Below are positions 1 through 60,234 of a stretch of DNA of 60,234 nt, piece after piece (position 1 is the first letter of the stretch; every line of letters starts with the position of its first letter). This stretch comes from Actinospica acidithermotolerans. Lineage in GTDB: Bacteria; Actinomycetota; Actinomycetes; Streptomycetales; Catenulisporaceae. Under the pieces are notes generated by a model. That model saw only the letters and a list, made by a program, of their open reading frames with translations. It searched no databases and had not been told where the DNA came from. The stretch lies in NCBI RefSeq assembly GCF_018139625.1, contig NZ_JAGSOH010000033.1:1-60234 (forward strand). The letters are read 5' to 3'. The position numbers were made by a program, and so were the translations under genes.

Positions 1-345
1 ATCGAGTTCGGGACGGGGGGCGACGCGGACTTCACTCCGGTCGAGCTGCTGCTTGCCGCCCTCGGCGGGTGCACGGCGATCGACGCCGACGTGGCGACGA
101 GCCGGCACGCGGAGCCGGTGCGGTTCAGCGTAGCCGTGCAGGGGGACAAGATCGCGGACGACGAGGGGAGCCGGATGGAGAATCTCGCCGTGACCTTCCA
201 CGTCGAGTTCCCGGCCGGGCCCGAGGGCGACCGGGCGCGGGCGATCCTGCCGCGCGCGGTGAAGCTCTCGCACGACCGGCTGTGCACCGTGAGCAGGACC
301 GTCGAGCGCGGTACCCCGGTGAGCTCGACCATCGCGGACGACTGA
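1..345 (+). CDS. OsmC/Ohr family protein (5' truncated by window edge)
   Basis: The reading frame is already open at base 1 and ends at TGA 343-345, so only the C-terminal 114 residues are visible. The segment TPVELLLAALGGCTAIDADV and the later KLSHDRLCTVSRT match the two conserved cysteine regions of OsmC-like proteins, which form small dimeric thiol peroxidases or osmotically induced proteins in the cytoplasm. The two cysteines (window residue 24 and the one in RLCTV) are the usual redox pair. The spacing suits the general OsmC family better than an Ohr subfamily call, but the N-terminus is missing, so the subfamily is open. The next gene starts about 120 bp downstream and looks unrelated. 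Confidence 0.8.
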   Translation: MEFGTGGDADFTPVELLLAALGGCTAIDADVATSRHAEPVRFSVAVQGDKIADDEGSRMENLAVTFHVEFPAGPEGDRARAILPRAVKLSHDRLCTVSRTVERGTPVSSTIADD

Positions 346-466
346 GGCTCCCGGGACGGCTCCCGCAACCCCGCACGTCAGCGCGCTGTCAGCCGTTCCC
401 CGGCGCTGATTCTCCGTATCAGCAGCTCGTCAGCCGGGTGTCAGAGGCGGCGTGCACAGTGGTCGC

Positions 467-1489
467 ATGAATACACGGAACCCATCCGAGGAGATCGCGA
501 TCCAGGTCGAGGGCCTGGTGAAGAGGTTCGGCGAGCAGACCGCCGTAGACCATGTCGACCTCGCGGTCCCCGCCGGGTCCGTCTTCGGCCTGCTGGGGCC
601 GAACGGGGCGGGGAAGACGACGATCGTCCGCATGCTCAGCACGCTGCTGCGGCCCGACGGGGGCACGGCGCGGGTCGCCGGGCTCGACGTGGTCGGGCAT
701 GCGCAGGCGGTGCGGCGGGTGATCGGGCTGACCGGGCAGTTCGCCGCGGTCGACGAGGCGCTGAGCGGCTACGAGAACGTCTACATGATCGGGCGGCTGC
801 TGGACATGCCGCGCAAGGAGGCGAGGCAGCGGGCGGAGGAGCTGCTCGCGGTCTTCGGGCTTGAGCAGGACGCCCGGAAGATCGCCAAGCAGTACTCCGG
901 CGGCATGCGGCGGCGGCTGGACCTGGCCGCTTCGCTGGTCGGGCGGCCGCGGGTGCTCTTCCTGGACGAGCCGACCACCGGGCTCGACCCGGCGCGGCGC
1001 AACGACCTGTGGGACATCGTGCGGGATCTGGCCGACGGCGGCACGACCGTGCTGCTGACCACGCAGTACATGGAGGAGGCCGAGGCGCTCGCGCAGGACA
1101 TCGCGGTGATGGACCACGGTCACTTCATCGCGCGCGGGACGGCCGACGAGCTCAAGGTGCGCATCGCGGGCCGCAGCATCCGGCTTCGGCCGGTCGTGGC
1201 GGCGGAGCTGTCGGCGCTGCGCGAGGTGCTGATGGACGTGCTGGGTGCGGCCGACGAGGTGGCGCCGGGCACGGTCGGCGGCCCGGTGTCCGAGGACGCG
1301 CAGGTAGCGCGGCTGCTGCAGTCGATCGCGGCACAGGGGATCGCGATCGCCGACATCAGCACCGTGACGGCCTCGCTCGACGAGGTCTTCCTCACCCTGA
1401 CCGAGAAGAAGGGCGGCGTCTCCGAGAAGACGTCCGTGCCCGAGCCGACGCACGACGACGACAGCAGCGCCCTGGAGGCAGCCCGATGA
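467..1489 (+). CDS. DrrA-like ABC transporter ATP-binding protein
   Basis: A 340-residue nucleotide-binding subunit of an ABC-2 type exporter, expected at the cytoplasmic face of the membrane. Visible motifs are Walker A GPNGAGKTT (about residues 44-52), signature YSGGMRRRLDLAA (from 143) and Walker B VLFLDEPTTGLDP (from 163). The C-terminal extension ending SLDEVFLTLTEKKGG is typical of the DrrA/daunorubicin-resistance subfamily. ATG 467 is chosen; an in-frame GTG at 452 is a plausible alternative because AGAGG at 443-447 lies just before it. The stop overlaps the permease start (ATGA at 1486-1489), so the two are translationally coupled. The substrate cannot be read from sequence; an antibiotic or lipid exporter is an inference. 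Confidence 0.93.
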   Translation: MNTRNPSEEIAIQVEGLVKRFGEQTAVDHVDLAVPAGSVFGLLGPNGAGKTTIVRMLSTLLRPDGGTARVAGLDVVGHAQAVRRVIGLTGQFAAVDEALSGYENVYMIGRLLDMPRKEARQRAEELLAVFGLEQDARKIAKQYSGGMRRRLDLAASLVGRPRVLFLDEPTTGLDPARRNDLWDIVRDLADGGTTVLLTTQYMEEAEALAQDIAVMDHGHFIARGTADELKVRIAGRSIRLRPVVAAELSALREVLMDVLGAADEVAPGTVGGPVSEDAQVARLLQSIAAQGIAIADISTVTASLDEVFLTLTEKKGGVSEKTSVPEPTHDDDSSALEAAR

Positions 1490-2307
1490 CCGCGATCACC
1501 AGCACTCTCGCGCCGAGCAACCTCAGCTCGCGCACCGGCCTCCGGGACACGCTGCGGCACACCGGCGCGCTGATCCGCCGCAATCTGCTCTCCACCAAGG
1601 CCACGCCGGAGGAGCTGCTCGACGTCACGTTCTTCCCGATCATCATGACCGTCATGTTCACGTACGTGTTCGGCGGCGGCCTGAAGTCGAGCACCGGCGG
1701 CGACTACATCGAGTACCTGATCCCGGGCATCTTCGTGCAGATGCTGTCCTTCGGCTCGATCGGCGTGGGCATCAAGCTCAACTCCGACTTCGACAAGGGC
1801 CTGATGGACCGCTTCCGCTCGCTGCCGATCGCCCGCGTGTCCGTGCTGAGCGCGCACCTGGTCTCCAGCGTGCTGCGGCTGCTGCTGGCCAGCCTGATCA
1901 CCTTCACGGTGGCGACCTGCCTGGGCTTCCGGGTGCACACGAACGTGTTCGAGTTCTTCGGCGGCATCGCGCTGCTGCTCGCGCTCGGCTTCGGCGTGTC
2001 CTGGCTCTCCGTCTACGTCGGCACGGTCGTGCGCAGCCCGCAGGCGGTGCAGGGCGTGCTCAACATCGCGCTGTTCCCGCTGATGTTCTGCTCCTCGATC
2101 TTCACCTCGGTGAGCACGATGCCGGGCTGGCTGCAGGCCTTCGCGAAGGTCAACCCGCTGACCACGGCGGCGGACTCGGCGCGGGCGCTGATGGTCGGCG
2201 GCCAGTTCACCGCCGGGCACGACGTCTGGATCACGCTGGCCTGGGCGGCGGGCATGAGCATCGTGTTCGCTCCGCTGGCCCTGCGCGCCTACAACCGTCA
2301 CATCTGA
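1486..2307 (+). CDS. ABC-2 type permease, DrrB-like
   Basis: A 273-residue integral membrane protein with about six hydrophobic segments and the ABC-2 signature region around DKGLMDRFRSLPIARVSVLSAHL, which is also seen in the other DrrB-like permease of this window (26167-27057). It is the membrane partner of the ATPase directly upstream; their genes share an ATGA overlap. The last 10 bp overlap the 3' end of the convergent regulator gene (2298-5297), so there is no room for a terminator between them. Confidence 0.92.
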   Translation: MTAITSTLAPSNLSSRTGLRDTLRHTGALIRRNLLSTKATPEELLDVTFFPIIMTVMFTYVFGGGLKSSTGGDYIEYLIPGIFVQMLSFGSIGVGIKLNSDFDKGLMDRFRSLPIARVSVLSAHLVSSVLRLLLASLITFTVATCLGFRVHTNVFEFFGGIALLLALGFGVSWLSVYVGTVVRSPQAVQGVLNIALFPLMFCSSIFTSVSTMPGWLQAFAKVNPLTTAADSARALMVGGQFTAGHDVWITLAWAAGMSIVFAPLALRAYNRHI

Positions 2308-5297
2308 GCGTCGTGATCCCGCCGGTTTCGCCACCACCAGCCCGGCGAGACGGCCGGGTCCACGGCGAAGACCTCGTGGCAGGTCTCGAGCACCGTGCCG
2401 GAGTCCACGGCGCGGCCTTCCGCGAAGGCCGCGCCGTACGCCTCCTCCCCCAGCGCGGCGCGCGCCGCGGCGATGCTCTCGGCGAGGTCGGGGGTGACTG
2501 ACGGCGGCAGCTCGCGGCCGCGCACGACGGCGTAGAGCCCGTGCAGCCAGGCCGCCCGGCGCCAGTTGCCCTCGGCCACCTCCAACGCCGCCTTCGCCTC
2601 GATCACCGCGCCGATGTCCGGCCGGTCGTAGTGGAAGGCGACGGCGTACTCGAAGGCCTCCCTGAGCAGCCGCGCGGTCTCCCGGAGGTCGCCGCGGGCC
2701 AGCGTGATCCAGGCCCGCTGCGTGGACAGCAGCGCCAGCACCGGCGTCAGGAACGTCCGTCCGGCGACGCGGCCGAGCTCGTCCAGCCAGGCCTGCGCCT
2801 CGTCGAGCCGGCCGTCCCGGCGGGCGCGGACGCACTCGGCGGTCATCAGGTAGATCTTGGCGTGGCTCTCCGGACGGTTCCGGGAGATCTCATGCGCCTG
2901 CGCGAGGGTGCGGGCCGCGCTCTCCTTCTCACCCAGGCTCTCGTACTCGTTGACCGCCATCAGCAGCAGCATCACCTCGTCGGTCGACGAGCCGATCAGC
3001 CGGGTCGCGGGCAGCACGTCCTCGATCGCGGCCAGCGCCTCGCGGTGGGCGCCGCGCTGGCTCTCCAGCAGGGCCACGGTCTGCCCGCAGTTGGCGATGC
3101 CCCACTGGTCGCCGAGCTGCACGAAGCTGGCCAGCGCCTGCGCGGTCAGCACCTCGGCCCGCTCCGGGTCCTCCATGCTGATCTTGGCGTTGAGCATGCG
3201 GACGGCGGCCAGGCCCCATTCGTCGCCGCGCTCGGCCAGCCGCGCGTATTCGCGCTCGAACGCGTCCTCGATCCGCTCCGGCTCGGTGTAGAGCGCGGTG
3301 GCGATCTCGGCCAGCGAGTAGAGCGCGTCGCGCCACTCCCCCGCGCGGGCCAGGTCCCGCGCCCGATGCAGGTGCGCGGACGCCTCCTCCAGGCTGACCC
3401 CGCGCTCGAACGCGTAGAGGGCATCGAATGTCAGGACCCGCAGTAACCCGGCGTCCCGCGGCACGCCGAGCCGCTCGGCCAGCTCCAGCGCCTTCGGGAC
3501 GCGGTGCCGGTCGAACTGCTTGCCGCGCATCGTGCCGTACCAGGACAGGCCGGCGCACAGCCGCAGCGCGCAGGCCGCGTCGTCCGTGCGGATCGCCCAT
3601 TCGAGCGCCGCGCGCAGGTTGTCCTCGGCCGCGTCCAGCCGGTAGATCCACTCCACCTGGCCGGGGCCGCGCAGCAGCGGATCGGCGCGTTCGGCCAGGT
3701 CGGCGAAGTAGTTCGCGTGCCGGGTGCGGACCTGCTTCTCGCGGCCCTGCTCGGCCAGCCGTTCCAGGGCGTACTCGCGGATGGTCTCCAGCAGCCGGTA
3801 GCGCATGCCGTGGTCGCCGCCCGCCGGGGCGACGGCCGGCTCGGCCAGCACCAGCGACTTGGAGACGAGCCGGTCGATCAGGTCCAGCACGTCCAGCGCG
3901 TCCAGACCGGAGACCCCCTCCAGGTCCTCCAAGGCTGCGCCGCCCGCGAAGGCCCCGCAGACCGCGAGCAGCTCGCGCTCGCGGGCGCTGAGCAGCTCCC
4001 AGCTCCAGTCGACCACGGCGCGCAGCGTCTGCTGCCGGGGCAGCGCGGTGCGCGCGCCGGTGGTCAGCAGCCGGAACCGGTCGTCGAGCCGGCCGGCGAC
4101 CTGGCGCGGGGTCAGCACGTTGAAGCGCGCGGCGGCCAGCTCCAGGGCGAGCGGGATGCCGTCGAGGCGGCGGCAGATCTCGGCCAGCGCGGCGCCGTCC
4201 TCGCCGGCCGCGCCGAGCCCCGGGCGCACCGCGCGGCCGCGCTCCAGCAGCAGCTGCATCGCGGAGTACGAGGCGAGCCGGTCCCCGGCGGAGTCCGGCG
4301 GCGGCACGGCCAGCGGGGCGACCGGCAGCCGCTGCTCGCCGGGCACGCCGAGCGGCTCGCGGCTGGTGGCCAGGATCGTCACCCGCGGGCAGGCGGCGAG
4401 GATCTTCGCGGCGAGCCCGGCGGCGGCGTCGATCACGTGCTCGCAGTTGTCCAGCACGAGCAGCGCGGGGCGGTCGCCGAGCGCGTCGAGCAGCCGGGCC
4501 GCGTCGTCCAGCTCCGCGGCGAGCCTGGCCCGCTCGGCCGTGTTGATCATGTTGTCCCGGCCGCCGACGGCCGCGTACACCTCCGCGTCCACGGCCTGCG
4601 CGGAGACGGGGGCGAGCTCGGCCACGTGCGCGACCTCCCGCGCGGCGGCGACGGCCCTGGCCAGCGAGGTCTTGCCGGAGCCGCCGGCGCCGGTGAGGGT
4701 GAGCAGCCGGGTGCGGCCGAGCCGGTCCTGGATCTCGCCGAGGACGGCGTCCCGCCCGATCAGCCGGTGCACGATGGGCAGCGCGGGGGCCGGCGGCGGC
4801 AGCGGGTCGGCGGGAGCCGGCGGGGCCTGGCCGGCGAGCAGGCTCAGCCGCGCGCACTCGGTCTCGATGACGCGGGCGAGGCCGGCCAGGTCGGGCACGT
4901 CGGCGAACTCGGCGAGGGGCTCCGGACCGGCCAGGGCGAGCGCCTCGCGCGCGCTCTGCGGGCTGCCGAGCTCGGCGAGCCGCTCGAAGCGGCAGAGGTC
5001 GACGCGCTCCGGGTCGACGTCGAGGACGTAGCCGGTCGGCCGCGAGGCGACGGTCTCCGCGCCGACCACCCGGCGCAGCCGCGAGATCAGCGCCTGCAGC
5101 GCGTTGGCGCTCGGCGGCTCGCCGTTCCACAGCTGGTCGGCCAGGTACTCGGCCCGCCGGACCTCGCCCGGGGCCACGGCCAGCAGGGCGAGCAGCGCGC
5201 GCAGCCGGAAGCCGGTGATCTCCACGGACTCGCCGTCCCGGAGCACCGCGGCTCCGCGCAGCACCGAGACACCCGTGACCAGACCCATGCGGCCCAT
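2298..5297 (-). CDS. AfsR/SARP-like STAND transcriptional regulator with short BTAD region
   Basis: A 999-residue cytoplasmic regulator. An OmpR-type winged helix occupies residues about 10-95 (WNGEPPSANALQALISRLRR). BTAD-like sequence from 95 to 155 is only about 60 residues instead of the usual roughly 145. A P-loop NTPase follows: VHRLIGRD, Walker A GAGGSGKTSL at 203-212, Walker B ALLVLDNCEHVI and the TSREPLGVPGEQRL sensor segment. The C-terminal half is helical and TPR-like. Known relatives (AfsR, DnrI-like regulators, LuxR-type ATPases) activate secondary-metabolite or surface genes. No C-terminal LuxR HTH is visible. ATG 5297 is used; ATG 5288 is possible. It follows rmlA-rmlC and the small membrane gene on the same strand with a 30-nt gap, so readthrough from them is possible. 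Confidence 0.88.
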   Translation of the reverse strand: MGRMGLVTGVSVLRGAAVLRDGESVEITGFRLRALLALLAVAPGEVRRAEYLADQLWNGEPPSANALQALISRLRRVVGAETVASRPTGYVLDVDPERVDLCRFERLAELGSPQSAREALALAGPEPLAEFADVPDLAGLARVIETECARLSLLAGQAPPAPADPLPPPAPALPIVHRLIGRDAVLGEIQDRLGRTRLLTLTGAGGSGKTSLARAVAAAREVAHVAELAPVSAQAVDAEVYAAVGGRDNMINTAERARLAAELDDAARLLDALGDRPALLVLDNCEHVIDAAAGLAAKILAACPRVTILATSREPLGVPGEQRLPVAPLAVPPPDSAGDRLASYSAMQLLLERGRAVRPGLGAAGEDGAALAEICRRLDGIPLALELAAARFNVLTPRQVAGRLDDRFRLLTTGARTALPRQQTLRAVVDWSWELLSARERELLAVCGAFAGGAALEDLEGVSGLDALDVLDLIDRLVSKSLVLAEPAVAPAGGDHGMRYRLLETIREYALERLAEQGREKQVRTRHANYFADLAERADPLLRGPGQVEWIYRLDAAEDNLRAALEWAIRTDDAACALRLCAGLSWYGTMRGKQFDRHRVPKALELAERLGVPRDAGLLRVLTFDALYAFERGVSLEEASAHLHRARDLARAGEWRDALYSLAEIATALYTEPERIEDAFEREYARLAERGDEWGLAAVRMLNAKISMEDPERAEVLTAQALASFVQLGDQWGIANCGQTVALLESQRGAHREALAAIEDVLPATRLIGSSTDEVMLLLMAVNEYESLGEKESAARTLAQAHEISRNRPESHAKIYLMTAECVRARRDGRLDEAQAWLDELGRVAGRTFLTPVLALLSTQRAWITLARGDLRETARLLREAFEYAVAFHYDRPDIGAVIEAKAALEVAEGNWRRAAWLHGLYAVVRGRELPPSVTPDLAESIAAARAALGEEAYGAAFAEGRAVDSGTVLETCHEVFAVDPAVSPGWWWRNRRDHDAQM

Positions 5298-5327
5298 TGT
5301 CGCGTATCGGGCCGCGCGCCGGTGCGG

Positions 5328-5558
5328 CTATTTCTGCTGCGCGGGCACCGCGGGGGCGTCGGCGGACTCCTCGGAGTCCGCGTCCTGCCCGGTCGCCTTG
5401 GCCTGCTCGTCCCGGTACTCGGCGTCCAGCTTGGTCAGGTGCTTGCCCATGTTGCGGCACAGCAGCCAGACCGCCACACCGAGGATGCAGACGATGATGA
5501 ACCCGAGCAGGCCCGGGGAGACCTGGTTCGGGTTGAGACTGATGGCCACGCCGCTCAT
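5328..5558 (-). CDS. Small single-span membrane protein, unknown function
   Basis: A 76-residue protein with one hydrophobic segment (about residues 16-33, LLGFIIVCILGVAVWLLC) followed by a charged tail rich in Asp, Glu, Ala and Gln. The start is well supported: AAGGAG lies 7 nt before ATG 5558. It lies 14 bp downstream of rmlC on the same strand, so it is probably co-transcribed with rmlA-rmlC. Small proteins with the same PGLLGF-hydrophobic-RxMxKHL pattern are widespread in actinomycetes (recalled, not searched). No catalytic residues are apparent. A role in the membrane organisation of polysaccharide synthesis would be pure inference from position. Confidence 0.8.
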   Translation of the reverse strand: MSGVAISLNPNQVSPGLLGFIIVCILGVAVWLLCRNMGKHLTKLDAEYRDEQAKATGQDADSEESADAPAVPAQQK

Positions 5559-5572
5559 GGAAACCGCTCCTT

Positions 5573-6169
5573 CTAGCCGTTCAATGAGGAAGTGTAAGCG
5601 ACGCAGTCGGCGTACCTGGGCAGCAGGTCCGACTTCAGCGCCTCCTCGAGCGAGGGGGCCGCCTCGTCCTTGGCGGACAGGATCGGCACCTCGGCCGGCC
5701 AGTCGATGCCGAGGTCCGGGTCCAGCGGGTGGATGCCGTGCTCGGCGGACGGGTTGTAGGTCTCGCTCACGCAGTAGTGCAGCGTCGCGTCGTCGGTCAG
5801 CGCGACGAAGCCGTGGCCGAGGCCCTCGGACAGGTAGACCGAGCGCCGGTCGACGTCGTCGAGCTGGACGAACTCCCACGCGCCGAAGCTCTCCGAGCCC
5901 ACCCGCAGGTCCACGATCACGTCCAGCACGGCGCCGCGGACGCAGGAGACGTACTTGGCCTGCGACGGCGGGACGTCGGCGAAGTGGATGCCGCGCACCA
6001 CGTCCTTGGCCGAGACCGAGAGGTTGCCCTGGGCCAGCCGCAGCGGGTGGCCGACCGCCTCGGCGAGCTTGTCGTGCCGGTACCACTCCAGGAACAGCCC
6101 GCGCTGGTCGCCGAACTGCTGCGGCAGGATCTCCCACGCGCCCTCGATGGACAGCGGCGTGATCTTCAC
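5573..6169 (-). CDS. rmlC: dTDP-4-dehydrorhamnose 3,5-epimerase
   Basis: A 198-residue cupin of usual RmlC length, converting dTDP-4-keto-6-deoxyglucose to dTDP-4-keto-L-rhamnose in the cytoplasm. Recognised segments are QRGLFLEWYRHDKL, VVRGIHFADVPPSQAKYVSC (catalytic His region), VDLRVGSESFG, SEGLGHGFVALTDDA and YNPSAEHGIHPLDPDLGIDW. It starts 4 bp after the stop of rmlA on the same strand, so the two form one operon. The partner enzymes RmlB and RmlD are encoded 15 kb away at the other end of the surface-polysaccharide locus. Confidence 0.95.
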   Translation of the reverse strand: MKITPLSIEGAWEILPQQFGDQRGLFLEWYRHDKLAEAVGHPLRLAQGNLSVSAKDVVRGIHFADVPPSQAKYVSCVRGAVLDVIVDLRVGSESFGAWEFVQLDDVDRRSVYLSEGLGHGFVALTDDATLHYCVSETYNPSAEHGIHPLDPDLGIDWPAEVPILSAKDEAAPSLEEALKSDLLPRYADCVAYTSSLNG

Positions 6170-6173
6170 GTGT

Positions 6174-7046
6174 CTAGTTTCCTTCGGAATCGAGCAGGTT
6201 CAGCAGGTAGTCGCCGTAGCCGGACTTCAGCAGCGGCTGGGCGAGCTCGTACAGGCGCTCGTCGCTGAGGAACCCGGCGCGCCAGGCGACCTCCTCGACG
6301 CAGCCGATCTTCAGGCCCTGGCGCTCCTCGATCACCCGCACGTACTCCGAGGCCTGCACCAGCGAGACGAAGGTGCCGGTGTCCAGCCAGGCCGTGCCGC
6401 GGTCGAGCACCGAGACGGTGAGCCGGCCGGCCTTCAGGTAGGTCTCGTTGACGGTGGTGATCTCCAGCTCGCCGCGGGCGCTGGGCTTGAGGTCGCGGGC
6501 GATCTCGACGACGGAGTTGTCGTAGAAGTACAGGCCGGGCACGGCGAAGCGGGACTTCGGCTTGGCGGGCTTCTCCTCGATGGAGATCGCGTGGCCGTCC
6601 TCGTCGAACTCGACGACGCCGTAAGCGGTGGGGTCGGCGACCTGGTAGGCGTAGACGAGGCCGCCGTCGATCTCGGTGTTGGCGCGCAGCTGCGTGCCGA
6701 GGCCGACGCCGTGGAAGATGTTGTCGCCGAGCACCAGCGCGACCCGGTCGTCGCCGATGAAGTCGGCGCCGAGCACGAAGGCCTGGGCCAGCCCGTCGGG
6801 GCTGGGCTGCACCGTGTACTCGAGGTTTATCCCGAACTGCGAGCCGTCGCCGAGCAGCCGCTGGAACGCGGACTGGTCCTCCGGGGTCGTGATGATCAGG
6901 ATGTCCCTGATCCCGGCCATCACGAGGGTGGAGAGCGGGTAGTAGATCATCGGCTTGTCGAAGACCGGCATCAGCTGCTTCGAGATCGCCTTGGTGATCG
7001 GCCACAGCCGCGAGCCGGTACCCCCGGCCAGGATGATTCCGCGCAT
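6174..7046 (-). CDS. rmlA: Glucose-1-phosphate thymidylyltransferase
   Basis: A 290-residue nucleotidyltransferase making dTDP-glucose, the first step of dTDP-L-rhamnose synthesis. The N-terminus [19 protein letters not shown] with [20 protein letters not shown] is diagnostic, followed by EKPAKPKS and the C-terminal [13 protein letters not shown] region. ATG 7046 is chosen because it places the nucleotide-binding glycine loop at the very N-terminus as in the family, and because TACACT (7055-7060) lies 8 nt before it, fitting a leaderless transcript. It is first gene of the rmlA-rmlC-small membrane protein unit and divergent from the YchJ-like gene. Confidence 0.95.
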
Positions 7047-7054
7047 GGGCCGAC

Positions 7055-7060
7055 AGTGTA
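7055..7060 (-). promoter_or_regulatory. Predicted -10 of leaderless rmlA promoter
   Basis: TACACT on the minus strand, 8 nt upstream of the rmlA ATG. This is a good TANNNT -10 at the distance expected when transcription starts at or near the start codon. No convincing -35 is seen. Confidence 0.5.
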
Positions 7061-7098
7061 GCCCGCGCGGCTGAGTCCGAGGACGGCGCCCGGCGCGG

Positions 7099-7104
7099 GA
7101 GAAT
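7099..7104 (+). promoter_or_regulatory. Predicted -10 (GAGAAT) of the YchJ-like gene
   Basis: GAGAAT lies 6 nt before ATG 7111, the spacing of a leaderless start. The same hexamer at the same distance precedes the S9 peptidase gene (40254-40259, minus strand). A weak GGAG at 7105-7108 could instead act as a ribosome site. Confidence 0.35.
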
Positions 7105-7110
7105 GGAGCC

Positions 7111-7503
7111 ATGGCTGACAACGGCGCGCGACCCCGATGCCCCTGCGGCTCCGGCGAGATCTACGACCGCTGCTGCGGGCCCCTGCATTCGGGTGAGGCG
7201 CGGGCGGGGACGGCCGAGCAGCTGATGCGCTCGCGCTACAGCGCGTTCGCGACGGGCGACGCGGCGTACCTGCGGCGGTCCTGGCATTCGTCCACGCGCC
7301 CGAAGCGGCTGGAGCTGGACGAGGACACGCGGTGGATCCGGCTGGAGATCCTCGAGACCCGCGACGGCAGCCCGTTCCACACCTCGGGCACGGTGCGGTT
7401 CCGCGCGCATTACGTCGCGCCCGGCGCCGCCCCGGATTTCATGGAGGAGAACAGCGCCTTCGCCCGCGAGGACGGCGCCTGGGTGTACGTATCAGCGCTC
7501 TAA
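7111..7503 (+). CDS. YchJ/UPF0225-like protein with N-terminal SEC-C zinc motif
   Basis: A 130-residue protein. Residues 10-22 carry [13 protein letters not shown], the SEC-C type metal-binding motif (Cys10, Cys12, Cys21, Cys22), followed by the conserved segment [25 protein letters not shown] and an NTF2-like fold typical of YchJ proteins. The biochemical function of the family is not firmly known. It stands alone between divergent rmlA and a convergent glycosyltransferase gene whose stop codon overlaps its own (7500-7503). The link with polysaccharide synthesis is probably only positional. Confidence 0.88.
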
Positions 7504-8405
7504 CCGGCGGTGCCGTGGTACTCGGCGCCCGACGGGATGTACGCACCCGCCACGTGCCCTGTGACGCCGTCCCGCAGGCCCCTGAGGTAGGCGGGGACGT
7601 CCCGGCCGCGCTCGGGTTCGAAGAGCACGATGTAGCCGAACCAGCGCACCAGGAAGAGCGCGTTCGCCAGCGCCCACACCGGATTGCGGCGCACGTGCTC
7701 CTTGATCAGCACCACGCCGTTGCGGGTGTTCCAGTAGTGCCGCCACGCGGCCTGGTGACCGACCCGGATCTCCCGGCCCAGGAACCGGTGCACGCGCACG
7801 TCGCCGATCGAGTGCGGCATCTCCAGCGACAGGTCGCGCACGATGCGCACCCCGGCGCGCCGCATCCGCAGGCAGAAGTCCACGTCCACGTAGTCGACGA
7901 AGAAGTCCTCGCGGAAGCCGGGCACCCGGTCCAGGCACGAGCGGCGCACCAGCATGCCGGAGGTGATCACCAGGTCGCGGTCGTCCACCTGCTCGTGCCG
8001 CCGGTCGGCCATCGTCTCGTAGGTGCGGCCGGTGTCGGCGTCGACCGGGCTCGGCCCGACGATGCCGATGCCCGGGTCGCCGAGCACCTTGGCCAGACCC
8101 TCGATCATGCCGTCCGGGATGACCGAGTCCTGATCCAGCAGCAGCACCGCCTCGGCGTCGTCCGGCAGGTGCGCGATGCCGCGGTTGAGCCCGGCGGCCA
8201 GGCCGAGGTTGCGCCCGCCGCCGAGCACGGTGACCCGCGGATCGGCGAAGCCGCTCAGCGGGTCGGGCAGCTCGCCGCCGTCTGCCGGGAGCGGGGTGTT
8301 GTCGACGACGATGACCGACTCGCAGGCCCCGAGCGCCGACTCGACGACTGCGCGCAGCAGTTCGTCCGGGTGGTACGCCGTGACGATCGCGGTGATGCGC
8401 AGCAC
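7500..8405 (-). CDS. Family 2 glycosyltransferase (rhamnosyltransferase-like)
   Basis: A 301-residue GT-A fold enzyme. The N-terminus reads ITAIVTAYHPDELLRAVVES, the DXD-like metal site is LLLDQDSVIP, and the acceptor-domain signatures GFREDFFVDYVDVDFCLRMR and HYWNTRNGVVLIKEHVRR match dTDP-rhamnosyl transferases of the RfbF/WbbL type (family recollection). The start is GTG 8405; the preceding oxygenase stop is only 2 nt upstream, so the two are co-translated. It is the most diverged of three paralogues here (others 9322-10224 and 10224-11111). Donor and acceptor are not proven; dTDP-rhamnose is inferred from the flanking rml genes. Confidence 0.88.
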   Translation of the reverse strand: MLRITAIVTAYHPDELLRAVVESALGACESVIVVDNTPLPADGGELPDPLSGFADPRVTVLGGGRNLGLAAGLNRGIAHLPDDAEAVLLLDQDSVIPDGMIEGLAKVLGDPGIGIVGPSPVDADTGRTYETMADRRHEQVDDRDLVITSGMLVRRSCLDRVPGFREDFFVDYVDVDFCLRMRRAGVRIVRDLSLEMPHSIGDVRVHRFLGREIRVGHQAAWRHYWNTRNGVVLIKEHVRRNPVWALANALFLVRWFGYIVLFEPERGRDVPAYLRGLRDGVTGHVAGAYIPSGAEYHGTAG

Positions 8406-8407
8406 GC

Positions 8408-9271
8408 TCAGCGGCCCTCTTCGGCGTCCTGCTTCAGTCGCTCCTGGCGGTTCTTCCACCAGCCGGCGCCCTGGTTCGGGTTGCTCAGGTGGGCGAGCAG
8501 CGAGAAGGCGCGCGAGGTCTGCATGAAGAACTTGAACAGCCCGAAGCGCAGCTTGCGGGCCAGGCCCTTCTGCTCGCCGTGCTCGCGCCAGTGCGTCGAG
8601 GCGTCGCCGCTGAAGCCCGGAGCCTCGAGCGCGGTGTAGTAGTAGAGCGCGACCGAGCGGCGCCAGTGGCCCTCGACGATCGGCTTCGGGAAGCCGTGCA
8701 CCGACTTGTCGTCGGTGGTGAAGATCATCACGCGGCCCCAGTCCGGCACGACCAGCGCGCCGTCCTTGCTCAGGTCGCCGACCTCGAGGCAGCCGCCGAA
8801 GGACTCGTCCCAGCCCTCGTTCAGGTAGACCAGCACGTTGACGCGTCGGTAGAGGTCCATCGCGTCGTAGATGTGGAAGTCGGTGTGCTTGCCGAGGATG
8901 CCGCCCGGGCCGCTCAGGTGCAGGCCGCCGCCGACCAGGTACGGGTCGACCAGCAGCTTCGGGATGCCGGTGACCTTCTCCAGCGCGCGCAGGAAGGCGG
9001 GCTGGGAGAGCTCGTTGATGAGCTGCGCGAGCGGCTCGGGGATCTTCGCGATGTCGTCGCAGGTGAACTTCTGCATCTGGTACGTGTCGCCGAGCGGGCG
9101 CCAGTCCGGCCAGTCCGGCTTCGGGAAGTGCTCGTCGGCGAACTCGGGGCCGACCTGCAGCATGTCGTCGAGCACGATGTGCGGGAACGGCTTGTTCGCC
9201 GCGTAGCGCACGGACCATTCCTCGGCGTTAGCCCGGAACTTCTCGAGGTCGAACACTGGTGAGGCGGTCAT
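8408..9271 (-). CDS. 2-oxoglutarate/Fe(II)-dependent oxygenase, prolyl-hydroxylase-like
   Basis: A 287-residue protein with the double-stranded beta-helix iron site: HTDFH gives His129 and Asp131, VHGF gives His192, and Arg204/205 would hold the 2-oxoglutarate carboxylate. The sequence RVNVLVYLNEGWDESFGGCLEV between them is typical of 2OG-FeII_Oxy_3 (prolyl 4-hydroxylase superfamily) proteins. The C-terminal 70 residues are basic and may be an added segment. The gene sits between rhamnosyltransferase-like genes, 2 nt before one of them, so it probably hydroxylates a glycan, its lipid carrier or a carrier protein. The substrate cannot be read from the sequence. Confidence 0.87.
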   Translation of the reverse strand: MTASPVFDLEKFRANAEEWSVRYAANKPFPHIVLDDMLQVGPEFADEHFPKPDWPDWRPLGDTYQMQKFTCDDIAKIPEPLAQLINELSQPAFLRALEKVTGIPKLLVDPYLVGGGLHLSGPGGILGKHTDFHIYDAMDLYRRVNVLVYLNEGWDESFGGCLEVGDLSKDGALVVPDWGRVMIFTTDDKSVHGFPKPIVEGHWRRSVALYYYTALEAPGFSGDASTHWREHGEQKGLARKLRFGLFKFFMQTSRAFSLLAHLSNPNQGAGWWKNRQERLKQDAEEGR

Positions 9272-9321
9272 GTCCGCAATACTCCATCACGCTCGTGACG
9301 TCGGCTGTGGGGGTGCCCGAG

Positions 9322-10224
9322 TTACCCGGGCAGATTAGCACTCCGGACTGCATCGTACTCAGCGCCCGAGGGCAGGTAGCGGCGCTCGACGCGGCCGGTC
9401 ACCCCGTGCAGCAGGCCGCGCAGCACGGCGGGGACCGAGGAGCCGCGGTGCTCGTCGAAGAGCGCCGTCACCAGCAGCCAGCGCGCCATGAACAGCGCGT
9501 TGGTGAGCACGAAGCCGCGCTCGGCGCCGAGGAACTCCCTGCTCAGCACGATCCCGTTGCGGGCGATCCAGTAGTGCCGCCAGGCCGGGTAGTGCAGGAC
9601 CCTGATGTTCAGCGGCCCGATCCGGTGGTCCCGGCCCGAGCCGATCGAGTGCGGCAGCACCAGTCCGGCGTCGCGCACCACGCGCCGGCCGGAGCGGCGG
9701 ATCCGCAGGCAGAAGTCCGAATCGACGCAGTCCACGAAGAAGTCCTCGCGGAAGCCGGGCACGTCCGCGAAGGCGGAGCGGCGCACCAGCATGCCGGAGG
9801 TGATGATGCTCGGCCGGTCGTCCACCGCCGCGTGCCGGTCGGCGCCGCGCTCGTAGCGGCCGCCGGTCGCCGCGTCCACCGGGGTCGGCCCGACGACGGC
9901 GATCGTCTCGTCGTCCAGGTGCGCGAGCAGCCCGGCGACGAGCTCGGCCGGCAGCACCGAGTCCTGGTCCAGGAAGAGCACGGCGTCCGCGTCGGCCGGC
10001 ACCTCGGCGAGCCCGAGGTTCAGCGCGCCCGCGAGCCCGCGGTTGGCGCCGGACCGCAGGACCGTGACCCGCGGATCGTCGATCTTGCCGGCCAGGCTCT
10101 CCGCGTCGCCCGGCGTGTTGTCGGCGATCACCACGGACGCGCAGCTCAGCAGCGCGGACTCGACCACCGCCGCAAGGCGCTCGTCCGGGTGGTAGGCGGT
10201 GACGACCGCCGCGATCCTCGCCAT
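9322..10224 (-). CDS. Family 2 glycosyltransferase (rhamnosyltransferase-like)
   Basis: A 300-residue paralogue of the neighbouring glycosyltransferases. It shows VVTAYHPDERLAAVVESALL at the N-terminus, DQDSVLPAELV for the metal site, ITSGMLVRRSAF, GFREDFFVDCVDSDFCLRIR and HYWIARNGIVLSREFL. ATG 10224 overlaps the stop of the upstream paralogue (TGATG), so the pair is translationally coupled. It probably transfers a deoxysugar from dTDP-rhamnose to a growing lipid-linked glycan at the inner face of the membrane. This is inferred from family and context. Confidence 0.88.
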   Translation of the reverse strand: MARIAAVVTAYHPDERLAAVVESALLSCASVVIADNTPGDAESLAGKIDDPRVTVLRSGANRGLAGALNLGLAEVPADADAVLFLDQDSVLPAELVAGLLAHLDDETIAVVGPTPVDAATGGRYERGADRHAAVDDRPSIITSGMLVRRSAFADVPGFREDFFVDCVDSDFCLRIRRSGRRVVRDAGLVLPHSIGSGRDHRIGPLNIRVLHYPAWRHYWIARNGIVLSREFLGAERGFVLTNALFMARWLLVTALFDEHRGSSVPAVLRGLLHGVTGRVERRYLPSGAEYDAVRSANLPG

Positions 10225-11111
10225 CAGTCCGCATCCCTCACACCGGGCGGGTACGAGCCCTCGGGCAGGTATCCGAGGGAATAGCGGCCGGTCAGCGCGT
10301 CGAACACGCCGCGGCTGAGCGCCGTCAGCTGCGCTGCGCGCTTCGGTCCCCAGCACGCCACGGACAGGAACTTGCGCGCCAGGAAGATCGCCATCGAGGC
10401 CATGCCCTGCGGCCGGCGCCGGTCGTAGTCCAGCGCGTACTGCACGCCGTTGCGCGCGATCCAGTAGTGCCGCCACGGCGGGTAGTGGGTGACCCGCACC
10501 CGCACCGGGCCGACGCCGTGCTCCTGCCGGTTGCCCATGGAGTGCGGCAGCTTCAGCGTGAAGTCCTGGATGACGCGGAAGCCCGCCTTGCGCGCGTCCA
10601 CGCAGAAGGCGATGTCCACGAAGTCGTTGAACAGGTCCGCGCGGAACGGGCACCGGTCGACCACCTCGCGGCGGACCAGCATGCCGGAGGTGATCACCGC
10701 GGTGGCGTCCTCGACGGTCTTGCCCTCGGTGCCGAAGTTGTAGGCGGCGCCGTGCGCGGCGTCCCACGGCGTCGGCGCGACGATGCCGATCTTCGGATCG
10801 GACTCGAGGTGCGCGCGCAGACCGGCGACGAGGCCGTCCGGCAGCACCGAGTCCTGGTCCATCAGCAGCACTGCCTCGGCGTCGGCCGGAAGGGCGCCCA
10901 CGCCCAGGTTGAGCGCGCCGCCGAGGCCCAGGTTGCGGCCGACCGGCAGCACCGTGACCCGCGGATCGTCCAGCTTTCCGGCCAGTGACGGGGCCGGCGC
11001 GGGCGTGTTGTCGACGACGATCACGGCGGCGCAGTCCCGCAGCGAGGAGTCCACCACGGCGGCCAGCCGCTCGTCCGGGTGGTACGCGGTGAGCACCGCG
11101 ACGATCTTCAT
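10224..11111 (-). CDS. Family 2 glycosyltransferase (rhamnosyltransferase-like)
   Basis: A 295-residue paralogue of the two genes downstream and first gene of this minus-strand unit. Motifs include VLTAYHPDERLAAVVDSSLR, LLMDQDSVLPDGL, VITSGMLVRREVV and HYWIARNGVQYALDYDRR. ATG 11111 is chosen over an upstream in-frame ATG because it aligns the family N-terminus. The acceptor-domain acidic pair is FVDIAFCVDARK, slightly different from the DSDFC/DVDFC of the others, so acceptor specificity may differ. It is divergent from the flippase gene across a 59-bp gap. Confidence 0.88.
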   Translation of the reverse strand: MKIVAVLTAYHPDERLAAVVDSSLRDCAAVIVVDNTPAPAPSLAGKLDDPRVTVLPVGRNLGLGGALNLGVGALPADAEAVLLMDQDSVLPDGLVAGLRAHLESDPKIGIVAPTPWDAAHGAAYNFGTEGKTVEDATAVITSGMLVRREVVDRCPFRADLFNDFVDIAFCVDARKAGFRVIQDFTLKLPHSMGNRQEHGVGPVRVRVTHYPPWRHYWIARNGVQYALDYDRRRPQGMASMAIFLARKFLSVACWGPKRAAQLTALSRGVFDALTGRYSLGYLPEGSYPPGVRDAD

Positions 11112-11155
11112 CTCTCGCACGCACCCGAGCGTATCGGCTCCGCGCACGGCTACGC

Positions 11156-11161
11156 TAATAT
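11156..11161 (+). promoter_or_regulatory. Predicted -10 (TAATAT) of the flippase gene
   Basis: TAATAT ends 9 nt before ATG 11171, compatible with leaderless or near-leaderless transcription. No Shine-Dalgarno sequence is seen in the short spacer. A second TANNNT, TACGCT, overlaps it at 11151-11156. Confidence 0.5.
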
Positions 11162-11170
11162 CACCTGGTC

Positions 11171-12556
11171 ATGCGCCGCATTCTGGACTTCCTGCGCCGG
11201 CCCACAATCTTCCTGGCCGTGGGCCTGATCGTCTCCGCCTTCTCGGGGTCGGTCTACCTGCTGATCGTCAACCTGGCGTTCCATGACAACGGGAACTACG
11301 TCCTGGCGTTGCAGGGCCTGAACACGCTGCTCGCGGCGATCAGCACCGGTGTGATGTCCGGCATCGAGCAGGAGATGGTCCGCGCCGTCAGCCGCGCGAT
11401 CGTGCACCGGCTGCCCACCGCGCCGGTGATCCGCAGACAGGTCAAGCAGGCCGCCTGGTTCGTCGGCGTGACCATCGCCGGCTGCCTCGTGCTCTCGCCG
11501 GTGCTGACCAAGCACTTCCTGGCCGGCAGCTGGGTCATGTACATCGAGCTGATGATCGGCCTGCTCGGCGCGGTCGTCTCGTTCCAGGTGCGCGGCACGC
11601 TCTCCGGCAAGCAGGACTTCCACGTCTTCTCGATCACCCTGCTGGTCGAGTCGTTCACCCGCATGCTCCCGTGCGCGCTGCTGCTCGTGGCCGGAAACAA
11701 GGACCTCTGGCTCTACGGCCTGTTCTTCGCCCTCGGCCCGGTGTTCTCGGCCGTGGTCGGCATCGTGCTGCCGCGGATCTGGCACCGTCCGCAGTACGAC
11801 GGGTTCGGCGGAGACGACACCGGGGAGCCGAGCACCGCCGCCGAGGAGAGCGGCGGCCGCGCCGCGGCCAACCTCGGCCTGCTGACCGGTGCGACGCTCG
11901 CCTCGCAACTGCTGCTGAACGCTGTCTCGCTGCTCGTCATCGCGCGCTACTCGAACTCCCACGACAAGCAGACCGTCGATCTGGCCGCCGCGATCAACTC
12001 GGCGGTGGGCCTGGCCCGCATCGGCATCGTGGCGCTGCTCCCCATCCAGACGCCGCTGCTGCCGAAGCTGACCACGGCGGCCGAGCGCGGCGACGTCGCC
12101 GAGGTGCGGCGCAAGACGCTGCTGCTGGTGGCCATCTGCGCGGGAATCGGCCTCGCCGCCGTGCTCGTGTGCGCCACCATCGGCCCCTGGGTCATGAGCG
12201 AGATCATGCACGCCCTCGCCGACCTGCCGCGCTGGTTCCTCGCGGCGTTCGCCGGGGCGACCATGTTCATGATGATCGCGATGATCCTGCAGCCGGGCCT
12301 GATCGCGATGAACCGGCACAAGAGCGTGATGATCGGCTGGACCCTGGGCATCGTCGCCACCGTGCCGGTCTTCCTGGTCAACGGCGACATCCTTAAGGTC
12401 ACCGCCGTCGGCGCGATCGTCGGCCCGCTGGTCACGTCCATCTTCCTGGCGATCGACCTGTGGTGGAGCATGCGCCACCGCGCCGCCGCCACACCCGCTC
12501 CCCTCGATACGTCCTCGTCGCCCGACCCCGACCCGGCCACCTCGACGCTGCACTGA
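11171..12556 (+). CDS. Polysaccharide flippase-like membrane protein (MOP superfamily)
   Basis: A 461-residue protein with about twelve hydrophobic segments, starting FLRRPTIFLAVGLIVSAFSGSVYLLIVN and containing a charged cytoplasmic loop (GGDDTGEPSTAAEESGGRAA) near the middle, between the two halves, as in Wzx/MurJ-type carriers. Position inside the glycosyltransferase cluster supports export of a lipid-linked sugar intermediate. Similarity to MOP flippases is judged from topology and general pattern only, so a different polytopic transporter is possible. The predicted promoter is TAATAT at 11156. Confidence 0.75.
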   Translation: MRRILDFLRRPTIFLAVGLIVSAFSGSVYLLIVNLAFHDNGNYVLALQGLNTLLAAISTGVMSGIEQEMVRAVSRAIVHRLPTAPVIRRQVKQAAWFVGVTIAGCLVLSPVLTKHFLAGSWVMYIELMIGLLGAVVSFQVRGTLSGKQDFHVFSITLLVESFTRMLPCALLLVAGNKDLWLYGLFFALGPVFSAVVGIVLPRIWHRPQYDGFGGDDTGEPSTAAEESGGRAAANLGLLTGATLASQLLLNAVSLLVIARYSNSHDKQTVDLAAAINSAVGLARIGIVALLPIQTPLLPKLTTAAERGDVAEVRRKTLLLVAICAGIGLAAVLVCATIGPWVMSEIMHALADLPRWFLAAFAGATMFMMIAMILQPGLIAMNRHKSVMIGWTLGIVATVPVFLVNGDILKVTAVGAIVGPLVTSIFLAIDLWWSMRHRAAATPAPLDTSSSPDPDPATSTLH

Positions 12557-12640
12557 GGCGCGCTTCACCCGTTTCCCCGATATTTGCGACAGGCTCGTCA
12601 CGAAGGCCGCCGACTGCCGCATACGAAACGTCACCGCCTG

Positions 12641-12646
12641 CATACT
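12641..12646 (+). promoter_or_regulatory. Predicted -10 (CATACT) of the DUF2079 gene
   Basis: CATACT followed by 7 nt (GAAGGGG) and ATG 12654. The purine-rich spacer is too close to the ATG to serve as a normal ribosome site, so a leaderless transcript is more likely. Confidence 0.4.
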
Positions 12647-12653
12647 GAAGGGG

Positions 12654-14150
12654 ATGATCGGCACAGAGGGTAGCCCCCGCCCGGCCATGCCCTCGAAGTG
12701 GCTCGGCGTCGGGCTGATGGCTACGGTGGCAGGGGTCTGGTATGCGCTCTACGCGTACCTGAAGTTTCGGCAGGGCGGGTTCTTCGGGTGGGATCTGGGG
12801 ATCTTCGATCAGACCGTGCGGGCCTATGCGCACTTCCACCTTCCGTACGTCACGAGCATGCAGCACGGTTACGCGGGGGATCCGGGGCGGCTGGAGTGGA
12901 CGGACCACTTCAGTCCCATCCTCATGCTGCTCGCGCCGCTCTACTGGGTCTCGAACAGTGCGTACAACCTGCTGTTCGCGCAGGCGGTGCTCTTCGCGGC
13001 GGCGGCGCTGCCGATCTTCGCGTTCGCCCGCCGGCGGCTGTGCGCACCGCCCGCCCGGCCGACGGCGGCTTACCTCGCGGCGGCGGTCTACCTGCTGTCG
13101 TGGCCGCTGCAGTCGGCGCTCGCCTTCGACTTCCACGAAGTGGCGTTCGCGCCGCTGCTGATCGCGTTGCTGATCGAGCGGGCGGACGCGCGGCGGTGGG
13201 GGCACGCGGCGGTGGCGGCCGGGTTGCTGCTGCTGGTGAAGGAGGACATGGGGCTGGTCGTGGCCATGACCGGGATCTGGCTTCTGATCCGCGGGGACCG
13301 GAAGGCCGGGGCGTGGTTCGCGGCTGCCGGGCTCGGGGCGATGGCTCTGATCATCGGTGTGCTGATGCCGCTCGCGGGCGGGTCGTCGCTGCGGGACTTC
13401 GAGTACACGCAGCTCGGTGCGACTCCGGGGCAGGCCGTGCTTCACCTGGTCGAGCATCCATCGCAGATCGTGACGCAGCTGATCGATCCGCATGTGAAGG
13501 TGACGACGCTGCTGTGGCTGATGCTGCCGGTGCTGTTCCTGTGCCTGCGGTCGTGGATCCTGCTGCTCGCGCTGCCGCTCGTCGTTGAGCGCTACTTCGC
13601 GGACATCAGCTTCTACTGGATCAGGGACTACCACTACAACGCGTTCCTGATCGCGATCGTCGTGATGGCGGCCGTGGACGGCGCCGGCAAGTTCCGCCGG
13701 CCACGATGGCGACTCGCCTGGGCCGTCGCGGCGCTGGCGGTGAGCGTGGCGCTGCTGCCGAGCTTCCCGCTCTCGGCGGTGACGTCAAAGGCGCTGTGGC
13801 AGACGACCGACTCGGTACATGCGCAGGAGCACCTGCTGAAGGAGCTGCCTGCGGGCAGCGAGGTCCTCATGCCGTGGCCGAGCGATCCGTACACCGGAGG
13901 CCACGTGCATCCGGTCAACCTGCACTTCGCGGCTGCGGCCCCGGAGTGGATTCTGACGCAGGACATGTCGGGGGACGTCGCGGCGCTCAACCAGACGCTG
14001 GCAGCGGGCAGGAACGACGCGCGCTACGCCGTCTACGCGAGCTACAAGGGCTGGACGATCGGCAGACTCGTGACAGTCGCCGGCGCCCAGCCCTCGTCGT
14101 CTTCGTCGTCAGCGCCATCCTCGTCGTCCTCGTCGTCTCCGGGAGGCTGA
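12654..14150 (+). CDS. DUF2079 polytopic membrane protein
   Basis: A 498-residue membrane protein with about ten hydrophobic segments. The DUF2079 pattern is clear: YLKFRQGGFFGWDLGIFDQTVRAYAHF, then EWTDHFSPILMLLAPLYW, with paired acidic and histidine residues in the first extracytoplasmic loop resembling GT-C glycosyltransferases. The second copy of the family is at 15551-17128. The function of DUF2079 is not established; a lipid-linked-sugar-dependent transferase is a reasonable inference. The C-terminus is an unusual serine tract (see findings). The stop is 3 bp from the stop of the convergent acyltransferase gene. Confidence 0.85.
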   Translation: MIGTEGSPRPAMPSKWLGVGLMATVAGVWYALYAYLKFRQGGFFGWDLGIFDQTVRAYAHFHLPYVTSMQHGYAGDPGRLEWTDHFSPILMLLAPLYWVSNSAYNLLFAQAVLFAAAALPIFAFARRRLCAPPARPTAAYLAAAVYLLSWPLQSALAFDFHEVAFAPLLIALLIERADARRWGHAAVAAGLLLLVKEDMGLVVAMTGIWLLIRGDRKAGAWFAAAGLGAMALIIGVLMPLAGGSSLRDFEYTQLGATPGQAVLHLVEHPSQIVTQLIDPHVKVTTLLWLMLPVLFLCLRSWILLLALPLVVERYFADISFYWIRDYHYNAFLIAIVVMAAVDGAGKFRRPRWRLAWAVAALAVSVALLPSFPLSAVTSKALWQTTDSVHAQEHLLKELPAGSEVLMPWPSDPYTGGHVHPVNLHFAAAAPEWILTQDMSGDVAALNQTLAAGRNDARYAVYASYKGWTIGRLVTVAGAQPSSSSSSAPSSSSSSSPGG

Positions 14151-14153
14151 GGG

Positions 14154-15404
14154 TCAGCTCTTCTTGGGTCTCAGCAGCCGCATGCAGGGCATCTCCACCC
14201 AGCGGTAGAGCAGGTATGCCAGGCCGGTGGCACCGGCGAGCAGCGCGAAGACCACGAGCAGCGCCGTGCCGCCGTGCCAGCCCTCGGGGCGCCAGAGGCG
14301 CATGATCTGCTGGATCAGCTCGACGTGCACGAGGTAGAACGCGAAGGAGATTTCGCCGAGGAACACGAGCGGCCGCCAGCGCCACGGCGACCAGGTGCCG
14401 GACAGGTCCGCCTTCGCCGCCGCCGCGATGAGGACGCAGCAGGCGACGTCGAAGTAGATCGTGTGCAGGTTCAGCGGGATCCAGTTCGTGCCGTTGAGGT
14501 AGTAGACGCCCACCGCGAACAGCGTCGCCATCCACAATCCGGGGCCGTACCAGCGGCCGCGCTTGACCAGCAGTGCGGTGATCACGCCGAGCCAGAACTC
14601 TATGCTGCGCACCGGCGGGAACATGTAGACGAACCAGTAGGACCGCACCGGGTTGTGCGGGAAGATGTAGAACTGCCATTGCTGCAGGCAGTACGTCAGT
14701 CCGACCAGCATGAACGCGGTCCAGTACAGCTGATTCACACTCAGCTTCCGCAGTTGCGGGGCTATGAACGGGAAGCTGAGGTAGAAGAACGCCTCGCAGC
14801 CCAGCGACCAGCTCACGGTGTTCACGCTGTAGCCGATGCCGGCACCGTGGTAGGAGCCGTAGAACCAGGGCTGCACGAGCGCCAGGTTCAGCAGGGCGAC
14901 GACCTTGCTGATCCGCTCGCCCCAGAGCAGTCCGATGCCGAGCACGATCGCCCAGGTGACCGCGTGGTTCGGGTAGATCTTCGCGATCCGCCGGCGCCAG
15001 AACGCGGTGTGCGAGTCGCCGGGCTTGGCCACCCAGGTGAGCACGAAGCCGCTCAGCACGAAGAAGAACGCGACGCCGATGTCGCCTTGGCCGAAGACCG
15101 CCTCCCAGGACCGCAGCAGCCGGCCGCCGGGGTTCGGCGGGGCGCCGGGCGGGGACGGCGGCCGGTGTATCACGCCGATCGTGCCGATGTGGTATCCGAA
15201 CACGATGAACGCCGCCAGCCAGCGCAGCCCGGTCAGCGAGGGCAGCCGGGAGAAGCCGGTCGCACGGGGTGGTGCGGGAGCCGACACCGCCTCCGGCTGC
15301 CGCGGTTCGCCGGGCGCGGGCGCCGCAGAGCCCTGCCCTTCGGGCTCGAGCGTATGCGTGGGCTGATGCTGGGCACCAGGCAACGCTGCTTGGTCCTGAA
15401 GCAA
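14154..15404 (-). CDS. Acyltransferase family 3 membrane protein (OafA/YrhL-like)
   Basis: A 416-residue protein with about ten membrane spans. RLPSLTGLRWLAAFIVFGYHI is the family N-terminal signature containing the catalytic His, and FFFVLSGFVLTWVAKPG is the second conserved block. These enzymes move acetyl or other acyl groups across the membrane onto surface sugars. The coordinates use TTG 15404, which follows a G-rich stretch. The first roughly 45 residues are Pro/Ala rich, so a downstream GTG (in EAVSAPAPP, preceded by GGAGG) is an alternative start. Its place in the cluster suggests O-acylation of the rhamnose-containing glycan. Confidence 0.88.
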   Translation of the reverse strand: MLQDQAALPGAQHQPTHTLEPEGQGSAAPAPGEPRQPEAVSAPAPPRATGFSRLPSLTGLRWLAAFIVFGYHIGTIGVIHRPPSPPGAPPNPGGRLLRSWEAVFGQGDIGVAFFFVLSGFVLTWVAKPGDSHTAFWRRRIAKIYPNHAVTWAIVLGIGLLWGERISKVVALLNLALVQPWFYGSYHGAGIGYSVNTVSWSLGCEAFFYLSFPFIAPQLRKLSVNQLYWTAFMLVGLTYCLQQWQFYIFPHNPVRSYWFVYMFPPVRSIEFWLGVITALLVKRGRWYGPGLWMATLFAVGVYYLNGTNWIPLNLHTIYFDVACCVLIAAAAKADLSGTWSPWRWRPLVFLGEISFAFYLVHVELIQQIMRLWRPEGWHGGTALLVVFALLAGATGLAYLLYRWVEMPCMRLLRPKKS

Positions 15405-15476
15405 AATCGGCCCCCAAGGCTGATTTTGTGATGTGTGCCGCTCCCGAGCGCTACCCCTGCGCCCGCTTGCGGGATG

Positions 15477-15493
15477 GGTCGGACAGTCCGACC
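15477..15493. promoter_or_regulatory. Inverted repeat GGTCGGA-N3-TCCGACC
   Basis: A perfect 7-bp inverted repeat with a 3-nt centre, directly after a predicted minus-strand -10 (TAGTAT, 15494-15499). It would lie on the transcription start of the acyltransferase gene, a position fitting a repressor operator. It is short and could be chance in GC-rich DNA. Confidence 0.35.
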
Positions 15494-15499
15494 ATACTA
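15494..15499 (-). promoter_or_regulatory. Predicted -10 (TAGTAT) of the acyltransferase gene
   Basis: TAGTAT on the minus strand gives a start near 15486 and an untranslated leader of about 80 nt to TTG 15404. No clear -35 is seen. Confidence 0.35.
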
Positions 15500-15550
15500 G
15501 GCCGTGCTCTACCGCACCCAGCGGATCGGACGTGAGTCTTCAGACACTCT

Positions 15551-17128
15551 TTACGCCTGGTGGAGGATGACGATCGAGCCCTCTTCGTCGACGATCTGGA
15601 AGCCCTGCTTCTCGAGGGTGCTGAGATAGCCCGCCATGTAGTCCGGCGTCACCGGGCAGCCCGGGCTGGCCAGGTCCATGGCCGCCCACGGGCCCTTCTC
15701 CACCTTCGAGCCGACCAGCGTGACCGTGTCCCGGGCCGCCAGCGGGATCACCAGGTTGTTGGTGGCGCGCACCTCGACGCCCGACGGGACGTACTTCAGC
15801 GCCTGCGTCACATTCTGAATCTGGCCGCTCTGCGCGGTGTACGCGGTCTTCGAGTTCATCCAGTAGCCCAGCGACTCGGTCTGGGTGACCGACCAGGTGA
15901 TCTGGAGGGCGAACAGGCCGAGCACGATGCCGGCGATCGGCGGCACCAGCCGGTGGCCGAGCCAGTCCATCCCCTCGGCCTCGTTCCACTTCGCGACCCT
16001 GCGCACGGCCCGGATCAGCCGGTTGGTGCCGTCCATGGCGCCGATGAACAGGATGGGCATCAGCGGCATCTCGTAGTACAGGTTCCAGGACCACTCGGTG
16101 TGCCCGACGCGGCCCGAGAGCGTCGAGGTGACCAGCGAGGGCAGCGCCATCAGCGAGATCGGCGATCCCAGGCACAGGAAGGCGACCGGCAGCAGCACGT
16201 GCGTCCACAGCTGGGCCTTCTCCTCGCCGCCGAACATCAGCTGCAGCGTGTGCACCGGGTGCAGCACGATCGCCTCGATCTCACCGGTGAAGGTGGTCGC
16301 GTGCAGCGTCGTCGCGTAGTCGTCGGCGTAGGTGAAGCCGGCCGGGTTGAAGTGCGGGATGATCACGTTGACCGTGACCAGGAACATGCCGATGCCCCAC
16401 ACGGCCAGGATCGCCGCGTGCCGCCACTTGCGGTTGAAGGCGAGCCAGAGGGCGAACATGACGATCAGCATCCCCATGTCCTCCTTGACGAAGGCGGTCA
16501 TGCCGATCAGGACGCTCGCCCAGGTCCAGCGCCCGGCGAGCGCGCGCTCGAGGCCCCAGGCGATCAGCGGCGCGGAGAACATCACCTCGTGCACCGGGAA
16601 GTTGACCGAGCCCTGCATCCCGATGCTGAACAGGTAGGCGATCAGCAGCAGCGAGGCGGCCGGGATGCCCCAGACCCGGCGGATCGCGATGTACACCGGG
16701 ATGCCGGACAGGCACAGCAGCACGACCTGCGCCAGGATCAGCGTGGCCGGCGAGTTGTGGATCCATATCGCCGGGGCCAGCAGCACGTAGATCGGCGAGA
16801 AGTGGTCGCCTATCTGCGCGTAGCCCTTGATCGCGACGTACGGGTACAGGCGGTATGCCCAGCCGACCGTCGCCTGGTAGAAGATGCCGAGGTCGCAGGC
16901 GCCGGCCTGCTGCTGCATGTACTCGTTGTAGGCGAAGATCCAGTAGACCGTGAACGCCGCGGAGACGATCCAGGTGCACGGCGAGAGCAGGGCCCTGCGC
17001 AGCCCGCGGGCCACCCGCCGGCCCGCACCCGGCCGTGCGGCGGGCGGTTCCTCGGCGGCGGGCACGTCGACTACCTCGGGTTCGGACGGCGTCGCCGCGA
17101 CCGGCCGGGCTGGAGCTTCTTCGAGCAC
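15551..17128 (-). CDS. DUF2079 polytopic membrane protein
   Basis: A 525-residue membrane protein, second DUF2079 member of the locus. After a Pro/Ala/Glu-rich N-terminal 40 residues it has about ten spans. Conserved blocks are CDLGIFYQATVGWAYRLYPYV, GDHFSPIYVLLAPAIWIHNS and FVKEDMGMLIVMFALW, all with counterparts in the 12654 gene (WDLGIFDQTV, DHFSPILMLLAPLYW, LVKEDMGLVVAM). GTG 17128 is the apparent start, with GAGG about 11 nt upstream. GT-C-like transfer of sugars from a polyprenyl carrier is plausible but unproven. Confidence 0.85.
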   Translation of the reverse strand: MLEEAPARPVAATPSEPEVVDVPAAEEPPAARPGAGRRVARGLRRALLSPCTWIVSAAFTVYWIFAYNEYMQQQAGACDLGIFYQATVGWAYRLYPYVAIKGYAQIGDHFSPIYVLLAPAIWIHNSPATLILAQVVLLCLSGIPVYIAIRRVWGIPAASLLLIAYLFSIGMQGSVNFPVHEVMFSAPLIAWGLERALAGRWTWASVLIGMTAFVKEDMGMLIVMFALWLAFNRKWRHAAILAVWGIGMFLVTVNVIIPHFNPAGFTYADDYATTLHATTFTGEIEAIVLHPVHTLQLMFGGEEKAQLWTHVLLPVAFLCLGSPISLMALPSLVTSTLSGRVGHTEWSWNLYYEMPLMPILFIGAMDGTNRLIRAVRRVAKWNEAEGMDWLGHRLVPPIAGIVLGLFALQITWSVTQTESLGYWMNSKTAYTAQSGQIQNVTQALKYVPSGVEVRATNNLVIPLAARDTVTLVGSKVEKGPWAAMDLASPGCPVTPDYMAGYLSTLEKQGFQIVDEEGSIVILHQA

Positions 17129-17363
17129 GTGGGGCCGTTCCTCGGTGCAGGCGGGCTCCGGCGGCAGCAGCCGTCATCCCGGCGGGGCTCAGATTAAGGG
17201 CGGCTTCAGCTTAATGAGCACTTCAACGACCTCTGTGCCTGCGTACACAGTCGGGGACAACATGTGACCGACCTGTGACGGGCGCACCCCTGGAAGACCG
17301 GGCGGGCGCCGGTCGCGCGTCAGGCGGACCGGCACCCGCTCGGGTGATGCGGCTTCGGGCGTG

Positions 17364-19472
17364 TCAGCAGACCGGCGGGAACTGGGTCAGCGCGACGACG
17401 TCGTAGATCGCGCCGGGGTTCTGCGCACCCCACGCCTCGAGCTTCTGCGCCAGCTGCTGCGTCGCGACGACCACGCGGACCGGCTCGCCGACGGCCTTGA
17501 GGCCGGCCTCGAACTCGGCCAGGTTCTTGAGATCCTGCGCGCTCCACGCGGCGCCGTTCTGCCCGGCGCACACGAGGTGGTCGCTGGAGTTGAGACCCCG
17601 GTAGGTGTCGGTCGAGGACCCGTAGATTATCGAGCTCATCGTGCCGGCGCGCTGGTTGAGCACCGCGAGCTGCAGCGTCATGTTCACATTGCTCAGCGCG
17701 TCGGTGTATATCACCGTCACGGTCGGCACCTCGCTGATCAGCAGGTGGTCGTGCTGCAAACCGCCGAGTACTGCGATGTTGTCCGGCGCGATCCGGTCGG
17801 CCATCCACGTCGACGCCCAGGTGGCGCCGGTTCCCGGCTGCCACTGCGTCGCCGAGTTCGCGGCGTTCGCGGGCGCGGCGACCTTGTTGAGCACCGTGGA
17901 CCACCAGAAGCTGCGGGTGACCCCGATCGCCAGCAGGAAGGCGCACACGCCGATGCCGAAGCCCTTCCAGCCGGACACCGCGAGCCGCGGACGCCGAAGC
18001 AGGTGGCCGAAGGAGCCGGCGCCCACCATCAGGATCACGGCCCAGGCCTCGACGACCTTCCAGTAGTAGTAGCTGACGGCGCCGATGGTGTCGAACATGT
18101 AGGCCATCATCGCGAGCACGGCCAGCGTGCTCAGCACGCCCGCGATCAGGCCGACCACGGCAGACGGGCGGCGGCGCGCCGAACGGGTCGCGAAGCCGAG
18201 CAGGCCGAACGCGGCGAGCATCGTCATCACGAGCCAGCTGATCGGGATCGTGAAGCCGGTCGCCTGCACCGCGGAGGAGGCGTTCAGGCCGGCGTGCTTG
18301 GCCGCGATGTACTCGCTGGCCGCGGCCGGGATCGCCACGACCGTGACGGCGAGCAGCGCCTTCCAGTGCGGCAGCAGCCGCTTGCGGTGGTAGACGAGCG
18401 AGACGGCGATCAGTATGGCCGCGAACGGCGCGTACAGCTCGTAGGTCAGGCAGACGGCGACGAACAGCAGGGCCATCAGCGCGGCGTGCAGCCGCCAGCC
18501 GGGCGGCGGCCGGAAGCAGATCGCGGCGAGGATCGCGATCTGGGCCATCGAGACCACCTGCGGGTCCCAGGTGGACCAGACGGCCTCGGTGAACGCGCCG
18601 GCGAACAGGTAGGCGGCGATCGCCGTCGTCAGGAAGACGCGGCGCCAGCCCTTGAGCATCGGCCCGGCGACCCAGCGCGCGGCCCAGGCGACCGAGGCGA
18701 TCATGAAGCCGTAGCCGATGCTGACCCAGATGTTGTAGCGGACCATCTCGGACGCCGCGTTACCCGGGTCGACCCTCGAGCGCAGGAAGATGTCGGCGAG
18801 CGCGTAAAGGTAGTGCTGGCCTGGCGGGTAGACGGCGAGCACGCCCGGATCGACGACGTTCTTCACCTTGCCCTGCATCAGGAAGGTGTAGCCGCCGTAC
18901 CGGTGGATCGCGTCGAAGAGGCTGAAGTGGCGCAGCCGGTCGCCGGTCATGCCGGCGTAGCCGAGCTTGCTGCCGGCCACGGTGCTCCAGCTCGGCCAGT
19001 ACGCGACCAGGAAGCCGGCGATCCCGCCGAGCAGCAGGACGGCGTCGCTGCCGAGCATCCGGCGCGGCCAGCCGTGCCAGGGCGGCGGGGCGCCGAGCCA
19101 GAGGTAGGCGGCGACCAGCAGCGTGAGCGCGACCCCGCCGAGCGCGATGGGCGCCAGCCCGAACGGCCAGAGCGAGAACAGCAGGCCGCCGACGATCGCG
19201 AGGCCGATCAGCAGCCCGACCGTGATGAACAGGCGGTCCACGATCGTGGACCCGGCGCGCACCAGGCCGCCGGTGCCGAACACGACGAGCAGCACCAGCA
19301 GCGGGTCGGTCCGGCTCAGCTGGGTGAGCACCGGCACGACCCAGGCTCCGGCGAACAGGGCGGCCATGATCCACGGACGCGGGCGCACCGGACCGCGCCC
19401 CGTGCGCCGGGGTGCGGTCGACTTGATGGAGTCCGCCGCCTCTGCGGGCGACCCCAACGCCTGCGAACCCAT
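17364..19472 (-). CDS. Large polytopic membrane protein, GT-C glycosyltransferase-like
   Basis: A 702-residue protein with roughly fourteen hydrophobic segments and a soluble C-terminal part (about residues 555-702). The loop GDRLRHFSLFDAIHRYGGY followed by VYPPGQHYLYALADIFL resembles the extracytoplasmic active-site loop of GT-C enzymes. ATG 19472 is chosen because GAGGAG lies 7 nt before it; upstream in-frame ATGs lack this. I cannot assign a sugar. The neighbourhood argues for a transferase using a polyprenyl-phosphate sugar, perhaps made by the divergent DPM1-like gene at 19724. Confidence 0.7.
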   Translation of the reverse strand: MGSQALGSPAEAADSIKSTAPRRTGRGPVRPRPWIMAALFAGAWVVPVLTQLSRTDPLLVLLVVFGTGGLVRAGSTIVDRLFITVGLLIGLAIVGGLLFSLWPFGLAPIALGGVALTLLVAAYLWLGAPPPWHGWPRRMLGSDAVLLLGGIAGFLVAYWPSWSTVAGSKLGYAGMTGDRLRHFSLFDAIHRYGGYTFLMQGKVKNVVDPGVLAVYPPGQHYLYALADIFLRSRVDPGNAASEMVRYNIWVSIGYGFMIASVAWAARWVAGPMLKGWRRVFLTTAIAAYLFAGAFTEAVWSTWDPQVVSMAQIAILAAICFRPPPGWRLHAALMALLFVAVCLTYELYAPFAAILIAVSLVYHRKRLLPHWKALLAVTVVAIPAAASEYIAAKHAGLNASSAVQATGFTIPISWLVMTMLAAFGLLGFATRSARRRPSAVVGLIAGVLSTLAVLAMMAYMFDTIGAVSYYYWKVVEAWAVILMVGAGSFGHLLRRPRLAVSGWKGFGIGVCAFLLAIGVTRSFWWSTVLNKVAAPANAANSATQWQPGTGATWASTWMADRIAPDNIAVLGGLQHDHLLISEVPTVTVIYTDALSNVNMTLQLAVLNQRAGTMSSIIYGSSTDTYRGLNSSDHLVCAGQNGAAWSAQDLKNLAEFEAGLKAVGEPVRVVVATQQLAQKLEAWGAQNPGAIYDVVALTQFPPVC

Positions 19473-19652
19473 TACGTGACTCCTCAGCGAACCCGGATCG
19501 AACATGGCCGACGCCCTTGTCGGCGCGGGCCAGTCTAGGGCGCCTGGTTGAACCATGGGTAAGAACGGCCGACTGTACCATCGGGCCCCGCGCTCGCTCC
19601 AGGCCTGGCCGGGCCCTCTTCGAGACTTTGGCCGGGCATCAGGTTCCCCTGT

Positions 19653-19658
19653 TAGGAT
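19653..19658 (+). promoter_or_regulatory. Possible -10 (TAGGAT) for the DPM1-like gene
   Basis: TAGGAT about 65 nt upstream of GTG 19724, with TTGGCC 19 nt further upstream as a poor -35. The 251-bp region 19473-19723 between the two divergent genes shows nothing else I can support. Confidence 0.3.
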
Positions 19659-19723
19659 CGGCGCAATCGTGTTCCGCGCCTCCTTCCGGGCGGCGCGCAC
19701 CTCTCCGATCGCAGGGTTGACGG

Positions 19724-20407
19724 GTGCAGGACTTTCAGGACGTATGGTTGGTGATTCCCGTCTTCAACGAGGAGACGGTGATCGCGGACGTGCTCGCCCA
19801 CGTGCTGCGGACATTCCCGAACGTGGTCTGCGTCGACGACGGCAGCAGGGACGGCTCGGCCGTGCGCATCCTCGGCAGCGGCGCGCATCTGCTGCGCCAT
19901 CCGATCAACCTCGGCCAGGGCGCGGCGCTGCAGACCGGCCTGAGCTACGCGCTCGCGCAGCCGCGCGCCGAGTACTTCGTCACCTTCGACGCCGACGGCC
20001 AGCACCAGGTCGAGGACGTCGAGGCGATGATCGGGGTGCTGCGCACCAAGGAGGCCGACGTCGTGCTCGGCTCGCGCTTCCTCGAGTCGACGCACGAGGT
20101 GCCGCCGCTGAAGAAGCTCGTGCTGCGGACCATCGCCGCGCTCAGCGGCTCCTCGCGCCGGCTCGGCCTGACGGACACGCACAACGGCCTGCGCGCGTTC
20201 AACCGCGCGGTGGCGGAGAAGGTGGACATCACCCAGGCGGGCATGGCGCACGCCTCGGAGCTGGTGGATTTCCTGTCCCGCTCGAGCTTCCGGGTGCGCG
20301 AGGTGCCGGTCACCATCAAGTACACCGAGTACTCGATGTCCAAGGGGCAGTCCCTGCTGAACGGGGTGAACATCATGTTCGACCTCGCCCTACGCCGGAG
20401 AGGCTGA
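19724..20407 (+). CDS. Polyprenyl-phosphate glycosyltransferase-like GT2 (DPM1-like)
   Basis: A 227-residue GT-A enzyme of the dolichyl-phosphate mannosyltransferase type: VIPVFNEETVIADVL, VVCVDDGSRDGS, HPINLGQGAALQTGLSYA and the metal site DADGQH at residues 89-94. It lacks membrane spans; the DUF2304 protein encoded 5 bp downstream probably supplies them. Such pairs make polyprenyl-phosphate sugars on the inner membrane face for GT-C or DUF2079-type enzymes, which this locus has. The start is GTG 19724. Confidence 0.9.
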   Translation: MQDFQDVWLVIPVFNEETVIADVLAHVLRTFPNVVCVDDGSRDGSAVRILGSGAHLLRHPINLGQGAALQTGLSYALAQPRAEYFVTFDADGQHQVEDVEAMIGVLRTKEADVVLGSRFLESTHEVPPLKKLVLRTIAALSGSSRRLGLTDTHNGLRAFNRAVAEKVDITQAGMAHASELVDFLSRSSFRVREVPVTIKYTEYSMSKGQSLLNGVNIMFDLALRRRG

Positions 20408-20412
20408 TCGCC

Positions 20413-20898
20413 GTGTTGATCCAGGCCCTGCTGATCCTGGCCGCGGTGCTGCTGTTCGTCCTGTTCCTGCGGCGGTCGCAGACCGCGCGGCTGCAGGCGT
20501 TCAAGCGCATAGGCTTCCTGCTGTTCTGCGCCTTCGGCGTGCTCGCGGTGCTCAAGCCGGACGTGATGACCTGGCTGGCCAACCGCGTCGGCGTCGGCCG
20601 CGGCACCGACCTGCTGCTCTACATGCTGACCGTCATCTTCGGCTTCTTCGCGCTGAACACCTACCTGCGCTTCAAGGACACCGAGAAGCGGCTGACCCGG
20701 CTGGCCCGGGCGATGGCGATCCGGGACGCGATCCCGCCGGACGCCGACGCCGCCCGGCGGCTGGCCGCCCTCACCGCGGAGGACGGATCCGCCGCGGACG
20801 AGGGCTCACTTGGTGGAGGCGGCGTAGCGGACGAGCCGGCGGAAGGCCGCGGCGTCGCGCTGACGCAGGGCGGTCGGGGCGAGGGTCAGGGCGTGTAG
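20413..20898 (+). CDS. DUF2304 membrane protein
   Basis: A 161-residue protein with three hydrophobic segments (ALLILAAVLLFVLFL; GFLLFCAFGVLAVL; LLLYMLTVIFGFFALNTYLRFK) and the KRLTRLARAMAIRDA helix typical of DUF2304. The start is GTG 20413, 5 nt after the stop of the glycosyltransferase, so it probably anchors that enzyme. The final 30 residues are Gly/Glu-rich and are encoded inside the 3' end of the opposite-strand glycosyltransferase gene: a 93-bp tail-to-tail overlap. An ancestral stop near 20800 was probably lost. Confidence 0.82.
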   Translation: MLIQALLILAAVLLFVLFLRRSQTARLQAFKRIGFLLFCAFGVLAVLKPDVMTWLANRVGVGRGTDLLLYMLTVIFGFFALNTYLRFKDTEKRLTRLARAMAIRDAIPPDADAARRLAALTAEDGSAADEGSLGGGGVADEPAEGRGVALTQGGRGEGQGV

Positions 20899-21744
20899 CC
20901 GGGTGGAGCGGTGCCGCCGGGAGACCAGCGCGGCCCGATGCCAGCCGATCTCGTCCATCCGGCGCGCCGTCTCGGTGAAGAAGCGGCGCGACTCGTCGAA
21001 GCGCGAGCCGTCCACCGCGGCGCGCGAGGACTCGCTCTGCGCGTGCCTGCGGTATTCGAAGGCTTCCGCGTGGTCCGCGACCAGCGACTCGCCGGCCGCC
21101 ACCAGTTGCAGGATCACGGCCAGGTCCTGGACCACGCGCAGATCCTCGCGGAAGCCGGTGGTGGCCTGGATCGCGTCGGTGCGCCAGCACAGCGACGGGA
21201 AGTAGAGCCAGTTGCCGCGCAGCAGGCTCAGTGCCAGCGCCTCGCCCTCGAGTACGACCGGTCCGCCGCCGTGCAGCAGCTCCTTCGGGGCGTAGCGCCG
21301 CCGCTTGATCGTGTCCACCAGGCTCGAGGTCGGCGCCCCGGTCTCGTCGATGACGCGCACGCCCGGCTGCACCAGGCCGATCTTCGGATGCGCCGTCGCC
21401 AGCGCGCGCACGGCGGCGATGTAGTTCGGCAGCAGCAGGTCGTCGCAGCCCATGATGACCAGGCGGTCGCGGGTGGCCAGCTCCAGGCACTTCTGGAAGT
21501 TGGCTGAGATCCCGAGGTTCACCTCGTTGCGCAGGTAGGTCACCCGCGGGTCGCCGAGCTGCGCGAACCACTCCGGCACGCCGGCCGCGGCGCCGTCGTC
21601 GACGACGGTGAGGTGCCAGTCCGGATCGGTCTGCGCGAGCACGCTGCGCACGGCGGCCTGCATCAGCGCGACGTCGCCGTAGTACGGCATCATCACGTCG
21701 ATGCTCGGCGTCCCCTCGGCCGGGCCGGGGGTGGATTCGGCCAT
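20806..21744 (-). CDS. Family 2 glycosyltransferase
   Basis: A 312-residue GT2. SIDVMMPYYGDVALMQAAVRSV at the N-terminus, TVVDDGAAAGVPEW for nucleotide binding, EVNLGISANFQKCLELA and GCDDLL (metal-binding DD in the DXD position), then a C-terminal acceptor domain. It follows rmlD by 15 bp and is the last gene of the rmlB-rmlD-GT2 unit. GAAAGG before ATG 21744 is a weak ribosome site. The acceptor is unknown; use of dTDP-rhamnose is inferred from the operon. Confidence 0.88.
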   Translation of the reverse strand: MAESTPGPAEGTPSIDVMMPYYGDVALMQAAVRSVLAQTDPDWHLTVVDDGAAAGVPEWFAQLGDPRVTYLRNEVNLGISANFQKCLELATRDRLVIMGCDDLLLPNYIAAVRALATAHPKIGLVQPGVRVIDETGAPTSSLVDTIKRRRYAPKELLHGGGPVVLEGEALALSLLRGNWLYFPSLCWRTDAIQATTGFREDLRVVQDLAVILQLVAAGESLVADHAEAFEYRRHAQSESSRAAVDGSRFDESRRFFTETARRMDEIGWHRAALVSRRHRSTRLHALTLAPTALRQRDAAAFRRLVRYAASTK

Positions 21745-21759
21745 CGGTCCGCGCCTTTC

Positions 21760-22647
21760 TCAGGCCTCTGCCGCAGAAGTCAGGTACTCGCCGAGCGCCT
21801 CGCGCCAGTCCGGCATCGGCTCGAGCCCGGCGGCGGCCCAGCGATCGTGGCCCAGCACGCTGAACGCCGGGCGGGGTGCGGGCCGGACGAACTTGTCGCT
21901 GGTGGTCGGCCGCACCCGCTCCGGGTCCAGCCCGGTCAGCTCGAAGGCGGCGCGGGCCAGGCCGAACCAGGTGGTCCGCCCCGAGCAGGTGCCGTGGTAG
22001 ATCCCGGCCGGGGCCCGGCCGGCGTGCGCGGCGCTCCCGAGGGCGAGCAGCTGCCGGGCGAGCGCCCGGGTCGAGGTCGGCTGGCCCTGCTGGTCGTCCA
22101 CCACGTCGAGGAACTCGCGCTGGCCGGCCGCGTTCAGGATCGTGGCCACGAAGTTCTTGCCGTGCTTGCCGTACAGCCACGCGGTCCGCACCACGTACCC
22201 GCGCTCCGGCAGCAGCTCCAGCACCGCCTGCTCGCCGATCAGCTTGCTGCGGCCGTAGGCGTTGATCGGGGCGGTCGGCGCGTCCTCGGCGATCGGCTCG
22301 GCGGCGTCGCCGGGGAAGACGTAGTCGGTGGAGACGTGCAGCAGCAGGGCGCCCGAGTCCGAGCACGCGGCGGCGAGGTTGCGCACCGCGGCGCCGTTGA
22401 TCGCGCTGGCCGCGGCCTCGTTCGTCTCGGCGCCGTCCACGTCCGTCCACGCGGCGGCGTTGGCCACCACGTCGTACCCGGACACCGCGGCCTTGACCGC
22501 CTCGGGGTCCGTCAGGTCCAGCTCGGCGCGGCTCAGCGCGGTGTGCTCGACGCCCTCGGCAGCGAGCAGCGCGCCGAGGTCCTGTCCGAGCATGCCCCGC
22601 GCGCCGACGACCAGCCAGCGTGCGTCGTTGTGCGCGGAGGAGCTCAC
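21760..22647 (-). CDS. rmlD: dTDP-4-dehydrorhamnose reductase
   Basis: A 295-residue short-chain dehydrogenase-type reductase performing the last step of dTDP-L-rhamnose synthesis. Visible are the nucleotide-binding VVGARGMLGQDL, NAAAWTDVDGAE, HVSTDYVFPGD and the catalytic YGRSK. GTG 22647 overlaps the rmlB stop by 4 nt (GTGA), a coupled start. The order rmlB-rmlD-GT2 is one operon. Confidence 0.95.
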   Translation of the reverse strand: MSSSAHNDARWLVVGARGMLGQDLGALLAAEGVEHTALSRAELDLTDPEAVKAAVSGYDVVANAAAWTDVDGAETNEAAASAINGAAVRNLAAACSDSGALLLHVSTDYVFPGDAAEPIAEDAPTAPINAYGRSKLIGEQAVLELLPERGYVVRTAWLYGKHGKNFVATILNAAGQREFLDVVDDQQGQPTSTRALARQLLALGSAAHAGRAPAGIYHGTCSGRTTWFGLARAAFELTGLDPERVRPTTSDKFVRPAPRPAFSVLGHDRWAAAGLEPMPDWREALGEYLTSAAEA

Positions 22648-23633
22648 AGCGCGGCCTTCTCCTTGAGCGGCTCCCACCAGGTGCGGTTCTCCTGGTACCA
22701 CTGCACGGTCGCCGCGAGTCCGTCCTCGAAGCGAACCTGCGGCGTGTAGCCGAGCTCGTCCGAGATCTTGCCGATGTCCAGCGAGTAGCGGCGGTCGTGG
22801 CCCTTGCGGTCCTCGACGTAGTCCACGTAGGACCAGTCCCGGCCGGTCGCGCTGAGCAGCATCTCGGTCAGCTCCTTGTTGGTGACCTCGGTGCCGCCGC
22901 CGATGTTGTAGACCTCGCCGGCCCGGCCCTTGGTCAGCGCCAGGTGGATGCCGCGCACGTGGTCCGAGACGTGCAGCCAGTCGCGCACGTTGCCGCCGTC
23001 GCCGTAGAGCGGGACGTGCTTGCCGTCCATCAGGTTCGTGATGAACAGCGGGATCATCTTCTCGGGGAAGTGGTAGTGCCCGTAGTTGTTCGAGCAGCGC
23101 GTCACCACGGCGTCGAAGTGGTGCGTCCGGTGCGCGGCCAGCACGAGCAGGTCCGAGCCGGCCTTCGCCGCCGAATACGGCGAGTTCGGCTGCAGCGGCC
23201 ACGTCTCGGTCCACGAGCCCTCGTCGATCGAGCCGTAGACCTCGTCGGTGGACACGTGCAGGAAGCGGCCGATCCGGTGGCGGCGCGCGGCGTCCAGCAG
23301 CGTCTGCGTGCCGAGCACGTTGGTGGTCACGAAGTCCGCGGCGCCGGTGATCGAGCGGTCCACATGCGACTCGGCGGCGAAGTGCACGATCGCGTCGTGG
23401 CCGGGCAGCACCTCGTCGAGCAGCGCCGCGTCGAGGATGTCGCCCTGCACGAAGGAGAATCCCGGGTGCGAGCGGACCGGGTCCAGGTTGGCCGGGTTGC
23501 CCGAGTACGTCAGCTTGTCATACACCGTCACGGTGTCGCCCGCGCCGGCCGAGCCGGGCAGACGTTCGGTCAGAAGCGCGCGGACGTACTCGGAACCGAT
23601 GAATCCGGCTCCGCCGGTGACCAGGATCTTCAT
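22644..23633 (-). CDS. rmlB: dTDP-glucose 4,6-dehydratase
   Basis: A 329-residue NAD-dependent dehydratase making dTDP-4-keto-6-deoxyglucose. TGGAGFIGSEYVRALL (NAD loop), YDKLTYSGNPANL, VHFAAESHVDRSI, HVSTDEVYGSID and SPYSAAKAGSD (Tyr-x-x-x-Lys) are all present. ATG 23633 is chosen; TACGAT lies 7 nt upstream, suggesting a leaderless transcript, and no ribosome site is visible. An in-frame ATG at 23642 would overlap that -10. It is first gene of the rmlB-rmlD-GT2 operon. Confidence 0.95.
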   Translation of the reverse strand: MKILVTGGAGFIGSEYVRALLTERLPGSAGAGDTVTVYDKLTYSGNPANLDPVRSHPGFSFVQGDILDAALLDEVLPGHDAIVHFAAESHVDRSITGAADFVTTNVLGTQTLLDAARRHRIGRFLHVSTDEVYGSIDEGSWTETWPLQPNSPYSAAKAGSDLLVLAAHRTHHFDAVVTRCSNNYGHYHFPEKMIPLFITNLMDGKHVPLYGDGGNVRDWLHVSDHVRGIHLALTKGRAGEVYNIGGGTEVTNKELTEMLLSATGRDWSYVDYVEDRKGHDRRYSLDIGKISDELGYTPQVRFEDGLAATVQWYQENRTWWEPLKEKAAL

Positions 23634-23640
23634 GCGGGAC

Positions 23641-23646
23641 ATCGTA
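23641..23646 (-). promoter_or_regulatory. Predicted -10 (TACGAT) of leaderless rmlB promoter
   Basis: TACGAT, a strong actinobacterial -10, sits exactly 7 nt before the rmlB ATG. The -35 region is not convincing. Confidence 0.5.
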
Positions 23647-23738
23647 GCCGCTCGGGCTGACCGAAACGCCACCGCCGGTTTCAGCTCGGCAACAGCTCGG
23701 GGACCGGCCGCGGCCGGCCCGGAGCCCGCCGCGGCCCC

Positions 23739-23940
23739 CGATCAGCGCGCTGCCCCGCTGAGCGGACACCCCGGCTCGGCGGGCCGGCTGCTCGGCGATC
23801 AGCGCCCTACCCTGCTCAGCGGACGCCCCGGCTCGGCGGGCCGGTTCTTCGGCGCAGCGCGCTCCGCCGCCCACCGGACGCCCCGGCTCGGCGGGCCCAC
23901 ACCTCAGCGGTCAGCGCCCTCCGCCGCTCAGCGGACGCCG
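23739..23940. repeat. 57-bp tandem repeat between mca and rmlB
   Basis: Three units begin at 23761, 23818 and 23873 (spacing 57 and 55), a fourth partial unit begins at 23930 and a half unit precedes the first (from about 23739). The invariant core is CCCCGGCTCGGCGGGCC. Between cores the units vary around GATCAGCGCCCT. The last unit runs through the mca stop codon (23928-23930) into its final codons. Apart from this array the 294-bp gap between rmlB and mca holds only the rmlB promoter and GC-rich palindromic sequence near 23707. Confidence 0.75.
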
Positions 23941-24803
23941 GCGAACAGGTCGTCCTCCGGGATCGTCGTGTCCACCAGGCTGCGGGCGAGCTCGAAGTCC
24001 TCGGTCGGCCACACCTCGCGCTGGATCTCCATCGGCACCGAGAACCACGGGCCGTCCGGGTCCACCTGCGTGGCGTGCGCCAGCAGGGCCTGGTCGCGCA
24101 GTTCGAAGTACTCGCCGCAGGGCACGCGGGTGGTGATCTCGCGCTCCGGGCGCTGCTGGCCGTCCTCGCTGTTGAAGCGCTGGATCCAGCCCTCGTACGG
24201 GGAGCTGCCGGTGCGCTCCAGCATCGCGGCGTGCAGCGCGAGGATGCGCGCCTTGGTAAAAGTCTGGTTGTAATACAGCTTCAGCGGCTGCCACGGCGCG
24301 CCCGCCTCCGGGTAGCGGTCCGGATCGCCGGCCGCGTCGAAGGCCTCCACGCTGATCCGGTGGCACTGGATGTGGTCCGGATGGGGGTAGCCGCCGTTCT
24401 CGTCGTACGTGGTGACCACGTGCGGCCGGAACTCGCGCATCAGCTTGACCAGCGGCTCGGCCGCGGTCTCGACCTTCTCCAGGGCGAAGCAGCCCTCCGG
24501 CAGCGGCGGCAGCGGGTCGCCCTCCGGGAGCCCGGAGTCGACGAATCCCAGCCACGCCTGCGTAACGCCCAGGATCTCCCGGGCCCGGTCCATCTCCGCC
24601 TTGCGCACCTCGTGGATGTTGCGCTCGATCTCCGCGTCGCCCTTCAGCCGCGGGTTGAGCACGTCCCCCCGCTCGCCGCCGGTGCAGGTGACCACCAGCA
24701 CCTCGGCGCCCTCGGCGACATATCTGGCCATGGTCGCGGCGCCCTTGGACGACTCGTCGTCCGGGTGGGCGTGCACCGCCATCAGCCGCAGCTTGTCCTC
24801 CAC
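23928..24803 (-). CDS. mca: Mycothiol S-conjugate amidase
   Basis: A 291-residue LmbE-family zinc amidase that cleaves mycothiol adducts during detoxification. [20 protein letters not shown] carries the zinc ligands (His and second Asp of HPDDE), GGYPHPDHIQCH the third ligand, and VTCTGGERGDVLN is typical of Mca rather than MshB. GTG 24803 is chosen because GAGGGAG lies about 8 nt upstream and the length then matches known Mca (about 290). GTG 24830 would add nine residues. It is divergent from the DUF4307 gene, the usual actinobacterial arrangement. Confidence 0.92.
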   Translation of the reverse strand: MEDKLRLMAVHAHPDDESSKGAATMARYVAEGAEVLVVTCTGGERGDVLNPRLKGDAEIERNIHEVRKAEMDRAREILGVTQAWLGFVDSGLPEGDPLPPLPEGCFALEKVETAAEPLVKLMREFRPHVVTTYDENGGYPHPDHIQCHRISVEAFDAAGDPDRYPEAGAPWQPLKLYYNQTFTKARILALHAAMLERTGSSPYEGWIQRFNSEDGQQRPEREITTRVPCGEYFELRDQALLAHATQVDPDGPWFSVPMEIQREVWPTEDFELARSLVDTTIPEDDLFAGVR

Positions 24804-24830
24804 CGGTCCCTGCTCCCTCGCACCTGACAC

Positions 24831-24858
24831 TTAACTCCACTCGCGGAGTCTCTATAGT
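24831..24858 (+). promoter_or_regulatory. Predicted promoter of the DUF4307 gene (TTAACT-N16-TATAGT)
   Basis: TATAGT at 24853-24858 is a near-consensus -10, with TTAACT 16 nt upstream as a partial -35. Transcription would begin near 24866, leaving a leader of about 100 nt before ATG 24970, which has AAGGGGCGG as ribosome site. Confidence 0.5.
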
Positions 24859-24969
24859 GGCGGACGGCCGGGGATAACCGCGAAACAACAACGCGCCTTC
24901 CCCTCCGCTGCCCTTACCAAGAGCACGGGCCGGCCGCAGAAACTTCCCAGCACAGCCAAGGGGCGGTAA

Positions 24970-25422
24970 ATGTCCGACAACTCCATCCACGACCAGCCCG
25001 AATCCGCGCGCCCGACCGACGCGCCCGGGCTCAGTTACAGCGATCCGGCCTTCGCCGAGCGTTACGGCGTCAAGCGCGGCATGTCCCGCACACGCAAGAT
25101 CACCCTCGCACTGGTCGGCCTCGCGGTCCTGTGCGGCGTGGTCGGCTACATCGCCTGGAACGAGGCGAACCCGCAGATCCAGGCCGAGGTCATCTCGTAC
25201 AACGTCAACGGCACCTCGATCAACGTGACCTTCCAGGTCAACAAGTCCGCCGACCAGCGTGTCGAGTGCACGATCGAGGCCGAGGACGTCAAGGGCTCGG
25301 TCATCGGCTCGGCGAACGTCGTGGTGCCCAGCGGGCGCGCCCAGGAGGACATGGTGTACACGGTGAACACCACCGGAACGCCGAACACCGCCGTGGTGTC
25401 GAGCTGCACGGCCGTTTCCTGA
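24970..25422 (+). CDS. DUF4307 membrane-anchored protein
   Basis: A 150-residue protein with a hydrophilic N-terminus, one membrane span at about residues 44-63 and an extracytoplasmic beta-rich domain. The motif FAERYG upstream of the span and the C-terminal Cys pair (VECTIEAED, VVSSCTAVS) fit DUF4307. Function is unknown; the mca / DUF4307 / greA order is common in actinomycetes (recalled). Start ATG 24970 is supported by AAGGGGCGG. Confidence 0.87.
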   Translation: MSDNSIHDQPESARPTDAPGLSYSDPAFAERYGVKRGMSRTRKITLALVGLAVLCGVVGYIAWNEANPQIQAEVISYNVNGTSINVTFQVNKSADQRVECTIEAEDVKGSVIGSANVVVPSGRAQEDMVYTVNTTGTPNTAVVSSCTAVS

Positions 25423-25488
25423 AGCGTTCGGCCGCCGTGGCCCGCCCGTGCGGACCACCTCTTCTAGGAAAATGTCGGCGAAGCTTGC

Positions 25489-25494
25489 TAGCCT
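25489..25494 (+). promoter_or_regulatory. Possible -10 (TAGCCT) of greA
   Basis: TAGCCT would start transcription near 25501, just at the leader hairpin 25503-25532. The -35 is weak. Confidence 0.35.
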
Positions 25495-25502
25495 CGTAGT
25501 TT

Positions 25503-25532
25503 CGGCGGGTACCGGTGTGTACGGACCCGCCG
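25503..25532 (+). promoter_or_regulatory. Hairpin in the greA leader
   Basis: CGGCGGGT (25503-25510) pairs with ACCCGCCG (25525-25532); inside, CCG (25512-25514) pairs with CGG (25522-25524) around a GTGTGTA loop. It ends 24 nt before the GAGGAG ribosome site (25557-25562). It has no U-tract, so it may be an RNA stability or regulatory element. Confidence 0.5.
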
Positions 25533-25566
25533 AGCGAAGGCATCATCCGACCCTACGAGGAGCATC

Positions 25567-26067
25567 GTGACCCAGACCAGTGACAACGTCACCTGGCTTA
25601 CCCAGGAAGCGTATGACCGGCTGAAGGCCGAACTGGACTATCTCCAGGGTCCGTACAAGGTCGAGATCGCCAAGAAGATCGAGGCCGCGCGCGAAGAGGG
25701 CGACCTGCGCGAGAACGGCGGCTACCACGCCGCCAAGGAGGAGCAGGGCAAGATGCACGCGCGGGCCCTGCAGCTCGCCCAGATGCTGGAGAAGGCCCAG
25801 GTCGGCACCCCGCCGACCACCGCCTCCGGCACCGCCGCGCCCGGCATGGTCGTGAAGATCGCCTTCGACGGCGACGAGGACGACACGCTGGAATTCCTCC
25901 TCGGCTCCCGCGAGTCCGCGGCCACCGACATCGAGGTCTACTCCCCGCAGTCCCCGCTCGGCTCCGCGATCAACGGCCACAAGGTCGGCGAGAGCGCCAG
26001 CTACGAGCTGCCCAACGGCAAGTCGATCTCGGTGAAGCTCCTGTCGGCGGAGCCGTACACCGGCTGA
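25567..26067 (+). CDS. greA: Transcription elongation factor GreA
   Basis: A 166-residue factor that rescues backtracked RNA polymerase by stimulating transcript cleavage. The coiled-coil N-terminal domain carries the acidic tip EEGDLREN (residues 43-50; most homologues have GDLSEN) followed by YHAAKEEQGKMHAR. The C-terminal domain has SPLGSAINGHKVGESASYELPNGK. GTG 25567 has GAGGAG 4 nt upstream. A 12-bp hairpin terminator follows. Confidence 0.95.
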   Translation: MTQTSDNVTWLTQEAYDRLKAELDYLQGPYKVEIAKKIEAAREEGDLRENGGYHAAKEEQGKMHARALQLAQMLEKAQVGTPPTTASGTAAPGMVVKIAFDGDEDDTLEFLLGSRESAATDIEVYSPQSPLGSAINGHKVGESASYELPNGKSISVKLLSAEPYTG

Positions 26068-26110
26068 CCAGGCCGTTCGGTCCGTCCCGGCTCACCTGCC
26101 GTCTCGTACC

Positions 26111-26145
26111 CGCGCCCCGCTCCCGGTTGAGGAGAGCGGGGCGCG
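26111..26145. terminator. Hairpin terminator between greA and convergent ABC permease
   Basis: CGCGCCCCGCTC (26111-26122) pairs perfectly with GAGCGGGGCGCG (26134-26145) around an 11-nt loop. It lies 43 bp after greA and 21 bp after the opposite-strand gene, so it can serve both. There is no T-run, as is usual in this GC range. Confidence 0.75.
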
Positions 26146-26166
26146 TGGTTGAGAGCGGCCGCTGAC

Positions 26167-27057
26167 TTAAGCGCTCACCGAACGGTACTTCCGGACGGCG
26201 AGCGGGACGAAGAAGGCCAGGATCAGTGCCGACCAGCCGAGGGAGACCCAGCCGGGGTACTGCATCGGGAGCACGTCGGGGACCTGGCCGGGGGCGTAGC
26301 CGGTGGGGTTGCCGAACAGCTCGCGCAGCGCCAGCACCGTCGACGAGATGGGGTTCCACTCGGCGATGGGCTGCAGCCAGCCGGGCAGCGAGGACGTGGG
26401 CACGAAGGCGTTCGAGACGAACGTGACCGGGAAGAGCCAGATGAAGCCGGCCGTGTTCGCCGTCTCGGGGGTGCTGACGGACAGGCCGATGACGGCGCCG
26501 ATCCAGCTCATCGCGTAGGCGAAGATCATCACCAGCAGGAACGCGGCGAGCGCCTTCCAGAAGCCGTTGTGGATGCGCCAGCCCACGGCGAGGCCGCACA
26601 GGGCCATGATCGCGAGGACGAACAGGTTCTGGATCCAGTCGGCGACGGTGCGCCCGAGCAGCACCGCCGATCTGGCCATCGGCAGCGAGCGGAAGCGGTC
26701 GACGAGGCCCTTGTGCAGGTCGTCGGCCAGGCCGACGGCCGTCGTGCCGGTGGTGAAGGCGAGGGTCTGGACGAAGATCCCGGGCAGCAGGTACTCGCGG
26801 TAGGCGTGCGTGCCGCCGCCGGAGACGGGGATCGCGCCGCCGAAGACGAAGGCGAACAGCAGCACGAACATGATCGGCTGGATGGTGGCGAAGACGACCA
26901 TCTCGGGGATGCGGGTCATCCGGCGCAGATTGCGCAGGGTGACGACCCAGCCGTCGTAGAACGCGCCGGTCAGTCCGGGCACGTGGCGGGCTCCGGGGCC
27001 GGAGGACGGGGACGGGGACGAGGGCCCGGATGTGAAGGTCTCGGTGTCCGCGGTCAT
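26167..27057 (-). CDS. ABC-2 type permease, DrrB-like
   Basis: A 296-residue membrane protein with about six spans and the ABC-2 region DDLHKGLVDRFRSLPMARSAVLLGR. A 30-residue polar N-terminus rich in Ser, Pro and Gly precedes the first conserved helix. It pairs with the ATPase gene at 27172-28149, but two 20-codon mini-genes are inserted between them. ATG 27057 overlaps the stop of the second mini-gene (ATGA). The substrate is unknown; the family includes daunorubicin and lipid exporters. Confidence 0.92.
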   Translation of the reverse strand: MTADTETFTSGPSSPSPSSGPGARHVPGLTGAFYDGWVVTLRNLRRMTRIPEMVVFATIQPIMFVLLFAFVFGGAIPVSGGGTHAYREYLLPGIFVQTLAFTTGTTAVGLADDLHKGLVDRFRSLPMARSAVLLGRTVADWIQNLFVLAIMALCGLAVGWRIHNGFWKALAAFLLVMIFAYAMSWIGAVIGLSVSTPETANTAGFIWLFPVTFVSNAFVPTSSLPGWLQPIAEWNPISSTVLALRELFGNPTGYAPGQVPDVLPMQYPGWVSLGWSALILAFFVPLAVRKYRSVSA

Positions 27058-27116
27058 GGTGCCGCCTCCTCCTTCGCGGTCGTCCGGGCGGCTTCCTGGT
27101 GCGCGGTCGCGGTCAT
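27054..27116 (-). CDS. 20-residue mini-gene, second copy, in a 59-bp duplicated junction
   Basis: ATG 27116 opens a 20-codon frame (MTATAHQEAARTTAKEEAAP) ending at TGA 27056-27054. Its start overlaps the stop of the first mini-gene and its stop overlaps the permease start, both as ATGA. GAGGAGG precedes ATG 27116 by 6 nt. The peptide is soluble and resembles the last residues of the ATPase fused behind the first residues of the permease. Translation is inferred only from ribosome site and coupling; a functional product is uncertain. Confidence 0.45.
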   Translation of the reverse strand: MTATAHQEAARTTAKEEAAP

Positions 27117-27201
27117 CGGCCCGCCTCCTCGTTCACCGTCATCCGGGCGGCTTCCTGGTGCGCGGTCGCGGTCATCGGTCCGCCTCCTCGTTCGCCGTGG
27201 G
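27058..27201 (-). repeat. Tandem 59-bp duplication at the ATPase/permease junction
   Basis: Three start codons (27175, 27116, 27057) lie exactly 59 bp apart. The two full units share 52 of 59 bases, the first 34 bases after ATG being identical. Each contains ATGACCGC at its start and GAGGAGGCGG near its end. The ATPase 3' end supplies a third copy of the GAGGAGG segment and the permease 5' end a third copy of ATGACCGCG. Confidence 0.9.
27113..27175 (-). CDS. 20-residue mini-gene, first copy, in a 59-bp duplicated junction
   Basis: ATG 27175 opens a 20-codon frame (MTATAHQEAARMTVNEEAGR) ending at TGA 27115-27113. Its ATG overlaps the ATPase stop (ATGA) and its TGA overlaps the next mini-gene start. 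GAGGAGG from the ATPase tail lies 6 nt upstream of ATG 27175. It differs from the second copy at a few codons. See the finding on this locus. Confidence 0.45.
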   Translation of the reverse strand: MTATAHQEAARMTVNEEAGR

Positions 27202-28149
27202 CTCGGCGGCCTTGCCGGTCAGGGTGAGGAACACGTCGTCGAGGGTGGGCCTGCGCAGCGCGAGGTCGTCGACGGCGATGCCCGCGTTGTCCAGCTCGCG
27301 CACCGTCTCGACCAGCAGTTTCGCGCCGCCTTCGATCGGGGCGAGCAGTTCGCGGGTGCGGCGGTCCACGGTCGGCTCGGCGAGGGCGAGGCGGGCCAGG
27401 ATGCGGGCCGCGTCGTCGAGGCGGTCGCGGTCGTGCACGACGAGTTGCAGGCGTTCGCCGCCGACCTGGGTCTTGAGCTCGTCGGCGGTGCCGCGGGCGA
27501 TGACCTTGCCGTGGTCGACGACGGCGATGGAGTCGGCGAGGCGGTCGGCCTCCTCCAGGTACTGGGTCGTGAGCAGCAGCGTGGCGCCGCCCGCGACGAG
27601 GTCGGCGATGACGTCCCACATCGCGATGCGGGTGCGCGGGTCGAGGCCGGTGGTCGGCTCGTCGAGGAACATCACCGGCGGGCGGACGACGAGCGCGGCG
27701 GCGAGGTCGAGGCGGCGGCGCATGCCGCCCGAGTACGTCTTCGTGGGACGGTCGGCGGCGTCGACGAGTGCGAACTGCTCCAGCAGGGCCGCCGCCCGGC
27801 GCTGCGCGTCCTTCTTGCCGAGGTGGTAGAGCCGCCCGACCATCACCAGGTTCTCCCGGCCCGTCAGGTTCTCGTCCACGGCCGCGTACTGGCCGGAGAG
27901 CCCGATCCGCTCGCGGACCCGCTGCGGCTCGCGCAGCACGTCCAGGCCGAGCACGCTGGCCCGGCCGGAGTCGGGGGTGAGCAGCGTGGTCAGCACGCGC
28001 ACGGCGGTGGTCTTCCCGGCGCCGTTCGGCCCGAGCAGGCCGAGCACGGTGCCCTCGGGGACCTCGAGATCGACGCCGTCGAGCGCGCGGACCGTCTTCT
28101 CCCCCGAGCCGTACGTCTTCACCAGGCCCTCGGCCTCAATCGCCGCCAT
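27172..28149 (-). CDS. DrrA-like ABC transporter ATP-binding protein
   Basis: A 325-residue ATPase with Walker A GPNGAGKTT (residues 40-48), signature YSGGMRRRLDLAAAL, Walker B VMFLDEPTTGLDP and the DrrA C-terminal block RRPTLDDVFLTLTGKAAEP. The tail PTANEEADR is homologous to the ends of the two downstream mini-peptides. ATG 28149 is used, with GGAG 9 nt upstream; GTG 28167 is possible. It forms an exporter with the permease at 26167-27057. Confidence 0.93.
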   Translation of the reverse strand: MAAIEAEGLVKTYGSGEKTVRALDGVDLEVPEGTVLGLLGPNGAGKTTAVRVLTTLLTPDSGRASVLGLDVLREPQRVRERIGLSGQYAAVDENLTGRENLVMVGRLYHLGKKDAQRRAAALLEQFALVDAADRPTKTYSGGMRRRLDLAAALVVRPPVMFLDEPTTGLDPRTRIAMWDVIADLVAGGATLLLTTQYLEEADRLADSIAVVDHGKVIARGTADELKTQVGGERLQLVVHDRDRLDDAARILARLALAEPTVDRRTRELLAPIEGGAKLLVETVRELDNAGIAVDDLALRRPTLDDVFLTLTGKAAEPTANEEADR

Positions 28150-28225
28150 GCTCCGATGCTCCGTCACTCGGCGAACCGGCGCGGCCCGGATCAGCCGTTA
28201 GCGGTACGCGGTGCCGCGGCCTTCG

Positions 28226-28231
28226 AGCCTA
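28226..28231 (-). promoter_or_regulatory. Possible -10 (TAGGCT) of the DrrAB-like unit
   Basis: TAGGCT on the minus strand, preceded by an AT-rich stretch (GTATTTGGT), about 77 nt before ATG 28149. The -35 is unclear. Confidence 0.35.
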
Positions 28232-28299
28232 ACCAAATACGCCGGTCACGGCAGACCTTTTTCGCGGATGACGGCCGGCCCCCCAAGCCGAGAGCACGC

Positions 28300-28920
28300 C
28301 TACAGCCAGCCCTTCGCGCGGGCCAGGGTCAGCGCCTCGGTGCGGTTGCGGGTGCCGGTCTTCTGGATGCAGGCCGAGAGGTAGTTGCGCACGGTGCCCT
28401 CGGACAGGAACAGCTTCGCGGCGATCTCCGCGTTGGTGGCGCCGCCGGCGGAGGCGGCGAGCACATCGCGCTCCCGGCTCGTCAGGGGGTTGACGCCGTC
28501 GGCCAGGGCGGCGGCGGCCAGGTCCGGGTCGATCACCCGCTCGCCCGCGACCACCCGGCGGATCGCGTCGGCCAGCTGCGCGGCCGGGGCGTCCTTGACC
28601 AGGAAGGCGCTGGCGCCGGCCTCCATTGCGCGGCGCAGGAAGCCCGGTCTTCCGAACGTGGTGAGGATCACGATGCGCAGGCCGGGGTAGGCGGCGTGCG
28701 CCCGCTCGGCCGCGCAGATGCCGTCCATGCCGGGCATCTCGATGTCGAGCAGCGCCACGTCCACCTCGGTGCCCGCCGCCTTCGCCGCGGCGAGCGCGTC
28801 GAGCACCTCGTCCCCGCGGCCGACCGTCGCGACGACCTCGAGGTCCGGTTCGAGGTCCAGCAGCGTCGCCAGGGCCTCGCGGATCATCGCCTGGTCTTCG
28901 GCGAGCAGCAGTCTGGTCAC
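28300..28920 (-). CDS. NarL/FixJ-type response regulator (DesR-like)
   Basis: A 206-residue regulator. The receiver domain (about 1-120) has the acidic pair at Glu8-Asp9, phosphoacceptor Asp59 in VALLDIEMPGMDG, and the KDAP lysine. The C-terminal LuxR-type HTH is LTSRERDVLAASAGGATNAEIAAKLFLSEGTVRNYLS. GTG 28920 overlaps the kinase stop by 4 nt, so kinase and regulator are co-translated. The operon order ABC ATPase, permease, kinase, regulator suggests it controls the transporter genes, possibly through the palindrome at 31958-31979. Confidence 0.93.
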   Translation of the reverse strand: MTRLLLAEDQAMIREALATLLDLEPDLEVVATVGRGDEVLDALAAAKAAGTEVDVALLDIEMPGMDGICAAERAHAAYPGLRIVILTTFGRPGFLRRAMEAGASAFLVKDAPAAQLADAIRRVVAGERVIDPDLAAAALADGVNPLTSRERDVLAASAGGATNAEIAAKLFLSEGTVRNYLSACIQKTGTRNRTEALTLARAKGWL

Positions 28921-30140
28921 GGACCGAGCCTAATCGGCACCGTCGCGGTGAGGCGGTATCCGCACGGACTCACCGGACAGGCGGTGAGCGCGGCGTCCGG
29001 GGAGATGGCGAGCAGCCGTTCGCGCAGGCCGGTGAGGCCGTTTCCGGCGGACGCGGTCGCGTCGGCGGGGGTGACGGGGCCGTCGTCGAGGACTTCCAGC
29101 GTCAGCGAGGGCTCGCCGTCCACGCGGGCGTCGATCAGCCGGACCCGGCAGGTGCGGGCGCCGGAGTGCCGGACCACGTTCGTGACGGCCTCGCGCAGGC
29201 ACCAGGCGAGCGCCGACTCCGCGTCGGGGTCGGCGGTGCCGGACCGCGCGGCGATCGACGGGTCGATGTCGGGCTTGATGCCGGCGGCGCGCAGGGCCGT
29301 GCGGGCGGAGGACGCCTCCACGGCGAGCGTCGCGCGGCGGTAGCCGGAGACCGCCTCGCGGATGTCGGCCAACGCCTCGCGGGAGACGTGTTCGAGGTCG
29401 AGGATCTGCTGCTCGCTGCGGTCCACGTCCACCCGCAGCAGTTTGCGCGCGAGCTCCGCCTTGAGCGTGATCGTGGCCAGCGAGTGCCCGGCCAGGTCGT
29501 GCAGGTCGCGCGCCATCCGCAGCCGTTCCTCGCTGGCCGCCAGCCGCGCCACCTCCGCGCGCGCCTGCTGCAGCTGCCTGATCAGGTTCCGCATGCCGCG
29601 TACCGCGATGACGCCGAGGCAGGAGAAGAGGCACGGCAGCAGCAGGAGCAGCCATGAGCTGGTGGGAACGCCCAGGGCCGCGGACTCCACGGCCATCGCG
29701 ATCGTCGCGGCGAGCCCGCCGAGCAGCGCCGGGGATGGCGGCTTGCGCAGCGGGAGCGCGCCGCCGCAGGCGCTCGCCACGTAGATCCACAGCACCACCC
29801 ACTCCGGATCCACGGTCGGCGGGAGCACCGTCGCGACGGCAGCGAGCACTCCGATCAGCCCGAGCTTGCGCCGGTCGCCGTACTCGCCGGACGGCAGCAC
29901 GGCGGCTTCCTGGCGGACGATCAGGTTCACCGCCACGTACGCGGCCGAGAAGACCGCGACGCACACGAGCGTGACGGCGACGGCCACGTCCGTGTGCGGG
30001 TGATCGCGGTGGTCGAACAGCCGGGAGAGCGGGTCGGCCAGGTAGATCAGCCAGATCGCGGCGAACACCCATCCCGCCCGATTCCTGCCGGGATCGAACG
30101 GGATGTCGCGAACGTTCTCACCGGTGTCGTGCTGAGTCAT
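28917..30140 (-). CDS. DesK-like sensor histidine kinase
   Basis: A 407-residue membrane kinase. About five hydrophobic segments occupy residues 22-180 with almost no extracytoplasmic domain, so it probably senses the membrane itself. A coiled coil leads to the HisKA_3 box RMARDLHDLAGHSLATI with phosphoacceptor His214, then the ATPase domain with REAVTNVVRHSGA (N box) and GNGLTGLRERL (G box). ATG 30140 follows the permease stop by 10 bp. Confidence 0.93.
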   Translation of the reverse strand: MTQHDTGENVRDIPFDPGRNRAGWVFAAIWLIYLADPLSRLFDHRDHPHTDVAVAVTLVCVAVFSAAYVAVNLIVRQEAAVLPSGEYGDRRKLGLIGVLAAVATVLPPTVDPEWVVLWIYVASACGGALPLRKPPSPALLGGLAATIAMAVESAALGVPTSSWLLLLLPCLFSCLGVIAVRGMRNLIRQLQQARAEVARLAASEERLRMARDLHDLAGHSLATITLKAELARKLLRVDVDRSEQQILDLEHVSREALADIREAVSGYRRATLAVEASSARTALRAAGIKPDIDPSIAARSGTADPDAESALAWCLREAVTNVVRHSGARTCRVRLIDARVDGEPSLTLEVLDDGPVTPADATASAGNGLTGLRERLLAISPDAALTACPVSPCGYRLTATVPIRLGP

Positions 30141-30150
30141 GGCGGTCCGG

Positions 30151-30882
30151 TCAGTCCTCGGCGCGCTTCTGGTACATGACCGCGGCCAAGATCGCGCAGC
30201 CGACGACCCACGCGGCCAGGATCGCCACGCCTCCCCAGCTGATCGGCTGGCCCGAGATCACCTGGGTGGCGATCTCGCGCACCCAGTAGGTGGGCAGCGC
30301 CTTGCCGATCGTCTCCAGCGTGCCGGAGACCGCGAAGAACTGGCCGCCGAGGAAGGAGCCGGCGACGTAGATGATCAGCGTGGCCGGCTGCACCGCGTCC
30401 TGCGGCACGCCGTAGCCGATCGCGATGCCGAGCGCGGTGAAGGCCAGCGAGCCGAGCCAGATCACCAGGAAGGCGGAGACCCACTCCTCGCCGCTCAGCT
30501 TCACGCCCTGCGTGGTGCCGAGCAGGAAGGTGACGACGATCGCCGGGATCACCACGAGCAGCGAGGCGGCGATCTTGCTGACCACGTAGCCGTAGCTGGG
30601 CAGCGCCGTCAGCCGCAGCTGCCGGATCCAGCCCTCCTTGCGCTCCTGCGAGATGCGCATCGCGTTGTTGTTCAACGACGCGGCGATCACGCCGAAGGAG
30701 GCGTAGGCCACCAGGAAGTAGTCCACGTACGGGATGTCCGTGCCCGGCACGTTCTTCCCCTTGACGCTGCTCGCGCTGAGCAGGAAGAGCATCGCCGGGT
30801 ACAGGATGGTGAAGAACATCACCCGCCGGTTGCGCAGCGACCTGACGATCTCCAGCCGGCCGAGTGCCATCACGCCGCTCAT
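30151..30882 (-). CDS. ABC-2 type permease linked to two-component system
   Basis: A 243-residue protein with six predicted spans, beginning GVMALGRLEIVRSLRNRRVMFF. The segment ISQERKEGWIRQLRLTALPSYGYVVSKI is the ABC-2 coupling region. ATG 30882 overlaps the ATPase stop (ATGA). With the ATPase it would form a half-transporter dimer; the linked kinase suggests a role in response to membrane or antibiotic stress (inference). Confidence 0.92.
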   Translation of the reverse strand: MSGVMALGRLEIVRSLRNRRVMFFTILYPAMLFLLSASSVKGKNVPGTDIPYVDYFLVAYASFGVIAASLNNNAMRISQERKEGWIRQLRLTALPSYGYVVSKIAASLLVVIPAIVVTFLLGTTQGVKLSGEEWVSAFLVIWLGSLAFTALGIAIGYGVPQDAVQPATLIIYVAGSFLGGQFFAVSGTLETIGKALPTYWVREIATQVISGQPISWGGVAILAAWVVGCAILAAVMYQKRAED

Positions 30883-31835
30883 CGGGCGTCCTCCGTTTCG
30901 GTCGTCTCGACGGCGTCCCCGTTGTCCCGCTCGGTGATCGCCACGAAGGCCTGCTCCAGGCCGAGCGCGCTGATCTCGATCTCCATCGGGCGCAGACCCT
31001 GGTCGAGCAGGGCGTAGAAGGTCTTGTCCGAATCCGAGGTCTGGATCTGGACGTGGTCGTGCAGCACGTCGAGCGAGACCACGTGCGGCAGGTTCAGCAG
31101 CTGCTCGCGGGTGACGCCGGGCAGCCGGAAGGCGATCCTCTGGAAGCCGGCCATCGCCTTGATGTCGGAGACCGAGCCGTTGGCCAGCAGCCGCCCCTTG
31201 TTGATGACGACCACCTGGTCGGCGATCTGGTCCGCCTCCTCCAGGTAGTGCGTGGCGAACAGCACGGTCTTGCCGCGCTCCGCCTCGTCCTTCATGGAGT
31301 TCCAGAAGATGTGCCGGTTCTCCACGTCCATGCCGGTGGTCGGCTCGTCCAGCACGATCAGGTCGCTGTCCCCGGCGATCGCGATGGCGAAGCGGACCCG
31401 CTGGGTCTGCCCGCCGGACAGCTTCCCGGCGCGCCGGTCGGCCAGGTCGGCGATGTTCGCGCGCAGCAGCACCTCGTCCACCCTCAGCGGCTTCGGGTGC
31501 AGCTTCGTCATCAGCGTGAGCAGCTCACGCACCGTCACGTCGGCGGGCAGCCCGCCGGACTGCAGCATCGCGCCGACGTGCCCGGCCGTCATGGCCTGCC
31601 GCGGCGGCTTGCCGAAGACCTCCACCCGGCCGCTGGACGCGTGCTTGAGCCCCAGCAGGATCTCCATGGAGGTCGACTTGCCCGCCCCGTTCGGGCCGAG
31701 GAAGGCGATCGCGCGGCCCTGCGGCAGCTGCAGGCTCAGCTCGCGCACCGCCTGCACCGGGCCGTAATGCTTGGAGACCTGCTCGAAGGAGACCGCGGGT
31801 ACCTCCGGGTCTCCGACGAGCCTCTCGTTGCTCAT
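30879..31835 (-). CDS. ABC transporter ATP-binding protein linked to two-component system
   Basis: A 318-residue ATPase with Walker A GPNGAGKST (residues 47-55), signature KLSGGQTQRVRFAIAI, Walker B LIVLDEPTTGMD and switch histidine FATHYLEEADQ. The C-terminal roughly 100 residues form the usual extra domain of this class. ATG 31835 is used; GTG 31856 in frame is an alternative. It is the first gene of a four-gene operon (ATPase, permease, kinase, regulator), all overlapping or within 10 bp. Confidence 0.92.
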   Translation of the reverse strand: MSNERLVGDPEVPAVSFEQVSKHYGPVQAVRELSLQLPQGRAIAFLGPNGAGKSTSMEILLGLKHASSGRVEVFGKPPRQAMTAGHVGAMLQSGGLPADVTVRELLTLMTKLHPKPLRVDEVLLRANIADLADRRAGKLSGGQTQRVRFAIAIAGDSDLIVLDEPTTGMDVENRHIFWNSMKDEAERGKTVLFATHYLEEADQIADQVVVINKGRLLANGSVSDIKAMAGFQRIAFRLPGVTREQLLNLPHVVSLDVLHDHVQIQTSDSDKTFYALLDQGLRPMEIEISALGLEQAFVAITERDNGDAVETTETEDAR

Positions 31836-31957
31836 CCTTGTCTCATCCCCAGTCACTCGACGTGCGTCCCCCCGTGAGCCCGTACCCCGGGCCGGGAACG
31901 CTACGACAAGCTAACCGGGAACCGGCTGCTCCGCATCAGTGTGCGTAGTCGTGACAC

Positions 31958-31979
31958 CGGCATGACAAGTGTCATGCCG
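31958..31979. promoter_or_regulatory. Perfect 10-bp inverted repeat upstream of the ABC/two-component operon
   Basis: CGGCATGACA (31958-31967), AG, TGTCATGCCG (31970-31979). It lies 123 bp before the ATPase start and 4 bp after the VanW stop on the same strand. On the minus strand its second half contains TTGTCA, which could be a -35. It may be the binding site of the operon's response regulator, a terminator hairpin for the VanW gene, or both. Confidence 0.6.
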
Positions 31980-31982
31980 CTT

Positions 31983-34900
31983 CTAATGGAGCAGTCCTCC
32001 GAGTACGCCGCTGCTGCTGGTCGGGGCCGCGGACGAGCTGTTCGGCGCCGGGGTGGTGCCGCCGCCGCCGGAACCGCCGCCACCGCCGCTCGAGCGGGAG
32101 GTGGACGCCGTCGTGGAGCCCGCCGAGCCGTTCTTGCCGGACGAGCCGGCGCCGACGGCCGGGCTCTGCGTCGAGGTGGCGCCGCAGGTGGTCCCCTCGA
32201 AGGGCTGGTAGCTGACGTGGAACTGCTCGGTGCCGACCTGCGCTCCGCCGCGGGTGAGCACCCGGGTCACGACGACCTGGAAGCCGTTCGAGGCGGGCTC
32301 GGCCGGGCAGCCGTAGTGCGGGCTCGCGCTCGGGCTCACGACGCTCTGCTGGCCGGAGACCGAGACGCTGACCTGGTCGTACGAGGACTGGCCGAGCAGT
32401 GCGACGGTCAGTGAGCCGTTCGCGTAGCTCGCGTAGACGTACACCGGGTGGCTGCCGCTGTTCGTCCACTGCAGGTCGGTGCCCGGGTAGACGACCGCGG
32501 CGTCGAGGCCGACCGGGTAGCGGCTGAAGTAGGCGGCGTTGGGGTGATGCACGGTGTCGCCCATGCCGGAGTGGAAGGCGGCGTCGAACACGGCGGTGGC
32601 GACCATGTCGTCGGCGCCGGATTCGTCCACGCCGTCGGTCGACGAGGTGCCCGCCGGCTCGGTGTAGCCGTTCGCCTTGGTCGGCGCGCCGACCGTCTTG
32701 TTGAAGGACCACACCTCGCCGGGCTGCACGATCGTGCCCATGATCAGCGACGTGGCGTGCGTCGTGTCGACGTCCCGGTCGGTCGCGGCGGGAATCGCGA
32801 TCGTGGCGCTGCCGAGGACCGCCTGCACGCCGAGGGCCTGCGCCTGCGCCGTGGTGAAGGACGGAGGCAGCGGACCTTGCTGCAGGGTCACCGAGCGCGG
32901 GGAGGCGCTGGTCAGCACGCCCGCGACGGCCGAGGCGAGGGCCTGCGGCGAGTACCCGACGCCGTCCTTCTCTGCGATCAACTGCGGTTGGCCGCTGATC
33001 ACGGTGAACGAGGCGTTCGTGCCCTGCCGCTCGGTGGCGAGCGCGGCCGGGTTGAGGTCGGCGCGCAGCATGGTGCCGTCGAGGATCGGGACCATCGTGC
33101 CGCTCTGGTTCGGCTCGATGGTGAGCGCGTTGCCGATCTGAGTCGGCGTCAGCGTCGTGCTGACGCTGCCGGTGACGATCGTGATCGGCGCGCTCACGGC
33201 CGGACGCGCGATCTGCTCGAGTGCGCTCTGCAGTCCGTCGGCCGTGGCCCTGGGGGTCTGCGCGTTGACGGGCAGCTCGATCGGGGTGATCCGCAGGTAG
33301 CCGGATTTCACCGCGTTGACGGCCGCCGCGACGTCGAAACCGCGGCCCTCCTTCGGATCCGTGACGACCGGCTGGCCGTTGGTGAAGGTGATCTCGCCCT
33401 CGACGAGCGGACTGTCGTAAGTCGCCGCGAGCTTGTCCAGCGCGGCGGTGAGCGCGGACTGGTCCACGGCGATCACCGGGTCGACGGCGTGGTGCACGCC
33501 GAACAGCGCCGGGATGACGGAGAACGGATCGGTGTGCTCGGCCTCGGCGGCCGCGACGGTCTGCACGACGTCCAGGGACAGCCCCGACTTCGCCGGGTCG
33601 ATGGTGACGGGCGTCTGGCCGACCATCAGCTGGACCGGCCGGGTGGAGATCGGGCCGAGCTGCGTGGCGATGGCGTTGCGCGCGGCGTCCTGGCTCATGC
33701 CGCCGATGTTCACGCCGTCCACGCTCACGCCTGCCGGGATCTTCCCGTCCAGCACGCCTCCGGCGACCAGCAGCGCGATGCCGTAGAGCATCGCGAAGCC
33801 GGCGACGACGAGCCCGACGAGGGTCAGCGTCTTGCCGCGCTTGCCCTGCCCGGTCTTCGCCTGCCCGGCCGAGTGGGCCTTAGTGTGCTGGGACTTCGGG
33901 CGCGGCGTCTTGGACTGAGGAGTCTGCGGCTGAGGAGTCGTGGGCTGCGGCTTGGCCTGCGCGGGCTTCGGCTGCGCGGGCCTCGGCTGCGCCCCGGGCT
34001 GCGCGGGTTTCGCCGCGGCGCTGTCACCGCCCTGATACGGCGCCTGCCGGGCGGCGCGGCGTGCGCCGGAGCGGCCGTGGGCCGGATCGACCGGGTCGGC
34101 GGACGCGACCGCGGGCAGCACGGTGGTCGGGGTGATGGCGGGCAGCACGGTCGTCGGCGCGGACGCGGAGCGGTCCGGCACGGCGGGGGCCGGCGCGGCG
34201 TAGCCCGGCGTCGGCAGCTCGGCGGTGATCCGCGCGATCTGCTCGGTCGGCGCGTCCGGCGGGACGGCGCCGAAGGCCGACGGGATCCAGCCCTGGTCGA
34301 TCTCGTCCGGGTCCAGGAACGAGGATTCGCCGCTGGAGTCGTGGAAGATGCCGCCGAGGTAGCGCAGCGCGAGCGCGTGCCGCTGCGGATCGGCGATGCC
34401 GCGCTGGTGGCCGAAGGGGTCGGCCGGCTCCGGCACGCCGCCGAACGGGGCGCGCGCGGTCGGCACGCCGTACGGGCCGCCGAACACCTCGGCCGGAACC
34501 GGGCGCGGGAACGGCATCGGGGGCGCCGCCGGGATCGGCGGGAAGGCCTGCTCGGCCAGCTCCTCGGCCCGGAAGCCGGACTCGGGGTCGGCCGGCAGCG
34601 CGTAGGTGCCCGAGACGTCGGCGTCGTAGCCCCCGTACGCGTCGTCGTCCTCGGCGCCGTAGGCCGCGGCGTATCCGGACTCGAGGTCAGGGGCCGCGCT
34701 CGCGGCGGCCGGGCGCGGCGGCAGGCCGAGCTCCGCCGGGTCGACGGTCTCGAGGTCGACGCCGAAGATCTCCTCGATGGTGTCCCGGAACGCGTCGCCG
34801 ATCTGCGCGGCGTTGGCCTGCGCGGCCTGGTCCGGCGGCAGCGTCGTGGTGAGCAGGCCGGAGCCCGGGCGCACCGACGGCGGCAGCGGGATGACCATGG

Positions 34901-35300
34901 TGGCCAGCGTCATCGCGGCCAGCTGCGAAGGCAGCGTGCTCGGCGAGGCGGGGGACGCGGCGACCCGCGCGAAGGCCTCGACGGCCGGCTCGTCCGCGGC
35001 GTGCGTGTCCTCCCACGAGTGCTGCGGGCGCAGCGCGGTGGACGGCGTCGGCGGCTGCGTCGGCAGCATGATCCGGATCCGCGCGGTGGCCTCGGCCTCG
35101 GGCACGACGCGGATCGGTCCTGAGTCCGGCTGCTCGCCCGCGTCGCCGGCCGGCCTGCCGCCATTGGAATCAGGGCCCTGCTGAGGCGGCCGCTGCCCGT
35201 GCCGCGGCCCCCCGTCGCCGCTCCGCCCCGGCTGCTGCGGCAGCGGGGGGAACTCGAGCAGGTCGGTGGGCTCGCTGGGGTCTGGGAATGCGTCGGTCAC
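31983..35300 (-). CDS. Large VanW-domain cell-wall protein with peptidoglycan-binding repeats
   Basis: An 1105-residue protein, far longer than usual VanW proteins. Residues 1 to about 480 are a Pro/Ala/Asp-rich disordered cytoplasmic region with a Pro-Gln-Thr-Lys-rich stretch just before a membrane span at about 490-515 (LVGLVVAGFAMLYGIALLVAGG). Outside follow putative peptidoglycan-binding domains (VDGVNIGGMSQDAARNAIAT; repeated TLTPTQIGNAL-type segments), then the VanW domain (VQPGEVWSFNKTVGAPTKANGY; DTVHHPNAAYFSRYPVG, about 840-980) and a Gly/Ser tail. GTG 35300 is chosen with GGAAGG upstream; longer in-frame starts exist. The exact function of VanW is unknown. Confidence 0.85.
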   Translation of the reverse strand: MTDAFPDPSEPTDLLEFPPLPQQPGRSGDGGPRHGQRPPQQGPDSNGGRPAGDAGEQPDSGPIRVVPEAEATARIRIMLPTQPPTPSTALRPQHSWEDTHAADEPAVEAFARVAASPASPSTLPSQLAAMTLATMVIPLPPSVRPGSGLLTTTLPPDQAAQANAAQIGDAFRDTIEEIFGVDLETVDPAELGLPPRPAAASAAPDLESGYAAAYGAEDDDAYGGYDADVSGTYALPADPESGFRAEELAEQAFPPIPAAPPMPFPRPVPAEVFGGPYGVPTARAPFGGVPEPADPFGHQRGIADPQRHALALRYLGGIFHDSSGESSFLDPDEIDQGWIPSAFGAVPPDAPTEQIARITAELPTPGYAAPAPAVPDRSASAPTTVLPAITPTTVLPAVASADPVDPAHGRSGARRAARQAPYQGGDSAAAKPAQPGAQPRPAQPKPAQAKPQPTTPQPQTPQSKTPRPKSQHTKAHSAGQAKTGQGKRGKTLTLVGLVVAGFAMLYGIALLVAGGVLDGKIPAGVSVDGVNIGGMSQDAARNAIATQLGPISTRPVQLMVGQTPVTIDPAKSGLSLDVVQTVAAAEAEHTDPFSVIPALFGVHHAVDPVIAVDQSALTAALDKLAATYDSPLVEGEITFTNGQPVVTDPKEGRGFDVAAAVNAVKSGYLRITPIELPVNAQTPRATADGLQSALEQIARPAVSAPITIVTGSVSTTLTPTQIGNALTIEPNQSGTMVPILDGTMLRADLNPAALATERQGTNASFTVISGQPQLIAEKDGVGYSPQALASAVAGVLTSASPRSVTLQQGPLPPSFTTAQAQALGVQAVLGSATIAIPAATDRDVDTTHATSLIMGTIVQPGEVWSFNKTVGAPTKANGYTEPAGTSSTDGVDESGADDMVATAVFDAAFHSGMGDTVHHPNAAYFSRYPVGLDAAVVYPGTDLQWTNSGSHPVYVYASYANGSLTVALLGQSSYDQVSVSVSGQQSVVSPSASPHYGCPAEPASNGFQVVVTRVLTRGGAQVGTEQFHVSYQPFEGTTCGATSTQSPAVGAGSSGKNGSAGSTTASTSRSSGGGGGSGGGGTTPAPNSSSAAPTSSSGVLGGLLH

Positions 35301-35332
35301 TACGCCGGTCCGGCCTTCCGCTCCGCTGACGG

Positions 35333-35338
35333 ACAGTA
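35333..35338 (-). promoter_or_regulatory. Predicted -10 (TACTGT) of the VanW gene
   Basis: TACTGT with GTCACA 18 nt upstream as a partial -35. It gives a leader of about 25 nt before GTG 35300. The rest of the 280-bp gap to 35581 holds two small hairpins (35476-35501 and 35547-35562) and no gene. Confidence 0.4.
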
Positions 35339-35546
35339 TTTCGCCGATCACCATACTGTGACCGGCGAACGCCCCGTGGCGCTTTCCCCCACTACAGCGG
35401 GTAGTCCCGTGCGTACGCAGGGAGCTTGCGGATGAATTCACCCTGACGGGTGAGGCCCTTGATGTCCGGATCAGGGCCTGGCATGCGGATTCGAGCCAGG
35501 CACCCAGGGCGACCGCGAGTAAGAGCCTTGCCGCGGTCGGCGGATA

Positions 35547-35562
35547 GCCGGGATAGCCCGGC
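35547..35562 (-). terminator. Small hairpin after the DUF6113-like gene
   Basis: GCCGGG-ATAG-CCCGGC, 6-bp stem with 4-nt loop, 19 bp downstream of the membrane-protein stop. It may end the mshB transcript. A second weak hairpin, GCCTGGC/GCCAGGC, lies at 35476-35501. Confidence 0.35.
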
Positions 35563-35580
35563 CGGGCCGGGGGGACGGCG

Positions 35581-36075
35581 TCAGCCGCGGGCCCTGGCGA
35601 GCTTCGCGTCCAGCGAGGCGATCCACGCGCGGTAGAGGAAGAACGTGGCCAGGGCCATGCCGACGATCAGGAACGCCATCGAGATCCAGTCGTTGGCGAG
35701 GATGACGTCGCCCTTGTTGGCGAAGCTGAAGGGCGGCCCGATGTAGGACAGCCAGATCACGGCGATCACCCAGCCCGCCGCCGCGAAGGCGACGCCGGGC
35801 AGGCGCGCGGGGACCTCGCGGCGGGTGGGCACGACGGGGAGCAGCTCGCCCAGGCCGAGCAGCAGGCCGACGAGGCCGCCGAGGCTCAGCAGCAGGCCGT
35901 TCGGCCAGGAGATCGTGCCGGTGGTGAACTCGGCGCGGTGGTAGAAGGCGCCGACGGTGCCCACCGCGAGGCCCGCGGCGAGGAGCAGCACCGAGAGCGC
36001 GATCCGGGTGGCGCGGCCGGCCGCGGTGGGCGCGGCGGCGGGCTTGGTGTCGGGCGGCGTGGTCACGGCAGACAT
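35581..36075 (-). CDS. Four-span membrane protein, DUF6113-like
   Basis: A 164-residue protein with four hydrophobic segments and an unstructured Thr/Pro/Ala N-terminus. The segment WLSYIGPPFSFANKGDVILANDW between spans 3 and 4 is notable. It follows mshB by 8 bp and is surely co-transcribed. Proteins of this kind beside mshB are annotated DUF6113 in streptomycetes as I recall, without known function. Confidence 0.78.
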   Translation of the reverse strand: MSAVTTPPDTKPAAAPTAAGRATRIALSVLLLAAGLAVGTVGAFYHRAEFTTGTISWPNGLLLSLGGLVGLLLGLGELLPVVPTRREVPARLPGVAFAAAGWVIAVIWLSYIGPPFSFANKGDVILANDWISMAFLIVGMALATFFLYRAWIASLDAKLARARG

Positions 36076-36083
36076 TCTCCCGG

Positions 36084-36980
36084 TTATCCCGCCAGCCCGG
36101 CGAACAGGTCCGTGCGCACGGGCGCGCCCGGGTCCGGCAGGTCGCCGCGCGCCTGGCGGTAGTACTCGGTGCCGAGAACGGCCATGCCGACGTTGTCGGA
36201 CAGCGCGTAGAAGGGCTCGTCGACGGTGATCTGGGTGGCGTGCGCGCGCATCGCCGCCGCCTTGGCCTGGGCGAACTCCTCCGCGGCGACGGCAGCGGAG
36301 ACCAGCGAGTCGTCCTCGACGACCACGGCGACGTCCTGCACGGAGGCCGGCACGGAGAACTCGGTGCCGTCCCCGGCTGCGCGCAGCGAGTCGAGCGCGG
36401 CGGCCATCACCGAGCGGGGCATCAGGTTGAAGTACACGCGGTCCACGGCGTGCTCGGTGCCCTCGACGAGGTCCACCGCGCGCAGCGCGACCCGGTGCGC
36501 CTGGATGTGGTCGGGGTGGCCGTAGCCGCCGATCTCGTTGTAGGTGACCACGATCCGCGGCCTGACCTCCCGGATGACGTCCGCGAGCCGTCCGGCCGCC
36601 TCGTCCACGTCGGCGCGCCAGAAGGACTCGGGCAGCTCGTTGCCCTCGGTGCCCATCATCCCGGAGTCGCGGTACTCGCCCGGCTCGCCGAGGAAGCGGT
36701 GGTCGTCGACGCCGAGTTCCTTCATCGCCGCCGCGAGCTCCGCCTCCCGGTGCTCGCCGAGCCGGCCCTCGCGGTCGGCGGCCAGGTGCGCGAAGCGCGG
36801 CGGGATGATCTCGCCGAGTTCGCCGCGGGTGCAGGTGACGAGGGTGATGCGCGTGCCCTGCGCGGCGTACTTCGCCATCGTGGCGCCGTTGTTGATGGAT
36901 TCGTCGTCCGGATGCGCGTGGACGAACAGGATGCCCCCGGTCCGCGCGGTGACGGGGTCCGCTGCCGTGTCGCTGGTCAC
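36084..36980 (-). CDS. mshB: N-acetyl-1-D-myo-inositol-2-amino-2-deoxy-glucopyranoside deacetylase (mycothiol synthesis)
   Basis: A 298-residue LmbE-family zinc deacetylase removing acetate from GlcNAc-Ins in mycothiol synthesis. [20 protein letters not shown] gives His23 and Asp26 as ligands with Asp25 catalytic; [12 protein letters not shown] (His155-His158 region) gives the third. [12 protein letters not shown] and the [14 protein letters not shown] block are typical of MshB rather than Mca. Start GTG 36980, with TAACCT 6 nt upstream, looks leaderless. Confidence 0.95.
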
Positions 36981-36986
36981 CTGGTC

Positions 36987-36992
36987 AGGTTA
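36987..36992 (-). promoter_or_regulatory. Predicted -10 (TAACCT) of leaderless mshB promoter
   Basis: TAACCT on the minus strand, 6 nt before GTG 36980, with no ribosome site between. The divergent gap to 37176 also contains TTCACTCTGTAGTGA (37067-37081), an imperfect inverted repeat of unknown meaning. Confidence 0.45.
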
Positions 36993-37175
36993 ACCCGTAC
37001 CCGGGTGACCGGACCTGTCCGCTAGAAGTCCGGTCGCCAGGCCTCGCAGAACCGTGTCCGGATCGTTTCACTCTGTAGTGACACGCGGAACCTCCGCCAC
37101 CACCCACGCAGCGACTCGGGCCGCGGCGGCGGACGGCCCGCGGGACGATCGAGTTCGGGGAGAGGACACATACCG

Positions 37176-37922
37176 GTGATGACAGACACCCAGCGAGGCG
37201 CGAACGGCCGCATCGTGCGCTCGACGGGCGGATGGGGACGGACGGACGGCCACCACGCCGCGGAAGTCCCCGGGCCCGCGGCGCAGGCGGCCATCGGCTA
37301 CGCGGAGCGGCTCGGCTGGCCCCTGGCCCCCGGCTACGCGGTGGACGGTGAGATCTGCGACTGCGGCGCGAAGCAGTGCCCGGATTACGGCGCGCACCCG
37401 GTGCCCGGGGCCTGGCGGCTCGCCTCCTGCGCGACGCCCACGCTGGTGCGCGTCGTGTGGCGGATGTGCACGGAGGCGCCGGTCCTGGCGGTGCTCGGCC
37501 GCCCGGTCCCCGGCGCCTGCCGCCTCGGCGCGGTGCGGGCCCCGGCGCTGGTCGGCGTCGCGGCGCTGGAGCAGCTCTCCAAGCGCTCGGCGATGGAGGG
37601 TCCGGCGGTGGACGGGCACGGCAGGATCACGTTCCTGGTCGACCTCGGCATCGGTCCGGAGGCGCTGGAGGAGGCCGAGGCGGACTTCGCCCGCTGGCAG
37701 CGGGCCGGGCTCGACCTGAGCGTGCTGGGCGGTCCCGAGCGGCTCGACTACGTGCCGCTGCCCACGCCCGGGCACACCGGCCGGGCCGGCGTGGTCTGGG
37801 CGACGCCGCCGGCGGCCGGCCGCGCGCTGCCGCCGCTGGCCGCGGTGGTCGAGGTCATCGACCGCGCGGTCCGCTCGACGTATCCGGGGCTGTGGCGGAC
37901 CGTGCACGCCAAGACCGCCTGA
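37176..37922 (+). CDS. Primase-polymerase N-terminal-domain-like protein
   Basis: A 248-residue protein. The N-terminal block AAIGYAERLGWPLAPGY followed by CDCGAKQCPDYGAHPVPGAW matches the start of the bifunctional DNA primase/polymerase (prim-pol) domain, including its Cys-rich entry loop. However, the acidic catalytic pair expected in active prim-pol domains is not evident and no helicase domain follows, so it is probably a non-replicative relative. Start GTG 37176, or ATG 37179. It stands alone between mshB (divergent) and the S9 peptidase (convergent), far from any phage or plasmid gene. Confidence 0.65.
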   Translation: MMTDTQRGANGRIVRSTGGWGRTDGHHAAEVPGPAAQAAIGYAERLGWPLAPGYAVDGEICDCGAKQCPDYGAHPVPGAWRLASCATPTLVRVVWRMCTEAPVLAVLGRPVPGACRLGAVRAPALVGVAALEQLSKRSAMEGPAVDGHGRITFLVDLGIGPEALEEAEADFARWQRAGLDLSVLGGPERLDYVPLPTPGHTGRAGVVWATPPAAGRALPPLAAVVEVIDRAVRSTYPGLWRTVHAKTA

Positions 37923-37935
37923 GGACTCACCGGAA

Positions 37936-37965
37936 GGGCCCGGGCGTCCGTCCTCGCCCGGGCCC
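37936..37965. terminator. Strong hairpin terminator
   Basis: GGGCCCGGGCG (37936-37946) pairs perfectly with CGCCCGGGCCC (37955-37965) over an 8-nt loop, 14 bp after the prim-pol-like gene. Confidence 0.75.
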
Positions 37966-38008
37966 GCCCGCGGCGCGCTGTCGCCGGAGCGCGGCGGGCG
38001 ACGCCGTT

Positions 38009-38050
38009 CGTCCCGGCCGGGTCGGAGCCCGAGTCCGCCCGGCCGGGACG
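38009..38050. terminator. Strong hairpin terminator
   Basis: CGTCCCGGCCGGG (38009-38021) pairs perfectly with CCCGGCCGGGACG (38038-38050) over a 16-nt loop, 41 bp from the S9 peptidase stop. With the hairpin at 37936 it separates two convergent genes. Confidence 0.75.
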
Positions 38051-38090
38051 CAACGGCCGCCATGCGCCGACCGTCACACCGCGGCCCGGA

Positions 38091-40247
38091 TCACCGGCCG
38101 AGCGCGTCCTGCAGGAACTGCATCTGCAGTTTCAGCAGGTTCTCCGCGACGACCTCCTGCGGCGTCATGTGCGTGACGCCGGACAGCGGCAGCACCTGGT
38201 GCGCCCGGCCGGCGGCGAGCAGCGCCGAAGACAGCCGCAGGGTGTGCGCCATCACGACGTTGTCGTCGGCGAGGCCGTGGATCAGCAGCATCGGCCGGTG
38301 CGGTTCGGCCCACTGCCACGCGCCCTCGCCGGCCTCGGGGAAGAGCGAGTTGGCCCGGTAGACCTCCGGCTGCTCGTCCGGGTGGCCGAGGTAGAGCTCG
38401 GTGTACGCGGTGTCGTAGAGCCGCCAGTCGGTGACCGGGGCGCCGACCACGGCCGCGTGGAAGACGTCCGGCCGCTTGAGCACGGCGAGCGCCGCGAGGT
38501 AGCCGCCGTAGGACCAGCCGCGGATGGCCACCCGGTCCAGGTCGAGGTCCGGATACCGGGCGGCCGCGGCGTGCAGCGCGTCGATCTGGTCGTCGAGGGT
38601 GGCCCCGGCGAAGTCGTCGCGGATCGAGCGCTCCCACGCCGGCCCGCGGCCCGGCGTGCCGCGGCCGTCGACCACCAGCACCGCGAAGCCCTGGTCGGCC
38701 AGCCACTGCGAGGTCAGGTAGACGTTCTGGGCGCCGAGCACGCGCTGGGCGCCCGGGCCGCCGTACGGGTCGAGCAGCACCGGGAGCTTGCTGCCCGGCT
38801 TGTGGCTGGCCGGGAACAGCAGCGCGCCGCGCAGCTCCCGCTCGCCGAGCACCAGCTCGATCGGCCGGGCGGTGAGCACCGGCCGCTCGGCCACCGACTC
38901 GATCACCGCCAGCTTCTGCGGCTGCTCGCCGGAGACGTCGGCCACCGCGCTCCTGCCGTGCGGCTCCTCCAGCGTCGCCGTGGTGATCACCGCGAGGCTG
39001 CCGCCGATCGCGGCCGAGCTGACCCCGGAGAAGCCGTTGAGCCGCTTCATCGCGCCGTCCGCCCAGGCCACGCGCAGCACGTGCACCCGCGTCGGATCGT
39101 CCATCGAGGCGGTGACGAAGCCGTACTCGGGCCCGGCGGACAGCAGCGAGCGCACCTGCACGCCCTCCGGCGTCACCGCCTGCTCGTCCAGCAGCAGCCG
39201 GTGCGACTCGCCGCGCGGCGCGATCCGGACCAGCCGGGCCGCGCCCTCGGGGCCGCTCGGGGGTGCCCAGACCGGCGCGCCCGGGAAGAACTCGACCCAG
39301 ACCGGGTCGTGCTCCTCGGCGGCGACCGAGGTCGAGCCGTCCGCCCCGACCGCGAGCACCAGGCCGGTGCGCTGGTCCCGGTTCAGCACCGCGACCAGCG
39401 CCGGGCCGTGCTCGTTCCAGCTGACGGCCGCCACGTACTCGAAGCCCTCGCGGTCCCACTCGACCTTGCGCCGCTCGCCGCCGAGCCCGATGAGGTAGAG
39501 GTCGACGATGGCGTTGGCGACGCCCGCGGCCGGGTAGCGCACCGCGCGCGGCGGCCGGGTCGGGTTGGCCGGGTCGGAGATGTACTGGACCGGCACCGGC
39601 GATTCGTCCACCCGGGCGACGAGCAGCGAGCCGCCGTCCGGCGCCCACCAGTGGCCGCGGAAGCGGTGGAACTCCTCGGCCCCGATGAAGTCGGCGGCGC
39701 CGTACGCCACGTTCTCCGGCTCCGGACCGTCCGGCTCGGCCAGCGCGCGGTCCCCGGTTCCGTCCGCGCCGATCACCCGCAGCGAGCCGCCGGACAGGTA
39801 GGCCACCGCTCGGCCGTCCGGGTCGATCCGCGGGTCCACCACCGGGCCCTGCGCGGGCAGTTCGCGCACGCCGCCCTTGGCGAGGTCGGCCGCGAACAGC
39901 CGGCCGGAGAGCGCGAAGACCGCGACGGTCACCGCCGCGTCCGCCGAGTAGTCCACGATGCCGGCCGCGCCCTGCCGGGAGCGCTCGCGCCGGGCCTGCT
40001 CGGCCTCGGTCAGCTGCTCCGCTCCGCCGCCGCTGAGCAGTTCCACCGGGTCGGCTATCAGGGTCAGCGCGCCGGTGCCCGGGTCCGCCGTCCACAGGCA
40101 CGTCGCCGAGTCCGCACCCGTCTTGGTGCGCAGCAGGGCGATCCGGCTTCCGTCCGGCGCCGGGGTGAAGGCGCGTGGTGCGCCCAGGGTGAAGCGCTGG
40201 GTGCGCGCGTGCTGCCTGGGGAAGGTGATCTGCTCTGCGTCCGTCAT
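38091..40247 (-). CDS. S9 family serine peptidase, dipeptidyl-peptidase-IV-like
   Basis: A 718-residue cytoplasmic prolyl oligopeptidase-type enzyme. The N-terminal roughly 450 residues form a DPP-IV type beta-propeller. The catalytic alpha/beta-hydrolase has GWSYGGY with Ser579, LIHGLADDNV with Asp661 or 662, and GVTHMT with His693. LLDPYGGPGAQRV and DGRGTPGRGP are further DPP-IV signatures. No signal peptide is seen. ATG 40247 has GAGAAT 6 nt upstream, suggesting leaderless expression. Confidence 0.93.
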   Translation of the reverse strand: MTDAEQITFPRQHARTQRFTLGAPRAFTPAPDGSRIALLRTKTGADSATCLWTADPGTGALTLIADPVELLSGGGAEQLTEAEQARRERSRQGAAGIVDYSADAAVTVAVFALSGRLFAADLAKGGVRELPAQGPVVDPRIDPDGRAVAYLSGGSLRVIGADGTGDRALAEPDGPEPENVAYGAADFIGAEEFHRFRGHWWAPDGGSLLVARVDESPVPVQYISDPANPTRPPRAVRYPAAGVANAIVDLYLIGLGGERRKVEWDREGFEYVAAVSWNEHGPALVAVLNRDQRTGLVLAVGADGSTSVAAEEHDPVWVEFFPGAPVWAPPSGPEGAARLVRIAPRGESHRLLLDEQAVTPEGVQVRSLLSAGPEYGFVTASMDDPTRVHVLRVAWADGAMKRLNGFSGVSSAAIGGSLAVITTATLEEPHGRSAVADVSGEQPQKLAVIESVAERPVLTARPIELVLGERELRGALLFPASHKPGSKLPVLLDPYGGPGAQRVLGAQNVYLTSQWLADQGFAVLVVDGRGTPGRGPAWERSIRDDFAGATLDDQIDALHAAAARYPDLDLDRVAIRGWSYGGYLAALAVLKRPDVFHAAVVGAPVTDWRLYDTAYTELYLGHPDEQPEVYRANSLFPEAGEGAWQWAEPHRPMLLIHGLADDNVVMAHTLRLSSALLAAGRAHQVLPLSGVTHMTPQEVVAENLLKLQMQFLQDALGR

Positions 40248-40253
40248 GCGCCC

Positions 40254-40259
40254 ATTCTC
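40254..40259 (-). promoter_or_regulatory. Predicted -10 (GAGAAT) of the S9 peptidase gene
   Basis: GAGAAT on the minus strand, 6 nt before ATG 40247; the same element and spacing as at 7099-7104. Confidence 0.35.
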
Positions 40260-40451
40260 ACCTGCCGCTGCGACTTCGCGCCGACGGGGGCGGCACCGGA
40301 GAGGTCACGCATGGCTCACCGCGCTGTTGCGAATTCGTGACAACCGATACGCGAACCGGACGTCTTAGACATCGTGAAGTGCGGGAGTGGGCACCGGCCG
40401 GGAGATCAGGGCAGACTACCTCCTGCGCCCCGGACGGGGGGCGCGGGGTAA

Positions 40452-41012
40452 GTGAGCACTGTCTTGTGTGGGGTGGGTGTGGAAGAGACCAGCGGAAGCT
40501 GGCCCGTGCTTGCCGACGAACTGACGCCGGGCAGCAAGATGCGGCTGTCCGACGACGCGGTGGCCGCGGAGCTGTTCGCGGCGCACTACGGTCGGCTGGC
40601 CGGCTGGTGCCGTCGCCTGCTGGACGACGACGGCACGGCCAGCGAGATAGCCATGGAGGCCTTCACCCGCCTGCTCGGGCGGCTGCGCAAGGTGGACGAC
40701 CCGGTCGGCTACCTGTACGTGATCGCGGCCAACCTGGTGCGCGACCACTGGCGCAAGACCAAGCGCGAGCGCGACGGCATGCGCGTGCTGCAGAACGAGC
40801 GGCAGTCCGACCACGAGTCGGGCGACCCCGAACTGCGCCGCCTGGTGGAGCAGCTGCCGGAGCGGCTGCGCGTGTCGGTGCTGCTCTACTACTACGCAGG
40901 CTTCCCGATCGGAGACATCGCGCGGTTGACCAACCGGCCGACGGGAACCGTCAAGAGCGACCTGTTCCAAGCGAGGGCAGTGTTGCGCAAGGCATTGGAG
41001 GGAACGCGATGA
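40452..41012 (+). CDS. RNA polymerase sigma factor, ECF-like
   Basis: A 186-residue sigma-70 family protein. Region 2 spans about residues 38-105 (AELFAAHYGRLAGWCRRLL; AMEAFTRLLGRLRKVDDPVGYLYVIAANLVRDHWR) and region 4 about 130-183 (LPERLRVSVLLYYYAGFPIGDIARLTNRPTGTVKSDLFQARAVLRKAL). GTG 40452 has a G-rich stretch upstream. The stop overlaps the start of the DUF4232 membrane gene, which may be its anti-sigma or its output. A GAAC-N16-CGT pattern at 40354-40376 resembles an ECF promoter and may be autoregulatory. Confidence 0.9.
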   Translation: MSTVLCGVGVEETSGSWPVLADELTPGSKMRLSDDAVAAELFAAHYGRLAGWCRRLLDDDGTASEIAMEAFTRLLGRLRKVDDPVGYLYVIAANLVRDHWRKTKRERDGMRVLQNERQSDHESGDPELRRLVEQLPERLRVSVLLYYYAGFPIGDIARLTNRPTGTVKSDLFQARAVLRKALEGTR

Positions 41013-41923
41013 CGTCCCCTTTCGACCCCGAAGAGACGCACGACGGGAACGAGAACACCGAGCACCACCTGTTCGACGACCCCAACTCGATGACCTGGGG
41101 CGCGGCCGATCCGGACTTCGACGCGATGTTCCGCGAGCGGCTCGGCCCGATGCCGGCGATGCCCACGCCGCCGTACGCGTTCGAGCGCGTGCTGGTGGCC
41201 GGCCGCCGGCGCCGGGCCCGCAAGGTCTGGGCCGGGGCCGCGGCCGCCGCGTTCGTCGTGATGGCGGGCACCGCCGGCACGACCGTCGCGCTCAGCGGGC
41301 ACACCGGCCCGGGCGGTCCGGTGATCGGCGAGGCGAACTCGTCGACCGCGAGCTCCTCGCCGTCGGCCTCGGCCACCGCGCTGTCCCCGTCGGCCAAGCC
41401 GACGCCGAGCCCCTCGGCCACGGCGACGCAGACCGGCGCGACCACGGCCGCGGCGGCCGGAACGGCGAGCCCGTCCGCCAGTTCGATGCCCGAGTGCGCC
41501 AGCGACAGCTTCACGCTGACGGTGAGCACGGCCGCGGGCAGCTCGGGCAGCACCGCCGACTCGATCCTGATCGTGCTGACGAACACCTCCGGCCACTCGT
41601 GCACCACGTACGGGTACCCGGGCCTGCAGCTCGAGACGGACTCCGGCCAGCTGCAGAGCACGACGGTGACCCGGGTCAACAGGTCCTCGGTGGCGAAGCT
41701 GGTCGTCCCGGCGAACGGCTCGGTCTCGACCACGGCCACGTTCACCGCGCCGGCCGCCGGCTCGACCTCGGGCGCCGGCTGCGGGATGCCCTCGTACTCG
41801 CTCGCCGTGATCCCGCCCAACCAGAAGCAGCAGATCGTTCAGACGATCACCGGCGGCCCGATCACGGTCTGCGGCAACGGCGTGCTGGACACCGACCCGC
41901 TGGTCTCGGGTTCGAGCGGCTGA
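41009..41923 (+). CDS. Membrane-anchored DUF4232 protein coupled to a sigma factor
   Basis: A 304-residue protein. Residues 1-70 are cytoplasmic and acidic (FDPEETHDGNENTEHHLFDDPN), one span lies at about 72-95, then a Ser/Thr/Ala/Pro linker of about 60 residues and an extracytoplasmic domain with NTSGHSCTTYGYPGLQLE and paired cysteines typical of DUF4232. The start overlaps the sigma factor stop (ATGA 41009-41012). The single span with a cytoplasmic tail suits an anti-sigma factor, but no zinc anti-sigma motif is present. A perfect 15-bp hairpin follows. Confidence 0.82.
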   Translation: MTSPFDPEETHDGNENTEHHLFDDPNSMTWGAADPDFDAMFRERLGPMPAMPTPPYAFERVLVAGRRRRARKVWAGAAAAAFVVMAGTAGTTVALSGHTGPGGPVIGEANSSTASSSPSASATALSPSAKPTPSPSATATQTGATTAAAAGTASPSASSMPECASDSFTLTVSTAAGSSGSTADSILIVLTNTSGHSCTTYGYPGLQLETDSGQLQSTTVTRVNRSSVAKLVVPANGSVSTTATFTAPAAGSTSGAGCGMPSYSLAVIPPNQKQQIVQTITGGPITVCGNGVLDTDPLVSGSSG

Positions 41924-41951
41924 CCCCGGCGCCGCCCGTTCGGAACGGAAA

Positions 41952-41987
41952 GCGGCCCCCGATCGGTTCTCACCGATCGGGGGCCGC
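41952..41987. terminator. Strong hairpin terminator between DUF4232 and typA
   Basis: A 15-bp perfect stem, left arm 41952-41966 (ending CCCCCGATCGG), loop TTCTCA, right arm 41973-41987. It lies between convergent genes and can serve both. Confidence 0.8.
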
Positions 41988-42005
41988 CGCGTTACGCGCG
42001 AGGCG

Positions 42006-43871
<1,866 letters not shown>

Positions 43872-44039
43872 GCCGGTAGCGTCGCTTTCGGGTAGGGAGA
43901 AGCGGTAGAGGGGTGCCGCTCGTTCGGGGCTCCATTGCCCCCTGCGCTGCTGAGACACAGCGCGGGCACCATGTCCATGGTACGGGCAAATTCGGGGACA
44001 CGCCGACCGTGCACTCTTCCTCGGGGTACCCGCGCCCCA

Positions 44040-44045
44040 TAACAT
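44040..44045 (+). promoter_or_regulatory. Predicted -10 (TAACAT) of the gene at 44095
   Basis: TAACAT in an AT-rich patch (ATAACATAAGG) inside the 223-bp typA-44095 divergent gap, giving a leader of about 43 nt. ATG 44095 has GGGGAAGG upstream. Nothing else is evident in the gap. Confidence 0.45.
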
Positions 44046-44094
44046 AAGGCCGCCTCCGCGGGTCCGAGGCGCGAACAAGCGGGGAAGGCGGCGC

Positions 44095-45246
44095 ATGTCG
44101 GCGGGTTCTGGCTGGATACCGGAGACCTACCTCGGCCTCGTGCTCGGGTTCGCGATACTGCTGCTCGACCCGCTCCTCGAACTCCTGCTCGCCCGCGGCC
44201 TCGGCGCCCGGGTGACGAACGTCGAGTGGGGCTTCGGGCCGGTGCTGCGGCGCACGCCCGGCCGCGAGCACGTCACCGAGATCCGGATGCTCCCGATCCG
44301 CTTCCAGGCGAGATACCTGCCGCGCCGGGAGCACTACGCGCGGGACAAGCGCCTGCTGATCAGCTCGGGCCTGGTCTCGCCGCTGCTGCTCGGCGCGCTC
44401 GTCGCCGTGTTCGTGCCGGGCTGGACGACGGTCGCGACGCTGGCGTTCGTGTTCGTCTGCGTCCTGATCCGCGCACTCGCGAAGGAGAAGTACACGCGCC
44501 GCCGCGTCATCATGCGCGTCGTGCGCAGGACGACGCCGTCGCTCGACGCGGAGCTGTCCGAGCCGCGGTTCCCGGTCTTCGCGCACACCTACCACGCGGT
44601 TTTCTACGGCGACTGGGCCACGGCCGCCGCGCTGCTGCCGGCCGTGCACGCGAACCGATGGCCGCTGGACGGGTCCAAGCTCATCGTCGAGGCACTGCAC
44701 GTGGCGCGCGGCGAGTACGAAGAGGCCGTCTCCGTCGCGATGGACTTCGACCCGAGCAAGCACATGCTGGCCGATCTGGAGACGACGCACCTGGCCCTGC
44801 TCATGGCCGAGGCGAGGCCGGAGACCACGGAGCAGGCCGTGATGCTCGCGGGCGCCTTTCTGCGCCGGCAGACGCACGTCGCCAGCAGCGAGGGCTTCGC
44901 GGCGATGCTCGCGCTCTACCGGCTGGAGACCGGGAACCTGCCGAATGCCCGCGGCTGCATGGAGCGCTTCCTGGCGAGCGTGAGCACGCCCCTGGAGATC
45001 GCCGACGCGCTGTGCACCCGCGCCCGCATCGAGGCCGCCGCCGGCAGCGTGGACCGCGCGGCGCGGACGCTGCGGGAGGCGCACACCTTCGCCCCCTGGT
45101 ACGCCCGGGTCGCTATCGTCCGCGAGCGCCTTGGCATCGAGGCCGTCGAGGGCCTCGGCGCGGCCGGCCCGCTAGACGCGGCTCAGACCATTGATCCGGC
45201 CTCGCGCGACCCGCACCGCGATCCGTGGGCCGCGCCGCGTCGTTGA
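44095..45246 (+). CDS. Membrane protein with TPR-like cytoplasmic domain, unknown function
   Basis: A 383-residue protein. A first span lies at residues 12-34 and two closely packed spans at about 98-130; from 145 onward the sequence is helical with TPR-like pairs ([72 protein letters not shown]). The N-terminal part, [24 protein letters not shown], resembles the loop between spans of site-2-protease-like proteins, but no HExxH zinc motif is present. I do not recognise the family. Function is not assigned. Confidence 0.78.
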
Positions 45247-45255
45247 CTTTAGCGA

Positions 45256-45330
45256 CCGAGGGAGGGGGGCCGGCCCGCGAGCCCGGCAGCCATCCCTCGG
45301 CCGCTCCTACGCTGCCGAGCGCCGTTTTTT
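45256..45330 (+). terminator. Overlapping hairpins with T6 tract after the gene at 44095
   Basis: CCGAGGGA (45256-45263) can pair with TCCCTCGG (45293-45300). A second hairpin, CGG-CGCTC (45298-45306, one bulge) with GAGCG-CCG (45317-45324), is followed directly by TTTTTT at 45325-45330. The two share 45298-45300. The T-run is unusual for this genome and supports an intrinsic terminator. Confidence 0.6.
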
Positions 45331-45355
45331 CAAGATCCCCTCAGCCGTTTCGGCA

Positions 45356-45371
45356 TGTGATGTTGGTCACC
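45356..45371. promoter_or_regulatory. CRP/GlxR-like site upstream of sdhC
   Basis: TGTGA-TGTTGG-TCACC matches TGTGA-N6-TCACA at nine of ten positions. Its centre is about 69 bp upstream of the predicted start of transcription. Cyclic-AMP-dependent GlxR is known to control sdhCAB in Corynebacterium. Confidence 0.6.
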
Positions 45372-45382
45372 CGCCACTACTC

Positions 45383-45418
45383 GGAGTGATGATCCCGTTT
45401 GGATCTGAAGATCACTCC
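45383..45418. promoter_or_regulatory. Inverted repeat GGAGTGAT-N20-ATCACTCC over the sdh -35
   Basis: A perfect 8-bp inverted repeat, arms 45383-45390 and 45411-45418, flanking the predicted -35 and ending two bases before the -10. The arms are two helical turns apart plus a half, and their position suits a repressor. Confidence 0.55.
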
Positions 45419-45426
45419 ACTAGAGT
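45398..45426 (+). promoter_or_regulatory. Predicted sdhCAB promoter (TTTGGA-N17-TAGAGT)
   Basis: TTTGGA (45398-45403), 17-bp spacer, TAGAGT (45421-45426). Transcription would start near 45433, leaving a leader of about 55 nt with AGGAG before ATG 45488. Confidence 0.6.
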
Positions 45427-45487
45427 GCAGTGCGCCGACGACACATAGCCGCCCGGCTCCTTCACAGCTGCAGGAGCTTCCAAAAGC

Positions 45488-46297
45488 ATGAGCACCGGTA
45501 CCGTATCTACACCACCGCCCGCGCGGTCGAGGGCGGAGATCGAGCAGCCCACGCTGCGCACCGACCGCTACTGGGTCGCGCCGCTGCTGACGTTCGTGGT
45601 CTTCCTCGCGTTCATCGCGTACGCCACGTTCCGCGCGTTCCAGAACGAGTACTACTACGCCCCGCCGTACATCTCCCCGTTCTACTCGCCGTGCATCTCC
45701 ACCAACTGCGTGCCGATGCCCGGCGCGGGCGAAGTGCACTTCATCGGATCCTGGTGGGGCCTCTCGCCCGCGCTGCTGATCCTGATCTTCCCGCTGGGCT
45801 TCCGGATGACCTGCTACTACTACCGGAAGGCCTACTACCGCGCGTTCTGGCAGTCCCCGCCGGCCTGCGCCGTGGCCGAGCCGCACGGCAAGTACACCGG
45901 AGAGACCCGGTTCCCGCTGCTGCTGCAGAACTCGCACCGGTACTGGTTCGCCGCGGCGGCCGTCTTCAACGTCATCCTCACCTGGGACGCGATCCTCGGC
46001 TTCCGCAACGCCCAGGGCGAGTGGGGCCACATGGGCCTCGGCACCCTGGTGCTGCTGGCGAACGCGACGCTGCTGTGGCTCTACACGGCGTCGTGCCACT
46101 CCTGCCGGCACATCATGGGCGGGCGGCTCAAGCACTTCTCCAAGCACCCGGTGCGCTACCGGGCCTGGACGGTCGTCTCGAAGCTCAACACCCGGCACAT
46201 GCAGCTCGCCTGGGCCTCGCTGTTCGGCGTGGCGCTGACCGACCTGTACGTCTGGCTGGTCGCCTCGGGCGTGTTCTCCGACCCGAAGTTCTTCTAG
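45488..46297 (+). CDS. sdhC: Succinate dehydrogenase membrane anchor, Sdh1 type with CHSCRH motif
   Basis: A 269-residue single membrane subunit with five spans, the arrangement of mycobacterial Sdh1 (Rv0249c-like) rather than the separate SdhC/SdhD pair. It carries Cys69 and Cys74 in an extracytoplasmic loop and CHSCRH at residues 203-208 at a membrane edge. In mycobacterial Sdh1 the anchor has been reported to hold a Rieske-type [2Fe-2S] cluster; this Cys/His group is the obvious candidate. ATG 45488 has AGGAG 11 nt upstream. It is first gene of sdhCAB. Confidence 0.88.
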   Translation: MSTGTVSTPPPARSRAEIEQPTLRTDRYWVAPLLTFVVFLAFIAYATFRAFQNEYYYAPPYISPFYSPCISTNCVPMPGAGEVHFIGSWWGLSPALLILIFPLGFRMTCYYYRKAYYRAFWQSPPACAVAEPHGKYTGETRFPLLLQNSHRYWFAAAAVFNVILTWDAILGFRNAQGEWGHMGLGTLVLLANATLLWLYTASCHSCRHIMGGRLKHFSKHPVRYRAWTVVSKLNTRHMQLAWASLFGVALTDLYVWLVASGVFSDPKFF

Positions 46298-46310
46298 GAG
46301 GGCCGGGACT

Positions 46311-48209
46311 ATGGCCACTGAGATTCTGACCTACGAGTACGACGTCGTCGTGATCGGCGCCGGCGGGGCGGGGCTGCGCGCCGCGATCGAGGCCCGGGCG
46401 CACGGCAAGTCCGTCGCCATCGTCTGCAAGTCGCTGTTCGGCAAGGCGCACACGGTCATGGCCGAGGGCGGCGCCGCGGCGGCGATGGGCAACGTCAACG
46501 CGCACGACAACTGGATGGTGCACTTCCGCGACACCATGCGCGGCGGGAAGTTCCTGAACAACCCGCGGATGGCCGAGCTGCACGCCAAGGAGGCCCCGGA
46601 CCGCGTCTGGGAGCTCGAGGAGTGGGGCGCGCTGTTCGACCGCACCAAGGACGGCAAGATCTCGCAGCGCAACTTCGGCGGGCACGAGTACCCGCGCCTG
46701 GCGCACGTGGGCGACCGGACCGGCCTGGAGCTGATCAGGACCCTGCAGCAGGCGGTCGTCTCCTTCCAGCAGAAGGACTTCAAGGAGCACGGCGACTACG
46801 AGGCCCGGGTGAAGGTCTTCCAGGAGCACACGGTCACCCGGCTGCTCAAGGACGGCGACCGGATCGCCGGAGCCTTCGGCTACCGCCGCGAGGACGGGAG
46901 GTTCGTGCTCTTCAAGGCGCCGGCCGTGGTGCTGGCGACCGGGGGCGTCGGCAAGACCTTCAAGGTCACCTCGAACTCCTGGGAGTACACCGGCGACGGC
47001 CACGCGCTGGCCCTGCTGGCCGGCGCGACGCTGATCAACATGGAGTGCATCCAGTTCCACCCGACCGGGATGGTCTGGCCGCCCTCGATCAAGGGCGCCC
47101 TGGTGACGGAGTCGGTGCGCGGCGACGGCGGGGTGCTGCGCAACTCCGAGGGCAAGCGCTTCATGTTCGACTACGTCCCCGACGTCTTCCGCAAGCAGTA
47201 CGCGGAGACCGAGGAGGAGGCCGACCGCTGGTACGAGGACCCGGACAACAACCGGCGGCCGCCGGAACTGCTGCCCCGCGACGAGGTCGCGCGCTCGATC
47301 AACTCCGAGGTCAAGGCCGGGCGCGGCACCCCGCACGGCGGCGTCTTCCTGGACGTCTCCACGCGCCTTCCGGCGGAGCAGATCCTCAAGCGGCTGCCGT
47401 CGATGTACCACCAGTTCAAGGAGCTGGCGGACGTGGACATCACGGCCGAGCCGATGGAGGTCGGCCCGACCTGCCACTACGTGATGGGCGGCGTCGAGGT
47501 CGATCCGGACACCGCGGCGTCCACCGTGCCCGGCCTGTTCGCGGCCGGCGAGGTCGCGGGCGGCATGCACGGTTCGAACCGCCTCGGCGGCAACTCGCTG
47601 TCCGACCTGCTGGTCTTCGGCCGGCGCGCGGGCCTGGGCGCGGCCGAGTACATCGACGGGCTCGCGGCCGGCGGCCGTCCGGCGGTCTCCGACGCGGACG
47701 TCGAGGCGGCCCGCGTCGAGGCGCTCGCCCCGCTGGAGCACGACGGCGGCGAGAACCCGTACACCGTGCACGCGGAGCTGCAGCAGACGATGAACGACCT
47801 GGTCGGCATCATCCGGCGGGAGGCCGAGGTCGCGGCCGCGGTCGAGAAGCTCGCCGAGTTCCGCGAGCGCCGGGAGAAGATCTCCGCCCCCGGCACCCGC
47901 ACCTTCAACCCGGGCTGGCACCTCGCCCTGGACCTGCGCAACATGCTGCTGGTCGCGGACTGCGTGGCCAAGGCCGCGCTGGAGCGCCAGGAGTCGCGCG
48001 GCGGCCACACCCGCGAGGACTACCCGGCGATGTCCGCCGAGTGGCGCAAGATCAACCTCGTCTGCTCGCTGGACGAGCAGGGGCTGGCGCAGCTCGAGCG
48101 CAAGCCGGTCCCGACGATCCGCAAGGACCTCCTCGAGCTGTTCGAGCTGTCCGAGCTGAAGAAGTACATGACGGACGAGGAGCTCGAGGGGCTGGAGGAC
48201 GCCAAGTGA
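46311..48209 (+). CDS. sdhA: Succinate dehydrogenase flavoprotein subunit
   Basis: A 632-residue FAD subunit oxidising succinate to fumarate at the inner membrane face. YDVVVIGAGGAGLRAAIEA binds FAD; the HTVMAEGGAAAAMG block carries the flavin-linked His region; HPTGMVWPPSIKGALVTESVRGDGG and GGNSLSDLLVFGRRAG complete the site. AGGAGG lies 9-10 nt before ATG 46311. The stop overlaps the sdhB start by 4 nt. Confidence 0.95.
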   Translation: MATEILTYEYDVVVIGAGGAGLRAAIEARAHGKSVAIVCKSLFGKAHTVMAEGGAAAAMGNVNAHDNWMVHFRDTMRGGKFLNNPRMAELHAKEAPDRVWELEEWGALFDRTKDGKISQRNFGGHEYPRLAHVGDRTGLELIRTLQQAVVSFQQKDFKEHGDYEARVKVFQEHTVTRLLKDGDRIAGAFGYRREDGRFVLFKAPAVVLATGGVGKTFKVTSNSWEYTGDGHALALLAGATLINMECIQFHPTGMVWPPSIKGALVTESVRGDGGVLRNSEGKRFMFDYVPDVFRKQYAETEEEADRWYEDPDNNRRPPELLPRDEVARSINSEVKAGRGTPHGGVFLDVSTRLPAEQILKRLPSMYHQFKELADVDITAEPMEVGPTCHYVMGGVEVDPDTAASTVPGLFAAGEVAGGMHGSNRLGGNSLSDLLVFGRRAGLGAAEYIDGLAAGGRPAVSDADVEAARVEALAPLEHDGGENPYTVHAELQQTMNDLVGIIRREAEVAAAVEKLAEFRERREKISAPGTRTFNPGWHLALDLRNMLLVADCVAKAALERQESRGGHTREDYPAMSAEWRKINLVCSLDEQGLAQLERKPVPTIRKDLLELFELSELKKYMTDEELEGLEDAK

Positions 48210-48961
48210 GCTACAAGGCCAAGTTCAAGGTCTGGCGCGGCGACGCGGGCAAGGGCGAGCTGGCGGACTACGACGTCGAGGTCAACGAGGGCGAGGTCGT
48301 CCTCGACATCATCCACCGGCTGCAGGCCACCCAGGCGCCCGACATGGCGGTGCGCTGGAACTGCAAGGCGGGCAAGTGCGGCTCCTGTTCCGCCGAGATC
48401 AACGGCAGGCCGAGTCTGATGTGCATGACCCGGATGTCCACCTTCACCGAGGAGGAGACGGTCACCGTCACCCCGCTGCGCACCTTCCCGGTGATCAGGG
48501 ACCTGGTGACGGACGTGTCGTTCAACTACACCAAGGCCCGCGAGGTCATGGCGTTCGAGCCGCCGGAGGGCCTCAAGCCCGGCGAGTACCGGATGCAGCA
48601 GGTGGACGTCGAGCGCTCGCAGGAGTTCCGCAAGTGCATCGAGTGCTTCCTGTGCCAGAACACCTGCCACGCCGTGCGCGACCACGAGGACAACAAGGAG
48701 CACTTCGCCGGCCCCCGGTACCTCATGCGCGTGGCGGAGCTCGACATGCACCCGCTGGACAGCCGGGAGCGGCGCAACGACGCGCAGGAGGAGCACGGCC
48801 TCGGCTTCTGCAACATCACCAAGTGCTGCACCGAGGTCTGCCCCGAGCACATCAAGATCACCGACAACGCGCTGATCCCGATGAAGGAGCGCGTCGTCGA
48901 CCGGAAGTACGACCCGCTGGTGTGGCTGGGCAGCAAGATCGCCCGCCGAAGCGGTAAGTAA
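48206..48961 (+). CDS. sdhB: Succinate dehydrogenase iron-sulfur subunit
   Basis: A 251-residue subunit passing electrons from FAD to the membrane anchor. NCKAGKCGSCSAEINGRPSL plus a following Cys binds [2Fe-2S]; CIECFLCQNTC and CNITKCCTEVCP bind the two cubane-type clusters. The GTG start at 48206 overlaps the sdhA stop (GTGA). A strong GNRA-loop hairpin follows 15 bp after the stop. Confidence 0.95.
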   Translation: MSYKAKFKVWRGDAGKGELADYDVEVNEGEVVLDIIHRLQATQAPDMAVRWNCKAGKCGSCSAEINGRPSLMCMTRMSTFTEEETVTVTPLRTFPVIRDLVTDVSFNYTKAREVMAFEPPEGLKPGEYRMQQVDVERSQEFRKCIECFLCQNTCHAVRDHEDNKEHFAGPRYLMRVAELDMHPLDSRERRNDAQEEHGLGFCNITKCCTEVCPEHIKITDNALIPMKERVVDRKYDPLVWLGSKIARRSGK

Positions 48962-48976
48962 GAATCCGCATTCCTG

Positions 48977-49006
48977 AGTGGCCCGCCGGGTGACCGGTGG
49001 GCCACT
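48977..49006 (+). terminator. Hairpin terminator after sdhB
   Basis: AGTGGCCC-G-CCGG pairs with CCGG-T-GGGCCACT (13 bp including one G-T pair) around a GTGA tetraloop and is followed by ATGTTTTC. It lies only 21 bp before the ROCO start codon, so it may also limit readthrough into that gene. TATGTT (49006-49011) is a possible -10 for the ROCO gene but lacks a -35. Confidence 0.75.
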
Positions 49007-49027
49007 ATGTTTTCGGGGAGGCGTGCG

Positions 49028-52000
49028 ATGTCCTGGGGCGAGCAAGAGGCGCAGCGGCGGATAGCCCGCGCGGCGCAGCGCGGCGAGAAGTCGCTGTGGC
49101 TGAAGGATCTGGGGCTCACCGAGCTGCCGGAGACCATCCTGCAGATCAAGGATCTGCGGGCTCTGCACGCGCAGGGCAACCGCATCGAGCGGCTGCCGCG
49201 CTGGCTGCTCAGCGGGCAGAGCCTGCTGGAGGTGCTCGACCTCACCGGCAACTCGCTGGCCGGGATCCCGGACTGGATCGGCGGCTTCCGGCAGCTGCGC
49301 CGACTGCGGCTGTACGGCAACGACTTCAGCGAGCTTCCCGAGTCGATGACCGCGCTGCGCAGGCTCCTCGTCCTCGACATCGGCATGACGGAACTGCCGG
49401 CGGTTCCGGACTGGATCACGCAGCTGACGGAGCTGAGATGGCTCGGCATCGGCGATCTGCTGCTGTCCGAACTCCCGCCCTCGCTGGCGTCGCTACCCCA
49501 TCTGGCGACGCTCGACGCGTCCGAGAACCGCCTTGCCGACCTCCCCGCGTGGCTCGCCGAACTCCACCGCCTCGACCATCTGTACCTGAGCGGCAACCGC
49601 TTCGAGCAGCTGCCCGAGGTCATCGCGCGCATGCCGCAGCTCGCCGTCCTCGACGTCCACGACTGCAAGCTCCACGACCTGCCGAGCTGGCTCCCGCAGC
49701 TGAGCGGGCTGCGGTACCTGCGCGCCTCGCTGAACCTGCTGCGCGAGGTCGACGAATCCATCGGCGACCTGGCGAATCTCCGCAGGCTGCGCATCGACAA
49801 CAACGAGCTCGGCAGCCTGCCGGAGTCGATGAGGAAGCTGTCCAGGCTGACGGAGCTGGGCGTATCCGGCAACGACCACCTGCGGGAGCTTCCCGACTGG
49901 ATCGGCGATCTGGGCCGGCTGAAGCGGCTGCACCTGCAGCGCTGCTACCTGCACGAGTTCCCGGCCTGGCTGCGCGGCCTGCGCCGCCTGGTCGAGCTGA
50001 ATCTGGACGGCAATCCGATCAGCGAGATCCCCGAGTGGATCGGCGAGCTGAGCGGCCTGCGCAGCCTCTCGCTGACCAACGCCAAGCTCGCCGACCTGCC
50101 GGTGCGGTTGACCGAGCTCACGCAGCTCAACGCGCTGTACCTGGATGCCAACGGGCTTCGCGAGCTACCCGGGTGGCTCGGCGACCTTCGCACTCTGACG
50201 GCGCTCGACGTGGGCGTGTGCGCGCTCACCGGTCTGCCGGACGAACTGGCGTCGCTGATCCACCTCACCCGGCTCAGCCTCTACAGCAACTCGATCGCCG
50301 AGCTGCCCGAATGGGTCGGAGCGCTCCCCCGGCTCGAAACGCTCTACCTCGACAACAACCAGTTGGCGGCGCTGCCGCGAACGCTGCGCGGGCGAACGAC
50401 GCTCAAGCGGATCACGCTGCACCACAACCCGATGGTTGAGCTTCCCGACTGGCTCGGTGAGCACGACCAGCTGACCGAGCTGGGCCTGGGTGCCGAGTCG
50501 CTGCTTCAGTTCCCCGCATGGCTCGGTGCGCTCACCGGCCTGAGAGTGCTCTACCTGCATTCGGGCTCGGCGTCTGAGTCGTGGTCGTGGCTCGGGAACC
50601 TGCGCCGCCTCAGGACCCTCTATGCCACGAACTGCCTCATCTCCTCGCTACCGCCGGAGGTCGGCCGGTTGCGCCGTCTCCGATGGCTGATGCTGCGAGA
50701 CAACGAACTCGGCGCCCTACCGGACTGGATCAACGACTTGCCGTGGCTGACGCAGCTGGACGCCGACGACAACCTGCTGACCGCGCTGCCACGTTCGCTG
50801 AGCGGCCTCAAGCGCCTCGGCTATCTCAGCTTCAACAACAACAGTGTGGTGGAACTGCAGGCATCTATCGGGCAGCTGGACTCGCTGACCTCGCTCTCCG
50901 CCTCCAACAACGCCATCGCGTGGGTGGACCCGCTGCTGACGCTGCCGTCCCAGCTCACCCAGATCTTCCTGGACCGCAACGACATTGAAGCGGTACCCGA
51001 GAGCGTGAGCGGGCTCACTCACCTGCGCATCCTGCACATCAACAACAACGAACTCCGGTCGGTGCCCGACTGGCTGCTCGACCTGCCGCGCCTGTCCTTC
51101 ATCGAGGTAGGCGGCAATCCGCTGGTCACGCCGCCGCGCGAGATCGCCGCGAGCGGCACGAACGCGATCCTCACCTTCATCCGAGATCGCCGGAAGGGCA
51201 CGGCGGAGCAGTGGATCTCCAAGCTGCTCGTCGTCGGCGAGGGCGGCGTGGGCAAGACCTCGCTGATCAAGAATCTGATTCACGAGCCCTTCGACCCGGC
51301 CGAGTCGACCACGCACGGCATCCGGATCTTCGACTACCGCGTCGCCCATCCGGAGCGGCCGGACGTGGAGATGCAGCTGCGCACCTGGGATTTCGGCGGC
51401 CAGGAGATCTACCACGCCACCCACCAGTTCTTCCTAACCGACCGGTCGCTGTTCCTGCTGCTGTGGAACAGCCGGTTCGGCTGGGAGCAGGGGCGGCTGC
51501 GGTACTGGCTCGACATCATCGCCGCGCGCGCTCCGGAGGCGCCGATCCTGCTCGTCGCCACGCACTCGGCGTCCAACGAGCGCCCGGTGGACCTGCCGGT
51601 GGAGGATCTGCGCCGGGAGTACCCGCAGATCGCGGCGAGCACGGCGATCGACAACAAGACCGAGGACGGCCTCGCCGCGCTGCGCGGGCTGATCGCGGAC
51701 TGCGCGGCGACGCTGCCGCTGATGGGCCAGCGGTGGCCGACGAGCTGGCTGGCGGCGACGCAGGCGGTGGACGCGCTGCCGGCGAAGTACGTCACGCCGC
51801 TCCAGCTCTGGCAGGCGATGGCCGCCGCCGGGCTGCGGGTGCCGCAGTTCCAGCGGTATATCGCGGAGACGCTGCACCTGATCGGCTCGATCCTCTTCCA
51901 CATGGACGACCCGGAGCTCGGTGAGACCGTCATCCTGCGGCCCGAATGGGTGAACTCGTATATCAGCCGCGTACTGGACAGCAGCGAGGTGGAGCGGCGG

Positions 52001-53335
52001 CACGGCCTGCTGAACCGATCGCACCTGGACGAGCTCTGGAGCGACCTCGACCACGGCATGCGCGACCACTTCCTGCGGATGATGGCCGAGTACGACCTGT
52101 CGTACCGGACCGAGAGCGAGAACGGCAGCGACGTCGCCCTGGTCGTCGAGCGGCTGCCGTGGAACGCTCCGGCCGGATACGAGGAGCGCTGGAACCTGGT
52201 GCCGCCGGGCGGCGTGCGCGGGCACGAGATCCGGATGATCTACCAGCTCAACACGACGCCGCCGGGCATCCCGACCTGGTTCATCGCACGCTCGCACCGC
52301 TTCACCACGGACACGCACTGGCGCTCCGGCGCGCTGCTCGCCCATCCGGACGGGCGGCATCGGGCCCTGATACGCGTCGACCGGCACCGGAACGAGGTGG
52401 AGCTCACCGTGCGCGGACCGTCGCCCGCGACGTTCTTCGCCGTGCTGAACGAGGGGCTGAACTTCACCCTGGACCGGTATCCCGGCCTCAGCATCAAGCG
52501 CATGGTCCCGTGCAACTGCGCGACCGGATGCACGGAGCTGTACGAATACGAGGACCTGCAGCGGCGGCTGGAGCGCACGCCGCCGCGGACCGAGATCGAA
52601 TGCCGGAAGTCCGGCGCGGACGTCTACGTGCCGCGGCTGCTGCTCGGCATCCCGCCCTCGGACCGGGACGAGATCCGCAGCACGCTGGACCGGCTGGCCC
52701 GGGGCAGCGTCGAGATCGGCGAGCGGCTCAACGAGCTCGCCAGCGACCAGCAGCGGATGTTCCTGCGGCTGCAGCAGCAGATCCAGAGCGGCCTCGACAC
52801 GAAGTGCCCGAGCGTGTTCGCCGTGACGCCGGTGCGGCGCAGCCGGATCCGCGGGGCGAAGTACGAGTTCTCGCTCTACTGCGAGGAGCCGGGCTCCTGG
52901 CACCCGCTGCCCGAGAGCGCGGGCGGCGTCTACCAGGTCGCGCAGTCACCCCCCTGGCTGCGCAAGATGACGCCCTACCTGCGCGAGCTGGTCGTCATCC
53001 TCAAGCACGCCGCCCCGCTCGCCGGTCCGCTGCTCGGCGCCACGGCAGAGCACCTCACCGAGCACATGAAGTCGGACCTCGAGCTGATGGCCCAGCTCGT
53101 CGACCAGCTCCCCGACGTGGACCTGCGCGGCGAGAACCCCGCGATGGACCAGCGGCAGCCGGACGGCCCGAGTTCGCGCGCGACGAACGAGGCCGGCTTC
53201 CGGCTGCTGCAGAACTGGCTGACCGAGATCGATCCCGCCCAGCGCTGGGGCGGCCTGACCCGGGTGACCACCCCGGAGGGCCTGGCCCTCTACCTGTGCG
53301 CCGACCACGCGGCCCCGTACCGCAGGCGGAGATAG
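49028..53335 (+). CDS. ROCO protein: leucine-rich repeats, Roc GTPase, COR domain
   Basis: A 1435-residue cytoplasmic protein. Residues about 35-705 hold some 29 leucine-rich repeats of 23 residues (pattern LxxLPxWLxxLxxLxxLxLxxN). The Roc GTPase follows: G1 GEGGVGKTS (737-745), G3 DFGGQE (from 788), with G4 replaced by ATHSAS. The COR dimerisation domain begins near PTSWLAATQAV and includes HLIGSILFH and ILRPEWVNSYISRVL. A C-terminal region with CNCATGC (1162-1168) and an Ile/Glu/Cys block (IECRKSGADVYVPRLLLGI) follows, then helices. ATG 49028 has GGGGAGG 6 nt upstream; ATG 49007 is inferior. It appears monocistronic; LRRK2 and bacterial Roco proteins are relatives. Its cellular role is unknown. 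Confidence 0.93.
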   Translation: MSWGEQEAQRRIARAAQRGEKSLWLKDLGLTELPETILQIKDLRALHAQGNRIERLPRWLLSGQSLLEVLDLTGNSLAGIPDWIGGFRQLRRLRLYGNDFSELPESMTALRRLLVLDIGMTELPAVPDWITQLTELRWLGIGDLLLSELPPSLASLPHLATLDASENRLADLPAWLAELHRLDHLYLSGNRFEQLPEVIARMPQLAVLDVHDCKLHDLPSWLPQLSGLRYLRASLNLLREVDESIGDLANLRRLRIDNNELGSLPESMRKLSRLTELGVSGNDHLRELPDWIGDLGRLKRLHLQRCYLHEFPAWLRGLRRLVELNLDGNPISEIPEWIGELSGLRSLSLTNAKLADLPVRLTELTQLNALYLDANGLRELPGWLGDLRTLTALDVGVCALTGLPDELASLIHLTRLSLYSNSIAELPEWVGALPRLETLYLDNNQLAALPRTLRGRTTLKRITLHHNPMVELPDWLGEHDQLTELGLGAESLLQFPAWLGALTGLRVLYLHSGSASESWSWLGNLRRLRTLYATNCLISSLPPEVGRLRRLRWLMLRDNELGALPDWINDLPWLTQLDADDNLLTALPRSLSGLKRLGYLSFNNNSVVELQASIGQLDSLTSLSASNNAIAWVDPLLTLPSQLTQIFLDRNDIEAVPESVSGLTHLRILHINNNELRSVPDWLLDLPRLSFIEVGGNPLVTPPREIAASGTNAILTFIRDRRKGTAEQWISKLLVVGEGGVGKTSLIKNLIHEPFDPAESTTHGIRIFDYRVAHPERPDVEMQLRTWDFGGQEIYHATHQFFLTDRSLFLLLWNSRFGWEQGRLRYWLDIIAARAPEAPILLVATHSASNERPVDLPVEDLRREYPQIAASTAIDNKTEDGLAALRGLIADCAATLPLMGQRWPTSWLAATQAVDALPAKYVTPLQLWQAMAAAGLRVPQFQRYIAETLHLIGSILFHMDDPELGETVILRPEWVNSYISRVLDSSEVERRHGLLNRSHLDELWSDLDHGMRDHFLRMMAEYDLSYRTESENGSDVALVVERLPWNAPAGYEERWNLVPPGGVRGHEIRMIYQLNTTPPGIPTWFIARSHRFTTDTHWRSGALLAHPDGRHRALIRVDRHRNEVELTVRGPSPATFFAVLNEGLNFTLDRYPGLSIKRMVPCNCATGCTELYEYEDLQRRLERTPPRTEIECRKSGADVYVPRLLLGIPPSDRDEIRSTLDRLARGSVEIGERLNELASDQQRMFLRLQQQIQSGLDTKCPSVFAVTPVRRSRIRGAKYEFSLYCEEPGSWHPLPESAGGVYQVAQSPPWLRKMTPYLRELVVILKHAAPLAGPLLGATAEHLTEHMKSDLELMAQLVDQLPDVDLRGENPAMDQRQPDGPSSRATNEAGFRLLQNWLTEIDPAQRWGGLTRVTTPEGLALYLCADHAAPYRRRR

Positions 53336-53341
53336 GCCACC

Positions 53342-53359
53342 CGCCCGCGCCGCCGGGCG
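53342..53359 (+). terminator. Small hairpin after the ROCO gene
   Basis: CGCCCG-CGCCGC-CGGGCG, a 6-bp stem 6 nt after the ROCO stop. The rest of the 193-bp gap to 53529 shows no convincing element. Confidence 0.4.
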
Positions 53360-53528
53360 ACCTGAGGTCCTCCGACGTCGAGGACACCGCGCTCCTCGGC
53401 TGCGGCCTGACCGAGACGGCGACCGCCGACCCGGGCGACCTCGGCAGCCGTGGTGACCGCCGCGGCTGCTCGCGCCGCTTGCCCATCTCGCCCGGTCCCG
53501 GCGGCCGCGGGCGCTACGTCGGCTCGCG

Positions 53529-54050
53529 CTACTCCCCCACCTCCCCGTCCAGGGACTCCCGCAGCAGGTCGGCGTGGCCGTTGTGCCGCGCGTACTCCTC
53601 GACCATGTGGATCAGGATCCAGCGGGCCGAGACGCGTTCCCCGGTGTCCCCGCGGGTGAAGACCGCGTCGAGGTCGGGCGTGCCCGCGACGACGGCCCGC
53701 GCGCGCTCGACCTCGGCCCGCCACCGCGCGTACGCCGCGGGACCGGTGTCCGAATCGAGGTCATTCCACTCCTCGTCGCGGTCATCCGTCCGGTCGTACA
53801 TCCCCCTCTCGAACTTCTCGCCCGCCCATACCTCGCGGAACCAGAAGCGCTCCACCTCGGCCATGTGCCGCAGCATGCCGAGCAGGGTCAGGTTGGACGC
53901 GGGCACGGCGTGCGCGCGCAGCTGGTCGTCCGCCAGACGGCTGGCCTTCCAGTCCAGTGTGTCGCGGTGGAAGTCCAGGAAGCCGTCGAACAGGGTGCGC
54001 TCGTCGACGGTGTCCAGCGGCACTTCGGTACGCGTTCGGGTCTCCTCCAT
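53529..54050 (-). CDS. DinB/DUF664 family protein (mycothiol transferase-like)
   Basis: A 173-residue four-helix protein. LLGMLRHMAEVERFWFREV (His62) and ARWILIHMVEEYARHNGHADLLRE (His148, His156, His159) carry the metal-binding histidines of the DinB superfamily; the EYARHNGHADLLRE ending is typical of DUF664 proteins, many of which are thiol-dependent S-transferases using mycothiol or bacillithiol. Presence of mca and mshB in the same window supports mycothiol as cofactor. ATG 54050 has TACCGT 6 nt upstream, so it is probably leaderless. Confidence 0.85.
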   Translation of the reverse strand: MEETRTRTEVPLDTVDERTLFDGFLDFHRDTLDWKASRLADDQLRAHAVPASNLTLLGMLRHMAEVERFWFREVWAGEKFERGMYDRTDDRDEEWNDLDSDTGPAAYARWRAEVERARAVVAGTPDLDAVFTRGDTGERVSARWILIHMVEEYARHNGHADLLRESLDGEVGE

Positions 54051-54056
54051 GCCTCC

Positions 54057-54062
54057 ACGGTA
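54057..54062 (-). promoter_or_regulatory. Predicted -10 (TACCGT) of the DinB-family gene
   Basis: TACCGT on the minus strand, followed by GGAGGC and the ATG; either leaderless, or GGAGG acts at very short spacing. Confidence 0.4.
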
Positions 54063-54138
54063 ATGACAGCCTCCGACAGCGGCCGCGTGGCAGGATGGGC
54101 GGGACGCGAACCTCGCAGGCGAAGGAGCCTTGGGAACC

Positions 54139-56646
54139 ATGCCAGGCAGGAACTTGACCCGATCCGAAGCGGCCCGACGCGCGGAGCTGCTGCGCGTCTC
54201 GACCTACCGGGTCTCGCTCGACCTGGGGAACGCCAAGGACTTGGAGGCGCGCACGTTCCTCTCCACCAGCACGATCGAGTTCTTCTGCGCCGAGCCGGGC
54301 GCGTCCACGTTCCTCGACCTGATCGCGCCGTCGGTCCGCTCGGTCACGCTCAACGGCGTGCCGCTGGACCCGGCCGAGGTGTTCGCCGACAGCAGGGTGC
54401 GGCTGGACGGGCTGCAGGCCGAGAACACGGTCACCGTCGTCGCGGACTGCGCCTACAGCCGGACCGGCGAGGGATTGCACCGCTTCGCGGACCCCGCCGA
54501 CGGCCGCGTCTACCTCTACACGCAGTTCGAGCCGGCCGACGCCCGGCGGCTCTACGCGAACTTCGAGCAGCCCGACCTCAAGGCCTCGTTCACCTTCGAC
54601 GTCAAGGCCCCGGCCGGCTGGTACATCGCCGGCAACTCGGCCCCGGCCAAGCGCGCCCCGGTCGTGAACGGCGTCGCGCACTGGACGTTTCTGCCGACGC
54701 CGCGCATCTCGACGTACATCACCGTCGTCGTCGCCGGGCCCTACCACGTGGCCAGCGACGTCTACAAGCGCGCGCTGCCGGACGGCACGACGCTGGAGAT
54801 CCCGCTCAACGCGCTGTGCCGCCACTCCCTCGCCGACCACTTCGACGACGAGGCGATCTTCGACGTCACCAAGCGCGGCCTGGACTTCTTCCACGAGAAG
54901 TTCGACTACCCGTACCCCTTCGGCAAGTACGACCAGGCCTTCGTGCCCGAATACAACCTCGGCGCGATGGAGAACCCCGGCTGCGTGACGTTCACGGAGC
55001 ACTTCGTCTTCCGCTCCAAGCAGACGGACTCGGCCTACGAGTCGCGCGCGAACGTGATCCTGCACGAGATGGCGCACATGTGGTTCGGCGACCTGGTGAC
55101 GATGCGCTGGTGGGACGACCTGTGGCTCAAGGAGTCCTTCGCCGACTTCATGGGCTCCTACGGCTCGGTCGGCGCGACGCGCTGGAAGAACGCCTGGGTC
55201 GCCTTCGCCAACCGCCGCAAGGCCTGGGCCTACCGGCAGGACCAGCTGCCGTCCACGCACCCGATCGTGGCCACCATCAACGACCTCGAAGACGCAAAGC
55301 TCAACTTCGACGGCATCACGTACGCCAAGGGCGCCTCGGTGCTCAAGCAACTCGTCGCGTACGTCGGCGAGGACGCCTTCATCGAGGGCTCGCGGCGCTA
55401 CTTCCGGCAGCACGCCTTCGCCAACACGACGCTCACCGACCTGCTCAGCGCGCTCGAGGAGACCTCAGGCCGCGACCTGTCCGCCTGGTCCAAGGCCTGG
55501 CTGGAGACCAGTGGCGTCAATACCCTGACGCTGACCGACGGCGTCGTGCGCCAGCAGGGCAGCCCGCGGCCGCACCGGATCGCCGTCGGCGCGTACGAGC
55601 TGGGCGACGCGGGCGTGGCCCGGGTCGCGCGGGTCGAGCTCGACCTGGAGCGCGAGAGCGCGCTGATCCCGCCGGACCTGTCCTCGGCCGCGTTCGTGCT
55701 GGTGAACGACGACGACCTGTCCTACTGCAAGGTCGTGCTCAACGATGCGCAGCTGGCTTTCGCCTACGAGCACCTGTCCACCTTCACCGACCCGATGCCG
55801 CGCTCGCTGATCTGGTCCTCGCTCTGGAACATGACGCGCGACGGCGTGCTCCCCGGCCGCCGCTTCCTCGATTTCGTGAACCGGCACGCGGCCGCCGAGA
55901 CCGAGGTCGGCGTGCTCAGCAACCTGCTCGACCAGGCCGGCTTCGTGCTCGCGTACTACCTGACGGACGAGAACCGGGCCGCCGCCCGGGAGCCGGTCGC
56001 GGCGATGGCCAGGCGCGAGCTGCGCGCGGCGCAGGCCGCCTCGGACAAGCAGCTGGCCTGGGCGCGGTTCTACGCCAAGGCGGGGTACCGCCCCGAGGAC
56101 CTCGACTACCTCGCCGCGCTGCTCGAGGGCACGGCCGTGCTCGAGGGCCTGACCGTGGACGCCGACCTGCGCTGGGAGTTCCTGCTCGGGCTGGCCGCCG
56201 CGGGCGCCGCGGACAAGGAGCGCATCGACGCCGAACTGGCCCGCGACAAGACGGCCTCGGGCCACCGGAACCACGCCGGCTGTCTGGCCGCGCGTCCGCT
56301 GCCGGAGGCCAAGGCCGACGTGTGGCGCCGGGTCAGCACGCCCAAGGACCAGCCCAACGACCTGCTGCGCGCGCTGCTGAACGGCTTCAACCGGGCCGGG
56401 CAGGCCGAGCTGCTGACCGGCTACGCCGAGCCGTATTTCGAGTCCCTGGACCGGATCTGGGCCGAGCGCACCATCGAGAACGCCTCCGCGATCGTCTCCG
56501 GCGCCTTCCCCGAGCTGCTGGTCGACCCGGGCACCCTCGCCCGGGCCGACGAGTGGCTCGCCGGGGAGCACGCCCCGGCGCTGCGGCGGCTGGTCCTCGA
56601 GGCGCGCGACGACCTCGCCCGGGCACTGCGGGCCCGCGCCGCGTGA
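54139..56646 (+). CDS. pepN: Aminopeptidase N (M1 family)
   Basis: An 835-residue zinc aminopeptidase of usual actinobacterial PepN length. GAMEN at residues 275-279 is the exopeptidase motif; HEMAH (His309, Glu310, His313) with Glu332 in LKESF is the zinc site HExxH-x18-E. FDYPYPFGKYDQAFVPEYN precedes it and the ERAP1-like helical C-terminal domain follows. ATG 54139 has AAGGAG 11 nt upstream; TTG 54130 is possible. CAGGAT at 54091-54096 may be the -10. Confidence 0.95.
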   Translation: MPGRNLTRSEAARRAELLRVSTYRVSLDLGNAKDLEARTFLSTSTIEFFCAEPGASTFLDLIAPSVRSVTLNGVPLDPAEVFADSRVRLDGLQAENTVTVVADCAYSRTGEGLHRFADPADGRVYLYTQFEPADARRLYANFEQPDLKASFTFDVKAPAGWYIAGNSAPAKRAPVVNGVAHWTFLPTPRISTYITVVVAGPYHVASDVYKRALPDGTTLEIPLNALCRHSLADHFDDEAIFDVTKRGLDFFHEKFDYPYPFGKYDQAFVPEYNLGAMENPGCVTFTEHFVFRSKQTDSAYESRANVILHEMAHMWFGDLVTMRWWDDLWLKESFADFMGSYGSVGATRWKNAWVAFANRRKAWAYRQDQLPSTHPIVATINDLEDAKLNFDGITYAKGASVLKQLVAYVGEDAFIEGSRRYFRQHAFANTTLTDLLSALEETSGRDLSAWSKAWLETSGVNTLTLTDGVVRQQGSPRPHRIAVGAYELGDAGVARVARVELDLERESALIPPDLSSAAFVLVNDDDLSYCKVVLNDAQLAFAYEHLSTFTDPMPRSLIWSSLWNMTRDGVLPGRRFLDFVNRHAAAETEVGVLSNLLDQAGFVLAYYLTDENRAAAREPVAAMARRELRAAQAASDKQLAWARFYAKAGYRPEDLDYLAALLEGTAVLEGLTVDADLRWEFLLGLAAAGAADKERIDAELARDKTASGHRNHAGCLAARPLPEAKADVWRRVSTPKDQPNDLLRALLNGFNRAGQAELLTGYAEPYFESLDRIWAERTIENASAIVSGAFPELLVDPGTLARADEWLAGEHAPALRRLVLEARDDLARALRARAA

Positions 56647-56753
56647 CCATCCGTCACCGAGTGTTTACCGGCGCTTGGTGGCCTCGCATCGTCCAACCCT
56701 GATGTCCTGACCTGTTCGGGCCAAGGCGGCCCGCAGACCTCAGGAGGGTCAAG

Positions 56754-57821
56754 ATGCGTCTCAAGCACACGCGGCTGGCTGCGGCCGCGGTCGCCGGGAT
56801 ACTCACCGTGTCGCTGGGCACCGCGACCGCGCAGGCCGGCGCCGCGGCCGACTGCGGGCCGGGCGGCGAGTTCGCGAACCACACGCTGCTCGTCTTCCCC
56901 GGCTCGCACCAGCCGGTCTACGACTTCGTGGACTCGGCGAAGCGCAGCATCGAGCTGACGATGTACGAGCTCGACGACAGCACGATGGAGGCGGACCTGG
57001 TCGCGGCCGCCCAGCGCGGCGTGGACGTGCGGGTGATCCTGGACGGCCGGGTCGGCCCGGGCAGCAGGTACTACCAGCCGGGCTACGACGAGCTGAAGGC
57101 CGGCGGCGTGAACGTGGTCTGGTCGAACCCGGCCTACTACTACACCCACCAGAAGACGCTCACGGTGGACGGCCGGGAGTCGCTCATCATGACCGGCAAC
57201 CTGGACTCCTACTGGTACAACTCCGACCGGGACTACGCGCTGTTCGACGCGAACCCGCAGGACGTGCGCGCGATCGAGCAGACCTTCGACGCCGACTTCG
57301 CGCACGAGCCGATCACCCCGGGCGCGGGCCGCGGCGACCTGGTCTGGTCCCCGACCACGTCCGAGGACCGGATCCTGGACGTCATCGACGGCGCGCACCG
57401 CACCCTGCTGGTCGAGCAGGAGGAGATGTACGACACCGACGTGATCAACGCCCTGGTCGCGGCGGCGCAGCGCGGCGTGCAGGTCAAGCTGGCCATCATC
57501 GACGAGTGCGGCCTGTACCCGTACCTGAACCAACTGCTGGCGGCCGGCGTGCAGATCGCCCTGAACAACACCGGCACGGACACGCTGTACTCGCACGCCA
57601 AGGCGTTCCTGGCCGACTACGGACAGTGGGACGAGCGTGCCGAGCTGGGCTCGATCAACATCTCGAACACCTCGCTGACCGAGAACCGCGAGCTCGGCAT
57701 CGTCCTCGACGCCTTCGGCCCGCGCGATGCGCAGGTGCTCGACACCCTGGACAACGTCATCTCCGGGGACTTCAATAACGGCCAGGTGTACACGGCGACC
57801 ACCGACCCGAGCTGCGGCTGA
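56754..57821 (+). CDS. Secreted phospholipase D-like protein with two HKD motifs
   Basis: A 355-residue protein with a Sec signal peptide (MRLKHTRLAAAAVAGILTVS and TATAQA, cleavage near residue 28). Two complete HxKx4D motifs are present: HQKTLTVD (His132, Lys134, Asp139) and HAKAFLAD (His281, Lys283, Asp288), so one chain can form the active site. It should act outside the cell on phospholipids or other phosphodiesters; nuclease activity is an alternative. CAGGAGGG precedes ATG 56754. It is monocistronic. Confidence 0.9.
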   Translation: MRLKHTRLAAAAVAGILTVSLGTATAQAGAAADCGPGGEFANHTLLVFPGSHQPVYDFVDSAKRSIELTMYELDDSTMEADLVAAAQRGVDVRVILDGRVGPGSRYYQPGYDELKAGGVNVVWSNPAYYYTHQKTLTVDGRESLIMTGNLDSYWYNSDRDYALFDANPQDVRAIEQTFDADFAHEPITPGAGRGDLVWSPTTSEDRILDVIDGAHRTLLVEQEEMYDTDVINALVAAAQRGVQVKLAIIDECGLYPYLNQLLAAGVQIALNNTGTDTLYSHAKAFLADYGQWDERAELGSINISNTSLTENRELGIVLDAFGPRDAQVLDTLDNVISGDFNNGQVYTATTDPSCG

Positions 57822-57977
57822 CGAGTCAGGACCCGAACATGAGGGCCGGTGTTAGCGATACGCCGGTGAGATGGCTGGGAAATACTGCGTTAACAACCGG
57901 CCCTTACCGTTCGCCTTGACAGCCGGTGACACGATCGCCGGCTCCCGCACGGCTCACAACGCGGAGGATCCCCCGGC

Positions 57978-59417
57978 ATGACCAGCACCGAGGCGCAGGC
58001 GACCCACATACCCGAAGTACGCGAGGGCGAATACGGTACAAAAGTAGCGGCCGTCGAACCCGGCGGTGCCGAGTTCATCCCGCTCGCCGAGCGGCACGGC
58101 AGGCCGCTCAACCTGTTCTGGACCTGGACCTCCCCCAACTTCGAGTTCGCCACGGTGTTCGTCGGCGTGCTCCCGATGTTCTTCGGCGAGACCTTCGTCC
58201 AGGCCGCGCTCGCGATCGTGCTGGGCACCGCGCTCGGCTCGATCTCCATGGCGTTCCTGTCCGCGCGCGGCCCGGAGCACGGCGTGCCGCAGATGATCCT
58301 CTCCCGCGTCTCCTTCGGCCGCTTCGGCAACATCCTGCCCGCCGGCATCAACTCGGTGGTCGCGGGCATCGGCTGGTTCGCGGTGAACTCGGTCAGCGGC
58401 ACCCTCGCGCTCTCCACGCTCACCGGCTGGGCCGAGGTGCCCTGCCTGCTGCTGATCACCGCCGCGCAGATCGCGATCGCGTTCTTCGGCCACAACCTGG
58501 TGCACGCCTTCGAGCGGCTCGCCTTCCCGCTGCTCGCGGTCGTCTTCGTGGTCGTCTCGGTGATCCTGCTCGCCAAGAGCCACCCGGCCGCGCTCAACGG
58601 CGGAGGCGGCGGCCTGGGCGGCTTCCTGCTGACCCTCGGCGCCACCTTCGGCTACGCGGCCGGCTGGAACCCGTACGCCGCCGACTACACGCGCTACCTG
58701 AAGAAGAACGAGAACAAGAAGGCCGTCGGCCTGTGGGCCGGCCTCGGCGTGTTCGCCTCCTGCGTCCTGCTCGAGCTCGCCGGCACCGCCGCCGCCACGC
58801 TGACCGTTCCCGACGGCCTGTGGGACTCCGACCCGACGCAGGCCTTCATCACGCACATCACCCCGTGGCTCGGCGACGTCACCCTGGTCGCCATCGCCAT
58901 CGGCGCGGTCTGCGCGAACGCCCTCAACGTCTACTCCGGCGCGATGTCCTTCATGGCCCTGGGCATCAAGATCCCGCTGACCGCGCGCCGCGCCCTGGTC
59001 GCCCTCGTCTTCGGCATCGCGGGCTTCTTCCTCGCCTGGTCGGGCCTGAGCGACGCGGGCGCGAAGTACAACAACTTCCTGCTTGTCATCGCCTACTGGA
59101 TCGGCCCCTGGCTCGGCGTCTTCTTCGCCGACCAGCTGCTGCGCCGCGGCCAGGACGTCGACGGCCTGCTGTTCAGCAAGTCCCACCAGCCCATCGCCGG
59201 CGTCATCGCCATGGCCGCGGCCATGGGCATCTCCATCCCGCTGTTCTCCAACCAGACCGACTTCGTCGGCTACCTGGCATCGCACTACTCGAGCCTCGGC
59301 GACCTGACCTTCGAGGTCGGCTTCGTCCTCGCCGCGGTCTTCTACTGGCTGATGTTCCGCTTCCTCCCCCGGTCCCTGGGCAAGGGCGACGAGACGGCGG
59401 CGACGGCCGACGCTTAG
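57978..59417 (+). CDS. NCS1 family permease (purine/cytosine type)
   Basis: A 479-residue transporter with twelve predicted spans. The N-terminal block LAERHGRPLNLFWTWTSPNFEFATVFVGVLP is the NCS1 signature and GWNPYAADYTRYL in the middle is typical of the cytosine/purine/allantoin branch. It imports a nucleobase or related compound with a cation; the exact substrate is not readable. GGAGG precedes ATG 57978. TTGACA at 57916-57921 could be a -35, but no matching -10 is seen. Confidence 0.9.
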   Translation: MTSTEAQATHIPEVREGEYGTKVAAVEPGGAEFIPLAERHGRPLNLFWTWTSPNFEFATVFVGVLPMFFGETFVQAALAIVLGTALGSISMAFLSARGPEHGVPQMILSRVSFGRFGNILPAGINSVVAGIGWFAVNSVSGTLALSTLTGWAEVPCLLLITAAQIAIAFFGHNLVHAFERLAFPLLAVVFVVVSVILLAKSHPAALNGGGGGLGGFLLTLGATFGYAAGWNPYAADYTRYLKKNENKKAVGLWAGLGVFASCVLLELAGTAAATLTVPDGLWDSDPTQAFITHITPWLGDVTLVAIAIGAVCANALNVYSGAMSFMALGIKIPLTARRALVALVFGIAGFFLAWSGLSDAGAKYNNFLLVIAYWIGPWLGVFFADQLLRRGQDVDGLLFSKSHQPIAGVIAMAAAMGISIPLFSNQTDFVGYLASHYSSLGDLTFEVGFVLAAVFYWLMFRFLPRSLGKGDETAATADA

Positions 59418-59428
59418 CCGCCGTAGCC

Positions 59429-60112
59429 TCAGAGCTCCGTCGGGAAGCCCTCGCGGCCGACGATGCCGCGATGGTCGTAGGGGTGCTCGAGCTCAGGCCG
59501 GCGGTGTTCGGAGCCGAAGGTCTGGCCGACGAACACCTTCGTGCCCGGGCTCTGCTTCCGGAGCTCGCGCACCAGGGCGTGCATGGCGGCGTTGCGCTGG
59601 CCGCTGATGCGGGTGGTGCGGGCCAGCCAGGCGGGGAAGGTCAGGACATCGCCGACGTCGTGGGCGGCGGCGCTGGCCAGGCGCTTGACGCGGCTCTCGG
59701 ACTCGCCGACCGGCCAGTGGGAGCCGAGCTTCACGTCGGCGCACTCGTCGGCGCCGAGGACGGTGAGCTTGAGTTCGGAGCCGTCGTGCGCGATGACGGT
59801 CAGCCGTCCGGCCCTCGCCCACACCTGGGCGGTGACCGGCATCATCGCGCGGTCGCCGTCCACGGTGTGCATGATCAGCGGGTTCTCGCCGGTGCCGGCC
59901 TCCAGGGCCACGACGCGGTGGTTGAGCACGGCGGGCGTGCCCAGTTCGGCCGCGGTGCGCCCGCCGGGCTCGCCCTCGTTCCCCGGCTGCGCGCCGGCTG
60001 CCCGCGGGTTCGCGGCCTGCCGGTGCGCGGCCTGCTCGTCCATGGTGGCGGTGACGGTCGCGGGATTCGGTCGCGGAGTCGGGTGAACGGGGTCCATGTT
60101 CTCGAAGGTCAT
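59429..60112 (-). CDS. Hypothetical protein
   Basis: A 227-residue protein of unrecognised family. The first 70 residues are Pro/Ala/Gln-rich and disordered; the rest is a compact domain (VVALEAGTGENPLIMHTVDGDRAMMPVTAQVW; LTVIAHDGSELKLTVLGADE; ISGQRNAAMHALVRELRKQSPG) without membrane spans. ATG 60112 is chosen because AGGAGG lies 9 nt upstream; in-frame ATGs at 60160 and 60205 would lengthen it. The stop is 12 bp from the NCS1 stop. Confidence 0.65.
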   Translation of the reverse strand: MTFENMDPVHPTPRPNPATVTATMDEQAAHRQAANPRAAGAQPGNEGEPGGRTAAELGTPAVLNHRVVALEAGTGENPLIMHTVDGDRAMMPVTAQVWARAGRLTVIAHDGSELKLTVLGADECADVKLGSHWPVGESESRVKRLASAAAHDVGDVLTFPAWLARTTRISGQRNAAMHALVRELRKQSPGTKVFVGQTFGSEHRRPELEHPYDHRGIVGREGFPTEL

Positions 60113-60190
60113 CTGGCCTGCCTCCTGGACGGCCCCCCGGAAACGGTCCAACACCTTCATTGTGCATCCGAACCGGGAAAACGCACGCTC

Positions 60191-60196
60191 TACGCT
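60191..60196 (+). promoter_or_regulatory. Predicted -10 (TACGCT) of a gene at the window edge
   Basis: TACGCT followed by 7 nt and ATG 60204, the leaderless spacing seen repeatedly in this window. Confidence 0.3.
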
Positions 60197-60203
60197 GGGA
60201 TGC

Positions 60204-60234
60204 ATGCCGCTCAGCCACGCCCACGCCCCCGCCC
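60204..60234 (+). CDS. Possible start of a gene cut by the window edge
   Basis: ATG 60204 opens a frame reading MPLSHAHAPA to the end of the window. The only support is the -10-like TACGCT 7 nt upstream and the divergent orientation to the hypothetical gene. Nothing can be said about the product. Confidence 0.3.
   Translation, partial: MPLSHAHAPA

Follow-up and report, generated by a model that had tools for sequence, protein, structure and literature searches.

The ATPase/permease junction

The window, the whole stretch of 60,234 nucleotides of Actinospica acidithermotolerans DNA that we analysed, carries on its minus strand an ABC ATPase of the DrrA type (27172 to 28167; PF00005; TIGR01188 drrA at 358.4 bits, cut-off 312.45), followed by an ABC-2 type permease of 296 amino acids (26167 to 27057; PF01061 above cut-off). 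The permease is DrrB-like, with scores that lie below the cut-offs of both DrrB models, TIGR01247 (69.7 bits, cut-off 223.05) and TIGR00025 (75.2 bits, cut-off 146.9). Upstream of the ATPase, on the same strand, are a response regulator (28300 to 28920), a histidine kinase (28917 to 30140) and a second ABC pair, consisting of a permease (30151 to 30882) and its ATPase (30879 to 31856). These two pairs served as controls. The kinase and the regulator share a plain 4-nt overlap (28917 to 28920), as do the second ATPase and its permease (30879 to 30882), with no unit between them. Translational coupling of DrrAB is reportedly the subject of one paper.

At the junction of the DrrA-type ATPase and its permease, minus-strand ATGs lie at 27175, 27116 and 27057, spaced 59 + 59 bp. 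The TGA of the ATPase is part of a first ATGA (27172 to 27175), which opens mini-ORF 1, MTATAHQEAARMTVNEEAGR and a stop codon (27113 to 27175; 59-bp unit 1, 27117 to 27175). The stop of mini-ORF 1 overlaps in a second ATGA (27113 to 27116) with the start of mini-ORF 2, MTATAHQEAARTTAKEEAAP and a stop codon (27054 to 27116; unit 2, 27058 to 27116), and the third ATGA (27054 to 27057) joins the stop of mini-ORF 2 to the permease start. A Shine-Dalgarno GGAGG stands ahead of each ATG at a 7-nt spacer, at 27183 to 27187 for mini-ORF 1, 27124 to 27128 for mini-ORF 2 and 27065 to 27069 for the permease. Every 59-bp unit forms an ORF of 20 codons, has a GGAGG to itself and is bounded by ATGA overlaps on both sides; the stop/start overlap is present at all steps of the array, and all frames are open. 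This arrangement had been described in an earlier, sequence-only reading, and it was confirmed on the sequence, as was the statement that the units close their own frames and disrupt neither large gene. The ATPase stop and the permease start are now 114 nt apart, a distance spanned by the two mini-ORFs. An alternative permease start further upstream was ruled out, as the frame holds no further ATG, GTG or TTG upstream of 27057, its sole start.

Tandem Repeats Finder gives the array a score of 249, a period of 59 and 2.5 copies, rank 2 of 15 rows in the window. A further tandem array in the window has 3.6 copies of a 57-bp unit (0 mod 3) at 23739 to 23939; it lies between two genes on the minus strand and extends in part over the end of the upstream gene.

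The two units agree at 52 of their 59 positions, without any difference in the first 34 bases. Among the seven differences one is synonymous and six change the peptide, where about 25% synonymous changes would be expected at random; the test is weak at this number. On this weak test we rejected selection on the peptide, and the earlier suggestion of a route to new small genes found no backing in it. The mini-ORF peptides are probably by-products. A sub-duplication within the unit (33 + 26 bp) was also rejected, with an alignment score equalled by 193 of 2000 shuffles.

Probable local origin of the units

The permease is carried by 13 of the 14 genomes of the family (E <= 1e-90). Comparison of the junction in relatives, which the sequence-only reading had proposed, revealed a difference in copy number: among 13 complete family junctions, units are present only at the window junction (two copies), while the other 12 of 12 have a plain 4-nt overlap and zero units. 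The two congeners have zero units. Among 79 complete loci of a broader set, 75 overlap, 73 by 4 nt and 2 by 1 nt; the four loci not scored as overlapping are L071, L075 and L076, where the alignment-derived permease frame was broken though the ATPase ends in ATGA or GTGA, and L099, where the ATPase frame ended early. In the census of ABC loci the contigs of L004 and L032 were without ATPase. Of 16 paralogous pairs, 11 have a 4-nt overlap, 3 a 1-nt overlap and 2 neither. Because the 12 other complete family junctions lack units, the 59-bp units were, judging by this comparison, gained in this lineage.

A search with a 171-bp query (E <= 0.001) placed the unit at one site only in the 7,888,256 bases of this draft genome of 422 contigs. 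The last 23 bp of the unit differ from the ATPase tail at 2 positions (score 36); the best of 1000 mononucleotide shuffles scored 33, so that none was as good, and the resemblance proposed earlier stands. The companion proposal, that the mini-ORFs begin like the permease, fared less well: there is an exact match, which extends over 9 bp only and was equalled by 152 of 1000 shuffles, and it is weak alone. If the junction were copied in tandem, each unit would receive both a permease-like start and an ATPase-like tail.

The C-terminal tails of the ATPase in loci L010 to L020 vary greatly in length and are rich in short repeats, such as AQAAQAAQAAR in L020. These variable tails are likely a slippage hot spot. 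In Actinospica durhamensis (G001) the permease ortholog is split across two contigs near codon 75 (L020, 2300 to 3200, and L004, 1 to 900), and what by eye appears to be a recombinase gene adjoins the break. Possibly, an integrated element lies within the permease gene of that strain.

Copied junctions and their lengths in actinobacteria

The 59-bp duplicated junction is not a unique case. When this genome was scanned for paired SD-ATGA sites, a second cassette came to light (G000:C372), with a unit of 65 bp (2 mod 3) and the peptide MSTAVEARQAERLPGMRWEAAS. The upstream gene ends in EWEAAS and the downstream gene starts with MSTAVEQVER, and the peptide resembles the downstream gene at its start and the upstream gene at its end. 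We take the flanking genes to be of the WYL/PafBC type. The 13 loci compared at this junction were the cassette itself, L253, which lacks the gene start, and 11 readable relatives; all 11 are without a unit, and their upstream ORF (367 to 498 codons) ends right on the start overlap. Because of this second cassette and of similar arrays in other assemblies, an assembly error is less likely as the source of the 59-bp array.

We surveyed 745 different actinobacterial genomes (G000 to G744) in class and order sets that overlap. Since the pattern required two GGAGG motifs and a second spacer of 7 nt, the counts are lower bounds. Matches were found in 35 of 394 class genomes and 51 of 391 order genomes, and a search for shorter units matched in 43 of 293 genomes, which belong to the order set; reversed patterns gave 3, 2 and 2 matches in the class, order and shorter-unit searches. 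The 144 adjacent SD-ATGA pairs that we tabulated collapsed to 125 arrays, of which 91 were kept because both flanking ORFs had at least 60 codons, and 34 were counted apart. An array was called duplicated when at least 15 of 18 bases matched at its two junctions, 9 of which the pattern itself dictates if both spacers have a length of 7.

Length matters by the arithmetic of ATGA overlaps. If a unit is 2 mod 3 long, the mini-ORF closes on the next ATGA; a copied junction of length 0 mod 3 extends the downstream gene in frame, and one of length 1 mod 3 closes on neither. Fifty of the arrays flanked by ORFs of 60 codons or more are duplicated, and their first unit is 2 mod 3 in 40, 0 in 9 and 1 in 1. 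With one vote per gene family (n = 36) the numbers are 30, 6 and 0 (p = 9e-10 against one third), and stricter cut-offs for duplication retain the bias (31 of 40, 24 of 30 and 10 of 13). Other actinobacteria thus have comparable copied junctions, and most of these are of a length at which the successive reading frames stay closed. The non-duplicated pairs between ORFs (n = 41) are distributed 31/7/3 over the residues 2, 0 and 1, or 22/3/2 by family. Outside long ORF pairs, 13 duplicated arrays have residues 0/1/2 of 3/5/5, which differs from the arrays between ORFs (Fisher p = 0.006). A control with ATGB gave residues 0/1/2 of 17/19/21 in 57 uncollapsed rows, in which some places recur or are homologous and one row allows two lengths; this control is at chance level, the reversed pattern having matched about as often, and it shows an unbiased search rather than the behaviour of real non-overlapping junctions.

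In 21 duplicated arrays the resemblance of tail and head to the neighbours exceeded that of all 1000 shuffles, and likewise the head resemblance in 25 non-duplicated arrays. As tail resemblance over the last 4 residues is built into the definition of a duplicated array, the shuffle test used only residues outside the defining stretch.

The bias in reading frame is hard to explain otherwise and therefore suggests that ribosomes read the mini-ORFs at least sometimes. By itself it does not separate a useful relay from the avoidance of harm. The length rule, read from sequence alone, is evidence for a possibly routine restart of ribosomes on mini-genes of 6 to 24 codons between the genes of operons. 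Genes of this size are usually skipped by gene finders.

Several of these junctions vary between species. A 26-bp unit is present twice in G422 and once at the same junction in G549 and G410, and a 23-bp unit twice in G443 and once in G633. Where the downstream gene starts with MTWHV or MSWHV, at what is presumably the junction of a sigma/anti-sigma pair, mini-ORFs measuring 71, 62 or 47 bp (each 2 mod 3) were found in several genomes of the order, in 9 of 12 loci grouped by downstream similarity (L130, L135, L136, L156, L164, L173, L176, L182 and L190); their peptide is poorly conserved. The remaining three loci are in frame (42, 18 and 18), and two of them have a different upstream tail. At the MTWHV/MSWHV junction and in the 26-bp and 23-bp cases, frame and overlap are kept while the peptide drifts. 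In G537, an array of three 32-bp units copies the local tail PDYAEGYR; at the other 29 loci of this gene, the 220 nt ahead of it hold no more than one SD-RTGA site. A natural series of 0, 1, 2 and 3 units would allow the cost of each reinitiation step to be measured.

G272 carries, before different genes at three places (L142, L144 and L145), a 68-bp unit (2 mod 3) with the mini-ORF MTE.VEVI...TLVRRPTEE.A, with 62 to 65 of 68 bases identical. To judge from these copies, this unit is dispersed in the manner of a MIRU, in a different actinobacterium of the class.

A proposed translational relay and its known relatives

The anatomy of the junction, the absence of units from orthologous junctions, the reappearance of such arrays elsewhere in this genome and among other actinobacteria, and the surplus of units 2 mod 3 in length lead us to propose that the junction was probably duplicated locally and that the copies act as a translational relay, which would preserve the coupling of the ATPase to the permease. 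Most simply, two rounds of local tandem duplication would have copied a 59-bp stretch across the overlap of ATPase stop and permease start. With its Shine-Dalgarno site and ATGA, and with a start like that of the permease and a tail like that of the ATPase, each copy would form a chimeric cistron of 20 codons. We infer that the mini-ORFs are translated and that a ribosome would pass from the end of the ATPase to mini-ORF 1, then to mini-ORF 2 and then to the permease, with a restart at each ATGA. Coupling would in this way be kept across the 114 nt now parting the two genes, likely at the cost of a modest attenuation of the permease with each added step. Tests in Haloferax and E. coli found strict coupling of overlapping gene pairs in 13 of 14 cases (PMC6728339), and according to part of PMC12548453 a short ORF may serve just to deliver a ribosome to the next start. 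The self-insulation pointed out in the earlier reading is not a special design; it follows from duplication of an ATGA junction by a length of 2 mod 3, a class enriched among such duplications.

Several points speak against a relay. The frame bias could stem from the purging of lengths harmful to the downstream gene, without selection for a relay, and it is not specific to gene pairs, because a length of 2 mod 3 also prevails (14 of 21) in non-duplicated SD-ATGA pairs that lie outside long ORF pairs. Ten of the 50 duplicated arrays depart from the rule, and the unit start matches the permease start over 9 bp only. With a strong GGAGG at every ATG, de novo initiation could render reinitiation needless. 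This last point also favours a neutral, harmless slip, after which the genes initiate from their own Shine-Dalgarno sites and the mini-ORFs are barely read. The six peptide-changing differences and the lack of such arrays in the checked relatives are consistent with such an inert duplication; we consider it unlikely, as unread units should fall evenly into the length classes, whereas 40/9/1 was found between long ORFs. It is also conceivable, if rather doubtful, that gain and loss of units tune the permease relative to the ATPase under selection, which would add to a relay and not exclude it. Such a dial fits the differences between species at the 26-bp and 23-bp junctions and, as described in a portion of PMC2734929, the correlation of the M. 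tuberculosis fpg1 mRNA level with the length of an upstream tandem repeat. However, the fpg1 case concerns mRNA and not coupling, and both congeners have zero units. The claim of a copy-number-variable element survives in part: the units were apparently gained in this lineage, and copy number varies between species at those two other junctions.

Insertion of a mobile MIRU-like element at the ATGA seems very improbable to us. The architecture is shared, namely a small ORF coupled to its neighbour at -4 nt (in passages of PMC12548453), but the 59-bp unit is at one place in 7.9 Mb, on which ground we rejected a dispersed or mobile element, and its 3' part copies the local ATPase tail, which an insertion would not supply. 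Equally remote is an intergenic RNA structure or attenuator. A predicted fold does pair GCCGCC with GGCGGC near the Shine-Dalgarno site of the permease, but most shuffles fold better than the 271-nt region (z = +1.76), and single stretches give z values of -0.99, 0.35 and 0.67. No Rfam family reached its cut-off in 26000 to 28400, and no terminator-like site was found. With folding that is not unusual, we rejected an RNA switch or terminator.

Beyond this locus, it is possible, and we put it forward tentatively, that duplication of ATGA junctions is a general actinobacterial route to chains of relay mini-cistrons. Such chains would be read by ribosomes and would persist mainly at lengths of 2 mod 3 (or in frame at 0), the number of links would be an evolvable dial on the ratio of the flanking proteins, and mobile MIRUs would be the dispersed form.

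No paper was recognised, judged by titles and abstract openings, as describing junction-duplication arrays outside mycobacteria. Several known systems share parts of the arrangement. Like 4-nt overlapping gene pairs with termination-reinitiation (in passages of PMC6728339), the array has an ATGA overlap and a Shine-Dalgarno site at each step, but it puts two very short cistrons in series. In natural uORFs and engineered coupling, as part of PMC12548453 describes them, a short ORF likewise brings the ribosome to the next start, whereas the 59-bp mini-ORFs are tandem copies between two long operon genes. The axe-txe minigenes also lie just ahead of a gene and alter its translation in cis; however, this pair of minigenes belongs to a toxin leader, its main member has two codons, and neither is a copy of a gene junction (both from a portion of PMC8708949). 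The closest known system is the MIRU. These units are 40 to 100 bp long and occur at 41 places in H37Rv, 12 of them polymorphic in copy number (sections of PMC2734929), and those of senX3-regX3 measure 77 and 53 bp and differ between strains (sections of PMC4213456). MIRUs too sit at start codons as short units whose ORF is coupled at -4 nt (part of PMC12548453), and 77, 53 and 59 bp are all 2 mod 3 (MIRU lengths from the same sections of PMC4213456). The 59-bp unit agrees with them in size and in its ORF, with ATGA at both ends and coupling predicted from the overlap. Between species its copy number is 2 against 0. MIRUs are, by description, one dispersed and apparently mobile sequence family, whereas the 59-bp unit appears to be made from its own two neighbours and lies at a single place in the genome. 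Because it is not dispersed we do not call it a MIRU, and by analogy we regard it as MIRU-like in its working, which would provide a local origin for such an architecture outside mycobacteria.
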